Shown here one piece after another: positions 1 through 64,000 of a DNA stretch of 64,000 nt (its first letter is position 1; each line of letters starts with the position of its first letter). The notes beneath the pieces are model-generated. The model was not told the origin of the DNA. It searched no databases and saw only the letters and a program-made list of their open reading frames with translations. Origin of the DNA: Prochlorococcus marinus str. MIT 9211 (GTDB taxonomy: Bacteria; Cyanobacteriota; Cyanobacteriia; PCC-6307; Cyanobiaceae); NCBI RefSeq assembly GCF_000018585.1, contig NC_009976.1:739982-803981 (forward strand), given 5' to 3'. Both the position numbers and the translations under genes were made by a program.

Positions 1-48
1 CCCAATAGGCAGCAACCATAGAAGTATTAGCTTTACTCTCTGATTCAT
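1..48 (-). CDS. N-terminus of a membrane protein, possibly FtsH (partial)
   Basis: An ATG on the minus strand at 46-48 opens a frame that stays open to the window edge and encodes 16 residues, MNQRVKLILLWLLPIG. A short polar start followed by a hydrophobic stretch is what the first membrane segment of an integral protein or a signal anchor looks like. The LLW-LP pattern resembles N-termini of cyanobacterial thylakoid FtsH proteases as I remember them, but 16 residues cannot prove this. It lies downstream of the MacB-like permease on the same strand, separated by about 110 bases that contain a GC-rich hairpin. That a gene starts here is likely; the family is a guess. Confidence 0.4.
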   Translation of the reverse strand, partial: MNQRVKLILLWLLPIG

Positions 49-100
49 GAAAAAATAAAATCTTATGTCATTCTAAGAGTTTATAAGACCTTTACGTTGA

Positions 101-119
101 GTGGGGATTTGCTCCCCAC
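101..119. other. Perfect GC-rich hairpin between two minus-strand genes
   Basis: GTGGGGA and TCCCCAC form a perfect 7-bp inverted repeat around the 5-base loop TTTGC. It stands out for its GC content in an AT-rich intergenic region. On the minus strand the T-run lies before the hairpin, not after it, and on the plus strand the hairpin is followed by A residues. It is therefore not a classical intrinsic terminator on either strand. It may be an RNA processing or stability element between the permease and the next gene. Confidence 0.5.
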
Positions 120-159
120 AAAAAATCCTTTAATTAGCTTTGGCTTTGAGAGTAATTTC

Positions 160-1389
160 TTATAGGCTTCTTAGAGCTACAATTGGGTCAAGCCTCGCAG
201 CTCTTCTAGCTGGTAATACACCAAAAACTAATCCAATAGATCCTGATAAGGAGACAGTTAGCATAATTACCTTCGCACCTATTTGAGCTGGTAATGGAGT
301 GATTAAAGCTACAGCGCCTACAGAACTAACGCCTACCAAAGTTCCAATTAGCCCACCTAATATAGAGAGAATAAGAGACTCTATTAAAAATTGAATTAAT
401 ATATCTGAGCTTCTTGCACCTAGGGCCTTCCTTAAACCTATTTCCTCTGTTCGTTCACTTACAGAAACTAGCATTATGTTCATAATACCAATCCCACCTA
501 CTATTAATGATATTCCTCCTATAGCCGCCAGCATTAATGTAAGCCCACCAGTAATATTTGATACAATATTTAGTGCATCTTTTTGAGATCTAACAGCAAA
601 GTCATCATCCTTAGTTATCTTATGTCTTTGACGAAGTAGATTGGTTATTTGAAACTTTGCTTTGTTAATTGACTGTTCATTAAGAGCTTCAATACTTATA
701 AAGCTTAAACTGATTCCATAAGTAGGGTCCTTCCCGGAGATTCTATTAACCATTGTGTTTAATGGTATATACACATTCTTATCTTGGTTATTTCCGAATA
801 CGGCACCTTTAGGTTCCATAATACCGATAATTTCAAATGATTGGTCCTTTATTCTTAATTTTTTTCCTATAGCCTGATTTCTCATAAAAAGGTCTTTATT
901 AAGATCGGAACCTATTACAGCTACATTTCTTGCTGACTTTAAATCTTCTTTAGTAATGAATCTCCCATTAGCGATATCAAAACTTCGGACTTGAAGGAAA
1001 TTAGGAGTTATACCTAGAATTGAAGAGCTAAAGCTTTTTGATTTATATTGAACCACTTCACTTGATGAAATTTGTGGAGCGACTCTTTTAACAGAAGGTA
1101 CCTGTTCTTTTATAGCTTCTGCATCTTTTAAGACAAGATTCTTTGGGAATGCAACACCTCTACGTCTAGTGTCATTATTCCCTGGAACTATAAAAAGTAC
1201 ATTGGCTCCTAGATTACTTAACTGGTTAGAAGCAAGATTTTGAGCGCCTTTGCCAACTCCTACTAAAGTAATTACAGAAGCATTCCCAATTACAATTCCA
1301 AGCATTGTTAATAGGCTTCTTAACTTATTCGATTTAAGTGTCCGAATGGACATTATCAATGTTTCTTTAACTGATACTTTGCTAGCCAT
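160..1389 (-). CDS. MacB-like ABC transporter permease
   Basis: This 409-residue inner-membrane permease has the MacB/LolCE-type architecture. A first membrane segment sits near residues 25-50 (LLTMLGIVIGNASVITLV). A soluble MacB_PCD-like periplasmic domain covers about residues 50-270. The C-terminal FtsX domain starts near residue 285, has three further hydrophobic segments and carries the typical SERTEEIGLRKALGA signature. Such permeases work with a separate or fused ATPase to move or mechanically transmit substrates across the envelope. No ATPase is fused here and none is visible in the window, so the partner must be elsewhere. It lies 18 bases downstream of pyk on the same strand. The substrate cannot be deduced. 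Confidence 0.85.
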   Translation of the reverse strand: MASKVSVKETLIMSIRTLKSNKLRSLLTMLGIVIGNASVITLVGVGKGAQNLASNQLSNLGANVLFIVPGNNDTRRRGVAFPKNLVLKDAEAIKEQVPSVKRVAPQISSSEVVQYKSKSFSSSILGITPNFLQVRSFDIANGRFITKEDLKSARNVAVIGSDLNKDLFMRNQAIGKKLRIKDQSFEIIGIMEPKGAVFGNNQDKNVYIPLNTMVNRISGKDPTYGISLSFISIEALNEQSINKAKFQITNLLRQRHKITKDDDFAVRSQKDALNIVSNITGGLTLMLAAIGGISLIVGGIGIMNIMLVSVSERTEEIGLRKALGARSSDILIQFLIESLILSILGGLIGTLVGVSSVGAVALITPLPAQIGAKVIMLTVSLSGSIGLVFGVLPARRAARLDPIVALRSL

Positions 1390-1407
1390 TTATATTTTTA
1401 AATCTTT

Positions 1408-3150
1408 TTAATCGTTAAGAATTTCACCTCTACAAATAGTCCCTTCCTTTAGGACTAGTGTGACCATATCACCATCTCTTAGGATATCTGTAGCACCTTT
1501 TACATTATATATTGTTGGCACAGTATTATTATTTTCTATATTTAAGGTTCCTTCTAATATAATTCCTGCTGCATATTTCAAAGCTTGAGAATAATTATTA
1601 ATATTTTTATCTAAAACTAATATTTCACCTTTCTTCAATTCGGATAAATCTTTTTGTTCCTTTGCAATTCTCACTTTCCCACAAACAGAATTATTGCCTT
1701 CAGAATTTCCACGGGCAACTATGTCATTAACTATGCCAACCTTTATTAGGTCAGTTGATCCACTTACTCCAGTTATTGTGCCAGCTGTTTGGACCACAAG
1801 AGCACCTGGCTTAAGTAAGCCCATACCCTGGGCCATCTCCATGGCTAAGTTAAATGTTTTAGTTGTAGTTTCTTGTTCTTTAATAACTATTGGAGTAACT
1901 CCCCAAACTAATTGGAGCCTTCTTGCAACATCAGTTTCATTAGTTACAGCAACTATAGGGGTTGGAGGCCTGAATTTGCTTACATTATGAGCAGTTGAAC
2001 CACTTTTAGTTAATGGCAATATTGCAGAGGCATTTAATTGTCTTGATATAGAGCTAACAGCAGCACTAATTGCATTTGGAATGGTGCTTGGTAGATGGCT
2101 TTCTAGCGCTCTTTGCGGGTAATCTTTCTCAATTCGTTTGGCAATAGTCGCCATGGTTTTCACAGCTTCTATTGGATAGTCTCCTACAGCAGTTTCGTTC
2201 GAAAGCATTACAGCATCAGTGCCATCAAGAATGGCATTTGCAACATCACTAACTTCTGCCCTGGTTGGTCTTGGGCTAGAAGCCATAGAGTCAAGCATTT
2301 GCGTTGCCGTAATTATTGGAATTCCCAAACTATTGGATTTTTTAATGAGCTCTTTTTGTAGTAATGGGACTTCTTCAGCAGGCACCTCTACACCCAAATC
2401 GCCCCTAGCAACCATTACACCGTCACATAAGCGAAGAATGGCATCTATTTGATCAATAGCTTCAAACTTCTCTATTTTTGCAACTACTGGTGTGGTATAT
2501 CCATGACTTCTAATAAGCTCTTTAATCTCTTTTATATCATCAGGGTTCCTAACAAAACTAAGTGCTACCCAGTCAATACTCTGAGAAAGTCCAAAGGAAA
2601 GATCGATCTTATCCTTTGGAGTCAAAGCATTTATTGATAACTGAACATCAGGGAAATTTACACCTTTATTATTAGATAACATTCCACCTACAACGACTTT
2701 GCAATGTAGCTTTTCCTCAAGTTTATCTACCCTTTCCACGACCATCTCCACTCTGCCATCATCTAAAAGTATTCGTTTATTTATTGACACCTCACTGACT
2801 AACTTTTCATATGTGACATTAGCTATTTCGTTATTACAACCTACGTCCTTTGAGGTAAGTACGAACTTGTCACCACTATTTAGTCTTATAGGACCATCTT
2901 TAAATCTACCCAGACGTATTTTGGGTCCTTGAAGATCTTGAAGAATACCAATCTTAACCCCAAGCTTCGCCTCGACTAGTCTGATCGTTTCTATTCGCTT
3001 GGCATGCTCGCTATGGTCTCCGTGCGAAAAATTAAGCCTGAAGGTTGTTGCGCCAGCTTCAACAAGCTCTGTAATACGTTCTTTACTTTCAGTTGCTGGT
3101 CCAATCGTCGCAACAATCTTGGTCCTTCTTTTAAAATGTATGTTTGTCAT
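1408..3150 (-). CDS. pyk: Pyruvate kinase
   Basis: This enzyme makes pyruvate and ATP from phosphoenolpyruvate and ADP in the last step of glycolysis. The 580-residue product has the N-terminal RLNFSHG motif, the AKIEKFEAID segment with the catalytic lysine, the MVARGDLGVEVP loop and TATQMLDSM. All of these belong to the TIM-barrel core, which is followed by the alpha/beta C domain. About 95 extra residues at the C-terminus (from CGKVRIA) resemble the PEP-utilising mobile domain found on many cyanobacterial and Bacillus-type pyruvate kinases. Here that tail lacks the usual TSHAA segment. It is the first gene of a minus-strand pair with the permease. Confidence 0.97.
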   Translation of the reverse strand: MTNIHFKRRTKIVATIGPATESKERITELVEAGATTFRLNFSHGDHSEHAKRIETIRLVEAKLGVKIGILQDLQGPKIRLGRFKDGPIRLNSGDKFVLTSKDVGCNNEIANVTYEKLVSEVSINKRILLDDGRVEMVVERVDKLEEKLHCKVVVGGMLSNNKGVNFPDVQLSINALTPKDKIDLSFGLSQSIDWVALSFVRNPDDIKEIKELIRSHGYTTPVVAKIEKFEAIDQIDAILRLCDGVMVARGDLGVEVPAEEVPLLQKELIKKSNSLGIPIITATQMLDSMASSPRPTRAEVSDVANAILDGTDAVMLSNETAVGDYPIEAVKTMATIAKRIEKDYPQRALESHLPSTIPNAISAAVSSISRQLNASAILPLTKSGSTAHNVSKFRPPTPIVAVTNETDVARRLQLVWGVTPIVIKEQETTTKTFNLAMEMAQGMGLLKPGALVVQTAGTITGVSGSTDLIKVGIVNDIVARGNSEGNNSVCGKVRIAKEQKDLSELKKGEILVLDKNINNYSQALKYAAGIILEGTLNIENNNTVPTIYNVKGATDILRDGDMVTLVLKEGTICRGEILND

Positions 3151-3229
3151 TAGATGGACCCTGGATACTCAGAAAAATAACATTTTGAGCACACTTCGAA
3201 TGGCTCTTGTTCCTTTCTAAATACTTATC

Positions 3230-3559
3230 ATGGACCTAAATCAGTATCAACACAAATCTAGAGAAACAGCTCTGTACCCCAATAGGGGGCAAAATCCAAT
3301 TTACCCTACCTTAGGCCTTGTCGGAGAAGCAGGTGAAGTCGCAGACAAGGTAAAGAAGGTATTGCGAGACAATAATGGGGCATTTAACTCTGAGGTTAAA
3401 GAGTTAATTAAGTATGAATTAGGAGATGTGCTTTGGTATTTGGCACAATTATCTACCGAACTTGGATTTGATCTTGAAGATGTTGCAGAAGCAAATCTTG
3501 CTAAATTATCTAGCAGAGCATCCAGAGGGAAATTAAAAGGAAGTGGAGATTCAAGATAG
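3230..3559 (+). CDS. MazG-like nucleotide pyrophosphohydrolase
   Basis: This is a small 109-residue all-alpha NTP pyrophosphatase of the MazG-like superfamily. The metal-binding ExxE and ExxD pairs are visible as E33/E36 (GEAGEV) and E63/D66 (ELGDVLWY). Such enzymes hydrolyse (d)NTPs to monophosphates, cleaning up non-canonical nucleotides or tuning nucleotide alarmones. Marine cyanophages carry a mazG of their own, but this copy sits among core genes. It is transcribed divergently from pyk with about 80 bases between them, which probably hold both promoters. The exact substrate is unknown. Confidence 0.85.
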   Translation: MDLNQYQHKSRETALYPNRGQNPIYPTLGLVGEAGEVADKVKKVLRDNNGAFNSEVKELIKYELGDVLWYLAQLSTELGFDLEDVAEANLAKLSSRASRGKLKGSGDSR

Positions 3560-3586
3560 TCACTAAATATTTAATTATGCTAAAAC

Positions 3587-3895
3587 TTAAGAGTAATAAT
3601 TTAGAATACTACTATTTAGGAAAGCAAAACGCAGGTTATTTATTAAGCTTGTGGAGAAATTAATTACTAGAAATGCAAGTATTGGAGATATATCTAGACC
3701 CCCTAGTGGAGGTATGATACCTCTAAATAGATTAAGATAGGGGTCTGTAATTGCGCTTATGTTACTTAGGATAGGGTTAGACCAATCAAGATTAGGAAAC
3801 CAAGTTAGTAATACTCTTATAATTAAAATATAGGAATAAATCAAAAGTGTTTGGCTTAAAACACCAAAAATATTGGAAATAACTGTTGATGCCAT
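3587..3895 (-). CDS. YggT family membrane protein
   Basis: This 102-residue integral membrane protein of the YggT family has hydrophobic stretches near residues 10-30 (LSQTLLIYSYILIIRVLL) and 70-90 (ISPILAFLVINFSTSL). They flank the conserved loop with NLDWSNP, ITDPYLNLFR and IIPPLGGLDISP. YggT homologues in cyanobacteria and chloroplasts (YlmG) are linked to nucleoid or plastid DNA distribution and to cytochrome b6 maturation. It lies 24 bases downstream of scpB on the same strand, which fits a chromosome-organisation pairing. The role remains inferred from the family. Confidence 0.88.
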   Translation of the reverse strand: MASTVISNIFGVLSQTLLIYSYILIIRVLLTWFPNLDWSNPILSNISAITDPYLNLFRGIIPPLGGLDISPILAFLVINFSTSLINNLRFAFLNSSILNYYS

Positions 3896-3919
3896 TAATT
3901 TTAAAGGATTTCTCTTATC

Positions 3920-4459
3920 TTAAGCGACATCTTGGTCGTTTGTCGGTTTGATATCAGGAAGTACAGAGAATGTTCTGTGGAATTTCTCTGAAAGTGTAAG
4001 CCAGTAAGATCTCCCCTCTCTTTGTCGCTTTCTTTCAACAAAATCTTTTTCTACAAGGTCTTTTATATGTTCATAGGCGCTAGAGCCTCTTAGGTCTACA
4101 AGCTCAGATTGAAGAATTCGTTTTTTTAATGCAATTGTTCCAAGTGTCCTTAAGGTAGCTCCAGTCATATCTACGGGCAAGAGATTTTTTACTAGTTCTC
4201 CTAGACCTGTTTTAAGTTGAAGGCTATATTTTCCTTTCTTTTCATTGATTTCCAAAGCAGTGTCTCGTTGAGAATACCCAGCCATTAATTCAAATAAGGC
4301 TTGTTCAGTAATATCTTCAGTCTCATTTACTAACTCTGCCATCTCAGAAAGCGATAGTGGTTTGCCTTTTAGGTAAAGCACTGCTTCTAGCTTTGCTGGT
4401 AAGGATATACCTTTAACTAGATCTCTTTCTAGTGGTGAGATTTCGCTTTTGATGGCCAA
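3920..4459 (-). CDS. scpB: Segregation and condensation protein B
   Basis: ScpB (179 residues) is the winged-helix partner of the SMC-ScpA condensin that compacts and segregates the chromosome. The sequence shows two winged-helix halves: KLEAVLYLKGKPLSLSEMAEL near residues 21-41, and LRTLGTIALKKRILQSELVDLRGSSAYEHI in segments from about residue 103. The GSSAY-HI-LVEKDFVERKR run is typical of the family. The start is TTG at 4457-4459; an in-frame stop lies five codons upstream, so a longer ATG-initiated form is excluded. scpA is not in this window. It is followed by yggT and preceded by ilvA on the same strand. Confidence 0.92.
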   Translation of the reverse strand: MAIKSEISPLERDLVKGISLPAKLEAVLYLKGKPLSLSEMAELVNETEDITEQALFELMAGYSQRDTALEINEKKGKYSLQLKTGLGELVKNLLPVDMTGATLRTLGTIALKKRILQSELVDLRGSSAYEHIKDLVEKDFVERKRQREGRSYWLTLSEKFHRTFSVLPDIKPTNDQDVA

Positions 4460-4491
4460 AAAAGCAATTGATTACTTAGAAAATAACTTGA

Positions 4492-6036
4492 TTAGCCATT
4501 CTGTGCACCTAAGAAAAGCTGATAAGCCGGATTTTTGGTTTCTTCCCAGCTTTTGTACCCTATTTCTTTGAGGAATCTCTCCCAAGCTTCAAGATCCTTT
4601 TCTTCTACAAGTACTCCGATAACTATTCTCCCAATATCAGCACCATGATTGCGATAGTGGAAAATACTGATATTCCAATTAGGTCTCATAGTGTTTACAA
4701 AACGCATTAAGGCTCCAGGCCTTTCAGGGAATTCGAACCTATAAAGAAGTTCCTTATAGTTTTTATTCGAGAGGGCATTGGCTGATATTGGTAATCTTCC
4801 GCCGACCATATGCCGTAAATGAACTTTTGAGAGCTCGTCATCACTTAGGTCAAGACATTTAAAACTCTTCGAATTAATACTTTTTATAAGGTCACCTTTG
4901 TCTTTATTGCCTTCTACTTCTAAACCCATAAAGATCTGGGCTGAATTTCCTTCAGACATTCGATAACTAAATTCTGTAAGACTTCTGTTGCCTAGTATTT
5001 TGCATAAATTCTTAAGGCTCCCTGCATTCTCTGGTATCTCTACTGCAAACATAGCCTCTCTTTTCTCTCCTAACTCAGCCCTTTCAGCAACAAACCTTAG
5101 TCTGTCAAAATTCATATTTGCACCACATGCAATTGCGACTAAATTTTTATTAACTAAGTTTCTGTTAGAAACGTCAGACTTTAGACCCGCTATAGACAAA
5201 GCACCTGCTGGTTCCAGTATTGACCGTGTGTCTTCAAATACATCTTTAATTGCTGCACATATTTCGTCGGTATTAACAGTAATCATTCTGTCGACATATC
5301 TCTTGGCTAATTCAAAAGTTTTCTCACCTACTTTTTTAACCGCTACTCCATCAGCAAATAGGCCGACATCTTTCAATTCAATTCTTTTGCCTGCCTTTAA
5401 TGAATCTGTCATTGCAGACGCATCAGTTGGTTCTACCCCAATTATCTCTGTGCTTGGCCATAGACTTTTTACGAATGAGGCTACGCCTGCAATTAGTCCA
5501 CCCCCACCAACTGCTATATAAATTGCATCAGGCGGATTTTCTATTTGCGAGAGTATTTCTTGACCAATAGTTCCTTGGCCAGCAATAACTTCAGGATCAT
5601 CAAATGGATGTATAAACACTAACCCATTTTTTTCACTTATTCTCTGAGCTTCTTTGTAAGCCTCATCATATGTTTCACCATAAAGAATTACCTCTGCTTT
5701 TAATCTTCGAACAGAGGTGATTTTCATTGCTGGTGTTGTTATAGGCATTACTATTACGGCCCTACATTTTAGATAGGACGCACTTAGAGCAACTCCCTGC
5801 GCATGATTACCAGCACTCGATGCAACAACACCAATTTTTAATTCCTCGTCTGTTAAAGATGCCATTCTGTTATATGCCCCCCTCAACTTGAAGGAAAACA
5901 CTGGTTGTAGATCCTCTCTTTTCAACCAAACCTTATTTTTCAACCGATTACTTAAATTCTTAGCCTTCTCTAAAGGTGTCTTTGTTGCGATGTCATAGAC
6001 ACGAGCTCTAAGGATTTTTTGCAAATAGTCCTCCAT
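4492..6036 (-). CDS. ilvA: Threonine ammonia-lyase (threonine deaminase), biosynthetic
   Basis: This PLP enzyme converts threonine to 2-oxobutanoate and ammonia, the entry step to isoleucine. The 514-residue length with a long C-terminus marks the biosynthetic, allosteric type. The PLP lysine is K50 in FSFKLRGAYN. SSAGNHAQG and the phosphate-binding AVGGGGLIAG loop are present. Two ACT-like regulatory repeats follow, near residues 325-400 and 420-510, so feedback inhibition by isoleucine and activation by valine are expected. ilvE lies about 38 kb away in the same window. The gene is divergent from dxs, with roughly 118 bases between them. Confidence 0.97.
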   Translation of the reverse strand: MEDYLQKILRARVYDIATKTPLEKAKNLSNRLKNKVWLKREDLQPVFSFKLRGAYNRMASLTDEELKIGVVASSAGNHAQGVALSASYLKCRAVIVMPITTPAMKITSVRRLKAEVILYGETYDEAYKEAQRISEKNGLVFIHPFDDPEVIAGQGTIGQEILSQIENPPDAIYIAVGGGGLIAGVASFVKSLWPSTEIIGVEPTDASAMTDSLKAGKRIELKDVGLFADGVAVKKVGEKTFELAKRYVDRMITVNTDEICAAIKDVFEDTRSILEPAGALSIAGLKSDVSNRNLVNKNLVAIACGANMNFDRLRFVAERAELGEKREAMFAVEIPENAGSLKNLCKILGNRSLTEFSYRMSEGNSAQIFMGLEVEGNKDKGDLIKSINSKSFKCLDLSDDELSKVHLRHMVGGRLPISANALSNKNYKELLYRFEFPERPGALMRFVNTMRPNWNISIFHYRNHGADIGRIVIGVLVEEKDLEAWERFLKEIGYKSWEETKNPAYQLFLGAQNG

Positions 6037-6154
6037 ATCTGCATTATGGCAACTTGGGCGTCTGTTTGTTTCTGATATTGAATTTTCGATTAAGTAAGAT
6101 TTTGAACGAAAGTAAGGATGACCTTCTAGATTGTATTAAATAATTTTCAAGTTT

Positions 6155-8086
6155 ATGCGTCTGAGTGAGCTTAGTCATCCTAATCAATTGCATGGCTTGA
6201 CAATTGCTCAGCTTGAAGATATTGCTTGTCAGATTCGTGAAAGACATCTTCAGGTTGTATCAACCAGTGGAGGCCACTTAGGGCCTGGTCTTGGTGTGGT
6301 TGAGTTGACTATTGCTTTATATCAAACCCTAGATCTCGATGTAGATAAAGTTGTATGGGATGTAGGACACCAGGCTTATCCTCACAAGTTAATTACCGGT
6401 CGTTATGAGAATTTCAACACTCTTAGACAAAAAGGAGGTGTTGCTGGCTATTTAAAGCGTTCAGAAAGCACTTTCGATCATTTTGGCGCTGGACATGCAA
6501 GTACATCTATTTCAGCAGCCTTAGGAATGGCATTTGCCAGAGATCGTCTTGGTCTAAATCACAAATGTGTAGCTGTGATTGGAGATGGAGCTCTGACTGG
6601 AGGTATGGCTTTAGAAGCGATTAATCATGCAGGACACCTTCCTAACACTCCCTTTTTAGTTGTTCTAAATGATAATGATATGTCTATATCCCCTCCTGTT
6701 GGCGCACTTTCTACATATTTGAATCGTATGAGACATAGTGCCCCAGTTCAGTTCATATCAGATAGCGTCCAAGAGAGTGTAAAAAACCTTCCATTTATCG
6801 GAGGAGAAATTCCACCTGAAATTAAATCTCTAACGGGCAGTGTTAAGAGGTTAGCTGTACCAAAAGTAGGTGCTGTTTTTGAGGAACTTGGCTTTACTTA
6901 TATGGGACCTATTGATGGTCATGATATTTCAAGAATGATCCGTACTTTCCAAGCTGCACATCGTGTCGGAGGGCCTGTCTTAGTCCATGTAGCTACAACC
7001 AAAGGGAAAGGTTATCCCTATGCAGAAGCTGATCAAGTTGGATATCATGCACAATCTGCTTTTGATTTAACAACTGGTAAATCAATTCCATCAAAGTCTC
7101 CTAAACCCCCAAGTTATAGCAAGGTATTTGGCCAAACTTTAGTAAAGATCTGCGAGCAAAATAATAAAGTTATAGGAATTACTGCAGCTATGGCTACTGG
7201 AACAGGCCTTGACTTATTACAGAAGGCTATTCCAAATCAATATGTTGATGTTGGCATCGCAGAGCAACATGCTGTAACTCTTGCGGCTGGAATGGCATGT
7301 GATGGACTTCGACCAGTTGTTGCCATCTATAGCACCTTTCTACAAAGAGCTTATGATCAGTTGATTCATGATGTTGGAATTCAAAAACTACCCGTTACTT
7401 TTGTTCTTGACCGGGCAGGAATCGTTGGAGCAGATGGTCCCACCCACCAAGGTCAATATGACATTAGCTATTTAAGGTCTGTCCCTAATTTCACTGTTAT
7501 GGCTCCCAAGGACGAGGCTGAGCTTCAAAGGATGTTGGTTACATGCTTAGAAAATGACGGACCATGTGCCTTACGTATTCCGCGCGGATCTGGTGAAGGG
7601 GTTACGTTAATGGAAGAAGGATGGGAACCATTAAAGATTGGAAGAGGGGAAATTCTTGAAGATGGAGATGATCTATTGATTTTGGCTTATGGATCAATGG
7701 TTACACCTGCCGTCCAAACTGCTGAACTGTTAAAGCAAGCTGGGATCTCTTCCACAGTTGTAAATGCTCGGTTCCTAAGACCCCTAGATCAGGCTTTAAT
7801 TCATCCATTAGCAAGAAGAATTGGCAAGGTTGTCACTATCGAAGAAGGGGCTCTAGGAGGTGGTTTTGGTTCAGCTGTTGTTGAGTCTTTTTCAGATCAA
7901 GATTTACTAGTACCAACTTTTAGGCTTGGTATTCCAGACAAGCTTGTTGATCACGCAAGCCCCCAACAAAGTAAGGAATCATTGGGTTTAACACCATCTC
8001 AAATGAGTAAGTCGATTATGAAGAGATATGGATGGGACACTTCCGATAGCCTATTTCTAAGCAATTCCAACACAAGCTCTGCTTAA
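6155..8086 (+). CDS. dxs: 1-deoxy-D-xylulose-5-phosphate synthase
   Basis: Dxs condenses pyruvate with glyceraldehyde-3-phosphate using thiamine diphosphate, the first step of the plastid-type MEP isoprenoid pathway that feeds carotenoids and the chlorophyll tail. The 643-residue protein shows the [17 protein letters not shown] opening, the ThDP/Mg-binding [13 protein letters not shown] near residue 150, the pyrimidine-domain segment [15 protein letters not shown] and a C-terminal transketolase-like domain. The next gene, a prenyl-reductase-like flavoprotein on the same strand, starts 15 bases downstream, suggesting co-transcription. Confidence 0.98.
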
Positions 8087-8101
8087 TAGAAATTCCGTTA
8101 A

Positions 8102-9298
8102 TTGACTGTATTAGTAGCCGGCGGAGGCCCAGCTGGAGCTTATTTAGCAGGATTACTTGCTATACACGGTGTTGAAGTGAAACTTGTAGAGCGTTTAGAT
8201 AACCCGAACAAAAATGCTTTTTCAAGTGCTGCACTCCCCATTGATGCAATATATGAGAAATGGATACCTATGGAATCTATATCGTCTTATTGGAGTGCTT
8301 GGAAGATAGTTTCCCCTGAAGGTAAATGTTTTAAATGGGAGAATGATCAACCTCTTGGAGTTGTTTTAGATTTTGGAGCTCTTAGGCAACATCTTTGGTA
8401 TAGAGCGAAAAATCTTGGTGTTGAATTACTTCTAGGTTGGAAGGTTGAAAATGTTGTGTCTCTGCATGATTATGCAGATGTAAGTCTTGTTTCTAAAAGT
8501 GGAAATAGGCGAAATGTAAAGGCCAATATAGTTATTGATGCAACTGGCTACAGGCGTTCAATATTACGAACTACCCCTAAAATTAGAGATGAAATATTAG
8601 TTGGTAACGGTATTGAATGGTTAATTCAATCAGACAAACTTTTAGACTCGCCTTGGGGGAATAGTCTCAGTTTCTTTTTAGGATCTAATTGGGTACCAAA
8701 TGGATATGGCTGGGTATTCCCTATGTCTAGAAATAGACTAAAAGTAGGGATTTGTAGATTACCACCATTCAACAATCTCAAGTCCAATATCAAATACTTG
8801 CAATCACTTATAAGGGAGAATAATCTTGAGAATCTCCCCATAATTGATAAACATGGAGGTATTATTCGTAGTACTATCAATCGTTCTGAATCTCATTACC
8901 AAGGTAGAATTATTGGTGTTGGAGATACCATCAGTACTTCAAATCTCCTCGGGGGAGAAGGTATTAGACATGCTTTAACTAGTGCAGAAGTCTTATGTAC
9001 TTTTTTAGCAGATATGATAAATAGAAATAAATATAATAAGTTATCTGATTTCTCTATTTTTAAAAACTATCAACGTGAATTATCTAAAAGACTATCTATG
9101 CATTGGAGTATTTCTAATAGAATCGGTAAACGTACTTGGAGGGGATTATCAAGCAACGATGCTGATGCACGTATAACTAAGTTGATTAAATTACTTTCTG
9201 AAAAAGCAACAGCAAAAGATATCAACTCAATACTATTTGAGTATAAGTTTAAAAAATTTGGTGTTAAGTTATTGCCTTACTTAATCGGATTTAGGTAG
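8102..9298 (+). CDS. FAD-dependent oxidoreductase, geranylgeranyl-reductase-like
   Basis: This 398-residue flavoprotein has an N-terminal Rossmann dinucleotide-binding motif (VLVAGGGPAGAYLAG), an internal IDATGYRRS segment and the GVGDT...GGEGIRHAL motif that closes the FAD site in geranylgeranyl-reductase and lycopene-cyclase relatives. The family acts on isoprenoid chains or rings, which fits its place 15 bases after dxs. ChlP and the known lycopene cyclases are longer or differ in motifs, so I do not assign a substrate. Translation starts at TTG (8102); no ATG lies close upstream in frame. Some database entries probably call such proteins lycopene cyclase or simply NAD/FAD oxidoreductase. 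Confidence 0.8.
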   Translation: MTVLVAGGGPAGAYLAGLLAIHGVEVKLVERLDNPNKNAFSSAALPIDAIYEKWIPMESISSYWSAWKIVSPEGKCFKWENDQPLGVVLDFGALRQHLWYRAKNLGVELLLGWKVENVVSLHDYADVSLVSKSGNRRNVKANIVIDATGYRRSILRTTPKIRDEILVGNGIEWLIQSDKLLDSPWGNSLSFFLGSNWVPNGYGWVFPMSRNRLKVGICRLPPFNNLKSNIKYLQSLIRENNLENLPIIDKHGGIIRSTINRSESHYQGRIIGVGDTISTSNLLGGEGIRHALTSAEVLCTFLADMINRNKYNKLSDFSIFKNYQRELSKRLSMHWSISNRIGKRTWRGLSSNDADARITKLIKLLSEKATAKDINSILFEYKFKKFGVKLLPYLIGFR

Positions 9299-9317
9299 AT
9301 GAAACTTCGCTAAAAGA

Positions 9318-9578
9318 TCACAAAATACCTCTAGCAGCTAAACCTAGGATCGAACCTATCCCTAGGACATGTCCTAAGCAGTTTGCAGCTACTACAGAAG
9401 CGTGGCTTAAACCGCCAAAATATTTTGAATTTGGTATCTCAAAACCTTCATTAGGCTTTGCGATGTTTGCTCTTGCTATCGCGTAAGCGAGAACATTGCA
9501 TAGGATCATAACTACAGCACACTTTGGAGACCAGTGAAAGGTTGCTGGATCTGCTGTAGCCAATAAGGTCGTGATCAT
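9318..9578 (-). CDS. psaK: Photosystem I subunit PsaK
   Basis: PsaK is a small two-helix subunit at the edge of photosystem I that helps couple peripheral antenna and light-driven state changes. The 86-residue product has hydrophobic segments near residues 19-36 and 60-82. The intervening loop SKYFGGLSHASVVAANCLGH and the ending GLAARGIL match the family. A TATAAAG element lies about 35 bases upstream and could be the -10 box. The gene faces the dxs/flavoprotein pair convergently and is the most downstream of a minus-strand group with DUF3593, DUF2499 and a peroxiredoxin, though the roughly 80-base gap suggests its own promoter. Confidence 0.95.
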   Translation of the reverse strand: MITTLLATADPATFHWSPKCAVVMILCNVLAYAIARANIAKPNEGFEIPNSKYFGGLSHASVVAANCLGHVLGIGSILGLAARGIL

Positions 9579-9657
9579 TACTCTGTTAATGCACCTTAAT
9601 CATTCTCCTTTATAAAGCACATTTGACCACAAAGATTTGCTTCCTCTTAAGAGTTTT

Positions 9658-9984
9658 TTACCTCTTTTCTACAAGCAAGTTGAAGAAACCTAGTACTACC
9701 AAGCCATCGCTGATAGCAAGGAATAACTCAGCACCTCCATGTAACGGATCAACATTTGATAAATCTTGCCCATAAATGGTTTGGGCTAACACTGAACAGA
9801 CAATTGACATGAAGACAAATAAGAGAGTGAGCCTAAAGCCCCATAAAGATGTTTTTGGTATTAGCGAGCTTTTTTGAGCCCAATAAAGAAAAGCTATATA
9901 AGGCAAAAGAGATAAAATAAAGAAAGGGCTAGGGTCAATTGCTCCTATGGTTTCTATTAATGATTGAGAATTAAGTAGGTTCAT
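9658..9984 (-). CDS. DUF3593 membrane protein
   Basis: This is a 108-residue protein with three predicted membrane segments (FFILSLLPYIAFLYWA, FRLTLLFVFMSIVCSVLA, FLAISDGLVVLGFFNLLV). I recognise the family as DUF3593, which as I recall is restricted to cyanobacteria and plants. The conserved GGAELFLAISDG motif near the C-terminus is visible. Its start overlaps the stop of the DUF2499 gene upstream by four bases (ATGA at 9981-9984), so the two are translationally coupled. The function is unknown; the phylogenetic pattern and neighbourhood suggest the thylakoid. Confidence 0.82.
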   Translation of the reverse strand: MNLLNSQSLIETIGAIDPSPFFILSLLPYIAFLYWAQKSSLIPKTSLWGFRLTLLFVFMSIVCSVLAQTIYGQDLSNVDPLHGGAELFLAISDGLVVLGFFNLLVEKR

Positions 9985-10283
9985 GCCTTTCTCTGATCAA
10001 ATCTCAATAGGTTCCAAGCAGCAGCTGCAAGAGAAATATTTCCAAGTGTTGTAAGAATCGCTTGTATAACAACTAAACCCATTAACTTTTCTGAATTGTC
10101 GTATATGTGCCAGGTTATTGCTGCCATAGCGCTAGCAAGATTGGGCAGCATTGCAATTGCAAGCCAGTTGTAAGCTTTGTTTGAAGTTCTTTTGCCAAGT
10201 AATGAGATAAGAAAGATTGCTAATGTCCACTCAATCAATGTGGCAAGATGAATTGTCCAAGTACCTAGTGATAATGCATGCAT
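9981..10283 (-). CDS. DUF2499 membrane protein
   Basis: This 100-residue protein opens with MHALSLGTWTIHLATLIEWTL... and has three hydrophobic segments. W9, H12 and E18 in the first helix, and AITWHIYDN in the middle, are the kind of conserved polar-in-membrane residues seen in DUF2499. The family is found in cyanobacteria and plastid-bearing eukaryotes. It is coupled by a four-base overlap to DUF3593 and starts 3 bases after the peroxiredoxin gene ends, so the three are probably one transcript. Role unknown; a thylakoid assembly or transport role is only an inference. Confidence 0.82.
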   Translation of the reverse strand: MHALSLGTWTIHLATLIEWTLAIFLISLLGKRTSNKAYNWLAIAMLPNLASAMAAITWHIYDNSEKLMGLVVIQAILTTLGNISLAAAAWNLLRFDQRKA

Positions 10284-10286
10284 TAA

Positions 10287-10838
10287 TTAGACCTGTAACT
10301 CAGTCAGTTTTTTTAAAACATCCGTAGGATGTTTTAATGGGTTTACATTCATCCAACTGTATCTAATAACTCCTTCTGGATCTATTAGAAAAGTATTTCG
10401 TTTGCTATAGGGTTTATTCCAGGAACTGTATTTCTCGCTAACTATCCCTTGTAGATCTGTTAGAAGAGTAAAGCTTAAACTCTCTTTTGAACAGAAGCTT
10501 TCATGGCTTTCCTGTATGTCATTACTTATACCTACTATCATTGCATTTAGTTTTTCAAATTCAGGGCTTAGCTTTTCAAAGGACCTTGCTTCTATTGTAC
10601 ATCCAGAAGTAAAATCTTTTGGATAAAAATATAATACAGTCCATACACCTTTGAAATCAGAAAGCTTCCATAAATCTTTATCTGGATTATTCTTAGAATA
10701 TCCATCTAGCTCAAAGTATGGTGCCTTATCACCTATATTTATATTATTTGAATTTATTGCATACGTAGGAGAGGCAATAAGGAAAACTACTAATATAGTC
10801 GCTAGATTCTTGCTTAATATTCTTATTAGGTTAAGCAT
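10287..10838 (-). CDS. Exported peroxiredoxin Q (BCP-type)
   Basis: This is a 183-residue peroxiredoxin of the PrxQ/BCP subfamily that reduces hydrogen and organic peroxides with thioredoxin-type donors. Residues 1-27 form a signal peptide (hydrophobic core LATILVVFLIA, cleavage after TYA), so it is predicted to act in the thylakoid lumen or periplasm. The peroxidatic cysteine is C80 in FYPKDFTSGC. The usual second Cys five residues later is Arg; C116 (SHESFCSKES) is placed to be the resolving residue, as in the other BCP subtype. It heads the group peroxiredoxin-DUF2499-DUF3593. Confidence 0.9.
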   Translation of the reverse strand: MLNLIRILSKNLATILVVFLIASPTYAINSNNINIGDKAPYFELDGYSKNNPDKDLWKLSDFKGVWTVLYFYPKDFTSGCTIEARSFEKLSPEFEKLNAMIVGISNDIQESHESFCSKESLSFTLLTDLQGIVSEKYSSWNKPYSKRNTFLIDPEGVIRYSWMNVNPLKHPTDVLKKLTELQV

Positions 10839-10889
10839 TATGTATCTATTTATTGTTTTTATTAAGTGCTGAAAATGTTAAATTGATGC

Positions 10890-11126
10890 TTATACTTTAC
10901 TAAGGTCTATACCCATTGCCTTTGCGTATGAGTTGAGTCCTTTCTTTTGAATTGTCTTCAGAGTTCGTGTTGTGACTCTTACCTTTATCCATTTCTTGCC
11001 CTCTTCCCACCAAAGCTTTCTTTGTTGCAGATTTGCTTGCTGTAATTTTTTGGTCCGTATATGAGAATGACTCACTGCCATTCCGTTGTTGGCTCTAGTA
11101 CCAGAAAGATCGCATACTCTAGACAT
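10890..11126 (-). CDS. rpmB: 50S ribosomal protein L28
   Basis: This 78-residue ribosomal protein has the L28 pattern [20 protein letters not shown] at the N-terminus, the basic middle with RTKK and the [19 protein letters not shown] region. The CxxC zinc pair of some L28 proteins is absent (only C5 is seen), so this is the zinc-free form. It stands alone between htpG and the peroxiredoxin gene on the minus strand, with about 60 bases on each side. Confidence 0.97.
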
Positions 11127-11187
11127 TTAATTTATACCCGAGACTGGTATTTGGATTTCAAAAATATAATAACAAAGAATGAGTGCC

Positions 11188-13086
11188 TTAAAGGACTTTG
11201 CTAATTAACTTTCCCATTAGCTCGGCATTTCTTTTTTGGAACTCAGCTATGGCTTTAGGTTCAAGCCCTCCAACGCTTAATCGAGCCATGTCGTATAAAT
11301 GTACTGCAATTTCTTTAGTAAGCGAATCGTTAGTTGACTGCTGACCTGGCCCTAAGAGAATTGAAGCTGCCTTAAGCTCTGCAAGTCCTTTGACTAAAGG
11401 GTGACTTCTGTTGACCAAGAGTACATGGTGGTCAGGAAGGCCTGGTAGCTTCTGTTCCATTAAGGCACCAATATCGTTAATTCTTCTCATTTGTTCTGGC
11501 AATAGGATCATTGCAGGAACAGAGTTATCTCCTTTGAGAGCATGAACTTGAATAGTTACTTTCTCATCATTAATACAATCTTTCATAAGATCCCTAATAT
11601 TATCTGACTTGCTTTCTCCGTCACTTTCAATAATTTCTGGTGAGTCGTCTCTTAGGTTTTCATCTAGTTCAGAATCGACTCTTTGAAAGTTTATATCTTC
11701 GTTTCTAGCTTCGAGCCATGGAATGAATTGAGTATCAATAAGTGTTTCTGTCATTAATACTTCTGCTCCTTGTCCTTTCCATAGATCTAATGTATTTGCC
11801 TGACCTATTTCATCAGTACAGTAAAGGATTCTTTTTTTAGTCTGATCTTCTAGCCTATTTAAATAACTTTTTATAGTTGTATAGCTTTTATCTTCATAAG
11901 TAATATCATCTTTATTGTCAGCTGAAGAATTATTAGTAGTTCTGAAGATAATAATATCTTCTACTTGGTTGGCAAATTTATCATCTTCCATTGCTCCTAT
12001 TTTTATAAAAGGGGAAACTGACTCCCATATTTCTCCATAAAATGAAGGCTTTTCATCCTTTAATGTCTTAAGCTTATCTGAAATTTTCTTTGCAACAAAG
12101 TTGCCTATAGATCTAACTTTCCTATCAGTCTGTAGTGCACTCCTGCTAACATTTAATGGTATATCTGTTGAATCAATAACCCCTCTTAAAGGAAGTAAGT
12201 ATCTAGGTACTACCTCTTTTACTGAATCACTTACGTAGACTTGGTTGCAATATAATTTAATTTCACCATTCTCCCAATCTGCTCTTCCACCTATCTTAGG
12301 AAAGAATAAAATGCCTTGAAGGCTGTAAGGATAATCTGTATTTAAGTGTATCCAAAACAATGGTTCACCCTGGAAAGGGTATAGATATTTATATAGCTCT
12401 ATATAATCTTCTTCTGTTAATTCCTGAGTACTTTTCCTCCAAGGAGGGTTCATTTGATTTATTACTTCATCTTCTAAACAAACCTCAACTGGCATAAAGT
12501 CACAATATTTTTTTATTAGTGTTTTGATTCTCGTAGGCTCGATATATTCTAGCTCTTCTTCCATTAAATGAAGGACAACATCAGTACCTACCTCTGGCTT
12601 CTCTGTCTTTTCGAGGCTAAAGTTTGGAGACCCATCACAACTCCACTTGACAGCTTTGGAATCTTCTTTTGCAGATTTTGTAAGTAGTTCAACATTCTTT
12701 GCAACCATAAAACTTGAATAGAAACCTAAGCCAAAATGTCCAATGATGCCGTCTTGTTCCTGTTTATATTTCTCTAGAAATTCTTCAGCACTTGAAAAGG
12801 CAACTTGATTAATATACTTTTTCACTTCATCAGAAGTCATTCCTATTCCATTGTCTGAAATAGTTAGTGTTTTATTTTCTCTATTGATCTTTATATTTAT
12901 CTTTGCATTTTCTTCTCCAATACAGTCACCTGCTATAGCGGCCATCCGTCGTTTATTTATTGCATCTACACTGTTGCTTACAAGCTCTCTTAAAAATATC
13001 TCGTGATCTGAATAAACTGCTTTTTTTATTATTGGAAAAATATTCTCGGTATGTATCTGAATTTGTCCTTCTTCGATAACAGTCAT
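11188..13086 (-). CDS. htpG: HSP90 chaperone HtpG
   Basis: This 632-residue HSP90-family ATPase chaperone has the normal bacterial length. The GHKL ATP-binding domain shows RELVSNSVDAINK near residue 34, TISDNGIGMT near residue 75 and GHFGLGFYSSFMVA near residue 115. The middle domain has NVSRSALQ with the ATP-contacting arginine, and the C-terminal dimerisation region carries PDHHVLLVN and ends in ELMGKLISKVL. Cyanobacterial HtpG is needed under heat, cold and oxidative stress and acts on phycobilisome linkers and a tetrapyrrole enzyme in other species. Confidence 0.97.
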   Translation of the reverse strand: MTVIEEGQIQIHTENIFPIIKKAVYSDHEIFLRELVSNSVDAINKRRMAAIAGDCIGEENAKINIKINRENKTLTISDNGIGMTSDEVKKYINQVAFSSAEEFLEKYKQEQDGIIGHFGLGFYSSFMVAKNVELLTKSAKEDSKAVKWSCDGSPNFSLEKTEKPEVGTDVVLHLMEEELEYIEPTRIKTLIKKYCDFMPVEVCLEDEVINQMNPPWRKSTQELTEEDYIELYKYLYPFQGEPLFWIHLNTDYPYSLQGILFFPKIGGRADWENGEIKLYCNQVYVSDSVKEVVPRYLLPLRGVIDSTDIPLNVSRSALQTDRKVRSIGNFVAKKISDKLKTLKDEKPSFYGEIWESVSPFIKIGAMEDDKFANQVEDIIIFRTTNNSSADNKDDITYEDKSYTTIKSYLNRLEDQTKKRILYCTDEIGQANTLDLWKGQGAEVLMTETLIDTQFIPWLEARNEDINFQRVDSELDENLRDDSPEIIESDGESKSDNIRDLMKDCINDEKVTIQVHALKGDNSVPAMILLPEQMRRINDIGALMEQKLPGLPDHHVLLVNRSHPLVKGLAELKAASILLGPGQQSTNDSLTKEIAVHLYDMARLSVGGLEPKAIAEFQKRNAELMGKLISKVL

Positions 13087-13170
13087 AGATAATCCCTTGG
13101 TTAGTCAACCTTAGGATCATCTATACTCTTTTCCAAAGGATTTAAGGGAGTATTGACCGTACCTACTAGT

Positions 13171-13392
13171 TTAGTTTATTTGCAAATCAGGTCTTTCTTC
13201 TGCAATTACAGCACCTTTTACTGGGCAAACTTCTAAGCAAACTCCGCAGTCAATACAAGTATTGAAGTCTATGTAGTAATAGTTCGTGCCTTTCATATTT
13301 CCCCCTTGCCCTGGCTTAATACATTCAACCGGACAGGCCTGGAAACAAGATGCTACTCCCTCACATATATCACTAACAATTGTATGTGGCAT
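13171..13392 (-). CDS. Small dicluster ferredoxin
   Basis: This 73-residue soluble electron carrier has a complete C-terminal [4Fe-4S] motif (C46, C49, C52, C56-Pro). Its first cluster motif is unusual: C10, C16 and C20-Pro with five residues between the first two cysteines and no canonical CxxCxxC. C24 is an extra cysteine after it. This CEGVxxC arrangement is recognisable from a family of small bacterial ferredoxins, and the first cluster may be [3Fe-4S]. It is not PsaC, which has two canonical motifs. It lies 4 bases downstream of hisZ on the same strand. Redox partner unknown. Confidence 0.88.
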   Translation of the reverse strand: MPHTIVSDICEGVASCFQACPVECIKPGQGGNMKGTNYYYIDFNTCIDCGVCLEVCPVKGAVIAEERPDLQIN

Positions 13393-13396
13393 TCTT

Positions 13397-14575
13397 TTAA
13401 CTATTAATCCATTTGAGTTTGGTACATTTTCTTTGGTTCACAAGCTTCATTGCGTGATCTTCATTTATGCATGAGTTTAGTTCAATTATGGCAACATATC
13501 CTTTTTCGTGGAGCTTAGCTTGGCATTCTATGGCATCCTTAATAGTTTTATTTGGTCCATAAGCTACAAGAATTCTTTCAGGGTTAGTATCGAATGTTTC
13601 TAATCTAGTATTTAATTCTCTTATTTTGTCTATTGAATAACTAAACCCAGCGGCTATTTCATCTTCTGGATTTTCGTTAAACATCTTTACTAACTCGTCA
13701 TATCTTCCTCCTCTTGCAATAACTACGGGTGTCTCTCTCGTATTGCATACAAGTTCAAATACAATACCAGTATACAGTTCGTAATGTGGTTTAAACGTAG
13801 GATCTAATTGTAATTGAATATTGTACTTATTACTTATTGGTTCTATGATATTAAAAATTTTAGTTAATGAATCTAAGATCTTATTATTGCCATACAAAGA
13901 TTCTAGAGTTTTTATTACATTCCTAGGACTTCCCCTAAGTTCTTGTAGTAGTTTCAACGTATTCCTTTCATCAAAGTCGAGTTCTAGTTTCTCTATTTCA
14001 ATTAAGTCGAAATTCGACAATATATCTGTAACCTTTTCTTTGCTGCTCTTGGAGAATTTAGAAATTATAAGCTCCATTAATGAAATATGATTTATTAGAA
14101 GTATTGGCATTGAAGACTCATCTATATTTAGCTTTTTTAGTGATTCTATTAGTAGATATAGTAATTCAACCTCTATTTCCATCCCCTCAATACCAAAAAG
14201 TTCTACTCCACTTTGCAGGCTTTCATCTATAACTATTTTCCCATCACTTTCTTCTCTGCTTTTAAAGATTGTTCCTGACGCCCAAAGTCTCAATGGTCTT
14301 GGTTCAGCAACATACCTTGTCGAAGCTGCTCGTGCTATTGATGCAGTCATTTCTGGTCTTAATCCAACTGGCTCATCAATTACCAACTTCAAAATTTCTT
14401 TGCTATCTATACCTCCACCCGCCATTAATGTCTTTAAACCTTCTACCTGTGGAGGCGCTACCTCTTGGTATCCCCACTTTTTATATATTTCAGATAGTTT
14501 TGTTGCTAGTAAGTTGTTTTCTTCAACTTGCCTAGGGTTTAATTCTTTAGATCCCAATGTGCTTTGTTTTGCCAT
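13397..14575 (-). CDS. hisZ: ATP phosphoribosyltransferase regulatory subunit HisZ
   Basis: HisZ is a catalytically dead histidyl-tRNA-synthetase paralogue that binds the short-form HisG and makes it active and histidine-sensitive. The 392-residue product has the class II synthetase core: GYQEVAPPQVE near residue 35, GLRPEMTASIAR near residue 71 and a degenerate motif 3 near RGGRYDELV at residue 290. It lacks the tRNA-binding anticodon domain and is shorter than HisS, which supports HisZ. hisG is not in the window. The gene is 11 bases downstream of an IMPase-family gene. Confidence 0.92.
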   Translation of the reverse strand: MAKQSTLGSKELNPRQVEENNLLATKLSEIYKKWGYQEVAPPQVEGLKTLMAGGGIDSKEILKLVIDEPVGLRPEMTASIARAASTRYVAEPRPLRLWASGTIFKSREESDGKIVIDESLQSGVELFGIEGMEIEVELLYLLIESLKKLNIDESSMPILLINHISLMELIISKFSKSSKEKVTDILSNFDLIEIEKLELDFDERNTLKLLQELRGSPRNVIKTLESLYGNNKILDSLTKIFNIIEPISNKYNIQLQLDPTFKPHYELYTGIVFELVCNTRETPVVIARGGRYDELVKMFNENPEDEIAAGFSYSIDKIRELNTRLETFDTNPERILVAYGPNKTIKDAIECQAKLHEKGYVAIIELNSCINEDHAMKLVNQRKCTKLKWINS

Positions 14576-14586
14576 TAATTACTCCC

Positions 14587-15483
14587 TTAAGAAGAACCCT
14601 CAATATTTGTTTTGAGGTTATTTTCTGAATATGTGTTCACATCAAATGGATTAACTTTAATTAGTTCCTCTACAAGCTCTTTATATATTGATTGATTACA
14701 TGCAATTATTCGACCGTTATTAAGATCAAAATCTTCAGCTTTATAGTCAGACACCCTACCGCCAGCTAATTCTACTATTGGTACTCCAGCAGCTAAGTCC
14801 CATTTCGATAGGCCTCTTTCCCAGTAACCATCGACTCTGCCATTAGATACAAAGGCCATATCAACTGCTGCAGCACCTGCTCTCCTAACACCTCTAGTCT
14901 TATGCGTTAGCCAGCAAAACTCTGCATAATTGTTGTTAATTTCACTATGCCTATCGTATGCAAAACCAGTTACTAATAAAGAATCTATCAATGACTTGGT
15001 TGATGACACTGTATTTTTTTGATTATTGCAGAATGAGCCTATAGATGGACAGCCCCAATAAAGCTCTTTAAAAAAGGGGACTGAGATACTCCCTAATAGA
15101 GGTCTGTCATTCCAAGTTAAACCTACTGATGTAGCAAAGAAGGGATATCCATGGGCAAAATTTGTTGTTCCATCTAAAGGATCAATACACCATTTTAAAT
15201 TTGTATTCTTACCGGATGCTCCACTTTCTTCAGCATATATTCCAATATTTGGGGTTTCTTTTCTTAAGAGCTTAATTATTAACTGCTCCGACTCAATATC
15301 TGCATTCGTTACAAGATCACCCTTTCTACCCTTATTCTTTATTGAATTAATGTCCCCGTAGTATTTCATCAATAATTCTCCCCCTTGTTGGGCGGCATTC
15401 TTTCCAATCTCTAGTAGCGAATAGAGGTCTGAATTGTCTAAGCAAGAATCTTCAGCTGCTTTTTCGCAAATTAATGGAGTCAT
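14587..15483 (-). CDS. Inositol-monophosphatase family protein (SuhB/HisN-like)
   Basis: This is a 298-residue Mg-dependent phosphatase of the IMPase fold. It shows the metal-binding glutamate in YAEESG near residue 84, IDPLDGTTNFAHGYP near residue 100 and the second metal site WDLAAGVPIVELAGG near residue 225. Members act on inositol phosphates, histidinol phosphate, fructose bisphosphate or PAP. Its position 11 bases before hisZ makes histidinol-phosphate phosphatase (HisN) an attractive possibility. Sequence alone does not separate the options. Confidence 0.88.
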   Translation of the reverse strand: MTPLICEKAAEDSCLDNSDLYSLLEIGKNAAQQGGELLMKYYGDINSIKNKGRKGDLVTNADIESEQLIIKLLRKETPNIGIYAEESGASGKNTNLKWCIDPLDGTTNFAHGYPFFATSVGLTWNDRPLLGSISVPFFKELYWGCPSIGSFCNNQKNTVSSTKSLIDSLLVTGFAYDRHSEINNNYAEFCWLTHKTRGVRRAGAAAVDMAFVSNGRVDGYWERGLSKWDLAAGVPIVELAGGRVSDYKAEDFDLNNGRIIACNQSIYKELVEELIKVNPFDVNTYSENNLKTNIEGSS

Positions 15484-15593
15484 TGATTTATTAGTGGCAT
15501 TTTGTAATTGCTGATTATTTTATTGTTCTTGGTTTTGATTAGATAACATTCTAGCCTCCTGCTAGATTCAGTATTCTCTTTGGAGAACATCTT

Positions 15594-15680
15594 GGAGAGG
15601 TGGCCGAGTGGTCGAAGGCGCAGCACTGGAAATGCTGTATAGGGGCAACTCTATCGAGGGTTCGAATCCCTCCCTCTCCG
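15594..15680 (+). tRNA. tRNA-Ser (anticodon GGA)
   Basis: This 87-base class II tRNA has acceptor stem GGAGAGG pairing with CCTCTCC and a G discriminator, as expected for serine. The D-arm GGCCGAGTGGTCGAAGGC, the anticodon loop CTGGAAA with GGA, an extended variable arm and the T-loop GGTTCGAATCC are all present. CCA is not encoded. It reads UCC/UCU codons. The gene lies between the IMPase-family gene and pstB, both on the opposite strand. A 6-bp inverted repeat, TCTAGC/GCTAGA, lies just upstream around 15550-15566. Confidence 0.97.
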
Positions 15681-15746
15681 TTATAGTTTTTTTAAGTTCC
15701 CGAAAAGTAGTTATTTCTAGCTTAACTACTATCTTGTCCTATTAAC

Positions 15747-16559
15747 TTATCCAAATTTTCCTGAGATATAGTCTTGTGTTAGTTTTTGGGAAGGTGAACT
15801 AAATATTGTCTCAGTTTCATTAAATTCAACTAGGTAACCTACTTTCCCTCCTGAGACTCCTTCTAATACCTCTGCATTATAAAAGGCTGTCATGTCACTT
15901 ACCCTAAGGGCTTGTTGCATGTTATGTGTAACTATAATTATCGTATAACTTTTTTTAAGTTCATGCATAGTCTCTTCAATCTTAAGAGTTGAAATTGGAT
16001 CTAATGCAGAACAAGGTTCATCCATAAGTATAACTTCAGGCTCAATTGCTATTGTTCTTGCAATACATAGTCTTTGTTGTTGACCACCTGATAAGGAATA
16101 GCCACTTTCATTTAACTTGTCTTTGCACTCATCCCATACAGCAGCCTTTCGCAATGATTGTTCAACAAGCTCATCCATATCTCCCGTATAACCATTTATC
16201 CTTGCGCCAAACGCAATATTTTCAAAGATACTTTTAGGGAAAGGATTTGGTTGCTGAAAGACCATGCCAATTTTCCGCCTTACTTCTACAGGATCTATTG
16301 TTGGATGATATAGGTCTGTACCCTCAAACAAAATTCGACCTTTTAACGAACAACTTGGAATTAGATCATTCATACGATTAATTGCTCTAAGTACTGTTGA
16401 TTTGCCGCAGCCCGATGGGCCAATGAGAGCGGTAACCTTGCCTCTTGGAATATCACAATAAATATTTCTGACGGCATCAAAATCCCCATAGCTTATTGTT
16501 ACATTCTGGAGTGATATAGAAGCATCACCTTTTATTAGTTTATCTTGGGGTATTTTCAT
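15747..16559 (-). CDS. pstB: Phosphate ABC transporter ATP-binding protein PstB
   Basis: PstB (270 residues) powers high-affinity phosphate uptake through PstCA. The Walker A motif GPSGCGKST sits near residue 52, the signature [16 protein letters not shown] near residue 155 and the Walker B motif [13 protein letters not shown] near residue 175, followed by the H-loop [17 protein letters not shown] and an ending DYISGKFG are PstB-typical. It is the last gene of pstC-pstA-pstB, 49 bases after pstA. Induction under phosphate starvation by PhoBR is expected from the family. Confidence 0.97.
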
Positions 16560-16608
16560 CTTATTTTTTTTGAGCTTAAAGAATTGTTAGTTATACTTTA
16601 GTACTATT

Positions 16609-17502
16609 TTACTTATTTGATGCTATTTTACTTATCAATCTTGAAAATAGGTTCATTCCAAGTAACAGTATTACCAAGACAAAGGAGGCAGCCCAGGCCA
16701 ATTCATTTTGAGCTTCATATGGTTCGAGTGCGAAGTTATAAATAAGAACAGATAGTGAGGACATTTCATAAAATATATCACTTATAGATGTTATATGATA
16801 ATAAGAAAATAATGCTGTAAATATTAGCGGTGCTGTTTCTCCAGCGGCTCTAGCGAGGCCTAGCACAATACCAGTAGCAATTGACCTAAAAGCACTTGGC
16901 AAGGTTATAAAAAGAATTGTTGTAAACATAGAGGCACCAAGGCCTAAGGCACCTCTTCTAAGATCATCTGGTACTAACTTAAGACCTTCGTCAGTAGTCT
17001 TAATTACTGTTGGCAACATTATAATAGATAATGCAATTCCTCCGGCTAAACCACTAAATGTACTCCCTAAAAAAATCTTTGTAACTACTATAATTGAATA
17101 AACAAATACCCCAGCTATTATAGAAGGTATTCCTGAAAGTACATTTGTTCCAAATCTAATAAATCTTGCAAAAGAACCACCTTTTGAATATTCAGCTAAA
17201 TATATTCCTCCTCCTATTCCTATAGGAACAGCAATTACTGAAGCTATTCCACTAATTATAAATGTTCCAACAATTGCATTGCCAATTCCTCCAGCAGATC
17301 CAAGGTCATCACCAGGTGGTTGAGGCTCTAGAACTAATAAGTCCCAACTTATTAAGGATCCACCCTTAAATATGATATACATTAAAACAAGAATTAGTGG
17401 AAGTACAGCAATAAATGAGAATATTCCAGCTATAATTGTGAAAGCCCTACTGGTTATATTCCTTGTCAGATTGGATTTGTAAGTTAAATCAGTTTTTTTC
17501 AT
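16609..17502 (-). CDS. pstA: Phosphate ABC transporter permease PstA
   Basis: This 297-residue integral membrane permease has about six membrane segments. The transporter inner-membrane loop LRRGALGLGASMFTTILFI (near residues 182-200) contacts the ATPase. The first segment, near residues 15-45, is followed by the periplasmic loop with PQPPGDDLGSAGGIGNAI, typical of PstA. It lies 23 bases after pstC. With PstC it forms the phosphate channel. Confidence 0.96.
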   Translation of the reverse strand: MKKTDLTYKSNLTRNITSRAFTIIAGIFSFIAVLPLILVLMYIIFKGGSLISWDLLVLEPQPPGDDLGSAGGIGNAIVGTFIISGIASVIAVPIGIGGGIYLAEYSKGGSFARFIRFGTNVLSGIPSIIAGVFVYSIIVVTKIFLGSTFSGLAGGIALSIIMLPTVIKTTDEGLKLVPDDLRRGALGLGASMFTTILFITLPSAFRSIATGIVLGLARAAGETAPLIFTALFSYYHITSISDIFYEMSSLSVLIYNFALEPYEAQNELAWAASFVLVILLLGMNLFSRLISKIASNK

Positions 17503-17525
17503 ATCTTATAGGATTTTGATATTTA

Positions 17526-18506
17526 CTAGTATTTAAGACTCAGTCTTCTTACTATCCACTGAGCAAATATGTTCACAGCTAATGTAAGTATCATTAATAT
17601 AAATGCTGCATACATTAAAGACGATACTTGGCTGCCATCTGCTTCTCCAAATTGATTGGCTAGCATAGATGAAATTGTATAGCCAGGGGACATTATTGAC
17701 CAACTAAAGTTATTGGAATTCCCTATTATCATTGTCACAGCCATTGTCTCACCCATTGCTCTACCTAGAGCAAGAAGTATTCCACCAGTAATTCCTGAAA
17801 TTGCTGCAGGTAAAATTACATTGAAGATAGCGCTCCATCGTGTCGCTCCTACTCCATAAGCAGCTTGTCTTAATTTTATAGGGACTTGATTTAGTGAATC
17901 TCTTGATATAGCAGTAATTATAGGCAATATCATTATTACTAATATCAATATTGCCGGTGCCATTCCTGGGCCCATTGGTTCAGAACTAAAGAAAGGGATC
18001 CAACCAAATGTTTTGTAAGTTAAAATTAATAATGGTCTTATGAAAGGCTCCATTACTAAAACAGCCCACAATCCCAATACAACAGAAGGGATAGCTGCAA
18101 GTAGTTCGACCATTAGCCCTATTAAATCTCGAATTTTTTCTGGAAGAATATTTTCAGTAATAAATATCGCAGTTCCTACCCCCAATGGGACTGCTATGAC
18201 TAAAGATGCTATTGAAGTTACTAAGGTTCCATAAATTGCTGTAAATGCTCCATATTCATCGGTTACAGGATTCCAATTTGAAGTAATTAAGAATCTCAGA
18301 CCATACCGTCCCATCGATTCGGTTGATTCAACAAAAACGACTATAAAAATTGCAAAAAGCACTATGGCTACCATTGCTGACATGGCAATGGTTAGATTTT
18401 TAAAACCTAGGTCAATGAATTTCTCTGACTTAGGACGATTCCTTAGAACATAATTGTTGTTTTTCTCAGAAGTCACTTTCTCTTGAGAAGGTATTCTTAG
18501 GAACAC
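17526..18506 (-). CDS. pstC: Phosphate ABC transporter permease PstC
   Basis: This 326-residue permease has about six membrane segments and the coupling-loop sequence LRQAAYGVGATRWSAIFNVILP near residue 215. SVVLGLWAVLVMEPFI and LGRAMGETMAVTMIIGN are PstC hallmarks. The N-terminus of about 35 polar residues is cytoplasmic. The start is GTG at 18504-18506; the next in-frame ATG would remove the first segment. No pstS binding-protein gene lies upstream: the neighbour is a divergent dnaK, so PstS is encoded elsewhere. I see no clear Pho-box direct repeat in the 137-base gap. Confidence 0.95.
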   Translation of the reverse strand: MFLRIPSQEKVTSEKNNNYVLRNRPKSEKFIDLGFKNLTIAMSAMVAIVLFAIFIVVFVESTESMGRYGLRFLITSNWNPVTDEYGAFTAIYGTLVTSIASLVIAVPLGVGTAIFITENILPEKIRDLIGLMVELLAAIPSVVLGLWAVLVMEPFIRPLLILTYKTFGWIPFFSSEPMGPGMAPAILILVIMILPIITAISRDSLNQVPIKLRQAAYGVGATRWSAIFNVILPAAISGITGGILLALGRAMGETMAVTMIIGNSNNFSWSIMSPGYTISSMLANQFGEADGSQVSSLMYAAFILMILTLAVNIFAQWIVRRLSLKY

Positions 18507-18643
18507 CTTAGAAATTTATGGTATTTGTTGCTTTTTTGCACTAACAGTGTCTGTAAGAGAATTAATTTCTATGGGTATCACTATAAAATTTATTTGGTTC
18601 TATTGAGAATCACCGTTACGGTAGGGGTTCAATAATTACTGCT

Positions 18644-20638
18644 ATGGGCAGAATCGTTGGAATTGACCTTGGAACAACAAACTCTGTGATTGGAGTTTTG
18701 GAGGCTGGTCGACCATGCGTAATTGCAAATGCAGAGGGTACTAGGACCACTCCCTCAGTAGTTGGCTATACAAAAGAAAGTGAACTATTAGTTGGTCAAC
18801 AGGCTCGCAGGCAATTAGTTCTTAACCCAAAGAATACTTTCTCAAATTTAAAAAGATTTGTTGGAAGAGAATGGAATGAATTAGACGACAATAGTCTTTC
18901 TGTTCCATATACAGTTAAAGCAAATGATCAAGGCAATGTAAGGGCTGTTTGCCCTATCACAGAGAGAGAATATGCCCCTGAAGAGTTAGTAGGAAGCATT
19001 ATTAGGAAGTTGATTGATGATGCCGAAACTTATTTAGGGGAAACAATTGAATCAGCTGTAATTACAGTCCCTGCTTATTTTAATGATGCGCAGAGGCAGG
19101 CTACTCGTGACTCTGCATTGCTGGCGGGAATACAGGTTGAACGAATTTTAAATGAACCTACAGCGGCCGCATTAGCATATGGCTTTGATAAAAGCTCATC
19201 CTCACGGGTACTTGTTTTTGATTTAGGTGGAGGAACTTTTGACGTATCTCTACTTAAGATTTCTAATGGTGTTTTTGATGTTAAGGCCACATCAGGTGAT
19301 ACACAGCTTGGGGGTAATGATTTTGATAAAAAGATTGTGGACTGGCTCTCCGAGGAATTCCATAAACAACATGGCATTGATCTAAGAAGAGATCGTCAAG
19401 CTCTTCAAAGGCTTTCTGAAGCGGCTGAGAAGGCCAAGCAAGAGCTCTCCGGTGTTAATTCCACTCCAATCTCATTGCCGTTCATAGCTACTGGAACTGA
19501 AGGCCCTCTTCATATAGAAACTAAATTAGATAGAAAGACTTTCGAAAAACTCTGTAGCGACCTTTTAAGAAGGCTTTTGGACCCAGTTGAGTCTGTTCTT
19601 AAGGACTCCGAATGGACTACTGAAGACATAGAAGAAGTCGTTTTAGTTGGTGGCAGCACTAGAATGCCTATGGTTCAGGAACTTGTTAAATCATTTGTTC
19701 CTATTACTCCATGTCAATCAGTCAATCCAGATGAGGTTGTTGCAATAGGAGCCGCAGTTCAAGCTGGAATATTAACTGGTGAACTTAGAGACTTACTACT
19801 AAATGATGTCACACCACTTTCTTTAGGCCTGGAAACAGTTGGAGGGCTAATGAAGGTATTAATTCCTCGCAATACTCCAATACCAGTTAGGCAATCAGAT
19901 GTTTTCAGCACATCTGAATCTAATCAATCTTCAGTTGAAGTTCATGTTTGGCAGGGCGAGCGACAATTAGCAGTTGACAATAAGTCGCTTGGTAGATTTC
20001 GTTTGAATGGTATCCCACCTGCACCAAGAGGGGTCCCACAGGTTCAAGTGGCCTTTGATATTGATTCAAATGGCTTATTAGAGGTTAGTGCAACAGATAG
20101 AACTACTGGTAGGAAACAATCAGTAAGTATTACTGGAGGTTCAAATCTCAATCAAAATGAGGTAAACAAACTAATAACTGAAGCCAAGGAAAAAGCCAGT
20201 GAAGATAGACGAAAGCGCGCATCTATAGATCAGAAGAATAATGCTTTGACCCTTGTCGCTCAAGCAGAGAGACGTCTTAGAGACGCATCCTTGGAGCTCG
20301 GTCCTTATGGAGCTGAACGTCAACAAAGAGCTGTTGAATTGTCGATGAGGGATGTACAAGATCTTTTAGATGCTAATGAGCTCTCAGAATTAGATTTGGC
20401 AGTTTCAGCTCTACAAGAAGCTCTTTTCGGCTTAAATAGAAGGATTTCAGCCGAAAAAAATTCTGAATCTAATCCCATTCAAGGAATACGGAATACGTTT
20501 GGATCACTTAAAGATGAACTCTTCTCAGATGAATATTGGGACGATGATCCTTGGGACTATCCATCCTCTAAACGTGATTCTAATCCAGAATCTCGTCGTA
20601 GAAATTTAAATGATTGGGATAATGACATCTACTACTAA
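18644..20638 (+). CDS. dnaK: Auxiliary Hsp70 chaperone DnaK (DnaK1/DnaK3-like)
   Basis: This 664-residue Hsp70 has the nucleotide-binding domain signatures [13 protein letters not shown] (residues 4-16), [14 protein letters not shown] near residue 190 and [14 protein letters not shown] near residue 338, then a substrate-binding domain and helical lid. The C-terminus is acidic and rich in aromatic residues ([11 protein letters not shown]) and lacks the usual EEVD-like tail. Cyanobacteria have several DnaKs. The tail and the overlapping J-protein gene mark this as one of the auxiliary paralogues, not the essential DnaK2. I cannot choose between DnaK1 and DnaK3 from sequence alone. Confidence 0.93.
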
Positions 20639-21590
20639 GCCAAACTATTGGTCTATTCTAGGCATTTCGCCTGGTAGTGACTTACCCCAAATAAAGAGGG
20701 CTTTCAGAAGAGAAGCAAGAAGATGGCACCCTGATTTAAATTTAAATGATGTTAATGCAGAAGAAAGATTTAAGTTGGTAAATGAAGCTTACGCTGTTCT
20801 TTCTGATCCCCAAAAAAGATCCTCTTGGGAGAAAAATAAAAATACCTTTAATACTTCTGACGAATTATTTTTTAATGGCTTTCCTTCCTATGAAGAATAT
20901 ATAAGGATTGTTTTAGGAATAAGCAATGATGAAGAAGATAGTACATTTATGACTAGAGAAGATGAAGAAAATTCACCTATAGAATTAGAAAATGACTTCG
21001 ATGATAAATCATATAAAGATACTGAATCCTTGAATCATCAAAGTACATCTACTCCCGCTAAGTCCATCAATAACCCTCCTCCAGTTAAAAAAACCCATGA
21101 ACTAGAAACTCTTGTTGACTTAACACCTGAAGAGGCTTTGTGTGGATGCACTATTCAAATAGAGCTGGTTGATGGAACTTTAGTAGAAGTTGACACACCT
21201 CCCTTTGCCGGAGATGGTTGGCGATTAAGGCTTTCAGGAGTTGCTTATGGAGGGGAAGATCACTTTTTACAATTACGTGTACAAACTGAAGAAGGTTTAA
21301 GAATAGATGGTTTAAGGGTTCTCTATCGACTTGAGCTGTTCCCTCAGGATGCATTATTTGGATGTGCTATTGAGATTCCTACACTTGATGGGCCAGTTAC
21401 TCTACAAGTTCCTCCTAACTCATCTTCAGGCAGGCTTTTAAGACTGAGAGGTCGAGGACTAGAATATAACGAATTTTCTGGAGATCAAATTGTAGAGATT
21501 GTTGTCGTTATCCCAGCCGATTTATCTGAAGCTGAATTAGCCTTATACAGAAGACTACAAGAACTCTCTGACGAAGTATTTAATGGCTAG
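20610..21590 (+). CDS. DnaJ-type co-chaperone without zinc finger
   Basis: This 326-residue type II J-protein has an N-terminal J-domain (about residues 11-76) with the HPD motif at 40-42 that stimulates Hsp70 ATPase. An acidic, low-complexity linker covers about residues 85-165, and two DnaJ C-terminal beta domains follow (from ETLVDLTPEEALCG). The CxxCxGxG zinc repeats of classical DnaJ are missing, as in CbpA. The start overlaps the end of dnaK by 29 bases; an alternative ATG 12 bases further in (20622) is equally plausible. Overlap with dnaK argues that it is the dedicated partner of that DnaK. Confidence 0.92.
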   Translation: MIGIMTSTTKPNYWSILGISPGSDLPQIKRAFRREARRWHPDLNLNDVNAEERFKLVNEAYAVLSDPQKRSSWEKNKNTFNTSDELFFNGFPSYEEYIRIVLGISNDEEDSTFMTREDEENSPIELENDFDDKSYKDTESLNHQSTSTPAKSINNPPPVKKTHELETLVDLTPEEALCGCTIQIELVDGTLVEVDTPPFAGDGWRLRLSGVAYGGEDHFLQLRVQTEEGLRIDGLRVLYRLELFPQDALFGCAIEIPTLDGPVTLQVPPNSSSGRLLRLRGRGLEYNEFSGDQIVEIVVVIPADLSEAELALYRRLQELSDEVFNG

Positions 21591-21634
21591 ATCTATCTAT
21601 AATAAAAATATATTTAGCAACTTAATTCTCAGGT

Positions 21635-22039
21635 ATGCAAGTTTATATATTAATTTACTCTCTAGGTGATGATGAGGAAGGAATCCATTCTCTAGAGATA
21701 AAGGGCGATACTATTGTACTTATGTTTGAAGACAGAGATGATGCTGAAAGATATTGTGGCTTACTAGAAGCACAAGATTTTCCAAAACCTCTTATTGAAC
21801 TTATAAATAGAGATGAAGTTGTCTCATTTTGTTCAGACTCTGGTTATGAAGCGAAGTTTGTAGAAAAGGGTTTTTTACCTAAAACAGATGAAGAAAGACT
21901 TTTACTTTCTCCTCCAGAAAGGAATTTAGATGTAAGCACATGGCAAGAGAAATCTAATAGTAAAATAGATCAATCAAAAACTCTGAATACGGATAATGAC
22001 TTAGACTCCTTTAGGAAGAGATTAGAAGATCTTCTTTAA
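21635..22039 (+). CDS. DUF3110 domain protein
   Basis: This 134-residue protein is of the DUF3110 family, common in cyanobacteria and plants. The conserved N-terminal part MQVYILIYSLGDDEEGIHSL, then MFEDRDDAERYCGLLEAQDF and SFCSDSGYEAKFV, make the family recognisable. The C-terminal 40 residues are polar and variable. There is no signal peptide or membrane segment, so it is cytosolic. It lies 44 bases after the dnaJ gene and 27 bases before murQ on the same strand. Function unknown. Confidence 0.85.
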   Translation: MQVYILIYSLGDDEEGIHSLEIKGDTIVLMFEDRDDAERYCGLLEAQDFPKPLIELINRDEVVSFCSDSGYEAKFVEKGFLPKTDEERLLLSPPERNLDVSTWQEKSNSKIDQSKTLNTDNDLDSFRKRLEDLL

Positions 22040-22066
22040 TCAAACTTTTTCACTATTACTAGAATA

Positions 22067-22978
22067 ATGGATAATAAAACTAGAGGCTATTTATTAACCG
22101 AACAAATAAATTCTAATTCTAAAAATCTAGACATACTTAGTACATACGAGATGGTTCAACTCTTTGTTGAAGAGGACCTATTGCCGCAACTTGCAGTTTC
22201 TAATTCTTTAAATGATTTAGTTGATGCTATTGACAAAATATACATAAGATTAAGAAAAGGAGGCAGGCTTTTTTATCTTGGGGCTGGATCATCCGGGCGT
22301 TTAGGTGTTCTAGATGCATCCGAATGTCCTCCAACTTTCTGCACTCCACCGGAGCTTGTTCAGGGAATAATCGCTGGTGGGAGTCCTTCATTAACGAAAA
22401 GCTCGGAGGGTTTAGAAGATAGGACTGATTTGTCAATTATTGACCTTAAAAACCGAGGTTTTGATAGTAATGATTGCTTGGTTGGTATAACTGCTGGTGG
22501 GACTACTCCTTATGTTATCTCTGGTTTGGAATATGCTAAGACTCTTAATGCATTAACTATTTGCATTTCTTCGGTTCCAAAAGACCAAGTAAATATAAAT
22601 ACTGATATTGACATTAGACTTCTTACAGGACCTGAGTTGCTCTCAGGATCAACCAGATTAAAGGCTGGCACAGCAACAAAAATGGCTTTAAATATAATTT
22701 CTACAGGCGTAATGGTTCGCCTTGGTAAAGTATATGGTAACAGAATGATTGACTTATCTATAGCTAACTCCAAACTATTAGATAGATCAATTAGAATACT
22801 TACTGATCTAACAAATCTTTCACGTGAAGAGGCTAATGAATTATTAAATCTTTCAGAAGGCTCTGTTAAGTTGGCCCTATTAATAGCTCTTTCAGGCTTG
22901 GATTTGAATTCATCAAAGAAACTTTTGAAAGAAAATCATGATAATCTTCGTATAGCCTTAGAGAAAATTAAATTGTAA
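22067..22978 (+). CDS. murQ: N-acetylmuramic acid 6-phosphate etherase
   Basis: MurQ splits the lactyl ether of MurNAc-6-phosphate to give GlcNAc-6-phosphate and lactate during cell-wall recycling. The 303-residue protein is a SIS-domain enzyme with GAGSSGRLGVLDASECPPTF near residue 71 and ITAGGTTPYVISGLE near residue 140. KAGTATKMALNIISTG near residue 200 and GNRMIDL complete the pattern. No MurNAc-specific PTS is visible, so the substrate probably comes from a kinase route. Confidence 0.95.
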   Translation: MDNKTRGYLLTEQINSNSKNLDILSTYEMVQLFVEEDLLPQLAVSNSLNDLVDAIDKIYIRLRKGGRLFYLGAGSSGRLGVLDASECPPTFCTPPELVQGIIAGGSPSLTKSSEGLEDRTDLSIIDLKNRGFDSNDCLVGITAGGTTPYVISGLEYAKTLNALTICISSVPKDQVNINTDIDIRLLTGPELLSGSTRLKAGTATKMALNIISTGVMVRLGKVYGNRMIDLSIANSKLLDRSIRILTDLTNLSREEANELLNLSEGSVKLALLIALSGLDLNSSKKLLKENHDNLRIALEKIKL

Positions 22979-23074
22979 AGCTTTCTGCAGATTCTAATTT
23001 AATTACCTTTCGAACTTGTTAGGTAGACATATCAGGTATCTTCGCTAGCTTATTTATAAGTTATCTGTTTAATT

Positions 23075-23515
23075 ATGATCCAAGCTATTATGGAAACTGA
23101 CAAAGGGTTAATTAAAATAGACTTATATAAAGAAGATGCTCCTAATACTGTGGCTAATTTTGTTGATTTAATAAATAAAGGTTTTTATGATGGCTTATCT
23201 TTTCATCGTGTTATTAAAGGATTCATGGCTCAGGGAGGCTGTCCGAATACAAGAGAAGGTGCTTCTGGGATGCCCGGAACAGGAGGACCTGGATATAAGA
23301 TTGATTGCGAAATTAATAGTAAGAAACACGTTCCAGGTGCTTTGTCAATGGCCCACGCTGGCAAAAATACCGGTGGAAGTCAGTTCTTTATAGTTCATGA
23401 ATCTCAGCCACATCTTGATGGAGTTCATACAGTTTTTGGTTATACAGATGATTTGGACGTCGTATTATCCCTCGAGAATGGTTCAAAGATTATTAAGGTT
23501 AGTATTTCTGAGTAG
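23075..23515 (+). CDS. Cyclophilin-type peptidyl-prolyl isomerase
   Basis: This is a 146-residue single-domain cyclophilin without a signal peptide, so it is cytosolic. It has the [15 protein letters not shown] catalytic segment (the arginine in FHRV), the [16 protein letters not shown] core and [10 protein letters not shown]. The enzyme speeds cis-trans isomerisation of proline bonds during folding. It sits alone between murQ and the convergent ribBA, with 6 bases to the latter. A region of about 96 bases upstream carries its promoter. Confidence 0.95.
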
Positions 23516-23521
23516 TGGATT

Positions 23522-25195
23522 TTAGGCAATCCAACTAATTGCCAAGGAAATGGTCTGATTTCCTTTGTTTTCTTCAATGGCGTTGTTGATATCTATTTGA
23601 TTTAAATCCTTTAACTTAAGCTTGATATTCTTAAAATTGTGTGATGGGTGAATTGCTTGCTCTAGGGTTTTAGAGAACAAGATACCCACTCTTTTTGTAT
23701 TGGCCCACTCAGATATTTCCTTAACAAATGAATAAATTGATTTGATTTGTATATTTTCCTCACTTACATATTTATTTTCTTCAAATATTACTCTCCAAAT
23801 AAATAATGGTCGATCTAGTAATGCATTTACTCTTGAGCTATTCTGAGAGGTTAAGTTTATCTTTCTGGAAGTTGCAGCACTTTCCGCTCCTTTTTCTAAC
23901 ATAGATATATCTTCTATATCATAATCACCATCCCAGAAAGCAATTATTGATTTACCCAGATATTTTTCTGGATTTATATCTTCTTCACTTATATAATGAC
24001 CTAGCTTTGTTCTTTTAACTGCTAGATAAGCTGCATTATGGTCCGTAGGGCATATAACCAGTGGCTCTCTGCTTTCTACTTTCAGGCCATAACCTCCTAA
24101 CCCAGCAATCTTTCTAGGATTATTAGTTAATAACTTAAGTCTATGTACTCCCAAGTCAGAAAGTATTTGCGCACCAACTCCATAATTTCTTAGATCTGCG
24201 GGAAACCCAAGTTTTTCATTGGCCTCGACAGTATCAAGTCCACCATCTTGCAGGCTATAGGCCTTTAACTTGTTAATTAGTCCAATACCTCTACCTTCTT
24301 GTCTTAGATATACAACTATTCCTTCGCCTTCTTTAGAAATACGAGATAAAGCAGCCTCTAATTGTGGTCTGCAATCGCATCTTAGAGATCCAAATGCATC
24401 ACCAGTAAGACATTCAGAATGCATTCTTACAAGTACTGGTTCTTTAAACTCTGCTTCTGAACCTTTTATTAATGCGATATGTTCTGTACCATCTAATTCA
24501 TTTTTATAACCAATAGCTTTAAATTCGCCAAATATACTTGGAAGCTTAGTGATTGCTTTTCTATATACAAATCGCTCGTTCTCTAGTCTAAATCTAATAA
24601 GGTCAGCAATACTAATTATTTTTAGTCCCCAACTTCGCGCGTATTGTTGTAATTCTGGTAATCGTGCCATAGATCCATCGGAGTTCTGGATCTCACAAAT
24701 AACACCCGCGGGTGAAAGACCTGACAATAAAGACAAATCTACAGCTGCTTCTGTATGGCCAGCTCTTTTTAGTACTCCCCCTTTATTTGCTTTTAGAGGA
24801 AATATATGACCAGGTCGCCTTAAATTAGTGGGTTTAGTTTTTGGATTAATTGCTACTTGAATCGTTCTCGCTCTATCTTCTGCAGATATTCCTGTGGATA
24901 CACCGTATTCAGGCCCAGCATCTATGCTTATGGTAAAAGCCGTTTGATTCGAATCAGTATTCCTATCTACCATTAAAGGAAGATCTAGTTGATCCAGCCT
25001 TTCTCCATCCATTGCGAGACAGATCAATCCTCTTGCCTCTGTAGCCATAAAGTTGACTTGTTGTGGTGTAGCAAATTGCGCAGCACAAATCAAATCACCT
25101 TCATTCTCTCTACTCTCATCATCTACAACTACAACGCACTCACCATTTCGAATAGCAGCTAAACCATCCGCTATCGGATCAAAAACTATATTCAT
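23522..25195 (-). CDS. ribBA: Bifunctional riboflavin enzyme RibBA
   Basis: It makes 3,4-dihydroxy-2-butanone 4-phosphate from ribulose-5-phosphate and opens GTP, the two entry reactions to riboflavin. The N-terminal RibB domain has DDESRENEGDLICAAQ and GHIFPLKAN. The C-terminal GTP cyclohydrolase II domain has the zinc-binding SECLTGDAFGSLRCDC and the RQEGRGIGL motif. About 150 further residues follow the RibA core, a cyanobacterial extension. I place the start at the ATG 25193-25195 (557 residues); a TTG at 25249 would add 18 residues that look non-conserved. Confidence 0.96.
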   Translation of the reverse strand: MNIVFDPIADGLAAIRNGECVVVVDDESRENEGDLICAAQFATPQQVNFMATEARGLICLAMDGERLDQLDLPLMVDRNTDSNQTAFTISIDAGPEYGVSTGISAEDRARTIQVAINPKTKPTNLRRPGHIFPLKANKGGVLKRAGHTEAAVDLSLLSGLSPAGVICEIQNSDGSMARLPELQQYARSWGLKIISIADLIRFRLENERFVYRKAITKLPSIFGEFKAIGYKNELDGTEHIALIKGSEAEFKEPVLVRMHSECLTGDAFGSLRCDCRPQLEAALSRISKEGEGIVVYLRQEGRGIGLINKLKAYSLQDGGLDTVEANEKLGFPADLRNYGVGAQILSDLGVHRLKLLTNNPRKIAGLGGYGLKVESREPLVICPTDHNAAYLAVKRTKLGHYISEEDINPEKYLGKSIIAFWDGDYDIEDISMLEKGAESAATSRKINLTSQNSSRVNALLDRPLFIWRVIFEENKYVSEENIQIKSIYSFVKEISEWANTKRVGILFSKTLEQAIHPSHNFKNIKLKLKDLNQIDINNAIEENKGNQTISLAISWIA

Positions 25196-25315
25196 CGGAA
25201 TATCTGGTTTCAAATTTTTCCCCTTGTTTTGATGAATCAGTGTAATCAAGCCATAATTGTGAATTAGACAAACTTTGATCGTCCAATTTGATGGACTGTT
25301 ATTCTAAATACTCTT

Positions 25316-26395
25316 ATGTCTTTATCAAACAATAATTCAAACCGCGTCGCGATCATAGGGGCTTCTGGATATGGGGGGCTTCAACTAATGAGATTATTAA
25401 GTGATCACCCGCATTTCAAAGTAACTTTTTTGGGAGGTAATAAAACAGCTGGTAATAAATGGCACCAAATTGCACCTTTTATTAAGTCCTCTGAGGACCT
25501 TACTGTTAGGAAAGCCGATCCAGAAGATATAGCTGAGCATGCAGACTTTGCATTGCTTAGTCTTCCTAATGGCCTTTCTTCTCAGTTAACCCCTGAATTG
25601 ATAAAAAGAAATATTCGTATAGTTGATCTTTCAGCAGATTATCGTTACCGCTCCTTGTATCAATGGAAGCAAGTATATGTAAAAGAATCCACCAAATATA
25701 TCCGTAATGACGATTCCTTATGCAGAGAAGCAACTTATGGAATTCCGGAATGGAATGAAGGTGATATTAGGAAGTCAAAACTTGTAGCTTGCCCAGGTTG
25801 TTTCCCAACAGCTTCATTACTTCCTTTAATGCCTTTTCTCAAACAAGGACTTGTTGAGAATGAAGGTTTAATAATTGATGCCAAAAGTGGTACCTCTGGA
25901 GGCGGTAGGGAGCCTAAAGAGCATTTGCTCTTATCTGAGTGCTCAGAATCAATAGCACCATATTCTGTTTTGGGACATAGACATACTTCTGAAATTGAGC
26001 AGCAAGCAACTCTTGTTTCAGGGACCCCCATTCAACTTCAATTCACACCACATTTAGTTCCAATGGTCCGTGGATTGCTATCTACAGTCTATGCACGATT
26101 AAGGGATCCGGGTTTGACTGCAGAAGATTGCAAAACCGTATTGGAAGCTTTTTACAGATCACATAGCACTGTAGAAATACTTCCTGTTGGAATTTATCCC
26201 TCAACTAAGTGGGCTAGGTATACAAACAAAGCATTATTATCATTACAGGTTGATAAAAGGAATGGGCGTCTTATCTTAGTTTCAGTAATTGATAACCTAA
26301 TTAAAGGTCAGGCAGGTCAAGCAATACAGAATCTAAATATTATGGCTGGATTCAGTCATGAATTAGGCTTACCTTTAACTACTTTCTATCCATAG
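25316..26395 (+). CDS. argC: N-acetyl-gamma-glutamyl-phosphate reductase
   Basis: ArgC reduces N-acetylglutamyl phosphate with NADPH to the semialdehyde, the third step of arginine synthesis. The 359-residue protein has the nucleotide-binding VAIIGASGYGGLQLMRLL at the N-terminus and the catalytic cysteine in ACPGCFPTAS near residue 160. The conserved GTSGGGREP and GHRHTSEIEQ follow, the latter with the catalytic histidine. It is divergent from ribBA across about 120 bases and convergent with purN, 4 bases away. Confidence 0.97.
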   Translation: MSLSNNNSNRVAIIGASGYGGLQLMRLLSDHPHFKVTFLGGNKTAGNKWHQIAPFIKSSEDLTVRKADPEDIAEHADFALLSLPNGLSSQLTPELIKRNIRIVDLSADYRYRSLYQWKQVYVKESTKYIRNDDSLCREATYGIPEWNEGDIRKSKLVACPGCFPTASLLPLMPFLKQGLVENEGLIIDAKSGTSGGGREPKEHLLLSECSESIAPYSVLGHRHTSEIEQQATLVSGTPIQLQFTPHLVPMVRGLLSTVYARLRDPGLTAEDCKTVLEAFYRSHSTVEILPVGIYPSTKWARYTNKALLSLQVDKRNGRLILVSVIDNLIKGQAGQAIQNLNIMAGFSHELGLPLTTFYP

Positions 26396-26399
26396 TTAT

Positions 26400-27041
26400 T
26401 TATTCTCTCCATAGACGAGCTGCTATTGCAACACCAACGTAGAGTATTTTATGCTCTCTTTTTTGTACTCTTCTTAATAAAATGTTTTCATTGTCACTTT
26501 CAAAGATAGGTACTGCAGATTGAATTAAAATTGGACCAGAGTCAACTTTTTCTTTTACAAGATGTACGCTACAACCTGTTATCTTGACTCCTGATTCTAG
26601 AGCTTGCTTTATAGCATTATTACCTGGGAAACTAGGTAATAGTGATGGGTGTATATTTACTAGCCTATTGGGATATTTATTTATTAAGGTAGATGTAACT
26701 ATCCTCATCCAACCAGCCATTACAATACCTTCTATCTTGTACGATTCGAAGTATTCAATGATTTCACGATCTAGGCTTTCTCTAGATTCAAAACTTCTAT
26801 GATCTAATATTACATATGGAATATTATATTTTTGGGCTTTTTCGATAGCCTTACATTTAGAGTTGTTAACTACTAGACATTTTATCTCAGCATCAAGTTT
26901 GGAATTCTTAATAGCATTTATTAGCGCTTCAAAATTAGTCCCACTACCAGATGCCATTACTCCTAATCTTATTTTGGGTTTAAAACTATAAAACTGACTA
27001 ACTTCTGGTGAAGTAATACTATGGCCAACACTTAAGTTCAT
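26400..27041 (-). CDS. purN: Phosphoribosylglycinamide formyltransferase
   Basis: PurN transfers a formyl group from 10-formyl-tetrahydrofolate to GAR in purine synthesis. The core starts at GVMASGSGTNFEALI. It contains AGWMRIV, NIHPSLLPSFPG with the catalytic Asn-His pair, and TGCSVHLVKEKVDSGPILIQ with the catalytic aspartate. The ATG at 27039-27041 gives 213 residues with a short, unrelated N-terminal tail; a TTG 24 bases further upstream is also possible. The gene faces argC and is divergent from pgi. Confidence 0.95.
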   Translation of the reverse strand: MNLSVGHSITSPEVSQFYSFKPKIRLGVMASGSGTNFEALINAIKNSKLDAEIKCLVVNNSKCKAIEKAQKYNIPYVILDHRSFESRESLDREIIEYFESYKIEGIVMAGWMRIVTSTLINKYPNRLVNIHPSLLPSFPGNNAIKQALESGVKITGCSVHLVKEKVDSGPILIQSAVPIFESDNENILLRRVQKREHKILYVGVAIAARLWRE

Positions 27042-27194
27042 ATTCTTACCGAAACTTTCAACCAAGGCAATTAAATCGAGTATATCCTATGAACTTTATA
27101 TTTACATAGGCTCAAATGTTTTTATTTACTGAGTTTTGTTCTACTCCAAGTACTTTCTGACTAAGAGCATACATACTGTAAATGAAGATGGCTT

Positions 27195-28817
27195 ATGAGC
27201 TTAATTGATCATCCAAATATGAACCTTCCTGACTACAGCCCTAATAATTCTTCTCTTCAATGGGAAAGGTTTAGTGAGCTTTTATGGCATAACGAAGAAC
27301 TTGGCTTGTGGGTGGATATTAGCAGGATGAATGTTAATGAACATGAACTAAAAGAATTAAAGCCAATTTTCCAGAAGGCCTTTGAGGCAATGAATTCTCT
27401 TGAAAAAGGTTCAATGGCCAATATTGATGAGGAAAGGATGGTTGGACACTATTGGCTTAGGAATCCAGACCTAGCGCCCAGTAGGGATATATCTAAATTA
27501 ATAGCCAATCAAATTAGTCAAATCGAGCAATTTACCACATCTATTTTAAGTGGAGACATCAGATCTGATGCTGGAGAATTATTTACAGATGTTCTTTGGA
27601 TTGGCATAGGTGGCAGTGGCTTAGGACCTCTTCTCCTTATAGAGTCACTACAGGAATTAAATAAAGGACTGAAATTTCATTTTCTTGATAACGTCGACCC
27701 AATAGGAATAGATAAAAAACTTGAACTTCTACAGTCGAAGCTTTCAACAACTTTATTTGTTGTTGTTAGCAAGTCTGGAGGCACACCAGAACCTCAGATA
27801 GCGATGGATCAAGCTAGGCATGTTGTTGAAACCAATGGTAAAAATTGGCCTACAAGATCAGTAGCCATAACAATGTGCAATAGCCTTCTAGATAACAAAG
27901 CTAAGCAAGAGAACTGGTTAAAGACTTTTGATTTACCAGATTGGGTAGGAGGTAGAACGAGTATCACTGGAGCAGTCGGCCTTCTCCCCTTGGGTCTAAT
28001 AGATTCTGATCTTAAATCTTTTCTATTAGGTGCCTCCAAAATGGATGAACTTACCCGAAATAATGAATTATTAGATAATCCAGCAGCCTTAATGGCAATG
28101 GCCTGGTATTCATCAGGATCAGCAAAAGGTTTGAAAGATATGGTTGTACTGCCATATAGAGACTCTTTAGAAGTTTTTAGCCGTTATCTACAACAACTCG
28201 TTATGGAATCATTAGGTAAAAAGAATGATCGAGAAGGGAATATTGTATTTCAGGGATTATCAGTATATGGGAACAAAGGCTCTACTGACCAGCATGCATA
28301 TGTACAACAACTTAGAGATGGTATTAACAATTTCTTTGTTACTTTTATAGAAGTTCTTACTAACAACGAATCACCTTGCCTAAATAATAAGTTACCTGGT
28401 GATTACCTTTCTGGGTTTATGCAAGGTACGCGCTTGGCACTTAGTGATAGTAATCGGCAGAGCTTAACAATTACGCTAAAAACATTTGACCCTCTTAGCT
28501 TAGGTGCCTTGATAGCTCTATTTGAAAGAACTGTTGGCTTATATGCTGAGTTGATTAACATTAATGCTTATCATCAACCTGGAGTCGAGGCAGGTAAGAA
28601 GGCAGCAGCTGATATATTGAATCTACAGCTACAAATTGAAGATATTCTTTCAGACTACAGTAATTATTCAATCGAACAAATTTCAACTAGGTTGTCATCA
28701 AGTAACTCAGAATCAATATATTTTATACTTAGAAACTTAGTATTTAATAATAAATATTCAGCAAAAGGCTCTTGGAAAAATCCATCTTCTCTTATTTTTA
28801 AGAGAGAGAAGTTGTAA
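27195..28817 (+). CDS. pgi: Glucose-6-phosphate isomerase
   Basis: Pgi interconverts glucose-6-phosphate and fructose-6-phosphate, linking glycogen, the pentose phosphate pathways and the Calvin cycle. The 540-residue enzyme has the SIS-type motif [13 protein letters not shown] near residue 134. It also has [16 protein letters not shown], the [15 protein letters not shown] loop, [15 protein letters not shown] with the active-site histidine, and [15 protein letters not shown]. The length is typical for cyanobacteria. Only two bases separate it from the convergent leuS. Confidence 0.97.
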
Positions 28818-28819
28818 TC

Positions 28820-31438
28820 CTAGTAGACAATATTAACTAATTTGCCCAGAACAACAATTACTTTCTTATAAGAACCATCTATTAACCATTTCTTGGCTAT
28901 ATCGCTGTTTAGTGCGATTTTCTCTATTTCTTGTTTATTAGTTTCACTAGCTATTTTAATCGAACCTCTAACCTTGCCATTCATCTGTATGACAAGTTGA
29001 TAATTATCTTGTTTTAGGGCGTTAGGATCAAATTCAGGCCATTTTTGCTCATGAACACTACCTTTACCTTTTAGTGTTGACCAAGCTTCTTCTGCTAAAT
29101 GTGGAGCAAAAGGAGATAATATTCTGATTAAGATTGATAATGATTCATTCACAACTGATATCCTACATTTACCTAGTAGTTCGTTCATATTATTACTAAG
29201 CTTCATTAGTTCTGATATTGCTGTGTTGAATTGATTCCCTTCATTAAGATCATTCGAAATTTCTTTTATTGCTAGGTGTACTGACCTTCTTAAAGAGATT
29301 TCGTCTTGATTAAGATTATTTAGATTATTATTCTCATTGCTATCTAAAGAAAGTTTGTTGTAAGTTTTGCTTTCATTTATCAGTCTCCATAATCTTTGTA
29401 AAAATCTATATTGGCCTTCCACATCTGCATCGTCCCATTCTAGATCTTTCTCTGGAGGAGCTTTAAACAAAATAAACATTCTTGCGGTATCTGCTCCATA
29501 TTTATCTATTACAGTTGATGGATCAATACCATTATGTTTAGATTTGGACATCTTTTCATATATCAACTCTAAAGACTCGCCTGTTGATGGGTCTAATGGA
29601 GTCTTTATATTGTTAATTTTGTTGGGAGGAATATACTTACCAGTTTTAGGATTTTTAAATGTAATTCCTTGTACCATTCCCTGAGTTAATAATTTTTTAA
29701 ATGGCTCGTCTATTGAAATCATATCTTTGTCTCTTAGAACTTTTGTAATAAACCTAGCGTATAAAAGATGCAATATTGCGTGTTCAATACCACCTACGTA
29801 TTGGTCTACAGGCATCCATCTATCTGCTAGATTCTTATCAATGATGTTTTTCTTATTATTTGGATCAATAAACCTTAAGTAATACCATGATGAGCAAATA
29901 AAGGTATCCATAGTATCGGACTCTCTTCGTGCGATTCCTTTGCAAATAGGACATTGTGTTTTAGTCCATTCATTATCTTTTAAGGGTGAATTACCTTTTC
30001 CAGAGAGTTGTATATTTGTAGGAAGAAATACTGGTAAGTTTTCCTTTTCTATTGGGACTATGCCACACTTTGCGCAATGAACTATTGGTATGGGACATCC
30101 CCAATACCTTTGTCGTGAAATCAACCAATCTCTTAACTTATAAGTCGTCTTCTTTTCTGCCCAGTTCTCTTTAATACCCTTTTCTGTTATTAAGGATTTT
30201 ACTTCATCTGATTTTTGACCATTGAAGGGTCCTGAATTTATCATTACGCCAACCTCACTATACGCTTTAACTTCTTTTTTCTTTTCTATTATTCCAGATG
30301 GTTTAATTACATATTTAATAGGTAGAGAATACTTTTGTGCAAAATCTAAATCCCTTTGATCATGTGCAGGTACTCCCATTACAGCACCAGTTCCATATCC
30401 AGATAAAACGTAGTCAGCAATCCAGATAGGCAGCTTTTCTTGATTAATCGGATTAATAGCATAAGCTCCAATTGCCATACCATTTTTTGGCTTTCCTTCA
30501 GCAGTTCTTTCTTTATCACTTAATTTAGATACGTAATCCCTAAAATTAGATAGATCATTAATTAATTTAGGGTCTACTAGTTTATCTACTAGCTTGTCTT
30601 CCGGAGATAAAACAAGATATGTACTTCCAAAAAGTGTGTCGGGTCTTGTTGTGAATACGCTTAGATTCTCTTTCTCTTTTGTTAACAGTTGAAAGTTAAT
30701 CTTTACACCTACCGATTTCCCAATCCAATTGGATTGCATCGTCTTTACTCGTTCAGGCCATTCAGTCAGAGTGTCAATATCTTTTAGCAATATTTCAGCA
30801 TAATCAGTAATTTTCAGGAACCATTGCTTTAGTTGCTTCTTTTCTACTAAAGCACCTGATCTCCATGATTTACCATCGGCATCAACCTGTTCGTTAGCTA
30901 AGACTGTTTTATCTACTGGATCCCAATTGACAGTAGCCGACTTTTGGTATGCAAGACCAGCCTCATATAACTTTAGAAAAATACTTTGCGTCCATTTGTA
31001 GTATTCACTCTTTGACGTTGTTTGCTCTCTATCCCAATCTATAGAAAGACCTAGTCGATCTAACTGAGATCTCATGTGAGAAATGTTTTTCTCTGTCCAT
31101 ATATCAGGCTGGATATTTCTCTCTATGGCTGCGTTTTCAGCTGGAAGACCAAATGCATCCCAACCCATCGGATGAAGGACCGAAAATCCCTTCATCCGAT
31201 GAACTCTTGCTATAACATCCGTTATTACATAATTTCTGACATGTCCCATATGCAAATTACCTGAGGGGTAAGGGAACATTGAGAGTGCGTAAAAAGTTTT
31301 TTGGTCTTCTTTCGGTTCTCTGGTTTTATAAAGTCCACTGATTTTCCATTCGTTTTGCCATTTTTCCTCAATGAGTTGAGGTTGGTAGCTGTCTGCCCTA
31401 AGGCTTTTTCGAGAAATGCTAGAGGAAGTATCTGTCAC
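28820..31438 (-). CDS. leuS: Leucyl-tRNA synthetase
   Basis: This 872-residue class Ia synthetase charges tRNA-Leu. The HIGH-type motif is in [15 protein letters not shown] near residue 60 and [12 protein letters not shown] lies near residue 635. The large CP1 editing domain between about residues 230 and 420 includes [19 protein letters not shown] and GVPAHDQRD. Two CxxC pairs (CAKCG and CPICKG) suggest a zinc ribbon. The start is GTG at 31436-31438. It is divergent from dapF with about 137 bases between them. Confidence 0.97.
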
Positions 31439-31575
31439 TTAATTTGATTACAAAGAATAGATAGCCTTTTACAGGTTAATATTAACCTTGCTAAGGCCAT
31501 CTATGTTAGAACTTCTATACTGTAGATTATTTGGACTTAGTTAGTAAGCTTGCTTATGAAAAACGGATGTTTTAA

Positions 31576-32430
31576 ATGACGTTAATTGGCTTTAAGAAAT
31601 ACCATGGACTTGGTAATGACTTCATAATAATAGATGGCAGGTTTAGCTTACTGCCAAGCTCTATAGTTTCTGCAGAAAAACATCTAGTAATATCATTATG
31701 TAAGAGACATTATGGAATTGGATGTGATGGAATCATTCTTATTTTACCTCCAGTTGCTGGAGGAGACTTTAGAATGAAAATATTTAATTCTGATGGAAGT
31801 GAACCCGAAATGTGTGGCAATGGTATTAGGTGCTTAATACGTTATATTTTAGATGATTCAGAGGATGATTTTGTTGATAGCTTTATAGTTGAGACACTAG
31901 CAGGCAAGATTCAAATTAATATTGAAGAAGGTAATATTAAAGTTGATATGGGATCGCCCATATTTGCTCCAGAAAAGATACCTACTACTTTGCCAATTAA
32001 CGAGAGGGGCATTCCTCAAGGCCGAATCACTATTTTAGATCAAGATTTTTTAGTATCAGCTTGTAGTATGGGAAATCCACACGCAATTATAGAAGTTCCA
32101 ACTATTAAAAATATACCCTTATATGAATGGGGGCAAAAGTTAGAAACTCATCCGGTTTTTCCAAAGTATACTAATGTTCACTTTGTACAGGTTAAATCTC
32201 GATCAGAAATCGAAATTTTAATATGGGAAAGGGGTTGTGGCCCTACCCTTGCTTGCGGAACGGGAGCTTGCGCTTGCTTGGCAGTTTTAGCTAAATTAGG
32301 TAAGTGCAATGATCTAATCCTTGTTAAGCTACCAGGCGGGGAATTAGAGATTAATTGGCCAAAAATGAAAGGTTCTATCTTTATGATAGGCGATGCTAAA
32401 TACGTATATTCAGGTTCATTTAATATCTAA
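31576..32430 (+). CDS. dapF: Diaminopimelate epimerase
   Basis: DapF turns LL- into meso-diaminopimelate for lysine and peptidoglycan. Both active-site cysteines are visible: EMCGNGIRC near residue 77 and LACGTGACACL near residue 226. F-KYHGLGNDFIIID at the N-terminus is family-typical. The 284-residue length is normal. The cysteine desulfurase gene begins 2 bases downstream, and the DUF1995 and carboxypeptidase genes follow closely, so four genes are probably co-transcribed. Confidence 0.97.
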   Translation: MTLIGFKKYHGLGNDFIIIDGRFSLLPSSIVSAEKHLVISLCKRHYGIGCDGIILILPPVAGGDFRMKIFNSDGSEPEMCGNGIRCLIRYILDDSEDDFVDSFIVETLAGKIQINIEEGNIKVDMGSPIFAPEKIPTTLPINERGIPQGRITILDQDFLVSACSMGNPHAIIEVPTIKNIPLYEWGQKLETHPVFPKYTNVHFVQVKSRSEIEILIWERGCGPTLACGTGACACLAVLAKLGKCNDLILVKLPGGELEINWPKMKGSIFMIGDAKYVYSGSFNI

Positions 32431-32432
32431 CT

Positions 32433-33632
32433 ATGCGATACAATACAACTAGCAATAATAGCAATCTATACTTAGATGCCTGTTCTACTACACCTCCATT
32501 AAAATCAGTAATTGAAGAGATATCCCGTATACAAATGTATCAATGGGGTAATCCATCAAGCCTTCATAAATTTGGTCTTAGGTCAGCTGAAATTTTAGAA
32601 AGAAGTAGGTATGATATAGCTAAATGTTTTAAGTTTAAGGAAGATCAAATAGTATTCACATCAGGAGCAACAGAGTCTATCAATTTAGCAATTAGAGGCT
32701 CACTAGTTAATACTAATCCAGGTCGAATCGTAATTAGTTCTGTAGAGCATCCAGCAGTTGTATCAGCAACACAGGCCTTAATTAGATATGGTTGGGAGGT
32801 TATCACTTGGCCGGTAGATAATCATGGTATTATAAAATTAGAATATTTAGAAGAATTAGTTTCTCCTCCCACAAAGCTTGTTTCACTAATCTGGGGTCAA
32901 AGTGAAATCGGATCTATTCAGCCAGTAAAATTAGTTGGTGAGATATGTAGAAATAAAAATATTATTTTTCATATCGACGCTTCTCAAATAATTTCACAGG
33001 GACTTTTTAATCTAGATGATATCTATTTTGATTTGATTTCATTATCTGCCCATAAATTTCAAGGGCCTCAAGGAATAGGAATGTTACTTATGGGTGATAA
33101 TATAAAGGATTGTTTAACACGTTTTCATGGAGCTGGCGAACAGGAATATGGCATTAGATCAGGTACTCAGGCAGTAGCTTTGGTTGCTGGCATGTCTATA
33201 GCTGTTAATAGCATTAAAAAACGTTTATATTGCGAACATGAAGATACTATTTTCGAGGAAACAAAAGTCAAAAACCTAACCAACCTGCTACGTAAAGAAC
33301 TAACTTTAATCAAAGGTCTTAAACTAACAGGTCATCCTTCTAAACGACTACCACATCATTTGTCTTTTACAGTCAGCGACGAAAATAATTCTCCTATTTC
33401 CGGAAGAGATATAGTAAGAGAATTATCTCGTAAAGGTCTATTTATTAGTTCTGGTACTGCATGTTCTTCTGGGCAAGCTAATGACAGTCTTATATTAGAA
33501 GCAATAGGTGTTGAAAAGCAGTTGCGTCAATCTGGTATAAGACTTAGCCTAGGCCCATGGTTATGTGGTCAAGATCTAAACCAAATCCCTTCAATATTAC
33601 GTACCGTTATAGAATTCCTAACAATTAGATAA
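32433..33632 (+). CDS. Cysteine desulfurase (NifS/IscS family)
   Basis: This 399-residue PLP enzyme takes sulfur from cysteine for Fe-S clusters, thiolated tRNA or cofactors. The N-terminus starts with LYLDACSTTPPLKSV. FTSGATESINLAIRG follows, then the PLP lysine in SLSAHKFQGPQGIG near residue 211 and the catalytic cysteine in SSGTACSSGQAN near residue 345. The spacing fits the group I (NifS/IscS) type. No iscU or sufE gene neighbours it. SufS-type genes belong to another class and would be elsewhere. Confidence 0.93.
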   Translation: MRYNTTSNNSNLYLDACSTTPPLKSVIEEISRIQMYQWGNPSSLHKFGLRSAEILERSRYDIAKCFKFKEDQIVFTSGATESINLAIRGSLVNTNPGRIVISSVEHPAVVSATQALIRYGWEVITWPVDNHGIIKLEYLEELVSPPTKLVSLIWGQSEIGSIQPVKLVGEICRNKNIIFHIDASQIISQGLFNLDDIYFDLISLSAHKFQGPQGIGMLLMGDNIKDCLTRFHGAGEQEYGIRSGTQAVALVAGMSIAVNSIKKRLYCEHEDTIFEETKVKNLTNLLRKELTLIKGLKLTGHPSKRLPHHLSFTVSDENNSPISGRDIVRELSRKGLFISSGTACSSGQANDSLILEAIGVEKQLRQSGIRLSLGPWLCGQDLNQIPSILRTVIEFLTIR

Positions 33633-33651
33633 TCTTTAATAAGCAAAACAC

Positions 33652-34287
33652 ATGATTAAAGACTTACCTTTCGATCTCAAGGAGGCAGAATTACAACTAT
33701 TCGAATCTCTGTCTAAATCATTCATTTCTAAAAAATCTTCTCGCCTCTCTGTTGATTTACTTTTTGAAGGCCTTAAAATTACTCCAATTGTTTTTCGTAC
33801 AGCACGTAAGTTCATTGAATCTGGTACAGATATAAAAATCTTATTTTCAGATTTTGGCTCCTGTGCATTAGCCCAACGAGATTATCCAGAATTTAAAGAT
33901 AGTATCTATACATTTAAGGATTATATAGGTAGTGATCAATTGACTAATATTGAAACTGCCTTATTTGTTGTTTCACCAGAACCTTATGATTTTGATCAAT
34001 TTAGTCTTCTAGCAGAGAAAACTAATTTATTGATTGTTATGTTTAATGGCAGACTAGAGGATACAGCGGTTGGTATAGGAAGTGTAGGAAGAGATAGACG
34101 GACAAAATTTATATCATCTTGGTCTAAATCCTATATGTTACAGCCTCTTTCTAAGGGTGCACTTATGTATCATTCCGATGTTGGTTGGCAGTTGTTTAAA
34201 TATACAAATATTGGATATCGAAAAATAAAAACATATAATATTAGACCAGATGAAGATATTATTAATATTGATTTATTAGAATTATAG
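33652..34287 (+). CDS. DUF1995 family protein
   Basis: This is a 211-residue soluble protein matching DUF1995, a family of cyanobacteria and plastids. Recognisable segments are LLFEGLKITPIVFRTARKF, KILFSDFGSCALAQRD, FVVSPEPYDF and the C-terminal DVGWQLFKY. Some plant homologues have been tied to photosystem II accumulation (LPA3), but I cite that from memory and the bacterial function is not established. It sits 19 bases after the cysteine desulfurase gene and 11 bases before the carboxypeptidase gene. Confidence 0.82.
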   Translation: MIKDLPFDLKEAELQLFESLSKSFISKKSSRLSVDLLFEGLKITPIVFRTARKFIESGTDIKILFSDFGSCALAQRDYPEFKDSIYTFKDYIGSDQLTNIETALFVVSPEPYDFDQFSLLAEKTNLLIVMFNGRLEDTAVGIGSVGRDRRTKFISSWSKSYMLQPLSKGALMYHSDVGWQLFKYTNIGYRKIKTYNIRPDEDIINIDLLEL

Positions 34288-34298
34288 TCAACACTGTC

Positions 34299-35555
34299 AT
34301 GAAGCTTTCAAAATTTGCCGGTATTTTTATACTTCTAATATTAGCATTTCCATTGTTTAGTAAATCTTCGATAAATATTGTTAGAGATTTTTATAATGTA
34401 TTATATCTGGTATTTTTTCCTTTCAAAGAATCTAGAACTATATGTTCAACTTTACAGGACTCTATAAAAGGTGAAGTTATCAATAATATCAATCACTGGA
34501 GTATTACAGTTCTAGATGAGAATGGAACAATTATATCAGATATAAATGGAAACGTTCCTAGAATTCCAGCTTCTAATCAAAAGCTTATTACAACTGCTTT
34601 TGCATTAGACAGATTAGGCCCAAGCTTTAAACTCACCACCTCATTATTAGCAGATAATAAAGGCAATTATGTTATCTTAGGTCAGGGTGACCCCGATCTA
34701 GACTTAACTAGTTTACTTAAATTTGGAAAAATAATAGTTTCTAACTCTCAAGAGATTAAAACAAATAAGTTGTATATTTCTCTTCCAGAAACTCCTAGAT
34801 CTTACTGGTGGCCATCTACTTGGACCTCTGCCGATAGATTAAACGCTTATGGAGCTCCAATTACTAAGCTAGCTCTATCAAGCAACTCCTCTATTTATTC
34901 TATAAAATCACCTCTGGAGAATTTTATTTATTCCCTACGATCACAAATAAACTCTATAAGTGATTCCTTAGTCCTAGAAATTAGTTCTAATTTATCACCA
35001 AGATCAATCAATTCTTATAAATTATTATCAAAATCTACATCAGCTCCTCTCTATGCTCTTATTGGTTTAGCAAATTCTGAAAGTCATAATTTCACTTCTG
35101 AGGTTTTGCTTAGAACAGCCGCAAGAAATTGGTCACCTCAAGTAGCTTCCTATAGAATTAAAGGGTGGCTTAATACTTTGCCACTTCCTTCACCTGGCTT
35201 CCTTGTTGCTGATGGAAGTGGTCTTTCTCGGTCTAACTATGTAACAACTAATGGTATATCTCACCTTTTGTATAACATGAGTAACCATATTTATAAGGAA
35301 CATTATATATCTTCACTATCTATTATTGGTCTAAGAGGAACTTTAAAAGATTTTCCAGCTTCTAATCAACTTACAGGTAGATTTTATGGTAAAACTGGAA
35401 CCCTTACAGGCGTAAGATCTATATCTGGTTATTTAAAGACAGAATATGGTTATAAGTATATTAGTGTAATAAGTAATGGTCTTTCCTCTGTAGAGTATAC
35501 GTTAGCTAATATTTTGAACTCTATCAACAATAATCATTACTGCAGTGATGGGTAA
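34299..35555 (+). CDS. dacB: D-alanyl-D-alanine carboxypeptidase, PBP4 (DacB) family
   Basis: This is a 418-residue serine peptidase of family S13 that trims or cleaves peptidoglycan crosslinks in the periplasm. An N-terminal hydrophobic segment (residues 5-20, FAGIFILLILAFPLF) is a signal peptide or anchor. The three penicillin-binding motifs are present: SxxK as SNQK near residue 91, the SxN motif within DGSGLSRSN near residue 311 and KTG as YGKTGTLTG near residue 366. It ends 3 bases before the convergent coaD. Confidence 0.93.
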   Translation: MKLSKFAGIFILLILAFPLFSKSSINIVRDFYNVLYLVFFPFKESRTICSTLQDSIKGEVINNINHWSITVLDENGTIISDINGNVPRIPASNQKLITTAFALDRLGPSFKLTTSLLADNKGNYVILGQGDPDLDLTSLLKFGKIIVSNSQEIKTNKLYISLPETPRSYWWPSTWTSADRLNAYGAPITKLALSSNSSIYSIKSPLENFIYSLRSQINSISDSLVLEISSNLSPRSINSYKLLSKSTSAPLYALIGLANSESHNFTSEVLLRTAARNWSPQVASYRIKGWLNTLPLPSPGFLVADGSGLSRSNYVTTNGISHLLYNMSNHIYKEHYISSLSIIGLRGTLKDFPASNQLTGRFYGKTGTLTGVRSISGYLKTEYGYKYISVISNGLSSVEYTLANILNSINNNHYCSDG

Positions 35556-35558
35556 ATA

Positions 35559-36032
35559 TTACTTGAACTTTTGCTGAAGCTCCGTTGCCACTCTCTCTGG
35601 CACCATATGATTTATTTCCCCTCCAAATGCTGCAACCTCTTTAACAACTGAACTACTTAGAAAACTAAAATGTGCTTCTGTTGCCAAGAAGACAGTTTCA
35701 TAGTTTTGATTAAGAGTTCTATTTGTGTGGGCTATTTGAAGCTCGTACTCGAAATCACTCATTGCTCTTAACCCCCTCAAAATTAAGTCTGCATTTTTTC
35801 TTTTTGCGAATTCAACCGTGAGACCTTTAAAGCTGCATACCTCAACTCCCCTAATTTCTTTGGTGGCATCTTTTATCTGCGCAATTCTGCTTTCTAAAGA
35901 AAAAGTTGGAGATTTAGTAGGGTTTTCTAGTACCGCTATTACCACTTCTCCAAATAGTGAACAGCCCCGTTTGATTAGGTCTAGGTGGCCTAAGGTCAGA
36001 GGATCGAAACTTCCTGGATAAAGTGCTTTCAT
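35559..36032 (-). CDS. coaD: Phosphopantetheine adenylyltransferase
   Basis: CoaD adds AMP to 4'-phosphopantetheine, the penultimate step of coenzyme A synthesis. The 157-residue protein has the nucleotidyltransferase motif [16 protein letters not shown] at residues 4-19, [20 protein letters not shown] and the [16 protein letters not shown] segment (ISSS-like). It is divergent from the flavin-reductase-like gene, with 69 bases between the starts. Confidence 0.97.
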
Positions 36033-36101
36033 AGTTAATTTGTTCTTTTTTGATCGTATTGTTTGATTAGTGATTAAAGTTGGATTATTAAATCAAAGCT
36101 T

Positions 36102-36584
36102 ATGACTCTTGACTTAGAGGCAAAAAAGGTTCTTCTTAGAAAGATACCTCATGGAATTTTTATTTGTACAGTCCGTGAAGGAGATGAAATCAATGGTTTC
36201 ACTGCTAGTTGGGTGACTCAGGGTTCTTTTGCACCACCATTAGTTGTTATGGCTGTTAGGTCAGAGGGATCAAGTCATGGCATTATTCAAAGAACCAACC
36301 AATTTTCTCTTAATGTTCTTCGGGCAGATCAGAAAGAATTAGCCGCAGTATTTTTCAAGCCACAAAAGGGTCTAGGTGGAAGATTCGAAGCTGCCCCATA
36401 CAACTTTGGCGAAAACGGACTTCCGCTTCTGGAAGACGCCATAGGAGGCATTGAATGTAATGTTGTAGGAAATGTTGCAAATGGAGACCATACTGTATTT
36501 GTAGCAGAGGTTATATCCGCAAAATTAAACGCTGATGGTGATCCTCTAATCCTCTCCGATACCGGTTGGTCTTATGGAGGTTGA
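36102..36584 (+). CDS. Flavin-reductase-like FMN-binding protein
   Basis: This is a 160-residue protein with the split-barrel flavin reductase fold. KIPHGIFICTVREGDEINGFTASWVTQGSFAPP is the typical FMN-binding opening (residues 14-46), followed by FSLNVLRADQKELA and a GIECNVVGNVANGDHTVFVAEV segment. In cyanobacteria the same domain is also fused to the C-terminus of flavodiiron proteins; here it stands alone with no diiron or flavodoxin part. It may supply reduced flavin or act as an electron carrier. The uvrC start follows 6 bases downstream. Confidence 0.85.
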   Translation: MTLDLEAKKVLLRKIPHGIFICTVREGDEINGFTASWVTQGSFAPPLVVMAVRSEGSSHGIIQRTNQFSLNVLRADQKELAAVFFKPQKGLGGRFEAAPYNFGENGLPLLEDAIGGIECNVVGNVANGDHTVFVAEVISAKLNADGDPLILSDTGWSYGG

Positions 36585-36590
36585 TTTAGT

Positions 36591-38534
36591 TTGCCAATAA
36601 TAGAATCTAGTCAATCACTGTTACTTGATAAAGATAAATTAAAGAGAATTCTATTAACTATTCCCTCAGAACCAGGTTGTTATTTAATGAGAGATAAGAA
36701 TGAAACTCTCTTATATATAGGAAAGTCAAAAAGTCTTAAATCTCGAGTTAGATCTTATTTTAATACTAATAACACTGCCTTGTCACCTAGGATATCCTTA
36801 ATGGTAAGACAGGTTTATGATATCGAGTTTATTTTAACTGATAGTGATTCTGAAGCATTAAATCTTGAGTCAAATTTAATAAAGGAGCATCAGCCATACT
36901 TTAATATTTTATTAAAAGATGACAAAAAATATCCCTATCTATGTATTACATGGAGCGAAGAATATCCAAGAATCTTTATTACTAGGAGGAGAAGGTTACG
37001 CAATAGCGAAGATCGCTACTATGGTCCTTATGTAGACGTCACACTTCTTCGGAAGACACTATTCTTATTAAAAAAATTGTTCCCATTAAGGCAAAGACCT
37101 AGAGCTTTATACAAAGATAGAACATGTTTAAATTACTCTATTAACAGGTGCCCTGGAGTTTGTCAGCGACTTATTGAACCTGATGATTATCACAAGACAT
37201 TGAAGAAAGTAGCTATGATATTCGAAGGAAGGACAGATCAATTAAAAGACTTATTACATAAGCAGATGCTAATACAATCTAAGTTACAAGAGTTTGAAAA
37301 AGCAGCCATAATAAGAGATCAGATAAAAGGTATTGAGCAACTTTATGCAGCCCAAAAAATGACTATTCCTGACTCAACTGTAAGTAGAGATGTATTAGGA
37401 TTGTCAATAGATAGTAATGTTTGTTGTGTCCAGTTATTTCAAATGCGTGCGGGTAAGTTAGTAGGTAGGATTGGTTTTGTCTATAATTCTCTAGAATTAA
37501 GAAGTGAATTAATTTTACAAAAGGTATTGGAAGAATATTATAGCCAAATAGATAATGTCACAATACCCCCGGAAATTCTTTTGCAAAGTAGTATCCCTCA
37601 ACAGTCATATTTTGAGCAATGGTTAAGTGAACTTAGAGGTTCTCAGGTTAAGATTGTTATTCCTAAGAGAAAAGAGAAAGCAGAATTAGTTAAGCTTGTT
37701 AAGCGCAATGCAGATATAGAATTAGAAAGAGTAAAAGATGGTCAATCAAAACATCTAATAGAGCTTGAGGACTTAACTCAAGTTCTCGATTTAGCATTTG
37801 TTCCTAGAAGAATAGAAGGCTATGATATCAGCCATTTGGCTGGGACTGAAGTCGTAGGCTCACAGGTGGTATTTATAGAAGGTATTCCTGCAAAGCAGCA
37901 TTATCGAAAATATGCAATTAAAAGCTCTTCAATAAGTAGCGGTCACAGTGATGACTATATGGCTCTTGCAGAAGTTATTCGAAGGCGTTTTAGGCGCTGG
38001 TCTAAATATAAAGCTGATGGCCTAGACTTAACAGAATTAAGAAACAAAAAACTTAGTTCATTAGATCCTTTAATAATTACTGATTGGCCAGATCTTATTA
38101 TGATAGATGGAGGGAAGGGACAGTTGAAAGCTGTTGAAGAGGCATTAAGGCAGTTAGGCCTAGACTCTGATATAAATGTCTGTTCTCTTGCTAAACGAAA
38201 TGAAGAAATCTTTGTACCTGGATCTTACAATAAACTAGACACAGAGAAAAACCAACCAGGCCTATTACTGTTAAGAAGATTAAGAGATGAGGCTCACAGA
38301 TTTGCTATAAATTTTCACAGAAAAAAGCGTTCTTTATCTATGAAACGTTCACAATTAATTGATATCCCTGGTGTAGGTCCAAGACGTATTAAGAGCTTAC
38401 TGGCACATTTTAAATCTGTTCAAGCAATTCAATTAGCTACAGAAAAAGAAATCGCATCTGTGGAGGGATTAGGTACTGAAACCGCTTCAATTATTTTCAA
38501 ATATTTTAATCCTATAGAAAGGGATATTGTTTAA
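36591..38534 (+). CDS. uvrC: UvrABC system protein C
   Basis: UvrC cuts DNA on both sides of a lesion in nucleotide excision repair. The 647-residue protein contains the GIY-YIG nuclease (GCYLM to LLYIGKSKSL, residues 29-54), the UVR domain near residue 210 (KLQEFEKAAIIRDQI) and the RNase-H-like nuclease with GYDISHLAGTEVVGS. MIDGGKGQLKA and a C-terminal helix-hairpin-helix (LIDIPGVGPRRIKSLL) follow. Translation starts at TTG (36591), the only reasonable in-frame start near the conserved N-terminus. Confidence 0.96.
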   Translation: MPIIESSQSLLLDKDKLKRILLTIPSEPGCYLMRDKNETLLYIGKSKSLKSRVRSYFNTNNTALSPRISLMVRQVYDIEFILTDSDSEALNLESNLIKEHQPYFNILLKDDKKYPYLCITWSEEYPRIFITRRRRLRNSEDRYYGPYVDVTLLRKTLFLLKKLFPLRQRPRALYKDRTCLNYSINRCPGVCQRLIEPDDYHKTLKKVAMIFEGRTDQLKDLLHKQMLIQSKLQEFEKAAIIRDQIKGIEQLYAAQKMTIPDSTVSRDVLGLSIDSNVCCVQLFQMRAGKLVGRIGFVYNSLELRSELILQKVLEEYYSQIDNVTIPPEILLQSSIPQQSYFEQWLSELRGSQVKIVIPKRKEKAELVKLVKRNADIELERVKDGQSKHLIELEDLTQVLDLAFVPRRIEGYDISHLAGTEVVGSQVVFIEGIPAKQHYRKYAIKSSSISSGHSDDYMALAEVIRRRFRRWSKYKADGLDLTELRNKKLSSLDPLIITDWPDLIMIDGGKGQLKAVEEALRQLGLDSDINVCSLAKRNEEIFVPGSYNKLDTEKNQPGLLLLRRLRDEAHRFAINFHRKKRSLSMKRSQLIDIPGVGPRRIKSLLAHFKSVQAIQLATEKEIASVEGLGTETASIIFKYFNPIERDIV

Positions 38535-38629
38535 AATAATAATATACGTTTCTTACGTAAAAGAAAATTTATTATTACATGACATAGATTCAAATCTATT
38601 ATATCTTATATTTATACCCTTTAAATCCT

Positions 38630-39190
38630 ATGACTTTGCCTCCTGAGGCTTACTTATGGTTTAAGTCACTCCATATAATTGGTGTAGTAGTCTGGTTCGC
38701 AGGGCTTTTTTATCTGGTAAGACTTTTTATATATCATGTAGAGGCTAAGGAATTAGATGAAGAAATAAGAGAAGCCTTTTATAATCAATACTCTCTTATG
38801 GAGCTTAGATTAGCCAATATCATCACTACTCCAGGAATGATTCTTACTGTTTCTATGGCTACAGGCCTAGTTGTTATGGAACCAAGCTGGCTTACGGAAG
38901 CATGGATGCAGTTTAAGTTGGGTTTTGTCTTTCTTTTATTGGTTTATCATTTTTTCTGCTATAGATTAATGAATCAACTTAAAAATAATAAATGTAATTG
39001 GTCAGGCCGCCAATTAAGGATACTAAATGAGATGCCAACCCTACTATTGGTTTCTGTTGTTCTATTAGTTGTTTTTAAATCTAGCTTCCCTACTAATGCA
39101 GCTACATGGTTTATTGTTCTTTTAATTATACTTATGGCTCTATCCATACAGTTCTATGCAAGATATCGTAGATTATCACAATCTAAATAA
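38630..39190 (+). CDS. hemJ: Protoporphyrinogen IX oxidase HemJ
   Basis: HemJ (186 residues) oxidises protoporphyrinogen IX to protoporphyrin IX, the last common step of heme and chlorophyll synthesis. It replaces HemY in most cyanobacteria. The N-terminal helix LWFKSLHIIGVVVWFAGLFY carries the conserved histidine that ligates heme. Four membrane segments and the MELRLANIITTPGMI loop with the conserved arginine match the family. The 95 bases upstream are very AT-rich and hold TATATT-like promoter elements. Confidence 0.93.
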   Translation: MTLPPEAYLWFKSLHIIGVVVWFAGLFYLVRLFIYHVEAKELDEEIREAFYNQYSLMELRLANIITTPGMILTVSMATGLVVMEPSWLTEAWMQFKLGFVFLLLVYHFFCYRLMNQLKNNKCNWSGRQLRILNEMPTLLLVSVVLLVVFKSSFPTNAATWFIVLLIILMALSIQFYARYRRLSQSK

Positions 39191-39198
39191 GGCAATAA

Positions 39199-39852
39199 AT
39201 GTCCGATCAATTACTTCTTCTAAGGGAAGTTCTAGCTAATATCGATGAGAATAGCTGTCCAAAAAATATAAATCTTCATTGTCATACTCTCCTTAGTGAC
39301 GGAAGTTTATCACCTATAGAGCTTATCTCACAGGCCTATTCTATTGGTTTAAGACATATTGCCGTAACAGACCATCATACTGTGGACTCATTTTCAATCA
39401 TAACTAATTGGCTCAAAGATAATAACCATTTACCATCTTTACCATTTTTTTGGAGCGGTATTGAGATTAGTTGTTTGCTTAAGGGGTGTCTTGTTCATCT
39501 GATCGGTCTGGGATTCAATACTGAATCAGAGTTCATTAAGCCATACATATTAGGTGATGCTCCTAATGGCAATTTCTTACAGGCTAATGTTGCTGTTAAA
39601 TCTATTCATGAGGCAGGAGGCATATCTATATTGGCTCATCCCGCAAGATATCGTCTTCCCTATAGTGAATTAATTAAGGAGGCCTTCTCTATTGGATTTG
39701 ATGGTGTTGAAGTATGGTACGACTATGACATGTCAGTTGACTGGCGACCTAGCCGATTAATTTGCAATTCAATTAATTCACAAGTAACAGCCTTACAAAT
39801 GCTTAAATCATGTGGTACTGATACACATGGCCTTTCCCTACTTGGAAGATAA
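39199..39852 (+). CDS. PHP-domain phosphoesterase
   Basis: This 217-residue metal-dependent phosphoesterase has the PHP motif set: NLHCHTLLSDGSLSP (residues 25-39), IAVTDHHTVDSF (near residue 54), an EIS segment, ILAHPARYRLPY near residue 150 and a closing GTDTHG. Similar stand-alone PHP proteins include RNase AM (TrpH/YciV) and phosphatases of small nucleotides. It starts 8 bases after hemJ and ends 11 bases before the convergent cobN. Substrate unknown. Confidence 0.88.
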   Translation: MSDQLLLLREVLANIDENSCPKNINLHCHTLLSDGSLSPIELISQAYSIGLRHIAVTDHHTVDSFSIITNWLKDNNHLPSLPFFWSGIEISCLLKGCLVHLIGLGFNTESEFIKPYILGDAPNGNFLQANVAVKSIHEAGGISILAHPARYRLPYSELIKEAFSIGFDGVEVWYDYDMSVDWRPSRLICNSINSQVTALQMLKSCGTDTHGLSLLGR

Positions 39853-39863
39853 CCTTTTACTTT

Positions 39864-42800
39864 TTAGAACTGATCATCTTCTATTAACCTCTCAGATCTT
39901 GTTATTAAGCCCTTTAGCTTATTTGATTCAGTATTATTTATATTGTTCCATAGGCCTCTATTGACAGCTTCTAATAATCTTTCGGACATATCTCTGAGAA
40001 CCCATGGATTTTCTTTTATTAGAAACTTTTCTATAGATTTATCAAATAACCACCGATTAGCAATCTCTTTGTAACACCAATTTGGAACACATTTAGTAGT
40101 AGCATCATAAGCAAATAAGTAATCTAAACTTGCTGACATTTCAAAGGCACCTTTATAACCATGATTCATCATACCTTTAATCCACTTAGGATTTAGTAAT
40201 CTGCTCCTTACTACCTTGTCAATCTCCTTATTAAGAGTATGAACTTTAGGCTTAGAATATTTAGAATTATCAGCAAAATATAGATTTGGCTTTTTGTTTG
40301 ATAACTTTTCCACAGCACTTGAGAGACCACCATGAAATTGGTAGTAGTCATCAGAATCTAATAAATCGTGTTCTCGATTGTCTTGACTATGAAGAACAAC
40401 TTGTACTCTTTCTAAGCATTCGATTAAACTAGATTTACTTGCTACTTGAGTTTCTGAATCTTTATAAACCCATTTACTCCAGTCCATGTAGACCTTTGCA
40501 AGATCTTCTTGCTCCTCCCAGTTGCCCAAATTAATTAATTCCTGAAGTCCTGTTCCATATGTCTCTGGAGCTGAACCAAAAACTCTATCTTTGGCACCAC
40601 CATTTCTTATCGAGGAAGCCAAAGGATTGAATTCCTCAGGTTCATCAAGCTCACCGACAATAGCTGTTGCTCTTGTTATTAAATCTATTAAATTAGGAAA
40701 TGCATCTCTAAAAAGACCTGATATTCTAACTGTTACATCTACTCTAGGGCGTCCTAATACTGAGCAGGGGATTATTTCAATATCGACTACTCTGCGACTA
40801 ACATAATCCCAAATTGGCTTTACTCCCATTAATGCAAATATTTGACCTATTTCTTCACCACCATTCCTCATTGTTGATGTACCCCATATAGATAATGCTA
40901 AATGAGATAAGTTCTCACCATATTCTAAAAGATATAGATCTAATATTTTTTGAGCACTGCGTTTACCTAAGTCCCAAGCAGATTCTGTAGGAAGACTTCT
41001 TAGGTCAACACTGAAAAAATTTCTACCAGTAGGAAGTACCTCAGGCTTTCCTCTTGTAGGAGCTCCTGATGGACCTGCCTCAATCCTTTTACCTGCTAAA
41101 GCATCTAATAACGAACCCTTTTCTTTAGAAGGTGAGTCTACTATTCTCTTTAATACTTTATCTTTGACATAAAGTATTAAAGAATGATTTGACTTTTCGT
41201 CTAAGAAATTTCTAATGAGGTTATTTATTGGACTATTTTCATTTAATATACTTTCTAATCCATAGGTCTCCTGGTATATTGTCGCTATTATGTTATAAGA
41301 GATAAGATTCAGAGCAGCTATGCCATCACCTTTTATTCTTAATTTCTTATCGTAATAGAAACTTAGTTTATCAATATCACTTTGAACTAGTATTTCAGAC
41401 TCATTATCTGTCCATGGATCTAGTTCTAAATCTAGAAAATCACTTAGTGATTGTGATAGGCCTAATCTTTCAAAGCTAGGTGCTAGAGAGATTGAAAGAG
41501 CTAGCTCAATTACTTTATAGGGATTAAGCTCTTGTCCAAAGACATGTAACCCAGTTCTAATCTGCGCTTCTTTAAGTTCACATAGGTAAGCCTCTACTTC
41601 TGATAAACTATCCTCAAATGTTACCTCCTGTATTTTTTTATCTAATCTACATAACCCTTCATAGTTAATATTGTTGTCCTTTATTAGGGCTTTAAGTTTT
41701 AACTTAATATCCATAACACGGTCAGATGAAAACATAGTAGCCTCATGATATTCATCTATTAGAGCTTCTATTTTGGAAAGTTCACCATACAGTCCAGCCC
41801 TTCCAAGAGGTGGAGTTAGATGGTCGATTATTATTGCTTGTGTTCGTCTCTTTGCTTGCGACCCCTCTCCTGGATCATTAACTATGAAAGGATATATATT
41901 CGGCAAAGGAGGTAAAGCAATTTGAGGGAAGCAATCATCACTCAGACCTATACTTTTTCCTGGCAGCCATTCTAAAGTTCCATGCTTACCAAAGTGAATA
42001 ATGCAATTAGCATTAAATCTTAGACTAATCCATAAATATTGGGCTAAATAATTATGGCTCGGTGGCAGATCAGGAGAATGAATATCATTTATATTATCGA
42101 AATCATGACCACGAGATTGCTGTATTAATATACAGACATTACCATTTTTAATTCCATGAATGGGAAAACCATTTTTTTCAAGGTCTTTGCTTGCAATTGG
42201 TTCTCCCCATTTTTCAATAACCTTTTTTCTGCTGTATAAAGTTAGTGTTCCCCACCATCCTAAATAATCTTCTAATGATAAATAATCTAAAGGTGCTTTT
42301 TGGAGAGATTCATTACTGTTAGTCCGTTTAGATAATATTTGTTTGATTAGTTCCTTACTATTCTTAGGTATATTGTTCTCATTTAATGTATATCCATTTT
42401 GTTTTAGCCAGGACATTGTCTTTACCAAACTTAGAGGTGTATCGAGTCCTACTCCATTTGCAATTCGTCCATCTTTAATAGGATAATTCGCAAGAACTAT
42501 TGCTATTTTCTTTTCATTATTATTTAGATAATAAAGATCTATAGTTGATTTTATGTATTTAATCAACCAAGATATTCCTGATTTATATGGTTTGTATTTC
42601 TCTATCTTTGAATAGAGATCTTTGTTTACAGACTCGAATTCTCTGAAGGCAACTATTCTTGTATTTATTTTGCCATCTAACTCAGGTAGTACAATTTGTA
42701 ACGAGAAATCTAACGGTGATAGTCCTCTATGGGATGATTTCCATTCTTCTTGGGATCTTGTACTAGTAAGTAATTGTAATAATGGCTTATTTATTTCATC

Positions 42801-43625
42801 CCATATTAATTTACCTTCATATACTTCAGAAAATTTAACGCTTGCAAACGCTGTCGCAGTTAATATACATGATACTCTTTCTTGTTTAAAAATCTTGAGT
42901 ATTTCTTGTTGTACTCGTAATTTCTTTAAGCTAGTTACCCATAATACTCTGGGGACTAAATTGTTTTTTCTTAGAGATTTGTTTATTTCAACTGCTATCT
43001 CTTGATTTCCACTTTGTAATGTTGACAGGTAATAAATTATACCGACTTTTGGACCTTGTTCATCTTGCCAATCCCATTTAGTCGGATCTGCTGGTTTTTT
43101 GAATGCTATTTTTGAAGGATCTATTTCTTTTTTATTTAGTATTAATCCAAGTATTTTTAAAACTGTATTGATATTTTCAGTACCACCTAGTCTGAATAAT
43201 TCACCAATCTTAAAAGTAACATCTAATTCTATATTACTTAATTCATTTAACTCTAATTCATGTTCTTTAGTACCAGAAATTACAATTAATTTCCGGGAAT
43301 TATTTTTTTCTTGCCATTTTTTGAGTTGATCTAGCCCGTAGGACCAGTGTCCCTTACCTCCTAATAGCCTTATAAGGATTATTCTTGAAGACTCAGCTGT
43401 TGTTGTAAGATAATGATCTATTTTTGCTTGGTGATTAAGATACTCAAGGGGCAAGGCTCGTATTCTATTTTTCCATTTAGCATTAGCTTTATAATCTAAA
43501 GCAGCAGCAAGTGTTGATATATCAGTTCTTGCACTCGTTAGAAGAAGTACAGGAGCCTCTGGCTGCTGTACTAGAGTTATATCTTCTGTTGTCTCTTCTC
43601 CTGGGATGCTTGCTATTCGATGCAT
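39864..43625 (-). CDS. cobN: Cobaltochelatase subunit CobN
   Basis: CobN (1253 residues) is the large subunit that inserts cobalt into hydrogenobyrinic acid a,c-diamide in aerobic-type B12 synthesis. It is homologous to magnesium chelatase ChlH. Conserved blocks include RGHDFDNINDIHSPDLPPSH, NCIIHFGKHGTLEWLPGKS, the DPGEGSQAKRRTQAIIIDHLTPP stretch in two parts, PTGRNFFSVDLRSLPTESAW and WGTSTMRNGGEEIGQI. The start ATG at 43623-43625 fits. Cyanobacteria lack dedicated CobS/CobT, so ChlI and ChlD are thought to serve. It is divergent from ilvE. cobU lies about 16 kb away. Confidence 0.96.
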   Translation of the reverse strand: MHRIASIPGEETTEDITLVQQPEAPVLLLTSARTDISTLAAALDYKANAKWKNRIRALPLEYLNHQAKIDHYLTTTAESSRIILIRLLGGKGHWSYGLDQLKKWQEKNNSRKLIVISGTKEHELELNELSNIELDVTFKIGELFRLGGTENINTVLKILGLILNKKEIDPSKIAFKKPADPTKWDWQDEQGPKVGIIYYLSTLQSGNQEIAVEINKSLRKNNLVPRVLWVTSLKKLRVQQEILKIFKQERVSCILTATAFASVKFSEVYEGKLIWDEINKPLLQLLTSTRSQEEWKSSHRGLSPLDFSLQIVLPELDGKINTRIVAFREFESVNKDLYSKIEKYKPYKSGISWLIKYIKSTIDLYYLNNNEKKIAIVLANYPIKDGRIANGVGLDTPLSLVKTMSWLKQNGYTLNENNIPKNSKELIKQILSKRTNSNESLQKAPLDYLSLEDYLGWWGTLTLYSRKKVIEKWGEPIASKDLEKNGFPIHGIKNGNVCILIQQSRGHDFDNINDIHSPDLPPSHNYLAQYLWISLRFNANCIIHFGKHGTLEWLPGKSIGLSDDCFPQIALPPLPNIYPFIVNDPGEGSQAKRRTQAIIIDHLTPPLGRAGLYGELSKIEALIDEYHEATMFSSDRVMDIKLKLKALIKDNNINYEGLCRLDKKIQEVTFEDSLSEVEAYLCELKEAQIRTGLHVFGQELNPYKVIELALSISLAPSFERLGLSQSLSDFLDLELDPWTDNESEILVQSDIDKLSFYYDKKLRIKGDGIAALNLISYNIIATIYQETYGLESILNENSPINNLIRNFLDEKSNHSLILYVKDKVLKRIVDSPSKEKGSLLDALAGKRIEAGPSGAPTRGKPEVLPTGRNFFSVDLRSLPTESAWDLGKRSAQKILDLYLLEYGENLSHLALSIWGTSTMRNGGEEIGQIFALMGVKPIWDYVSRRVVDIEIIPCSVLGRPRVDVTVRISGLFRDAFPNLIDLITRATAIVGELDEPEEFNPLASSIRNGGAKDRVFGSAPETYGTGLQELINLGNWEEQEDLAKVYMDWSKWVYKDSETQVASKSSLIECLERVQVVLHSQDNREHDLLDSDDYYQFHGGLSSAVEKLSNKKPNLYFADNSKYSKPKVHTLNKEIDKVVRSRLLNPKWIKGMMNHGYKGAFEMSASLDYLFAYDATTKCVPNWCYKEIANRWLFDKSIEKFLIKENPWVLRDMSERLLEAVNRGLWNNINNTESNKLKGLITRSERLIEDDQF

Positions 43626-43702
43626 TGATTCATTATCCTTAAGAGATAGCTATAAAAAAGCATTAGAAAGTGAGAAAATGGATATCTTAGGAATCAACCC
43701 TG

Positions 43703-44620
43703 ATGCATAATTTCCTTCCATACGCTTGGTTTAGAGGGGAATGTGTTCCTTTTGAGAAAGCAAAGCTTTCTATTGCTACTCATGCTCTTCACTATGGTAC
43801 AGCTGCCTTTGGAGGCATGCGTGCCATTCCAGATCCTCTAGACCCTAATAATTTTCTACTTTTTCGAGTAGATAAGCATGTAAAAAGACTCTGCCAAAGT
43901 GCCCAACTTTTGTTAACTGACCTTAAATATGAAGATGTCTATGATGCCTTATCTAGCTTTATTAAAGCTAACAAACCAAAAAAGCCAATTTATATAAGAC
44001 CTTTTGTTTATACAAGCGATCTTGGTATTGCTCCAAGACTTCATGAGATTGAAACAGATTTTTTTATTTATGGTTTAGAACTAGGGGATTATTTATCCCC
44101 TGAAGGTGTTACATGCAGAATGAGTAGTTGGACTAGGCAACAGGATTGTTCACTGCCTCTTCGTGGAAAAATAAGTGGTGCCTATATTACTAGCTCATTA
44201 GCTAAAACTGAGGCTTCACTATCGGGCTTTGATGAAGCACTATTGTTAAATGCTCAGGGTAAAGTTAGTGAAGCAAGTGGAATGAATCTTTTTATAGTTA
44301 GAGATGGAAACCTTATTACACCAGGCGTTGATCAAGATATCTTGGAAGGCATTACCAGGGCAAGTGTGATTGAAATTGCAAAAGATCTTGGGATTGATGT
44401 TATTGAGAGGCCAGTAGACAAGACCGAACTCTTTATTTCTGATGAAGTATTTCTTACTGGAACAGCAGCTAAAATAACACCTGTAAAAAGAATTGAATCA
44501 TCAGAGCTTAATTCTTCCAGACCAATTATGAAAAAGCTAAAAGATCGTCTTTTGTCTATAACTCAGGGTCAACCAGATAAATTTGACGATTGGGTGACCA
44601 GAATAAATATATATGAATAG
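43703..44620 (+). CDS. ilvE: Branched-chain amino acid aminotransferase
   Basis: This 305-residue fold-type IV PLP aminotransferase makes or degrades leucine, isoleucine and valine. LPYAWFRGECVPFEKAKLSI opens the protein. ATHALHYGTAAFGGMRA follows. The PLP lysine sits in RGKISGAYITSSLAKTEA near residues 155-171, with GFDEALLLNAQGKVSEASGMNLF and FLTGTAAKITPV further on. The SEASG and TGTAA phosphate-binding loops are complete. Confidence 0.95.
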   Translation: MHNFLPYAWFRGECVPFEKAKLSIATHALHYGTAAFGGMRAIPDPLDPNNFLLFRVDKHVKRLCQSAQLLLTDLKYEDVYDALSSFIKANKPKKPIYIRPFVYTSDLGIAPRLHEIETDFFIYGLELGDYLSPEGVTCRMSSWTRQQDCSLPLRGKISGAYITSSLAKTEASLSGFDEALLLNAQGKVSEASGMNLFIVRDGNLITPGVDQDILEGITRASVIEIAKDLGIDVIERPVDKTELFISDEVFLTGTAAKITPVKRIESSELNSSRPIMKKLKDRLLSITQGQPDKFDDWVTRINIYE

Positions 44621-44672
44621 TATTCCGATATTTACTCTTATTAATCCATTTGGAAGTTCTACATAAGAAAAC

Positions 44673-47600
44673 ATGGATTTTATTAATCATTTAAAAAAAA
44701 GGAACACAATATTAGTATTTGATGGCGGAATGGGAACAGCATTGCAATTACAGGAACTAAGCAAGGAAGATTTTGGAGGAAGTCAATTTGAAGGTTGTAA
44801 TGAGTATCTACTTATCTCAAATCCAAAATCTGTTGAGAAGGTTCATAGAAGTTATTTAGAAGTTGGTTGTGATGTAATTGAGACCAATACCTTTGGCGCA
44901 ACTTCTGTTGTATTGGCTGAATATGGATTGGAAAATAAAGCTTATCAATTAAACTTAGCAGCCTCAAAGATGGCTAAAACTTTAGCAAAAGAATACTCAA
45001 CTATAAACAAGCCGCGTTATGCAGCAGGCTCGATTGGTCCCACAACTAAACTCCCTACATTAGGCCATATAGATTTTGATGATTTAACGAATAGTTACCA
45101 GGAACAGGTTGAGGCATTAATTACTGGAGGTATTGATCTTGTACTTGTAGAAACCTGTCAAGATGTTTTACAGATTAAATCGGCATTATTGGCTATTAGT
45201 TTAGCTGAAAAAAGTTTAGGAATAAAAATACCAGTAATGGTCTCTATTACAATGGAAACTACTGGAACCATGTTAATAGGCACAGAGATATCTGCAGCAT
45301 TAACTATACTTGAGCCCTTTAATATCGATATCCTTGGACTTAACTGTGCAACAGGCCCAGAGGAAATGAAATCCCATATTCAATATCTATCATCTCACTC
45401 TCCTTTTATTACCAGCTGCATTCCTAATGCTGGCTTGCCAGAAAATATCGGCGGTAAAGCACATTATCGTTTAACTCCAATAGAACTAAAGATGCAACTT
45501 ATGCATTTTATTAAGGATTTAGGTGTTAAGGTTATTGGTGGATGTTGTGGTACCACTCCAGAACATATTAAGGGTTTAACTCAGTTAGTAGAAGAAATAA
45601 CTAATTCAAATGATCAGAATTTGCCATCGATAAAAAAAATAGCAACACAACCTTCAGCTTCGTCTATATATGAAAAAATAAGTTATCAACAAGATAATTC
45701 CTTTTTAATAGTTGGAGAAAGGCTTAATGCTAGTGGCTCTAAAAAGGTTCGAGAGTTACTTAACAAAGACGACTGGGATGGACTTGTATCATTAGCTAAA
45801 GGCCAATTAAAAGAAAACGCGCATATTTTAGACGTTAATGTTGATTATGTTGGTAGAGACGGAGTTGCCGATATGAGTCGATTAGTTTCAAAACTAGTAA
45901 CTAATGTAAATATACCTTTAATGCTTGATTCAACTGACTATGAAAAAATGGAAAGTGGTTTAAAGAAGGCTGGTGGTAAATGTATACTTAACTCCACTAA
46001 TTTTGAAGATGGTCCGGATAGATTCTTTCAGGTTTTACAGCTTTGCAAAAGTCATGGTTCTTCTGTAGTAATTGGAACGATAGATGAAGAAGGTATGGCA
46101 AGGACGGCTTCTAAAAAATTAGATATTACTAAGCGTTCTTACAAAGAAGCAACTTGTTTTGGATTAAAAGATAGTGATATTTTCTTTGACCCACTTGTCT
46201 TACCTATTACTACTGGTATTGAAGATGATAGGCTTAATGCTAAGGAAACAATACTGGCTATAAAAAATATTAAGTCTCTATATCCTTCGGTTCATCTAAT
46301 CCTTGGCATATCGAATGTTAGTTTTGGATTGAACCCAGCTGCGAGAGTAACACTTAATTCTGTATTTTTGAATGAATGTATTAATTCTGGTCTAGATTCT
46401 GCTATTATTTCTCCATCCAAGATTCTTCCATTAAGTAAAGTTAGTGAAGATAACTTAAAGATATGTTTGGATTTAATATATGACAAAAGAAAATACCGAG
46501 ATCATATATGTATATACGATCCCTTAACACAATTAACTAAAGCATTTGAAGGTGTTTCAGCAAAAAGTAAATCATCTAGTGATGACTTAAGTAAACTACC
46601 AATAGAAAAACGTCTTAAAAGTCATATAATAGAAGGAGAAAAGGAAAAATTAAGAGAAAACCTCTTAATAGCTCTAGAGGGTTATAAACCACTTCATATC
46701 GTAAATACTTTTCTTCTAGATGGAATGAAGGTTGTTGGAGAATTATTTGGATCTGGTCAAATGCAATTACCTTTTGTACTTCAATCTGCTGAAACAATGA
46801 AATATGCAGTCTCAATCTTAGAGCCATTTATGGAGAAAACTAGTGATAGTAAATCATCCAAAGGAAAATTTATTATTGCTACAGTTAAAGGTGATGTACA
46901 TGATATAGGTAAAAACTTAGTTGATATTATTCTAACCAATAATGGCTATGAAGTGTTTAATTTAGGAATAAAGCAAGATGTAAACTCTATTATAAAAGCT
47001 CAAGAAGGTATACAAGCAGACTGTATCGCTATGAGTGGCTTGCTCGTGAAGTCTACAGCATTTATGAAGGATAACCTACAAGCTCTAAATGAAGCTAATA
47101 TCCAAGTACCTGTAATTCTTGGCGGAGCTGCTCTTACTCCTAGATTCGTTAATACTGATTGTAGTCAGGTTTATAATGGAATGGTTATCTATGGAAAAGA
47201 TGCTTTTACTGACCTTAGATTTATGGATGCTTATATGGAAGCTAAAATTAATAACCGCTGGGACAATAAGCTAGGTTTTCTAGATGGTAACCCTGATAAT
47301 TTATCAATTCCTAATCCTTCAGCCAGTAAAAATCCCGACTATATTAATGATAATAAAACTATCAAAATAACTACAAATAGTTTAAAAACAAAAGGAACTC
47401 TGCAAGCCAATACTAGTAGATCTAATACCATTCTTAAAGAGAAGCCTATTGTTCCCCCTTTCAAAGGAAATCGTATCCTGAATTCCCAACAATTGGATCT
47501 TTCGCAATATTCATTTTATTTAGATCGTAATGCACTTTTTTCTGGACAATGGCAATTCAAAAAGAAAAAGGAACAATCTCGCGAAGATTATGAACAGGAT

Positions 47601-48248
47601 CTTATTGATACAGCAGAGCCTATTTTAGAATCATGGATAACTCGCATACAGGAACAGAATCTAATTTCACCATCTTTAGTTTATGGCTATTTCCCTTGTG
47701 CTCGAGTCGGAAATTCTTTAAAAATTTATTCTCTAACCTCCCATCAATATTTAGGAACATTTACTTTTCCTAGACAGCGATCAGGCAATAAACTTTGCAT
47801 TTCAGATTATTTTAATGATCTGGAAAATGACAGACCAATTGATTATTTGCCTATGCAAGCTGTCACTATGGGAGAAGAAGCTAGTATGTTCGCTCATAAA
47901 CTTTATAAGGAAGATAAGTACACTGATTATTTATTCTTTCATGGTCTAATTGTTCAATTAGCTGAGGCATTGGCAGAATACTCTCACTCTATTATCAGAA
48001 CTGAGTGTGGATTTGCAGGTTTAGAGCCAAAGAATATTAAAGATATACTTGCTCAGAGATATAGAGGCTGTAGGTATTCGTTTGGTTATCCTGCATGTCC
48101 AAATGTAGGTGACTCTAGGCTTCAGTTAAAATGGCTTGAAGGATCAAGAATTGGATTGAGCATGGATGACAGCGATCAACTTCATCCCGAGCAAAGCACA
48201 ACTGCAATTATTGCATTGCATAGCCAGGCTAAATATTTCAGTGCTTAA
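44673..48248 (+). CDS. metH: Cobalamin-dependent methionine synthase
   Basis: MetH (1191 residues) methylates homocysteine with methyl-tetrahydrofolate through B12. Domains in order: homocysteine-binding barrel with zinc cysteines (NCATGPEE, GGCCGTTPEH) in residues 1-305; pterin domain about 345-600; cobalamin cap and Rossmann domains about 645-880 with the DxHxxG cobalt-ligand motif (GDVHDIGKN, H743); and the AdoMet reactivation domain to the C-terminus. The polar linker near residues 890-940 is variable. As the organism makes its own pseudocobalamin-type cofactor, MetH is a main consumer. No riboswitch is recognisable in the 52-base upstream gap. Confidence 0.97.
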   Translation: MDFINHLKKRNTILVFDGGMGTALQLQELSKEDFGGSQFEGCNEYLLISNPKSVEKVHRSYLEVGCDVIETNTFGATSVVLAEYGLENKAYQLNLAASKMAKTLAKEYSTINKPRYAAGSIGPTTKLPTLGHIDFDDLTNSYQEQVEALITGGIDLVLVETCQDVLQIKSALLAISLAEKSLGIKIPVMVSITMETTGTMLIGTEISAALTILEPFNIDILGLNCATGPEEMKSHIQYLSSHSPFITSCIPNAGLPENIGGKAHYRLTPIELKMQLMHFIKDLGVKVIGGCCGTTPEHIKGLTQLVEEITNSNDQNLPSIKKIATQPSASSIYEKISYQQDNSFLIVGERLNASGSKKVRELLNKDDWDGLVSLAKGQLKENAHILDVNVDYVGRDGVADMSRLVSKLVTNVNIPLMLDSTDYEKMESGLKKAGGKCILNSTNFEDGPDRFFQVLQLCKSHGSSVVIGTIDEEGMARTASKKLDITKRSYKEATCFGLKDSDIFFDPLVLPITTGIEDDRLNAKETILAIKNIKSLYPSVHLILGISNVSFGLNPAARVTLNSVFLNECINSGLDSAIISPSKILPLSKVSEDNLKICLDLIYDKRKYRDHICIYDPLTQLTKAFEGVSAKSKSSSDDLSKLPIEKRLKSHIIEGEKEKLRENLLIALEGYKPLHIVNTFLLDGMKVVGELFGSGQMQLPFVLQSAETMKYAVSILEPFMEKTSDSKSSKGKFIIATVKGDVHDIGKNLVDIILTNNGYEVFNLGIKQDVNSIIKAQEGIQADCIAMSGLLVKSTAFMKDNLQALNEANIQVPVILGGAALTPRFVNTDCSQVYNGMVIYGKDAFTDLRFMDAYMEAKINNRWDNKLGFLDGNPDNLSIPNPSASKNPDYINDNKTIKITTNSLKTKGTLQANTSRSNTILKEKPIVPPFKGNRILNSQQLDLSQYSFYLDRNALFSGQWQFKKKKEQSREDYEQDLIDTAEPILESWITRIQEQNLISPSLVYGYFPCARVGNSLKIYSLTSHQYLGTFTFPRQRSGNKLCISDYFNDLENDRPIDYLPMQAVTMGEEASMFAHKLYKEDKYTDYLFFHGLIVQLAEALAEYSHSIIRTECGFAGLEPKNIKDILAQRYRGCRYSFGYPACPNVGDSRLQLKWLEGSRIGLSMDDSDQLHPEQSTTAIIALHSQAKYFSA

Positions 48249-48263
48249 GTAACTTGCTTCTTT

Positions 48264-48494
48264 TTATTCGCTACAAAGCGTTTCTAAAGTTTCAATAACT
48301 TCTTGTTGAAACTCTTCCATTACATCTGAGTCGCTGAGGTCGACTCCTTCCCCAGCTGCATTTTGAGTAAGTTCTTGAAAATGGAATGCTCCTTCTCCAT
48401 TTGCCAAGAACTCCATCGCTAGCGTTTCTCCACTTTCACGAAAGGCATCGCACAAAGCTAGAAAAGCTGCGTCTTCAGAAAACTCCCACTCCAT
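48264..48494 (-). CDS. Small acidic protein of unknown function
   Basis: This 76-residue, strongly acidic protein starts with MEWEFSEDAAFLALCDAF. It contains AMEFLANGEGAFHFQELTQNAAGEGVDL in segments and ends EVIETLETLCSE. It has no signal peptide or membrane segment and looks like a compact helical protein. I do not recognise the family; codon use and the clean ATG (48492-48494) support a real gene, probably specific to picocyanobacteria. It lies between metH (convergent) and the divergent DUF2237 gene. Confidence 0.7.
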   Translation of the reverse strand: MEWEFSEDAAFLALCDAFRESGETLAMEFLANGEGAFHFQELTQNAAGEGVDLSDSDVMEEFQQEVIETLETLCSE

Positions 48495-48607
48495 TTAAGA
48501 GGCATTACTGATTGATCTTTAAACCCTTGCCCCCCGCTTTCGTCAACCTTATTTGTGCAGAATGTGTTAGTAATTTGTAATTTGATATTAAGATAGCTCT
48601 TTGCATT

Positions 48608-48988
48608 ATGGCTTCAACCCATTCCAATAAAAGGGATTTAAACGTTTTAGGAGAACCTTTAAAGATTTGTGGTTGTAAACCCATGACAGGTTGGTTTAGA
48701 GACGGGTTATGCAAGGCTGACGAAGCAGATCTGGGAGAACATACAATTTGCGCTGTAATGACTGATTCATTCCTCTCATACAGCAAAGCCCAAGGCAATG
48801 ATTTGTCGACTCCTATGCCCGAATATTCGTTCCCTGGGCTTCGGGAAGGTGATCATTGGTGTATTTGCGCTCGTCGATGGGTTCAGGCTTATGAGGATGG
48901 CGTAGCCCCCCAAATCAAACTTGAGGCGACGCATCAATCAGTTTTGTCTATTATTTCTCTGGATGTCTTGAGCAATCACATGGCATAA
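48608..48988 (+). CDS. DUF2237 family protein
   Basis: This is a 126-residue protein with the full DUF2237 signature: NVLGEPLKICGCKPMTGW, FRDGLCKADEADLGEHTICA, MTDSFLSYSKAQGNDLSTP, and FPGLREGDHWCICARRWVQA followed by APQIKLEATH. The conserved cysteines (in CGC, GLC, ICA and WCICA) suggest metal or redox chemistry, but no function has been shown to my knowledge. Related proteins occur widely in bacteria and algae. An open frame on the opposite strand (48505-48798) is a shadow. Confidence 0.9.
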   Translation: MASTHSNKRDLNVLGEPLKICGCKPMTGWFRDGLCKADEADLGEHTICAVMTDSFLSYSKAQGNDLSTPMPEYSFPGLREGDHWCICARRWVQAYEDGVAPQIKLEATHQSVLSIISLDVLSNHMA

Positions 48989-49123
48989 TATCTTGAGTAA
49001 CAAGCCATAGTTGCGATTGATCGACCATTTGGAAATTTTTAAATTTGCTGAACATTAAATGAATTATTTATAAAAACATATATATTACTTTTAGAGATCT
49101 TATTTTCGTCTCATACCACCTAC

Positions 49124-49975
49124 TTGACAGTGACTAATGAATTTTACTGGAATAAAGCTATAACGATATCTAAAACTGCCATTGAAGCTAAATCACTAGT
49201 ACCTTTAAAAACTAATATTGAAAACTTAATTACGTCACCAGATTACTTATTTGAACTTAAATCTTTAATAACTAATTTTGTAGATAAAGATAATAACTTT
49301 GGCCCAGCACAAAATCCCTTTAGCCCATGGGATCCAAATTTAGAAATAGCAAATATTTCTAATAATCATATTTTAATTTTAAATAAATTCCCTGTACAAA
49401 AAGGACATATGCTTCTTATTACAAATAAATGGGCTCCTCAGAATGGATGGTTAACATTAGAAGATTTCAATGCTTTAGAATTAGTCAATAATGATACCAC
49501 TGGTTTATGGTTCTTTAACAGTTCCCCTTTGGCAGGTGCCAGTCAGCCACATAGACATCTGCAACTTCTAAGAAGAGAGCAAGGTTCAGCTTCATGCCCA
49601 AGAGAGAAGTGGTTTAAGGACTTATTATATTCTAATTCCTCTAGCAGTTCATTATTAACTAGAAGCTGTAAAATCAGATCAAACCTATCTACTAAAGGAT
49701 TCAAGGATATACTCTATCAAAATTACCTTGAATTAGCATTTAGTTTAAACTTAGGCTCCCCCAATAGTAATAAAAAGCCCTCATATCCTTATAATTTATT
49801 AATTACTTCAGAATGGATTGCACTTATAAGAAGGTCCAGAGAATGTATACATGGTTTTAGTCTTAATGCACTAGGTTTTGCTGGGTATTTGCTATCTAAA
49901 CCCGGATCTGACACCAAATGGTTATCAAAGAATGGACCCATTAAGCTATTGGAGGGTGTTGTAGACCCTCTATAA
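49124..49975 (+). CDS. Ap4A phosphorylase (ATP adenylyltransferase)
   Basis: This 283-residue HIT-superfamily enzyme splits diadenosine tetraphosphate with phosphate to ATP and ADP. The central NPFSPWDPNLEIA, HILILNKFPVQKGHMLLIT and the catalytic GASQPHRHLQLLRRE (HxHxQ) near residue 140 are visible. The C-terminal PYNLLITSEWIALIRRS and GFSLNALGFAGYLL complete the APA1/2 pattern. Translation begins at TTG 49124 or GTG 49130; no ATG lies before the conserved region. It probably limits Ap4A build-up under stress. Confidence 0.9.
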   Translation: MTVTNEFYWNKAITISKTAIEAKSLVPLKTNIENLITSPDYLFELKSLITNFVDKDNNFGPAQNPFSPWDPNLEIANISNNHILILNKFPVQKGHMLLITNKWAPQNGWLTLEDFNALELVNNDTTGLWFFNSSPLAGASQPHRHLQLLRREQGSASCPREKWFKDLLYSNSSSSSLLTRSCKIRSNLSTKGFKDILYQNYLELAFSLNLGSPNSNKKPSYPYNLLITSEWIALIRRSRECIHGFSLNALGFAGYLLSKPGSDTKWLSKNGPIKLLEGVVDPL

Positions 49976-49989
49976 TTTTATTCTTATAT

Positions 49990-50205
49990 CTAGCTTTCTG
50001 GTACATTCAAAGTATCTCTATCAATCTGAATTTTTAGTGTTTCTATAGAAGCATTAATAGCTGCTATTCTTCTTTCTAGAGAGTCTCTATAGTATGAAAG
50101 CATTTCAAGCTTTCTCTGTTGAAAATAGATTTTTCTCTTTTCTCTATTAATACTACCACCACAAAATTCAGAAATAATCATAGCTATAGGTATATTCCCT
50201 AACAT
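49990..50205 (-). CDS. Small coiled-coil-like protein of unknown function
   Basis: This 71-residue reading frame begins with a short hydrophobic stretch (MLGNIPIAMIISEF). A basic, helical region follows (REKRKIYFQQRKLEML), then YYRDSLERRIAAINASIETLKIQI, which has heptad-like spacing. The amino-acid make-up is that of a real protein and no competing frame exists on the other strand. I do not recognise a family. It is convergent with the Ap4A phosphorylase gene and divergent from the J-domain gene. Confidence 0.6.
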   Translation of the reverse strand: MLGNIPIAMIISEFCGGSINREKRKIYFQQRKLEMLSYYRDSLERRIAAINASIETLKIQIDRDTLNVPES

Positions 50206-50317
50206 ACTACTAAATTTATAACTTTAATGCGAGCTTGCTTTATAAAGTCTCTATACCTAAATAAATAGCCCTACTAATTAATAGTTTCCTACAACAATAT
50301 TGCCCAAGCTTTTAATA

Positions 50318-50327
50318 ACAGTTACTC
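50318..50327 (+). promoter_or_regulatory. ACAGTTACTC element upstream of the RHH/J-domain gene
   Basis: The 10-base string ACAGTTACTC occurs 82 bases before the start codon of the ribbon-helix-helix/J-domain gene. It is identical to the right arm (positions 51814-51823) of the perfect hairpin downstream of that gene. Two half-sites, AAGTCT (50245-50250) and AGACTAA (50373-50379), resembling the downstream repeats, also lie in this 200-base gap. An operator role is a hypothesis based only on this sharing. Confidence 0.3.
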
Positions 50328-50408
50328 CTTTAGCCTTTCAATATGTAAAAAGAAACCTAAGTTTTTTAATAAAGACTAAATGCCAACTAATCTTTGTAAA
50401 GTTGATTA

Positions 50409-51470
50409 ATGAAAGTGTCATCCTCTGGGAACGATGGATCTCGTCGAATATCCGTTGATCTCCCTAATGAAATAATAGAACGTTTTGACGAACTAAAGCA
50501 GCAATGGGGTTTACGAAGGAGAGGGGCTGTACTTGAAAGATTGCTTGAAGAGCTACTTTGTGATGAGGTCGACAATGTTGATGGTTCAGGCAACTCTCTT
50601 TCTCCCGAGGAAGGTCTTGAGACTAAATCCTCTATACCTTTCGATAAAGATAATCATATTTCTGAGGAGTACAACGAGGAAAACGCAATTGTATTAATTA
50701 GTTCGTCCGAAATTGAGTATACAAAACTAGGATCTCAAGAGAATAAATCCTTTGACCAGGTTTCTCAAGTCAAGAGATCTGTTAATTCAACACCTGGAAT
50801 AGATCTGCCAGGATTCGTACGTACTAAAACCAAGAACTTAAGGGCCAGTCTTGGGCGCACATCATCCACTTCATCTTCTTTAGACCCTGTTTTACATAAC
50901 GTAAATGAAGAAGAAGTCTCTAATTGCCTAACTGAAACCATGAATCACTGGATCTCTCTATATGGCAGCAAACCTAAAGATAATGTTTTAGAGGCAGCAA
51001 TGATTTGGTTGGCACGTGATATATGGTCACACATAGATGGGACAGAGAATCGACCATTTACTTGGAAAGCGGCAACCTTGCAGATGAGCCAATACTGTAG
51101 TGGCTGGAAGAATCTTGAACCGAAATTTGATCGAATTATTGTATTAGCAGGGGTTCTCGAGGATCCATTTGCTACTCATACTCTTAAAAATAGAATTCCA
51201 ACATTAGTTAGACGATTTGTAAATAGCTTTAAACGAAGGCATAACGTTACCTCCTTTCAAACATTGGAATCTACTATGACCATCCATGGAGCGCTCAAAC
51301 TACTCGACCTTCCCACTGCGGCTGGAGCATCATTATCATTATCCACTATCCGTGATTCATATAAAGTAAAGGCAGTCGCTAATCATCCAGATGCCGGGGG
51401 ATCGACAGAGACAATGAGACGAATCAATGAAGCCTATCAACTCCTAAAGGAACTCTACAGAAAGAAGTGA
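50409..51470 (+). CDS. Ribbon-helix-helix-like / J-domain hybrid protein
   Basis: This 353-residue protein has an unusual domain order. Residues about 10-52 (RRISVDLPNEIIERFDEL, then RRRGAVLERLLEELL) match the beta-helix-helix pattern of ribbon-helix-helix DNA-binding proteins. A polar, acidic, probably disordered linker covers about residues 55-170. A helical middle domain of about 120 residues (NHWISLYGSKP to FVNSFKRRHNV) is unknown to me. The C-terminus is a short J-domain with HPD at residues 326-328 and GGSTETMRRINEAYQLL. It could bind DNA and recruit a DnaK. The gene stands alone and is flanked by repeat-bearing intergenic sequence. Confidence 0.85.
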   Translation: MKVSSSGNDGSRRISVDLPNEIIERFDELKQQWGLRRRGAVLERLLEELLCDEVDNVDGSGNSLSPEEGLETKSSIPFDKDNHISEEYNEENAIVLISSSEIEYTKLGSQENKSFDQVSQVKRSVNSTPGIDLPGFVRTKTKNLRASLGRTSSTSSSLDPVLHNVNEEEVSNCLTETMNHWISLYGSKPKDNVLEAAMIWLARDIWSHIDGTENRPFTWKAATLQMSQYCSGWKNLEPKFDRIIVLAGVLEDPFATHTLKNRIPTLVRRFVNSFKRRHNVTSFQTLESTMTIHGALKLLDLPTAAGASLSLSTIRDSYKVKAVANHPDAGGSTETMRRINEAYQLLKELYRKK

Positions 51471-51481
51471 ATCAACTGTCT

Positions 51482-51600
51482 TAGACTAGACTTAGTAGTA
51501 GACTAATAACAAGTCTAACCTAAGATTATAGAGTCTATTGCTGGGCTAGTCTGATATTGGTTAGACTCACAAGCCTCGCATGAGTCTAGTAATGAGTCTT
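51482..51600. repeat. Cluster of TAGACT/AGTCTA hexamers
   Basis: Seven exact copies of TAGACT or its complement AGTCTA start at 51482, 51487, 51499, 51512, 51532, 51562 and 51583. Two near copies start at 51548 (AGTCTG) and 51595 (AGTCTT). Both orientations occur. One pair makes a perfect 8-bp inverted repeat, TAGACTCA and TGAGTCTA, with 11 bases between (51562-51588). Further copies lie at 51893 and 51917, with AAGACT at 51905. By base composition less than one exact copy would be expected in 119 bases. The cluster begins 12 bases after the stop codon of the RHH/J-domain gene. Confidence 0.75.
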
Positions 51601-51688
51601 ATTGCGATAATCATCTGGTTCTCTTGAGATTAGATAAAAGCCTTTTCTTTTAAATAGAAATGTCAAATGCATGGTAAATGCCACCTTA

Positions 51689-51751
51689 ATGAAAATAGAA
51701 TTATGGTTAATTCCAATCGTATGGATATCCGTCCACTTTTTGTCCAAATAA
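51689..51751 (+). other. Possible 20-residue hydrophobic peptide frame
   Basis: An ATG opens 20 codons with the hydrophobic pattern MKIELWLIPIVWISVHFLSK and then TAA. The length and hydrophobicity are what very small thylakoid subunits look like, but I recognise no known family, no ribosome binding site is evident and a frame this short can arise by chance. It is listed only because the 480-base region otherwise holds no gene. Confidence 0.12.
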
Positions 51752-51794
51752 AAAGGCATCTTCAAGACCTCTTTGTATAAAAGCGTTTTACTCT

Positions 51795-51825
51795 ATGAGT
51801 AACTGTTATATATACAGTTACTCAT
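51795..51825. other. Perfect 12-bp inverted repeat
   Basis: ATGAGTAACTGT (51795-51806) and ACAGTTACTCAT (51814-51825) are perfect complements separated by TATATAT. No T-run follows on either strand and the stem is AT-rich, so it is a poor intrinsic terminator. It fits better as a protein-binding palindrome or an mRNA 3'-end stabiliser for the J-domain gene or the convergent pheT. Ten bases of an arm recur upstream of the RHH/J-domain gene at 50318. The rest of 51601-51951 shows no gene I can support. Confidence 0.65.
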
Positions 51826-51951
51826 AATCTAATTGCTCCAAAGAGAGGCTACCAAGAGCAACTACCTAACATTTATCTAGCTGGTATCAATTTAGACTTT
51901 TTGTAAGACTTAGGTTTAGACTCATAAGAGATAAGTGGGAAGCCTTGTTGA

Positions 51952-54456
51952 TTAGATTCGAGGTTTTACTTTGAAACTCTGTACGAGTTCTTTCAGTATC
52001 CGATCATGAACAGGATTGATCTCTGTTTCCTTTAAGGTCTCCTTTTTCTTTCTATAGGTAAGCCTAAAAGCAAGACTAACTTCTCCGCTGTCAATATTCC
52101 CACCTTCATATCTGTCAATCAGTTCTACGCTTTCAAGAAGTGGGGTACCAGTTTTCATTATTTTTTTTATTATGTCTCCTGCTAGATACTCTTTAGATAC
52201 AATTACAGCCATATCCCTTTGCATATGAGGCACAGTTGCAAATTCTTTAAATGATCTCAACCATTTGTTCCTCCTCGCTGCAGCTTCTAGCATTGCATCC
52301 ATAGACACCTCGAAAAGAAATGTAGACCTATTTATATTTAATTTGTTGGCAAGCTCAGGGTTTATTTGTCCAAATACCCCAAATCTTTTTCCCTCAAGAA
52401 TTAGTTCAGCTGATCTTCCTGGATGTAATCTTTCATCATTTCTCAATGGTCTATCTTCTACATTAATTTTTAGTCGGTCAGTTAACTGAGTTATTTTCCC
52501 TCGAGCAGTGTAGTAGTCCATATCCCTCTGCTTTCCCTCATTTGTCCATAATTCCATTGATCTATATCCCGTAATAGCTCCAGAAAGTATAGATTTTTGG
52601 TAAATTTCTTTTTTCTCAACCGTGTAAACATTACCTATTTCAAACACCCAGCATGCCTGTTTACCTGAATCTATATTTCTCTTGCAAACTTTAAGATGTT
52701 CTTCCCATAGATTTGTTCTTAAGTGACTTGTTTCTGTCAATAATGGATTTGATATTGCTACCATTTGTTCATTAGTTTCATCTTTTGGTACAAGTGAGAA
52801 AGACACAATTTCCTGTAATCCATTATTGATTAGGCAATTTCTAATCGTCCTTTCTAAGCTCTGCTTTGGTCTAAGATATCCTGGCTTTATAGGATCAGGT
52901 AAATTAGCGTCAAATTTATCATAGCCAATTAACCGTGCTATTTCTTCAATTAAGTCAATTTCTCTCTGTAAATCGTTAGATCTATTTGCTAATACAGATA
53001 CTTTCCAACCTTCTTCTATACATTTGATTTCACATCCAACTTTCTTTAGAGAATTCTCTATTTCATTGTCAGTTAAATTTCGTTTTGTATAATTATTATC
53101 AGGCGGATCTTGTATTGAAGTTCTCTTATTTCCGCTTTTATTAGAACTTGTAACTTTTAAAGCTCCAAGTATATTATGTATTCTGTCTCTCCTTAATTTT
53201 ATCTCATAATTGTTAGGCGTTAAATTCTTAGAAATAAATCCATCTGATACTCTACACTTAAAGCAATCATTGTATAACTCAACAGCTCTATTTACAGCTT
53301 TTAATGTTATTTGAGCTGAAATACCCTTTTCATATCTACTACTAGAATCGGTCCTAATACCGATCTTTCTAGACGATCTTCTTATTGATGTTGAAGTGAA
53401 AACGGCTCCTTCCAGCCAAATATTTTTAGTATGTTCATTTACAGACGAACTCTTGCCTCCTATTATACCAGCCACTGCTATTGCTTTATCACAGCATGTT
53501 ATTACATGTGATTCATGATTTAACTCATACTCGTTATTATCTAGAGCCAATAATGTTTCTTTTGCTTTTGCCCTCCTCACTCCAAAGTCATTCTGTGTAA
53601 CCTCTTTATCAGTTAAAATGTTTAACTTATCAGCATCAAAAGCGTGCAATGGCTGACCTTGTTCCAGCATAATATAGTTAGTTATATCTACAATTGCATT
53701 GATAGATCTAATTCCAGCTTTTTCTAGTCTATTTTTCAACCAAAGTGGAGATTTCTTTTTACCGTCTACTCCCTCTAAATAACTTAAGCTATATATTTCT
53801 TTAGATGATATTGCCTCTTCACTAAGGTCCTTTGGTTCAAATATTTTAAATTCGACTAACGACTTAATTTTCGGGAGATTTAATTTAGAGTCTGTTATTG
53901 CGGACAACTCGCGTGCCAGGCCAACCATTGACATGCCATCTGGTCTGTTGGCCGTAATAGCTAAGTCCAGTATTGTGTCGTCCATCCCCAGTATTCCCCT
54001 TGGGCTAGAGCCTATTTCAGGAATTTTCAACAAACTGTCTTCTAAAATCTCTATACCATCCGTATCTGATTCAAGGCCAATCTCTCCCAATGAACAAATC
54101 ATTCCTTCACTCAGTACACCTCTCAGTTCGCTTTTTTTTATCTTTAGGTTTATCGGTTGTAGATAGGCCCCTTCTGTCGCGACAAGTACATGTACCCCAT
54201 CTCTTACATTTCTAGCCCCACAGACTATTTGGAGAGACTTCTTTGTTCCTATGTCCACACGACATATTTTTAATTTGTCAGCATTTGGATGTGGTAGCAC
54301 CTCCTCAACCTTTCCAACAACAATCCCCTTTACCTTGAGCCCAAGATCAATTTCTTCCTCTACTTCGAAACCAGAAATTGAAAGCTTTTCAGCAATTTCA
54401 GCAACATCCATACTGGTATCTACTAATTCCTTTAACCACGAGAGAGAAGCCTTCAT
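51952..54456 (-). CDS. pheT: Phenylalanyl-tRNA synthetase beta chain
   Basis: PheT (834 residues) pairs with PheS to charge tRNA-Phe. Domains in order: the tRNA-binding OB fold near residues 40-150 (GIVVGKVEEVLPHPNADKL), B3/B4 editing core (NAIVDITNYIMLEQGQPLHAFD near residue 236 onward), B5, the catalytic-like core from EIDLIEEIARLIGYDKF, and the C-terminal FDX-ACB domain (FKEFATVPHMQRDMAVIV). A polar insertion near residues 435-460 is rich in Asn, Lys and Ser and looks lineage-specific. pheS is not adjacent. The start is 115 bases from the divergent rpmG. Confidence 0.96.
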   Translation of the reverse strand: MKASLSWLKELVDTSMDVAEIAEKLSISGFEVEEEIDLGLKVKGIVVGKVEEVLPHPNADKLKICRVDIGTKKSLQIVCGARNVRDGVHVLVATEGAYLQPINLKIKKSELRGVLSEGMICSLGEIGLESDTDGIEILEDSLLKIPEIGSSPRGILGMDDTILDLAITANRPDGMSMVGLARELSAITDSKLNLPKIKSLVEFKIFEPKDLSEEAISSKEIYSLSYLEGVDGKKKSPLWLKNRLEKAGIRSINAIVDITNYIMLEQGQPLHAFDADKLNILTDKEVTQNDFGVRRAKAKETLLALDNNEYELNHESHVITCCDKAIAVAGIIGGKSSSVNEHTKNIWLEGAVFTSTSIRRSSRKIGIRTDSSSRYEKGISAQITLKAVNRAVELYNDCFKCRVSDGFISKNLTPNNYEIKLRRDRIHNILGALKVTSSNKSGNKRTSIQDPPDNNYTKRNLTDNEIENSLKKVGCEIKCIEEGWKVSVLANRSNDLQREIDLIEEIARLIGYDKFDANLPDPIKPGYLRPKQSLERTIRNCLINNGLQEIVSFSLVPKDETNEQMVAISNPLLTETSHLRTNLWEEHLKVCKRNIDSGKQACWVFEIGNVYTVEKKEIYQKSILSGAITGYRSMELWTNEGKQRDMDYYTARGKITQLTDRLKINVEDRPLRNDERLHPGRSAELILEGKRFGVFGQINPELANKLNINRSTFLFEVSMDAMLEAAARRNKWLRSFKEFATVPHMQRDMAVIVSKEYLAGDIIKKIMKTGTPLLESVELIDRYEGGNIDSGEVSLAFRLTYRKKKETLKETEINPVHDRILKELVQSFKVKPRI

Positions 54457-54571
54457 ATTGAACCCTGTAATGAGTTGATCCTACTTTTAAGAAGTATTTT
54501 TTAAAAAGAGCTCGTTAGCTTGTAAGATTGAATATCGTCATCAATCATCTCTCTAGCGAGATTAGATCCTT

Positions 54572-54769
54572 ATGGCTAAGAAGGGTACAAGGGTAGTTGT
54601 CACCTTAGAGTGTACTGAGTGTAGGACTGTCCCCCCTTCGGAGAAGAGATCTCCAGGGGTTTCTAGATACACCACAGAAAAGAACCGACGGAATACAACT
54701 GAAAGGTTGGAGCTCAAGAAGTTCTGTCCACAACTCAATAAGATGACTATCCATAAAGAAATCAAGTAG
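54572..54769 (+). CDS. rpmG: 50S ribosomal protein L33
   Basis: This 65-residue ribosomal protein begins with [19 protein letters not shown] and ends in [18 protein letters not shown]. The C14/C17 pair is kept but the second zinc pair is reduced to a single Cys (FCPQ), so this is not the complete four-cysteine form. An insert ([11 protein letters not shown]) after the first pair is cyanobacterial and plastid in character. It starts the cluster rpmG-rpsR-RNase II-like-metG-lptC. Confidence 0.96.
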
Positions 54770-54795
54770 CTCTTTTAACCACACACCTTTTTAAT

Positions 54796-55017
54796 ATGCC
54801 AAGTTCAGTTTTTAAAAAAAAGCTTTCACCAATCAAGCCTGGTGACCCTATTGACTATAAGGATGTTGAAACACTCAAAAAGTTTATTACCGAGCGCGGG
54901 AAGATCCTTCCAAGACGTCTTACAGGCTTGACTGCCCAACAACAGCGTGATCTTACAGTCGCTGTTAAGAGAGCTAGAATAATAGCTTTGCTTCCTTTCG
55001 TTAACCCTGAGGGGTGA
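54796..55017 (+). CDS. rpsR: 30S ribosomal protein S18
   Basis: This 73-residue S18 contains [23 protein letters not shown] in pieces near residues 19-41 and [27 protein letters not shown] at the C-terminus, the usual S18 signature. It lies 26 bases after rpmG, the order also found in cyanobacteria and plastids. The RNase II-like gene follows after 51 bases. Confidence 0.97.
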
Positions 55018-55068
55018 ATATTTCTCATTATTATTAATTGGGCGCTAAATACTTAATATTTTAATAAA

Positions 55069-56352
55069 ATGACCAATGTATATAGTGAAGTAGTAAATAA
55101 AGACTATATACAATCAATCTTAAACTCATCAGTTAATTTATCTAGTACAGATTATAAGGACCTAACTCACCTTAAAACCTATACTATTGATGATATAGAT
55201 TCAGCAGAAATAGACGACGGAGTATCCATAGAGTATCTAGATAATTCAACTAAAATCTGGGTTCATATAGCTAGTCCAGCAGAATATCTTAGTTTTGAAG
55301 ATCCAATAGATATAGAAGCATCGCTAAAAGCAGCAACATGTTATTTGCCAGAATCTCCGGAATATATGTTGCCTAATGATTTAGTTACAAAATTGCTAAG
55401 TCTTAAACCAGGTAGAATTAGTGCTGCATTAAGTGTCAGTGCTGAGATTAATTCTGCAGGTGAAATTGTATCTTCAAATTTATACAGGACAATTATAAAA
55501 CCCACTATAGCCTTAACTTATGAAGATGCTGATGATATTTTAGACTTACAGCCTTTTGAAGAAAAGGAATTAATAGATCTAAGTATACTAATGGGAAATA
55601 GACGTAGCTATAGGGTTAGTAAAGGTTCAATAAATATAGAAGAAGAAGAAGGTATTTTTTATTTTCAGGATAATGTTATAAAGCATAAAATTAAGGATGT
55701 TACAAGATTAAGAAAACTTGTTAGTGAATCAATGATTTTATTTGGTTATATATTGGCTGATTTTTCAAAGACTAATAAAATATGCATCCCATTCAGAGTC
55801 CAGAATCAACAAAATATAAGCATAAATACCAGTAAAGCCAATAACTATATAGATAAGCACATTTGTAATTTTCTAATTAAGAACCAATTGTCTAAGTCCT
55901 ACATAAGTCTCACCCCTGAAGCACATACTAGTCTTGGCTTACCTGCTTATGTACAAGCCACATCTCCTTTAAGGAGGTACATTGATCTTCTTACACATTA
56001 TCAAATACTTAATTACCTTAAAGGCATTAATCAAATATCTGAGGATTTAGTATTAGAGAGAATAGATTTATTTAATTTAAGACATAAGCAAGTTATTCAA
56101 CGCTTTCGTTCAGCTAAAAGACAATTATGCCTTAATTGGCTTGATCAATCAGAATATAAAGATTGGGAATCTGTTTTCTTAAAGTGGTTAAACCCTTCTA
56201 AAAATTTAGCCCTAATATATATTCCTAAGTTAAGAATTGACCTCAGTTGCAACTTCATTAATTCAAATAACCCAACATTAGGAAGTCGTATAGTTGTTTC
56301 AATTAAATCTATTGATACTCAAAAAGATTCTATTATGCTCAAGGTTTTATAG
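55069..56352 (+). CDS. RNase II/R family exoribonuclease (short form)
   Basis: This is a 427-residue 3'-5' exoribonuclease with the RNB catalytic domain. The metal-binding aspartate cluster is seen in YTIDDIDSAEIDDGVS near residues 37-50, and the C-terminal RNB block is YVQATSPLRRYIDLLTHYQI near residue 300. Usual RNase II or R proteins are 600-800 residues. This one starts almost at the RNB domain and lacks the N-terminal cold-shock domains; the last 60 residues are a degenerate S1-like fold. Short relatives are typical of picocyanobacteria. It probably joins mRNA or rRNA turnover. Confidence 0.88.
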   Translation: MTNVYSEVVNKDYIQSILNSSVNLSSTDYKDLTHLKTYTIDDIDSAEIDDGVSIEYLDNSTKIWVHIASPAEYLSFEDPIDIEASLKAATCYLPESPEYMLPNDLVTKLLSLKPGRISAALSVSAEINSAGEIVSSNLYRTIIKPTIALTYEDADDILDLQPFEEKELIDLSILMGNRRSYRVSKGSINIEEEEGIFYFQDNVIKHKIKDVTRLRKLVSESMILFGYILADFSKTNKICIPFRVQNQQNISINTSKANNYIDKHICNFLIKNQLSKSYISLTPEAHTSLGLPAYVQATSPLRRYIDLLTHYQILNYLKGINQISEDLVLERIDLFNLRHKQVIQRFRSAKRQLCLNWLDQSEYKDWESVFLKWLNPSKNLALIYIPKLRIDLSCNFINSNNPTLGSRIVVSIKSIDTQKDSIMLKVL

Positions 56353-56423
56353 AGAATTTATTTTAATACAATTTTTTTTCGCTAATATAGGTATTATATT
56401 AAAAATCAGATTTTAGAATTGAT

Positions 56424-57953
56424 ATGAATATAACCATAACGACACCATTATATTATGTTAATGACAAGCCCCACTTAGGAAGTACATACACAACTATTGC
56501 TTGTGATGCCTATTCTCGCTTCCAACGCCTTCAAGGAAATACAGTTGAATTTGTTACTGGAGTCGATGAACATGGCCAGAAAATTCAACGTACAGCTCAA
56601 TCTCATCAAATCACTCCACAAGTTCACTGCGATAAAATATCATTAAACTATAAGGAATTGTGGAAAAAATGGGATATTACTTATACAAGTTTCATTCGTA
56701 CGACTTCTCCCAGCCATCAAGAGTTGGTTAATCAATTTTTCGACAAAGTAGTTAAATCTGGTGATATTTTATTAGGTAACCAACAAGGTTGGTATTGTGT
56801 AGGATGTGAGGAGTATAAAGATGATCCTCCTGATTCTAAATCTCCCTGTTGCCCTATTCATTTAAAGCCACTTGAGTGGCGTGATGAAGAGAATTTATTC
56901 TTTGCACTTTCAAAGTATCAATCAAAAATAGAATCCCTAGTAGCGCAACCTTCTTTTATACAACCTCTATCCCGAAGAAATGAAATTCTTAATTTTGTTT
57001 CTAAAGGCTTACGTGATTTTTCAATATCTAGGAAAAATGTTGAATGGGGCATACCTGTACCAGGATATAAAGGCCATACTTTTTATGTCTGGTTTGATGC
57101 TCTGCTTGGTTATTTAAGTTCACTACTTCCTATGCAAAATAAAATTAACCTTGCAGATTTAAGCCACTATGGTTGGCCAGCAAGCGTCCATGTTATTGGA
57201 AAGGATATCCTTCGATTTCACGCTATTTATTGGCCTGCAATGCTTATGTCTGCAGGTTTAGAACTACCTAAAAAAGTCTTTGGTCATGGATTTTTAACAA
57301 GGGAAGGGCAGAAAATGGGTAAATCCTTAGGTAATATACTGGATCCAGAATTGCTTCTTGAACAGTATGGAAAAGATCCTATTAGATGGTATTTATTAAG
57401 TGACATAAGGTTTGGTCAGGATGGTGATTTTCAACAAAAAAGATTTCAGGACCTTGTTAATAATGATTTGGCAAATACTATTGGGAATCTTTTAAACCGT
57501 ACCTCTACAATGTCTAGAAAGTGGTTTGATAATGGAACACCTGATTTCGACATTAATCTAGAAGATTCTAACCTTAAGTTACTAGCTCAAGAGTCAATAA
57601 CTTCTTCATTGCTCGCCTATGAGGAATTTGATTTTAAAACAGTCTGTGAGACAGTTATAAAGTTGGCAACAGAATCAAATGTCTACTTAAACAATACTCA
57701 ACCATGGACTTTAATCAAAGAGCCTTCTAATAAAGAACTAGTAGGATATTATTTATATAATGTTCTTGAGTCTTGTCGAATTATTGGATTGCTTTTGCTC
57801 CCTATAATCCCTGATACTGGTAGTTCTATATTAAATCAGTTAGGATATACAGAACAAATAGATAATTGGTCTGACCATATTAAGTGGGGAGTATTATCAA
57901 AAGGTTCTATTCTTCCTAAGCCTACTCCAATTTCCAAAAAAATAGAGGAATAG
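56424..57953 (+). CDS. metG: Methionyl-tRNA synthetase
   Basis: This 509-residue class Ia synthetase charges initiator and elongator tRNA-Met. The HIGH-like motif is PHLGSTYTTIACDAY (residues 14-28). The zinc region has CVGCEEYKDD and a second Cys pair (SPCCPIH), and REGQKMGKSLGN (KMSKS-like) lies near residue 293. The C-terminal dimerisation domain of longer MetG proteins is absent. The lptC start is 5 bases downstream, so the two are co-transcribed. Confidence 0.96.
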   Translation: MNITITTPLYYVNDKPHLGSTYTTIACDAYSRFQRLQGNTVEFVTGVDEHGQKIQRTAQSHQITPQVHCDKISLNYKELWKKWDITYTSFIRTTSPSHQELVNQFFDKVVKSGDILLGNQQGWYCVGCEEYKDDPPDSKSPCCPIHLKPLEWRDEENLFFALSKYQSKIESLVAQPSFIQPLSRRNEILNFVSKGLRDFSISRKNVEWGIPVPGYKGHTFYVWFDALLGYLSSLLPMQNKINLADLSHYGWPASVHVIGKDILRFHAIYWPAMLMSAGLELPKKVFGHGFLTREGQKMGKSLGNILDPELLLEQYGKDPIRWYLLSDIRFGQDGDFQQKRFQDLVNNDLANTIGNLLNRTSTMSRKWFDNGTPDFDINLEDSNLKLLAQESITSSLLAYEEFDFKTVCETVIKLATESNVYLNNTQPWTLIKEPSNKELVGYYLYNVLESCRIIGLLLLPIIPDTGSSILNQLGYTEQIDNWSDHIKWGVLSKGSILPKPTPISKKIEE

Positions 57954-57958
57954 CAAAG

Positions 57959-58618
57959 ATGTTAAAAAGCTTTTCCAAAAAATATATTTTAAAGTTTTCT
58001 GCTTTAATATTTATATTTTTTTCTATTGCATCTTGTACACATAGCTCTCAAGACTCTAACGATTACCTATATTCCATCAATAAGTTTAATTTAAATCAGT
58101 CAGATGCAGAAGGCAATAAATTATTTGACCTGACAAGCCCTAGTGCAATTATTGACAATGTTAATAAGCAAATAGAAACTTCGACAGCCAACATCATAAT
58201 TTATAATTCAAAAAAGCCATTATATAATATCAAATCAAATAGCTCTAAGATTAATGACAATGGAAAAATTATGTACCTTGATGGAAATGTCAAACTCCAA
58301 AATATAGAAAACAAAAATATATTTATCAAATCTACTAAAGTTGAATGGCATACGCAGAAATCTTCAATCAATTTTTTAGGAGATGTTTTCGGTAATTTCA
58401 ATACAACATCTATTCGTTCGAAAAGGGCAACTTATAATCTAAATCTAGAAAGAATAACATTTTATGATATTTATGACTTTAATATCATATCCGACAATTC
58501 GAGAAAAAAGATATTCAAAGTTTATGCTTCATCAGCTATTTGGGATGGTAAGTCTGGTACATTCGAATTTTTCACCAACGATCAACCAGTCAAAAGCCAA
58601 GTTTTTATCCCTATTTAA
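57959..58618 (+). CDS. lptC: LPS export protein LptC-like lipoprotein
   Basis: This 219-residue protein has an N-terminal signal (residues 10-25, ILKFSALIFIFFSIASC) ending in a lipobox-like SIASC with the cysteine near residue 26. A beta-rich domain of the LptC/LptA (OstA) type follows (KIMYLDGNVKLQN, SSINFLGDVFGNF, SKRATYNLNLERITF). It would bridge LPS transport between inner membrane and periplasm. lptA and lptB are not nearby. Its last 8 bases overlap the end of the convergent CCB-type gene. Confidence 0.82.
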   Translation: MLKSFSKKYILKFSALIFIFFSIASCTHSSQDSNDYLYSINKFNLNQSDAEGNKLFDLTSPSAIIDNVNKQIETSTANIIIYNSKKPLYNIKSNSSKINDNGKIMYLDGNVKLQNIENKNIFIKSTKVEWHTQKSSINFLGDVFGNFNTTSIRSKRATYNLNLERITFYDIYDFNIISDNSRKKIFKVYASSAIWDGKSGTFEFFTNDQPVKSQVFIPI

Positions 58619-59234
58619 TTTTATTATCAATTAAGCATTTAGTAAGTCTATCGCTCCAACCAGTAATCCATTTCTCATCCGATTTCGTAAAGCATCTGGC
58701 ACTCCATCCTCCAACTACAAGATAACCATTGTCTAACAGTGGCACAATTATTACCGCTGGGAGGTCTTTGACAATTGGATCAAATTCTGTTTTTCCAGGG
58801 TAGAACTTTGTGTTTACAAGAGATATTAGTGACCCTTTTGACTTTGCCCTTAAGCAAACTTCTTTAGGCTCAAACTTGTCTTGTGTTATTAAACCTCTTC
58901 TTAGGATAGTTTCACCATCCCAATAAACGAGTACTGTAGAAGCTGCTGTTGCAGTTAGTATCATTTGACTTCCCCATGCTAACTCGAATTTATTTGCCGA
59001 ATTTATTGTCTCTTTAAGGTAGAAGCCTTCATTAGAAGATAGGTCGCTTCTTTCTTCCTTTTTACTACTTACGCCTTTGGATAATAGATAAATCAATATT
59101 ATTAACACAGATGACAATGCGGATAGAATTTCAGATCTTTCTAGCGCTGGCGTTATCTCAGTCGTAGTAATGTAATTTATTATTGTAAGTAAGGAGAATA
59201 GGATCCCGACTATTAGAACGAGTATCATTGGCAT
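58611..59234 (-). CDS. Cofactor assembly of complex C factor (CCB2/CCB4-like)
   Basis: This 207-residue protein has two N-terminal membrane segments (residues 2-22 and 35-53) and a soluble domain. ERSEILSALSSVLIILIYLL, WGSQMILTATAASTVLVYWDG and ILRRGLI match the cyanobacterial and plastid family that attaches heme ci to cytochrome b6. In green algae CCB2 and CCB4 act together; cyanobacteria keep related single genes. The C-terminal GWSDRLTK end is conserved. Start is ATG at 59232-59234, with an alternative at M3. Confidence 0.82.
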   Translation of the reverse strand: MPMILVLIVGILFSLLTIINYITTTEITPALERSEILSALSSVLIILIYLLSKGVSSKKEERSDLSSNEGFYLKETINSANKFELAWGSQMILTATAASTVLVYWDGETILRRGLITQDKFEPKEVCLRAKSKGSLISLVNTKFYPGKTEFDPIVKDLPAVIIVPLLDNGYLVVGGWSARCFTKSDEKWITGWSDRLTKCLIDNKIK

Positions 59235-59344
59235 ACATACCTTCTAGAAGACTAATCTTCTCTTTGTTATTATATTATAATTCTTTACTGGTAATCTACC
59301 CTTCTCTAATTTTTATTTAAAACTGTAGACAAAATTGCCTCATA

Positions 59345-59689
59345 GTGCCAAAATATATATACTTTGCCAGAAGTACATTGGACTTACGAAAAGTATTGAT
59401 AAGAATCTTCTGCTTTTGTTTCTTTGCTTCGTTAATCATTCTTAGACCCTCATTAGCAGAAGCAGATACTCCTATACCTTTTTTCTCTAATAATACAAGT
59501 ACATATTTAGGGGCACTAAATTATGAGGAGTTAGAGAAAACTTCTCTTAACAACCCAGTAGTTGATCCTAATTTTAATGTTCTTAGAAAAAAAGATATGA
59601 ATACCACTCAAGCCACTATTTTAGTAGGAGGAGTTCTTGTTTTAGCAGTTGCAGCTCCATTAGCAGCCTGGTGGTATTTTTCAAAATAA
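59345..59689 (+). CDS. Small type I membrane protein of unknown function
   Basis: This 114-residue protein has a signal-like segment at residues 18-38 (VLIRIFCFCFFASLII...LAEA), a short extracytoplasmic part (FFSNNTSTYLGALNYEELEK) and a C-terminal membrane helix (ATILVGGVLVLAVAAPLAAWW) with a short tail. The topology suggests a thylakoid or envelope anchor exposing about 50 residues outside. The start is GTG at 59345; a TTG at 59378 (residue 12) is equally possible. I do not recognise the family. It has its own promoter region and lies 48 bases before cobU. Confidence 0.7.
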   Translation: MPKYIYFARSTLDLRKVLIRIFCFCFFASLIILRPSLAEADTPIPFFSNNTSTYLGALNYEELEKTSLNNPVVDPNFNVLRKKDMNTTQATILVGGVLVLAVAAPLAAWWYFSK

Positions 59690-59737
59690 TATCCAATTAG
59701 ACATACATTAATTTATCTATTTTTACATAGTCTCATA

Positions 59738-60289
59738 GTGGCATCTCTACAGCAGAGTAGACTTACATTAGTTTCAGGTCCAGTTAAAAGTGGCAAGAGC
59801 AAATGGGCTGAACAAATCCTTCAAGACTATTCTAATGTCACATATGTAGCAACACTATTTTCAGATAAAGAAGATATAAACTGGCTAGATAGAATATCTA
59901 AACATAAGCAAAGAAGACCATCCTCTTGGAAACTAATTGAAAATATTATTGATCTTAACTCTCTTTTTGCAGGTATATCATCCAATGAACCAATTCTCAT
60001 TGATTCTTTAGGGGGCATTATTTTAAAATATTTAAATTATAATGACTATGAATGGACAGCGATAGAAAGTCAATTTTTACGCCTAGTTCAAACCTTTACA
60101 AATCATATAGTTCTAGTTATAGAAGAGGTTGGTTGGGGAATTTCTCCTCCCACTATCGAAGCAAATTTATTTAGAGATAGGCTTGGAGAACTCGTACATA
60201 AGTTGGAGTATATAGCTCATGATAGTTGGCTAGTTCTTCATGGAAGAGCTATTAACTTAACCGATATCGGATCAACTATCCTTTTATGA
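59738..60289 (+). CDS. cobU: Adenosylcobinamide kinase/guanylyltransferase
   Basis: CobU (CobP, 183 residues) phosphorylates adenosylcobinamide and transfers GMP to it in the nucleotide-loop part of B12 synthesis. The P-loop is SGPVKSGKSKWAEQIL (residues 14-29). HKQRRPSSWKLIE follows with the guanylation histidine region, then ILIDSLGGIILKYL and the VIEEVGWGISPP motif near residue 130. The start is GTG at 59738. Its stop overlaps the ATG of trmL (60286-60289), coupling the two. Confidence 0.94.
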   Translation: MASLQQSRLTLVSGPVKSGKSKWAEQILQDYSNVTYVATLFSDKEDINWLDRISKHKQRRPSSWKLIENIIDLNSLFAGISSNEPILIDSLGGIILKYLNYNDYEWTAIESQFLRLVQTFTNHIVLVIEEVGWGISPPTIEANLFRDRLGELVHKLEYIAHDSWLVLHGRAINLTDIGSTILL

Positions 60290-60774
60290 ATGTTAAGCCT
60301 CACCATTTAAAAGTTGCATTGTTTGAGCCTAGAATCCCTCAAAATACTGGTAATATTGGGCGAACATGTGCAGCATTTCAAATACCACTGCATCTTATCA
60401 AGCCTCTTGGATTTTCTTTAGATAGCAAACTTTTGAAAAGAGCTGGACTAGATTATTGGGATTTTATTGATTTAACAACACATGAGAATTTTTCTGCTTT
60501 TAAAATACATATCTCAGATAAACGGCTTATTGGATTTAGTAAAAAAGATGGTATCCCATTGAATAAAATAACTTTTAAACCTGAGGATGTTTTGCTTTTC
60601 GGAAGAGAGGATACTGGCCTGCCCGAAGATATAAGAGAAGCCTGTGATTTAATGGTTTCCATTCCTATGCCTGGCAAGGCAGATTCGGATGGAAGTAATG
60701 GGGTTAGAAGCCTTAATCTCTCTTCTGCATGTGCAATAGCTTCTTATTCAGCGCTTGTTGACCAGTTAAGTTAG
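60286..60774 (+). CDS. trmL: tRNA (cytidine/uridine-34 2'-O)-methyltransferase
   Basis: TrmL (162 residues) is a SPOUT knot methyltransferase that methylates the wobble ribose of tRNA-Leu species. Motifs are PRIPQNTGNIGRTCAAF near residue 14, LIKPLGFSLDSKLLKRAGLDYWD, LLFGREDTGLP near residue 104 and IPMPGKADSDGSNGVRSLNLSSACAI near residue 125, the usual knot. It overlaps cobU by four bases. Confidence 0.94.
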   Translation: MNVKPHHLKVALFEPRIPQNTGNIGRTCAAFQIPLHLIKPLGFSLDSKLLKRAGLDYWDFIDLTTHENFSAFKIHISDKRLIGFSKKDGIPLNKITFKPEDVLLFGREDTGLPEDIREACDLMVSIPMPGKADSDGSNGVRSLNLSSACAIASYSALVDQLS

Positions 60775-60973
60775 CTTTTCTATATTTTACGAACATAAAT
60801 AGTTCCCAACATCATTAAATTTATATTCCATATTCAATAAATTTTCTAGTTGTTCAGCACAAGGCCCACCAAATCTAGCCTAGAAGGCTGATTTAAAGCT
60901 TTTCCTCTGATTCGTTCTGATATTACTTTTGTAATTTGACACTTAGTATTATGATAGTTTGCGGCATATGCCT

Positions 60974-61047
60974 GTCAGTGTAGCTCAGCTGGTTAGAGCA
61001 CAGCATTCATAACGCTGAGGTCGAGAGTTCAAGTCTCTCCACTGACA
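60974..61047 (+). tRNA. tRNA-Met (anticodon CAT, elongator-type)
   Basis: This 74-base tRNA has acceptor stem GTCAGTG paired with CACTGAC, an A discriminator, D-arm GCTCAGCTGGTTAGAGC, anticodon loop TTCATAA with CAT and T-loop GTTCAAG. A G1-C72 pair excludes the initiator tRNA; tRNA-Ile with lysidine (CAT) remains possible. TATGAT at 60950-60955 is a candidate -10 box. The flanking 60775-60973 and 61048-61200 hold no gene I can support, only a weak 5-bp hairpin (AGCCT/AGGCT) at 60877-60889. Confidence 0.95.
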
Positions 61048-61200
61048 TAATCTTTAAGTCTAGTGATAATTCATTAACCTTCTAACTTTAAAATAAATGT
61101 TATAAATTATATCATTAGCTTTTAGTTTTACTTCCCAAATAATTCTTTCCAGAATAAATCCTTGTTTACTTCTATTTTGATGACTTAAGGTCATTCCTAA

Positions 61201-61533
61201 TTACTTCATCTCGACATTATTCTGATTTTCTTGAATAGAATTGATAGCCTCACTTTCCTTTTTTGTTAAAAACCTATTACCTTCTGAAGGATTTTGAATA
61301 TTACTATATATGGTCTGAGATACATTTCTTTCTTTGTCTTCATTGGCTTTTATCTGTTTTGATTCTTTATTTTTATTATCTACTTTATTTATTTTCTTAT
61401 CTTGGGTTTCCTTTTGATTATCTCTAATCAATGGATAGGACTTTAATTCAGTCAAGAGTTGAGATAGTAGCCTGTAATGAGATAGTGAATTATATTTTTT
61501 TAGTATTGTACTATCCCAAAAAGATTTTTTCAT
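61201..61533 (-). CDS. Hypothetical protein, charged and low-complexity
   Basis: This 110-residue reading frame has a folded-looking first 35 residues (FWDSTILKKYNSLSHYRLL, then LLTELKSYPLIRD) followed by a Lys/Asn/Glu-rich, probably disordered tail. It has no membrane segment. I know no family. The ATG at 61531-61533 is clean and no other gene uses this stretch. Such K/N-rich tails are common in AT-rich genomes, so a real protein is likely but not certain. Confidence 0.55.
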   Translation of the reverse strand: MKKSFWDSTILKKYNSLSHYRLLSQLLTELKSYPLIRDNQKETQDKKINKVDNKNKESKQIKANEDKERNVSQTIYSNIQNPSEGNRFLTKKESEAINSIQENQNNVEMK

Positions 61534-61693
61534 TTGTTGGTATCCTAAGGTAGGACTACGGTATCGGATTCACTAAACATATTATCTACCCTTAGATTAT
61601 ATGCTATTTTTCCATAAAGCTGTATATTAGTTAATCTAGACTTTTGTCTGGGAACAAATTCTAAGCTTACCTTCATTTGAATCCCCTTAACCA

Positions 61694-62293
61694 ATGATGA
61701 CGAACGAATGTATCCGTGTTGGCCAGAAAGCTCCTGATTTTACTGCTACTGCAGTGATAGACCAGGAATTCAAGGAAATATCACTTTCAAATTACAGAGG
61801 TAAATATGTTGTGCTTTTCTTTTACCCTCTAGATTTTACTTTTGTATGTCCAACTGAAATTACCGCTTTTAGCGATAGATACTCCGAATTTTCAAGTAAG
61901 AACACTGAGGTCTTAGGGGTATCTGTAGACAGTCAATTTAGCCACCTTGCCTGGATTCAAACTCAAAGAAATGATGGAGGCATTGGCGATATCAATTATC
62001 CCTTGGTTGCCGATTTAAAGAAAGAGATTTCATTGGCTTATAACGTTCTCGACGATGCAGAGGGTGTTGCTTTAAGAGGTCTTTATATCATCGATCCAGA
62101 TGGTGTGATCATGCACGCTACTATTAACAACCTACCTGTAGGAAGAAATGTTGATGAGACCTTGAGAGTTCTTCAAGCATTTCAATATGTTCAAGCCAAC
62201 CCAGACGAGGTATGTCCTGCCAATTGGACTCCAGGGGAAAAGACAATGAAGCCAGATCCAGAAGGGAGCAAGGAGTATTTCTCAAGTCTATAA
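61694..62293 (+). CDS. Typical 2-Cys peroxiredoxin
   Basis: This 199-residue thiol peroxidase of the Prx1/AhpC group is a plastid BAS1-type enzyme in cyanobacteria. The peroxidatic cysteine is C52 in [14 protein letters not shown] and the resolving cysteine is C174 in [13 protein letters not shown] loop (near residue 96) and a YF pair near the C-terminus are the features linked with sensitivity to overoxidation. It reduces peroxide using thioredoxin or NTRC. Two adjacent ATGs compete for the start. About 160 bases upstream carry its promoter. Confidence 0.95.
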
Positions 62294-62294
62294 T

Positions 62295-63086
62295 TTAAAA
62301 AGTTCCCCAGAAATAGAAGAAGATACTTCCAATAAGTGGAGTTAGCCTATATAGATGCAATATAAACTTCTCTTTGAACTTAGGACAAGTCCAGTCTGAT
62401 ATAGATTCTCCATCAAGCAAATATCTCATTAGAGCATGTACTATGTTGAGCAAAATAAAAACTAGAATCACCGTTAAGGGCAATATGCAATGGCTAATTA
62501 AGTTGTCAACTTCAATAACAACTTGATTCTGACTATGTCCTCCCTGTAAATATCTCCAATAGTTTAGATAAGCAATAGAAAAGGTCAGCCCACTAACAAA
62601 ACTAAGTATTTTAGATGTAAACTTATTTACTAATAAGGCAGATATTAGTATGTAAAGTCCAATTAATAGATCAAGTTTCGGTATATTGTTCCTAGAGTAA
62701 TCTAAATAAGTTTTTAGGCTATTACCTTCAATGCCTAATGAATATAAAAATATGAAAAGATTGTTGATAAACAATATAAAGTATGCCAATGTCGAACTTA
62801 CTAGATAAATAGTGTAGTTCTTTCTTTTAATGTATGAATTACAGTCTATTATTTTTATTTGAGAATATGTAACAAGTCTCCACTGTTCTTTCCAATAGTT
62901 AAGGTAAGCTATTATGAATAATGCAGGCACTATAACTAGGATATCAAGAAGAAGCCCATAAGGTAAATAATCATTCCATGAAAATTGTGTATACCTATAA
63001 ATCTCTATTGTAGAGATTCCTAATATATAGGAACAGGTGAAATATATTAGTAAAGTTGAAGGGTTTTTATAGTTTATTTTAACCAT
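62295..63086 (-). CDS. Multi-spanning membrane protein of unknown function
   Basis: This 263-residue protein has about six or seven hydrophobic segments, for example LLIYFTCSYILGIS, LLLDILVIVPALFIIAYL, STLAYFILFINNLFIFLYSL, LLIGLYILISALLV and LPLTVILVFILLNIV. NYWKEQW and a repeated YLNYW near segments two and five are notable aromatic patches. I recognise no family. It lies 11 bases downstream of the FtsH-like gene on the same strand, so it is probably co-transcribed with it. Confidence 0.75.
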   Translation of the reverse strand: MVKINYKNPSTLLIYFTCSYILGISTIEIYRYTQFSWNDYLPYGLLLDILVIVPALFIIAYLNYWKEQWRLVTYSQIKIIDCNSYIKRKNYTIYLVSSTLAYFILFINNLFIFLYSLGIEGNSLKTYLDYSRNNIPKLDLLIGLYILISALLVNKFTSKILSFVSGLTFSIAYLNYWRYLQGGHSQNQVVIEVDNLISHCILPLTVILVFILLNIVHALMRYLLDGESISDWTCPKFKEKFILHLYRLTPLIGSIFFYFWGTF

Positions 63087-63097
63087 CTTAAGAGAGT

Positions 63098-64000
63098 TTA
63101 TATCTCTGAATTTATTTGTGGTTCTATACCTGTTACTTCAGTGAATCTCTCTATTGATACAGTTTCCTCTTCAAGAAGTACGTTAACCATTAAATCCATT
63201 TCATTTATGAATGGTTTTAGTAAATTAATTGCTTTTTCAAGACAATACTTAGACAGTAGGATTACTTCTTGATCAATTGCTGTAATTGTTTTTTGAGCTA
63301 TAGAACTAGACGGACTAATAAGAGATCTGCCAATAAATACTTCTTCTTGATTCATCTCAAGACAAACTGGTCCTAGCTTTGAAAATCCATATTTGGTTAT
63401 CATCTCTCTAGCAAGATCTGTTGCTGCTGATATTTCATTTATCGAAACCTGCGTTATTTCTTGATTACCAAAAACTAGGATTTCAGCTGCTCTACCTGCA
63501 AGCGTTCGTATTAAACGTGATAAAAGGTAGCGCTTTGTTATTAATCCACTATCTAATAACTCTTCATCAGGTGTAAATCGAGTGTAACCACCTAATTTTG
63601 AACTTCTAGGTAGAATAGATACCTTGTCTAACTTCTCTGATGTGGGTATTAAAAAAGAAACCAATGCTTTGCCTACTTCGTTATATGCAATTATTCTTTT
63701 ATTTGATGAATTAGTTAAGGGGTTTCTTATTAAACCCATGGTTAGTTTATCTAGTGCTTGGTTCAACTCAATGTTGCTTATTTTCGTCTTATTTGATCTT
63801 GCTGCAATAATTGCTGACTCATTTAACAAATTACTTAGATCTGCACCAGAAAAACCCGATGTATTTAGAGCAATTGCGTTTAGAGATACATCCTCTGATA
63901 ATGGCTTGGTTCGTGCATGAACAGAGAGGATTTCAAGCCTTCCTTTCCTGTCTGGAAGGCCAATTTCAATTTTTCTATCGAATCGACCAGGCCTTATTAA
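63098..64000 (-). CDS. FtsH-family protein with degenerate zinc site (partial, C-terminal part)
   Basis: The frame is open to the window edge, giving 300 visible residues. The end of the AAA+ module is present: LIRPGRFDRKIEIGLPD with the arginine fingers, then TSGFSGADLSNLLNESAIIA. A peptidase-like domain follows with FtsH landmarks (GGYTRFTP, LAGRAAEILVFG, ATDLAREMITKYGFS). The protease zinc motif HEXXH is replaced by NEVGK (codons at 63668-63682), and the third ligand position, Asp in active FtsH, is Glu in INEIS. It therefore should not cut proteins. The N-terminal membrane part lies outside the window. Confidence 0.93.
   Translation of the reverse strand, partial: LIRPGRFDRKIEIGLPDRKGRLEILSVHARTKPLSEDVSLNAIALNTSGFSGADLSNLLNESAIIAARSNKTKISNIELNQALDKLTMGLIRNPLTNSSNKRIIAYNEVGKALVSFLIPTSEKLDKVSILPRSSKLGGYTRFTPDEELLDSGLITKRYLLSRLIRTLAGRAAEILVFGNQEITQVSINEISAATDLAREMITKYGFSKLGPVCLEMNQEEVFIGRSLISPSSSIAQKTITAIDQEVILLSKYCLEKAINLLKPFINEMDLMVNVLLEEETVSIERFTEVTGIEPQINSEI

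Follow-up and report, generated by a model that had tools for sequence, protein, structure and literature searches.

The closest described counterparts of the locus analysed here are the single-recombinase Xer/dif systems (XerS/difSL, XerH/difH, XerA/dif and the Legionellales XerL, PMC9765430; reviewed in PMC5357621). Like them, it has a short, two-armed, non-coding site near the replication terminus with flanking genes that vary, a single candidate tyrosine recombinase, and copies of the site on phages. It differs in its strongly palindromic arms, GTCCA boxes, large flanking arrays and adjacent RHH/J-domain gene, and in a recombinase that is encoded elsewhere, has an additional arm-binding-like domain and falls under all Xer equivalog cut-offs. 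The cer and psi sites of E. coli (XerCD with ArgR and PepA) also place a core beside accessory sequences, which here would serve putative DNA-bending or wrapping proteins, but the present site is chromosomal, lies at the terminus, has arrays on both sides, and has an RHH/J protein rather than ArgR and PepA as its proposed accessory factor. In MatP/matS an RHH-type DNA-binding protein (here a candidate one) is tied to the terminus, albeit through many dispersed matS sites rather than one compact site; MatP has dimerisation domains, and at our locus a J domain takes their place. Omega, ParG, MetJ and CopG share with it short half-sites in both orientations beside an RHH gene (here a putative one), but the locus differs in its fixed ∼67-bp module with 8–13-bp steps, its fused J domain, and the lack of a recognised ParA-like neighbour. 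We take the AGAC half-site described below to resemble the MetJ half-box, as a lead only. In Cyanobacteria, a comprehensive survey failed to predict dif in every case (PMC3025954).

The window, that is, the whole 64-kb stretch of Prochlorococcus marinus MIT 9211 DNA analysed here, contains the following features.

50409 to 51470, plus strand: RHH/J-domain gene, 353 aa, with a putative RHH at about 13–50 and a C-terminal J domain at about 310–348 with HPD; candidate array binder.
51471 to 51951: intergenic region with the repeats, between the RHH/J-domain gene and pheT (complement, stop at 51952).
51470 to 51536, plus strand: array module A, 49 bits with a profile built without this genome.
51563 to 51629, minus strand: array module B, 35 bits with that profile and 36 bits leave-one-out.
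51731 to 51735, plus strand: GTCCA box 1, 64 bp before the palindrome's 31-mer, a spacing kept in most family genomes.
51742 to 51746, plus strand: GTCCA box 2, 53 bp before the 31-mer and 11 bp from box 1.
51794 to 51826, no strand assigned: core palindrome TATGAGTAACTGT-TATATAT-ACAGTTACTCATA, with perfect 13-bp arms and a 7-nt centre; candidate dif-like crossover site.
51876 to 51942, plus strand: array module C, adjoining the pheT end, 37 bits and almost the same on both strands.

The intergenic region holds nine exact copies of TAGACT/AGTCTA, six on the plus and three on the minus strand, and seven of them are packed into 107 bases (51482–51588). The original prediction held this cluster to be beyond chance, and the numbers bear it out: 2000 dinucleotide shuffles of the region gave a mean of 0.74 copies and a maximum of 4, with none reaching nine. 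A cluster due to chance or composition would be consistent with the lack of hexamer enrichment over the window as a whole (35 copies against 46.6 expected). Against it stand the shuffles, a profile built from other genomes that matches only here, and the presence of modules in 85 of 85 genomes (see below); the probability of this explanation is negligible. Nothing of comparable density occurs elsewhere, in that no further 110-nt stretch with more than two copies was found in 464 kb (the window and a further 400 kb of this genome), and the pattern TAGACT, TAGACT, AGTCTA with gaps of up to 30 nt is unique to the cluster in a search of the whole 1.69-Mb genome. The shuffles, the pattern search and the 464-kb scan together rule out a genome-wide hexamer. 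A dispersed repeat family is likewise ruled out, the 166-bp array DNA having no second copy in the genome.

In Prochlorococcus, Synechococcus and relatives (85 genomes compared), the DNA that follows the RHH/J-domain gene has its half-sites AGAC and GTCT spaced in discrete steps. AGAC is followed by GTCT at 13 bp 112 times and at 25 bp 65 times, and by a second AGAC at 12 bp 54 times, while GTCT is followed by AGAC at 10–11 bp 96 times; most other distances have single-figure counts. The spacing is quantised at about one helical turn (10–13 bp). Alignment on the 13-bp pair gives a module of ∼67 bp, TcT.A...gTCT.ata..AGACT.a..attAGACT.AtaatgAGTCT.ATaTGAGA.t..tgAgAC. Leave-one-out profiles detect it at this position in every one of the 85 genomes, with one to six modules per genome and mostly three; the per-genome list from this procedure omits module A because the listed stretch begins one base inside it. 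A profile trained without the present genome scores above 8 bits only inside 51468–51942 over the 464 kb. The repeats reported originally are thus real and shared by relatives, so that the refuting condition set in the original prediction, absence from every close relative, does not hold. The exact hexamer, though, is just the local form of a longer, spaced AGAC/GTCT array, and the remaining copies noted near the end of pheT are part of module C of this site.

The repeat cluster belongs to a larger composite site. The original prediction saw the array but missed the palindrome at 51794–51826, the GTCCA pair and the location at the replication terminus. The palindrome has the consensus TTGCGTAnCTG-N9-CAGnTACGCAA in 77 of the 85 genomes, with scores of 16–21 against at most 15 in shuffles and an 11-9-11 layout of two 11-bp inverted arms about a 9-bp centre, in keeping with the ∼28–31 bp, two arms of ∼11 bp and short centre of dif sites. 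The remaining eight genomes, all high-light Prochlorococcus, have a shorter core, TACTG-N9-CAGTA, one side of which is TGCTG in MED4. The innermost three arm pairs (CTG/CAG) are always complementary, and the next position varies between A, C and T and pairs in 71%. The present genome has a single copy. Searches with the palindrome alone, in which the gene was not used, gave matches adjoining the RHH/J gene in nearly all matching family genomes, with one palindrome per genome in nearly all of them and extra copies in G057 and G172; outside the family, matches were found only at the level of reversed control patterns. The second palindrome of G057 (L183:3809-3835, C1:759808) borders a prophage-like element that encodes a T7-like RNA polymerase and an integrase of 517 aa, and has many TGTCCA/TGGACA boxes around it. 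That of G172 (L184:3029, C1:1046028) is isolated and away from the terminus, and reads GTAACTG-N9-CAGTTAC with GTCCA boxes upstream.

The two GTCCA boxes lie 64 and 53 bp before the palindrome in most Prochlorococcus, with 1–2 bp of variation elsewhere and a wider first step in part of Synechococcus; their separation is usually 11 bp. Some genomes lack one or both exact boxes, and in high-light strains the first box is GTCCT. The distance from the nearer box to the palindrome centre is 68.5 bp in low-light and high-light Prochlorococcus alike, and ∼69 bp family-wide.

A further reading is a transcription terminator that serves two convergent genes in both directions, or a structured RNA 3' end between them, the latter also raised originally. 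It would agree with the convergent genes of this window, with palindrome arms extended by at least three pairs in 16 of 77 genomes (∼1.2 expected), and with the good RNA fold of the first array (z -3.7), albeit a fold that arises because the half-sites are inverted. It does not agree with the absence of any intrinsic terminator (stem plus T run) in 51400–52000 or of a credible Rfam family match for the region. Moreover, the downstream gene is not convergent in every genome, several Synechococcus genomes conserve arms that do not pair (GCGTACCTG versus CAGTGACGC), and neither the fixed distance between GTCCA boxes and core nor the terminus position has an explanation in RNA. We reject a structured RNA for want of a credible Rfam match and a terminator, and consider this whole class of explanation very unlikely.

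Measured from dnaN, the site lies at 0.462–0.557 of the chromosome in 22 genomes (mean 0.499, sd 0.023); several of these positions are gene coordinates plus an offset, accurate to roughly 100 bp. In the present genome (1,688,963 bp, dnaN at position 198) GC skew is positive to ∼690 kb and negative beyond ∼920 kb; AT skew switches sign between the 788–804 kb and 804–824 kb stretches, with the site at 791.8 kb. The site is thus at the replication terminus, opposite the origin and near the skew switch, as is typical of dif. Its far-side neighbour is variously pheT or a 23S rRNA methyltransferase-like, Ppx/GppA-like or phycobiliprotein-like gene, names assigned from sequence without a family search. 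Since the flanking genes vary between genomes, the site follows the terminus and is not merely part of an inherited neighbourhood. In a genome of 1,657,990 bp, which we take to be MED4, the core is at 829,205–829,223. This falls within the 6-kb interval (826,000–832,000) in which MED4 vesicle DNA is reported to be most enriched; the authors name the site of the highest peak dif, from earlier literature (PMC10913375). The text consulted gives no dif sequence for that site. If the published position was itself derived from the vesicle peak, the agreement supports the location only and not the assignment as dif. Terminus enrichment in Prochlorococcus vesicles had been noted earlier (PMC7901474).

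The terminus position, and the arrays on both sides of a central element, would also suit a replication-fork trap of the Tus-Ter or RTP-like kind, in which array-bound proteins halt forks passing the terminus. Such a trap is hard to reconcile with modules whose orientation about the palindrome is inconsistent between genomes and some of which score alike on both strands, and we think it quite improbable.

The RHH/J gene and the array occur together in every genome examined, a link that is partly by construction because the genomes were chosen by this gene; neither the palindrome searches nor the position opposite the origin depended on this selection. The Pfam RHH_1 and DnaJ matches are both under their curated cut-offs (RHH_1 16 bits versus 20.5), so the RHH assignment draws on the weak Pfam match, a weak match to NikR/CopG, and two predicted helices that are in place after the strand in the model. 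Residues R13, I14 and S15 and the H326-P327-D328 motif are invariant among 27 homologues. A structure search with the model returned J domains only, with E-values that were not significant. The full-length protein is confined to the family, with only J-domain matches outside it. The 10–13 bp spacing, the co-occurrence of gene and array and the invariant R13 and S15 leave recognition of the half-sites by the RHH protein, as originally proposed, the best reading of the arrays; from co-occurrence and spacing in the sequences, the protein probably binds the modules. Genus g9 (e.g. G010, G064, G091, G113) contains family genomes that are 95–99% complete with no detectable RHH/J gene. A 71-aa ORF lies upstream of the gene in the window (49990–50205, minus strand), and similar short ORFs (REKRKxYFxxRKLExLxxYRDSLERRIAAI) are upstream of it in several relatives.

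A putative RHH gene, next to arrays that run in both orientations and placed at the terminus, could instead belong to a terminus organiser or centromere that works without recombination. The RHH/J protein on the arrays would then hold or position the terminus at the division site, as MatP does at matS or RHH partition proteins do at iterons, and the palindrome would be the site of another protein. A system of the MatP/matS kind has many short dispersed sites, but over 464 kb of this genome the modules are limited to one 0.5-kb region (51468–51942) and do not mark a wide terminus domain. No ParA-like gene was recognised among the neighbours examined. An organiser also leaves unexplained both the recombinase-like core with its GTCCA layout and the phage copies of core and boxes, described below, that have no local AGACT/AGTCT enrichment. 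We regard it as unlikely.

A dif-type site calls for a recombinase, and at least one tyrosine-recombinase match is present in all 21 genomes tested. In several of these the sole Phage_integrase match is a protein of ∼390 aa, 20 aligned copies of which are 51–67% identical to that of the present genome. R240, K267, R332, H355 and Y364 are invariant among the aligned proteins, and the usual HxxR histidine is Y329. The N-terminus has a weak, sub-threshold Arm-DNA-bind_2 match (E 7.8e-4), and its model, a three-stranded sheet flanked by helices, resembles an arm-binding domain; the nucleophile region of the model is of low confidence. Among solved structures an archaeal Xer recombinase comes closest, at low TM-scores, and the protein is not an ortholog of XerC, XerD, XerS or XerA by the equivalog models, all of which score it far below their curated cut-offs (best 38.2 of 220 bits). 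The gene (C1:493391-494542, minus strand) is far from the site, at 493 kb versus 792 kb. Relatives match in 181 of 242 genomes across the class, many at full length. Since the recombinase is class-wide and the palindrome as written is not, other cyanobacteria would need a different core.

The palindrome is also present on at least 120 IMG/VR contigs, and in 66 of the 120 listed the locus contains a terminase, thyX or RNA polymerase gene of T7-like cyanophage type. None gave a match to five query integrases, although these loci cover only part of each phage and a divergent integrase may have escaped. On T7-like cyanophage contigs of the listed set (L185–L304; e.g. L190:9953-9979, L214:6513-6539), and in AP013539.1, the palindrome and GTCCA boxes lie between the terminase/thyX genes and the early region. 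Boxes pointing at the palindrome peak at distances of 58 and 69–71 bp and at 5–12 bp, as against 55 and 66 in the host counted in the same way, and the phage spacers are unlike those of the host. Phage copies comprise core and boxes, with AGACT/AGTCT not locally enriched. The complete phage genome AP013539 (AP013539.1, L310:6793) carries the palindrome and has no annotated integrase, and isolates with their own integrase lack the palindrome. It was not found in the whole genomes of Syn5, S-CBP1, S-TIP37, S-SRP01 and S-CBP4, nor in the terminase-side regions of S-RIP1, S-RIP2, S-B28, S-SBP1, WH11-B, P-GSP1, NATL1A-7, P-SSP10 and the fosmid phage AP013538. Integrase-bearing cyanophages use that enzyme of theirs to insert at tRNA-Leu (PMC8776855). 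A search of 80 viral loci recovered no copy of the recombinase or of the RHH/J gene; accordingly, no prophage was seen at the host terminus, and no integrated phage copy was found there. The phage palindrome and GTCCA boxes fit a recombination site, and a phage that borrows the host recombinase.

There is good support for a conserved composite site at the replication terminus, and the best explanation of its core, ahead of a recombination-free terminus organiser, is that it is a dif-type recombination site, to which we assign a probability of roughly 0.6. This reading is favoured by the terminus position, the AT-skew switch, the single palindrome copy, the 11-9-11 arms, the rigid GTCCA distance, the conserved recombinase, the varying flanking genes, the copies on T7-like phages, and the MED4 core within the published interval of highest vesicle-DNA enrichment (PMC10913375). 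Against it are the distance of the recombinase gene from the site, unlike XerS and XerH, the class-wide spread of the recombinase beside the family-bound palindrome, the low-confidence nucleophile region, the tyrosine in place of the HxxR histidine, and phage spacers that differ from those of the host. As a dif-type site, the palindrome with its 9-bp centre would be the crossover site for the single conserved ∼390-aa recombinase, whose N-terminal arm-binding domain would reach both GTCCA boxes. The repeats would be accessory arrays of a composite nucleoprotein site, bound cooperatively on both sides of the core by the RHH/J protein from the adjacent gene. The bound arrays may fold the region into a complex that controls the timing and partner of core recombination, as the accessory proteins of plasmid cer do, and the J domain may let DnaK (Hsp70) remodel or release that complex.

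What looks to be new is a candidate dif-like site in a group where the dif survey found none (PMC3025954). We tentatively suggest that picocyanobacteria resolve chromosome dimers with a single arm-domain recombinase and a terminus palindrome under an RHH/J array coat that links to Hsp70, and that integrase-less T7-like cyanophages copy the core and GTCCA boxes and use the host enzyme. Because dif prediction failed in every cyanobacterium surveyed (PMC3025954), a concrete core together with candidates for the enzyme and its accessory protein brings the unlinking of sister chromosomes within reach of experiment, in the ocean's most abundant photosynthetic cells. If the dif-type reading is true, the site would provide a molecular address for the terminus-DNA enrichment of Prochlorococcus vesicles, and phages that lack an integrase may have in it a way to integrate.
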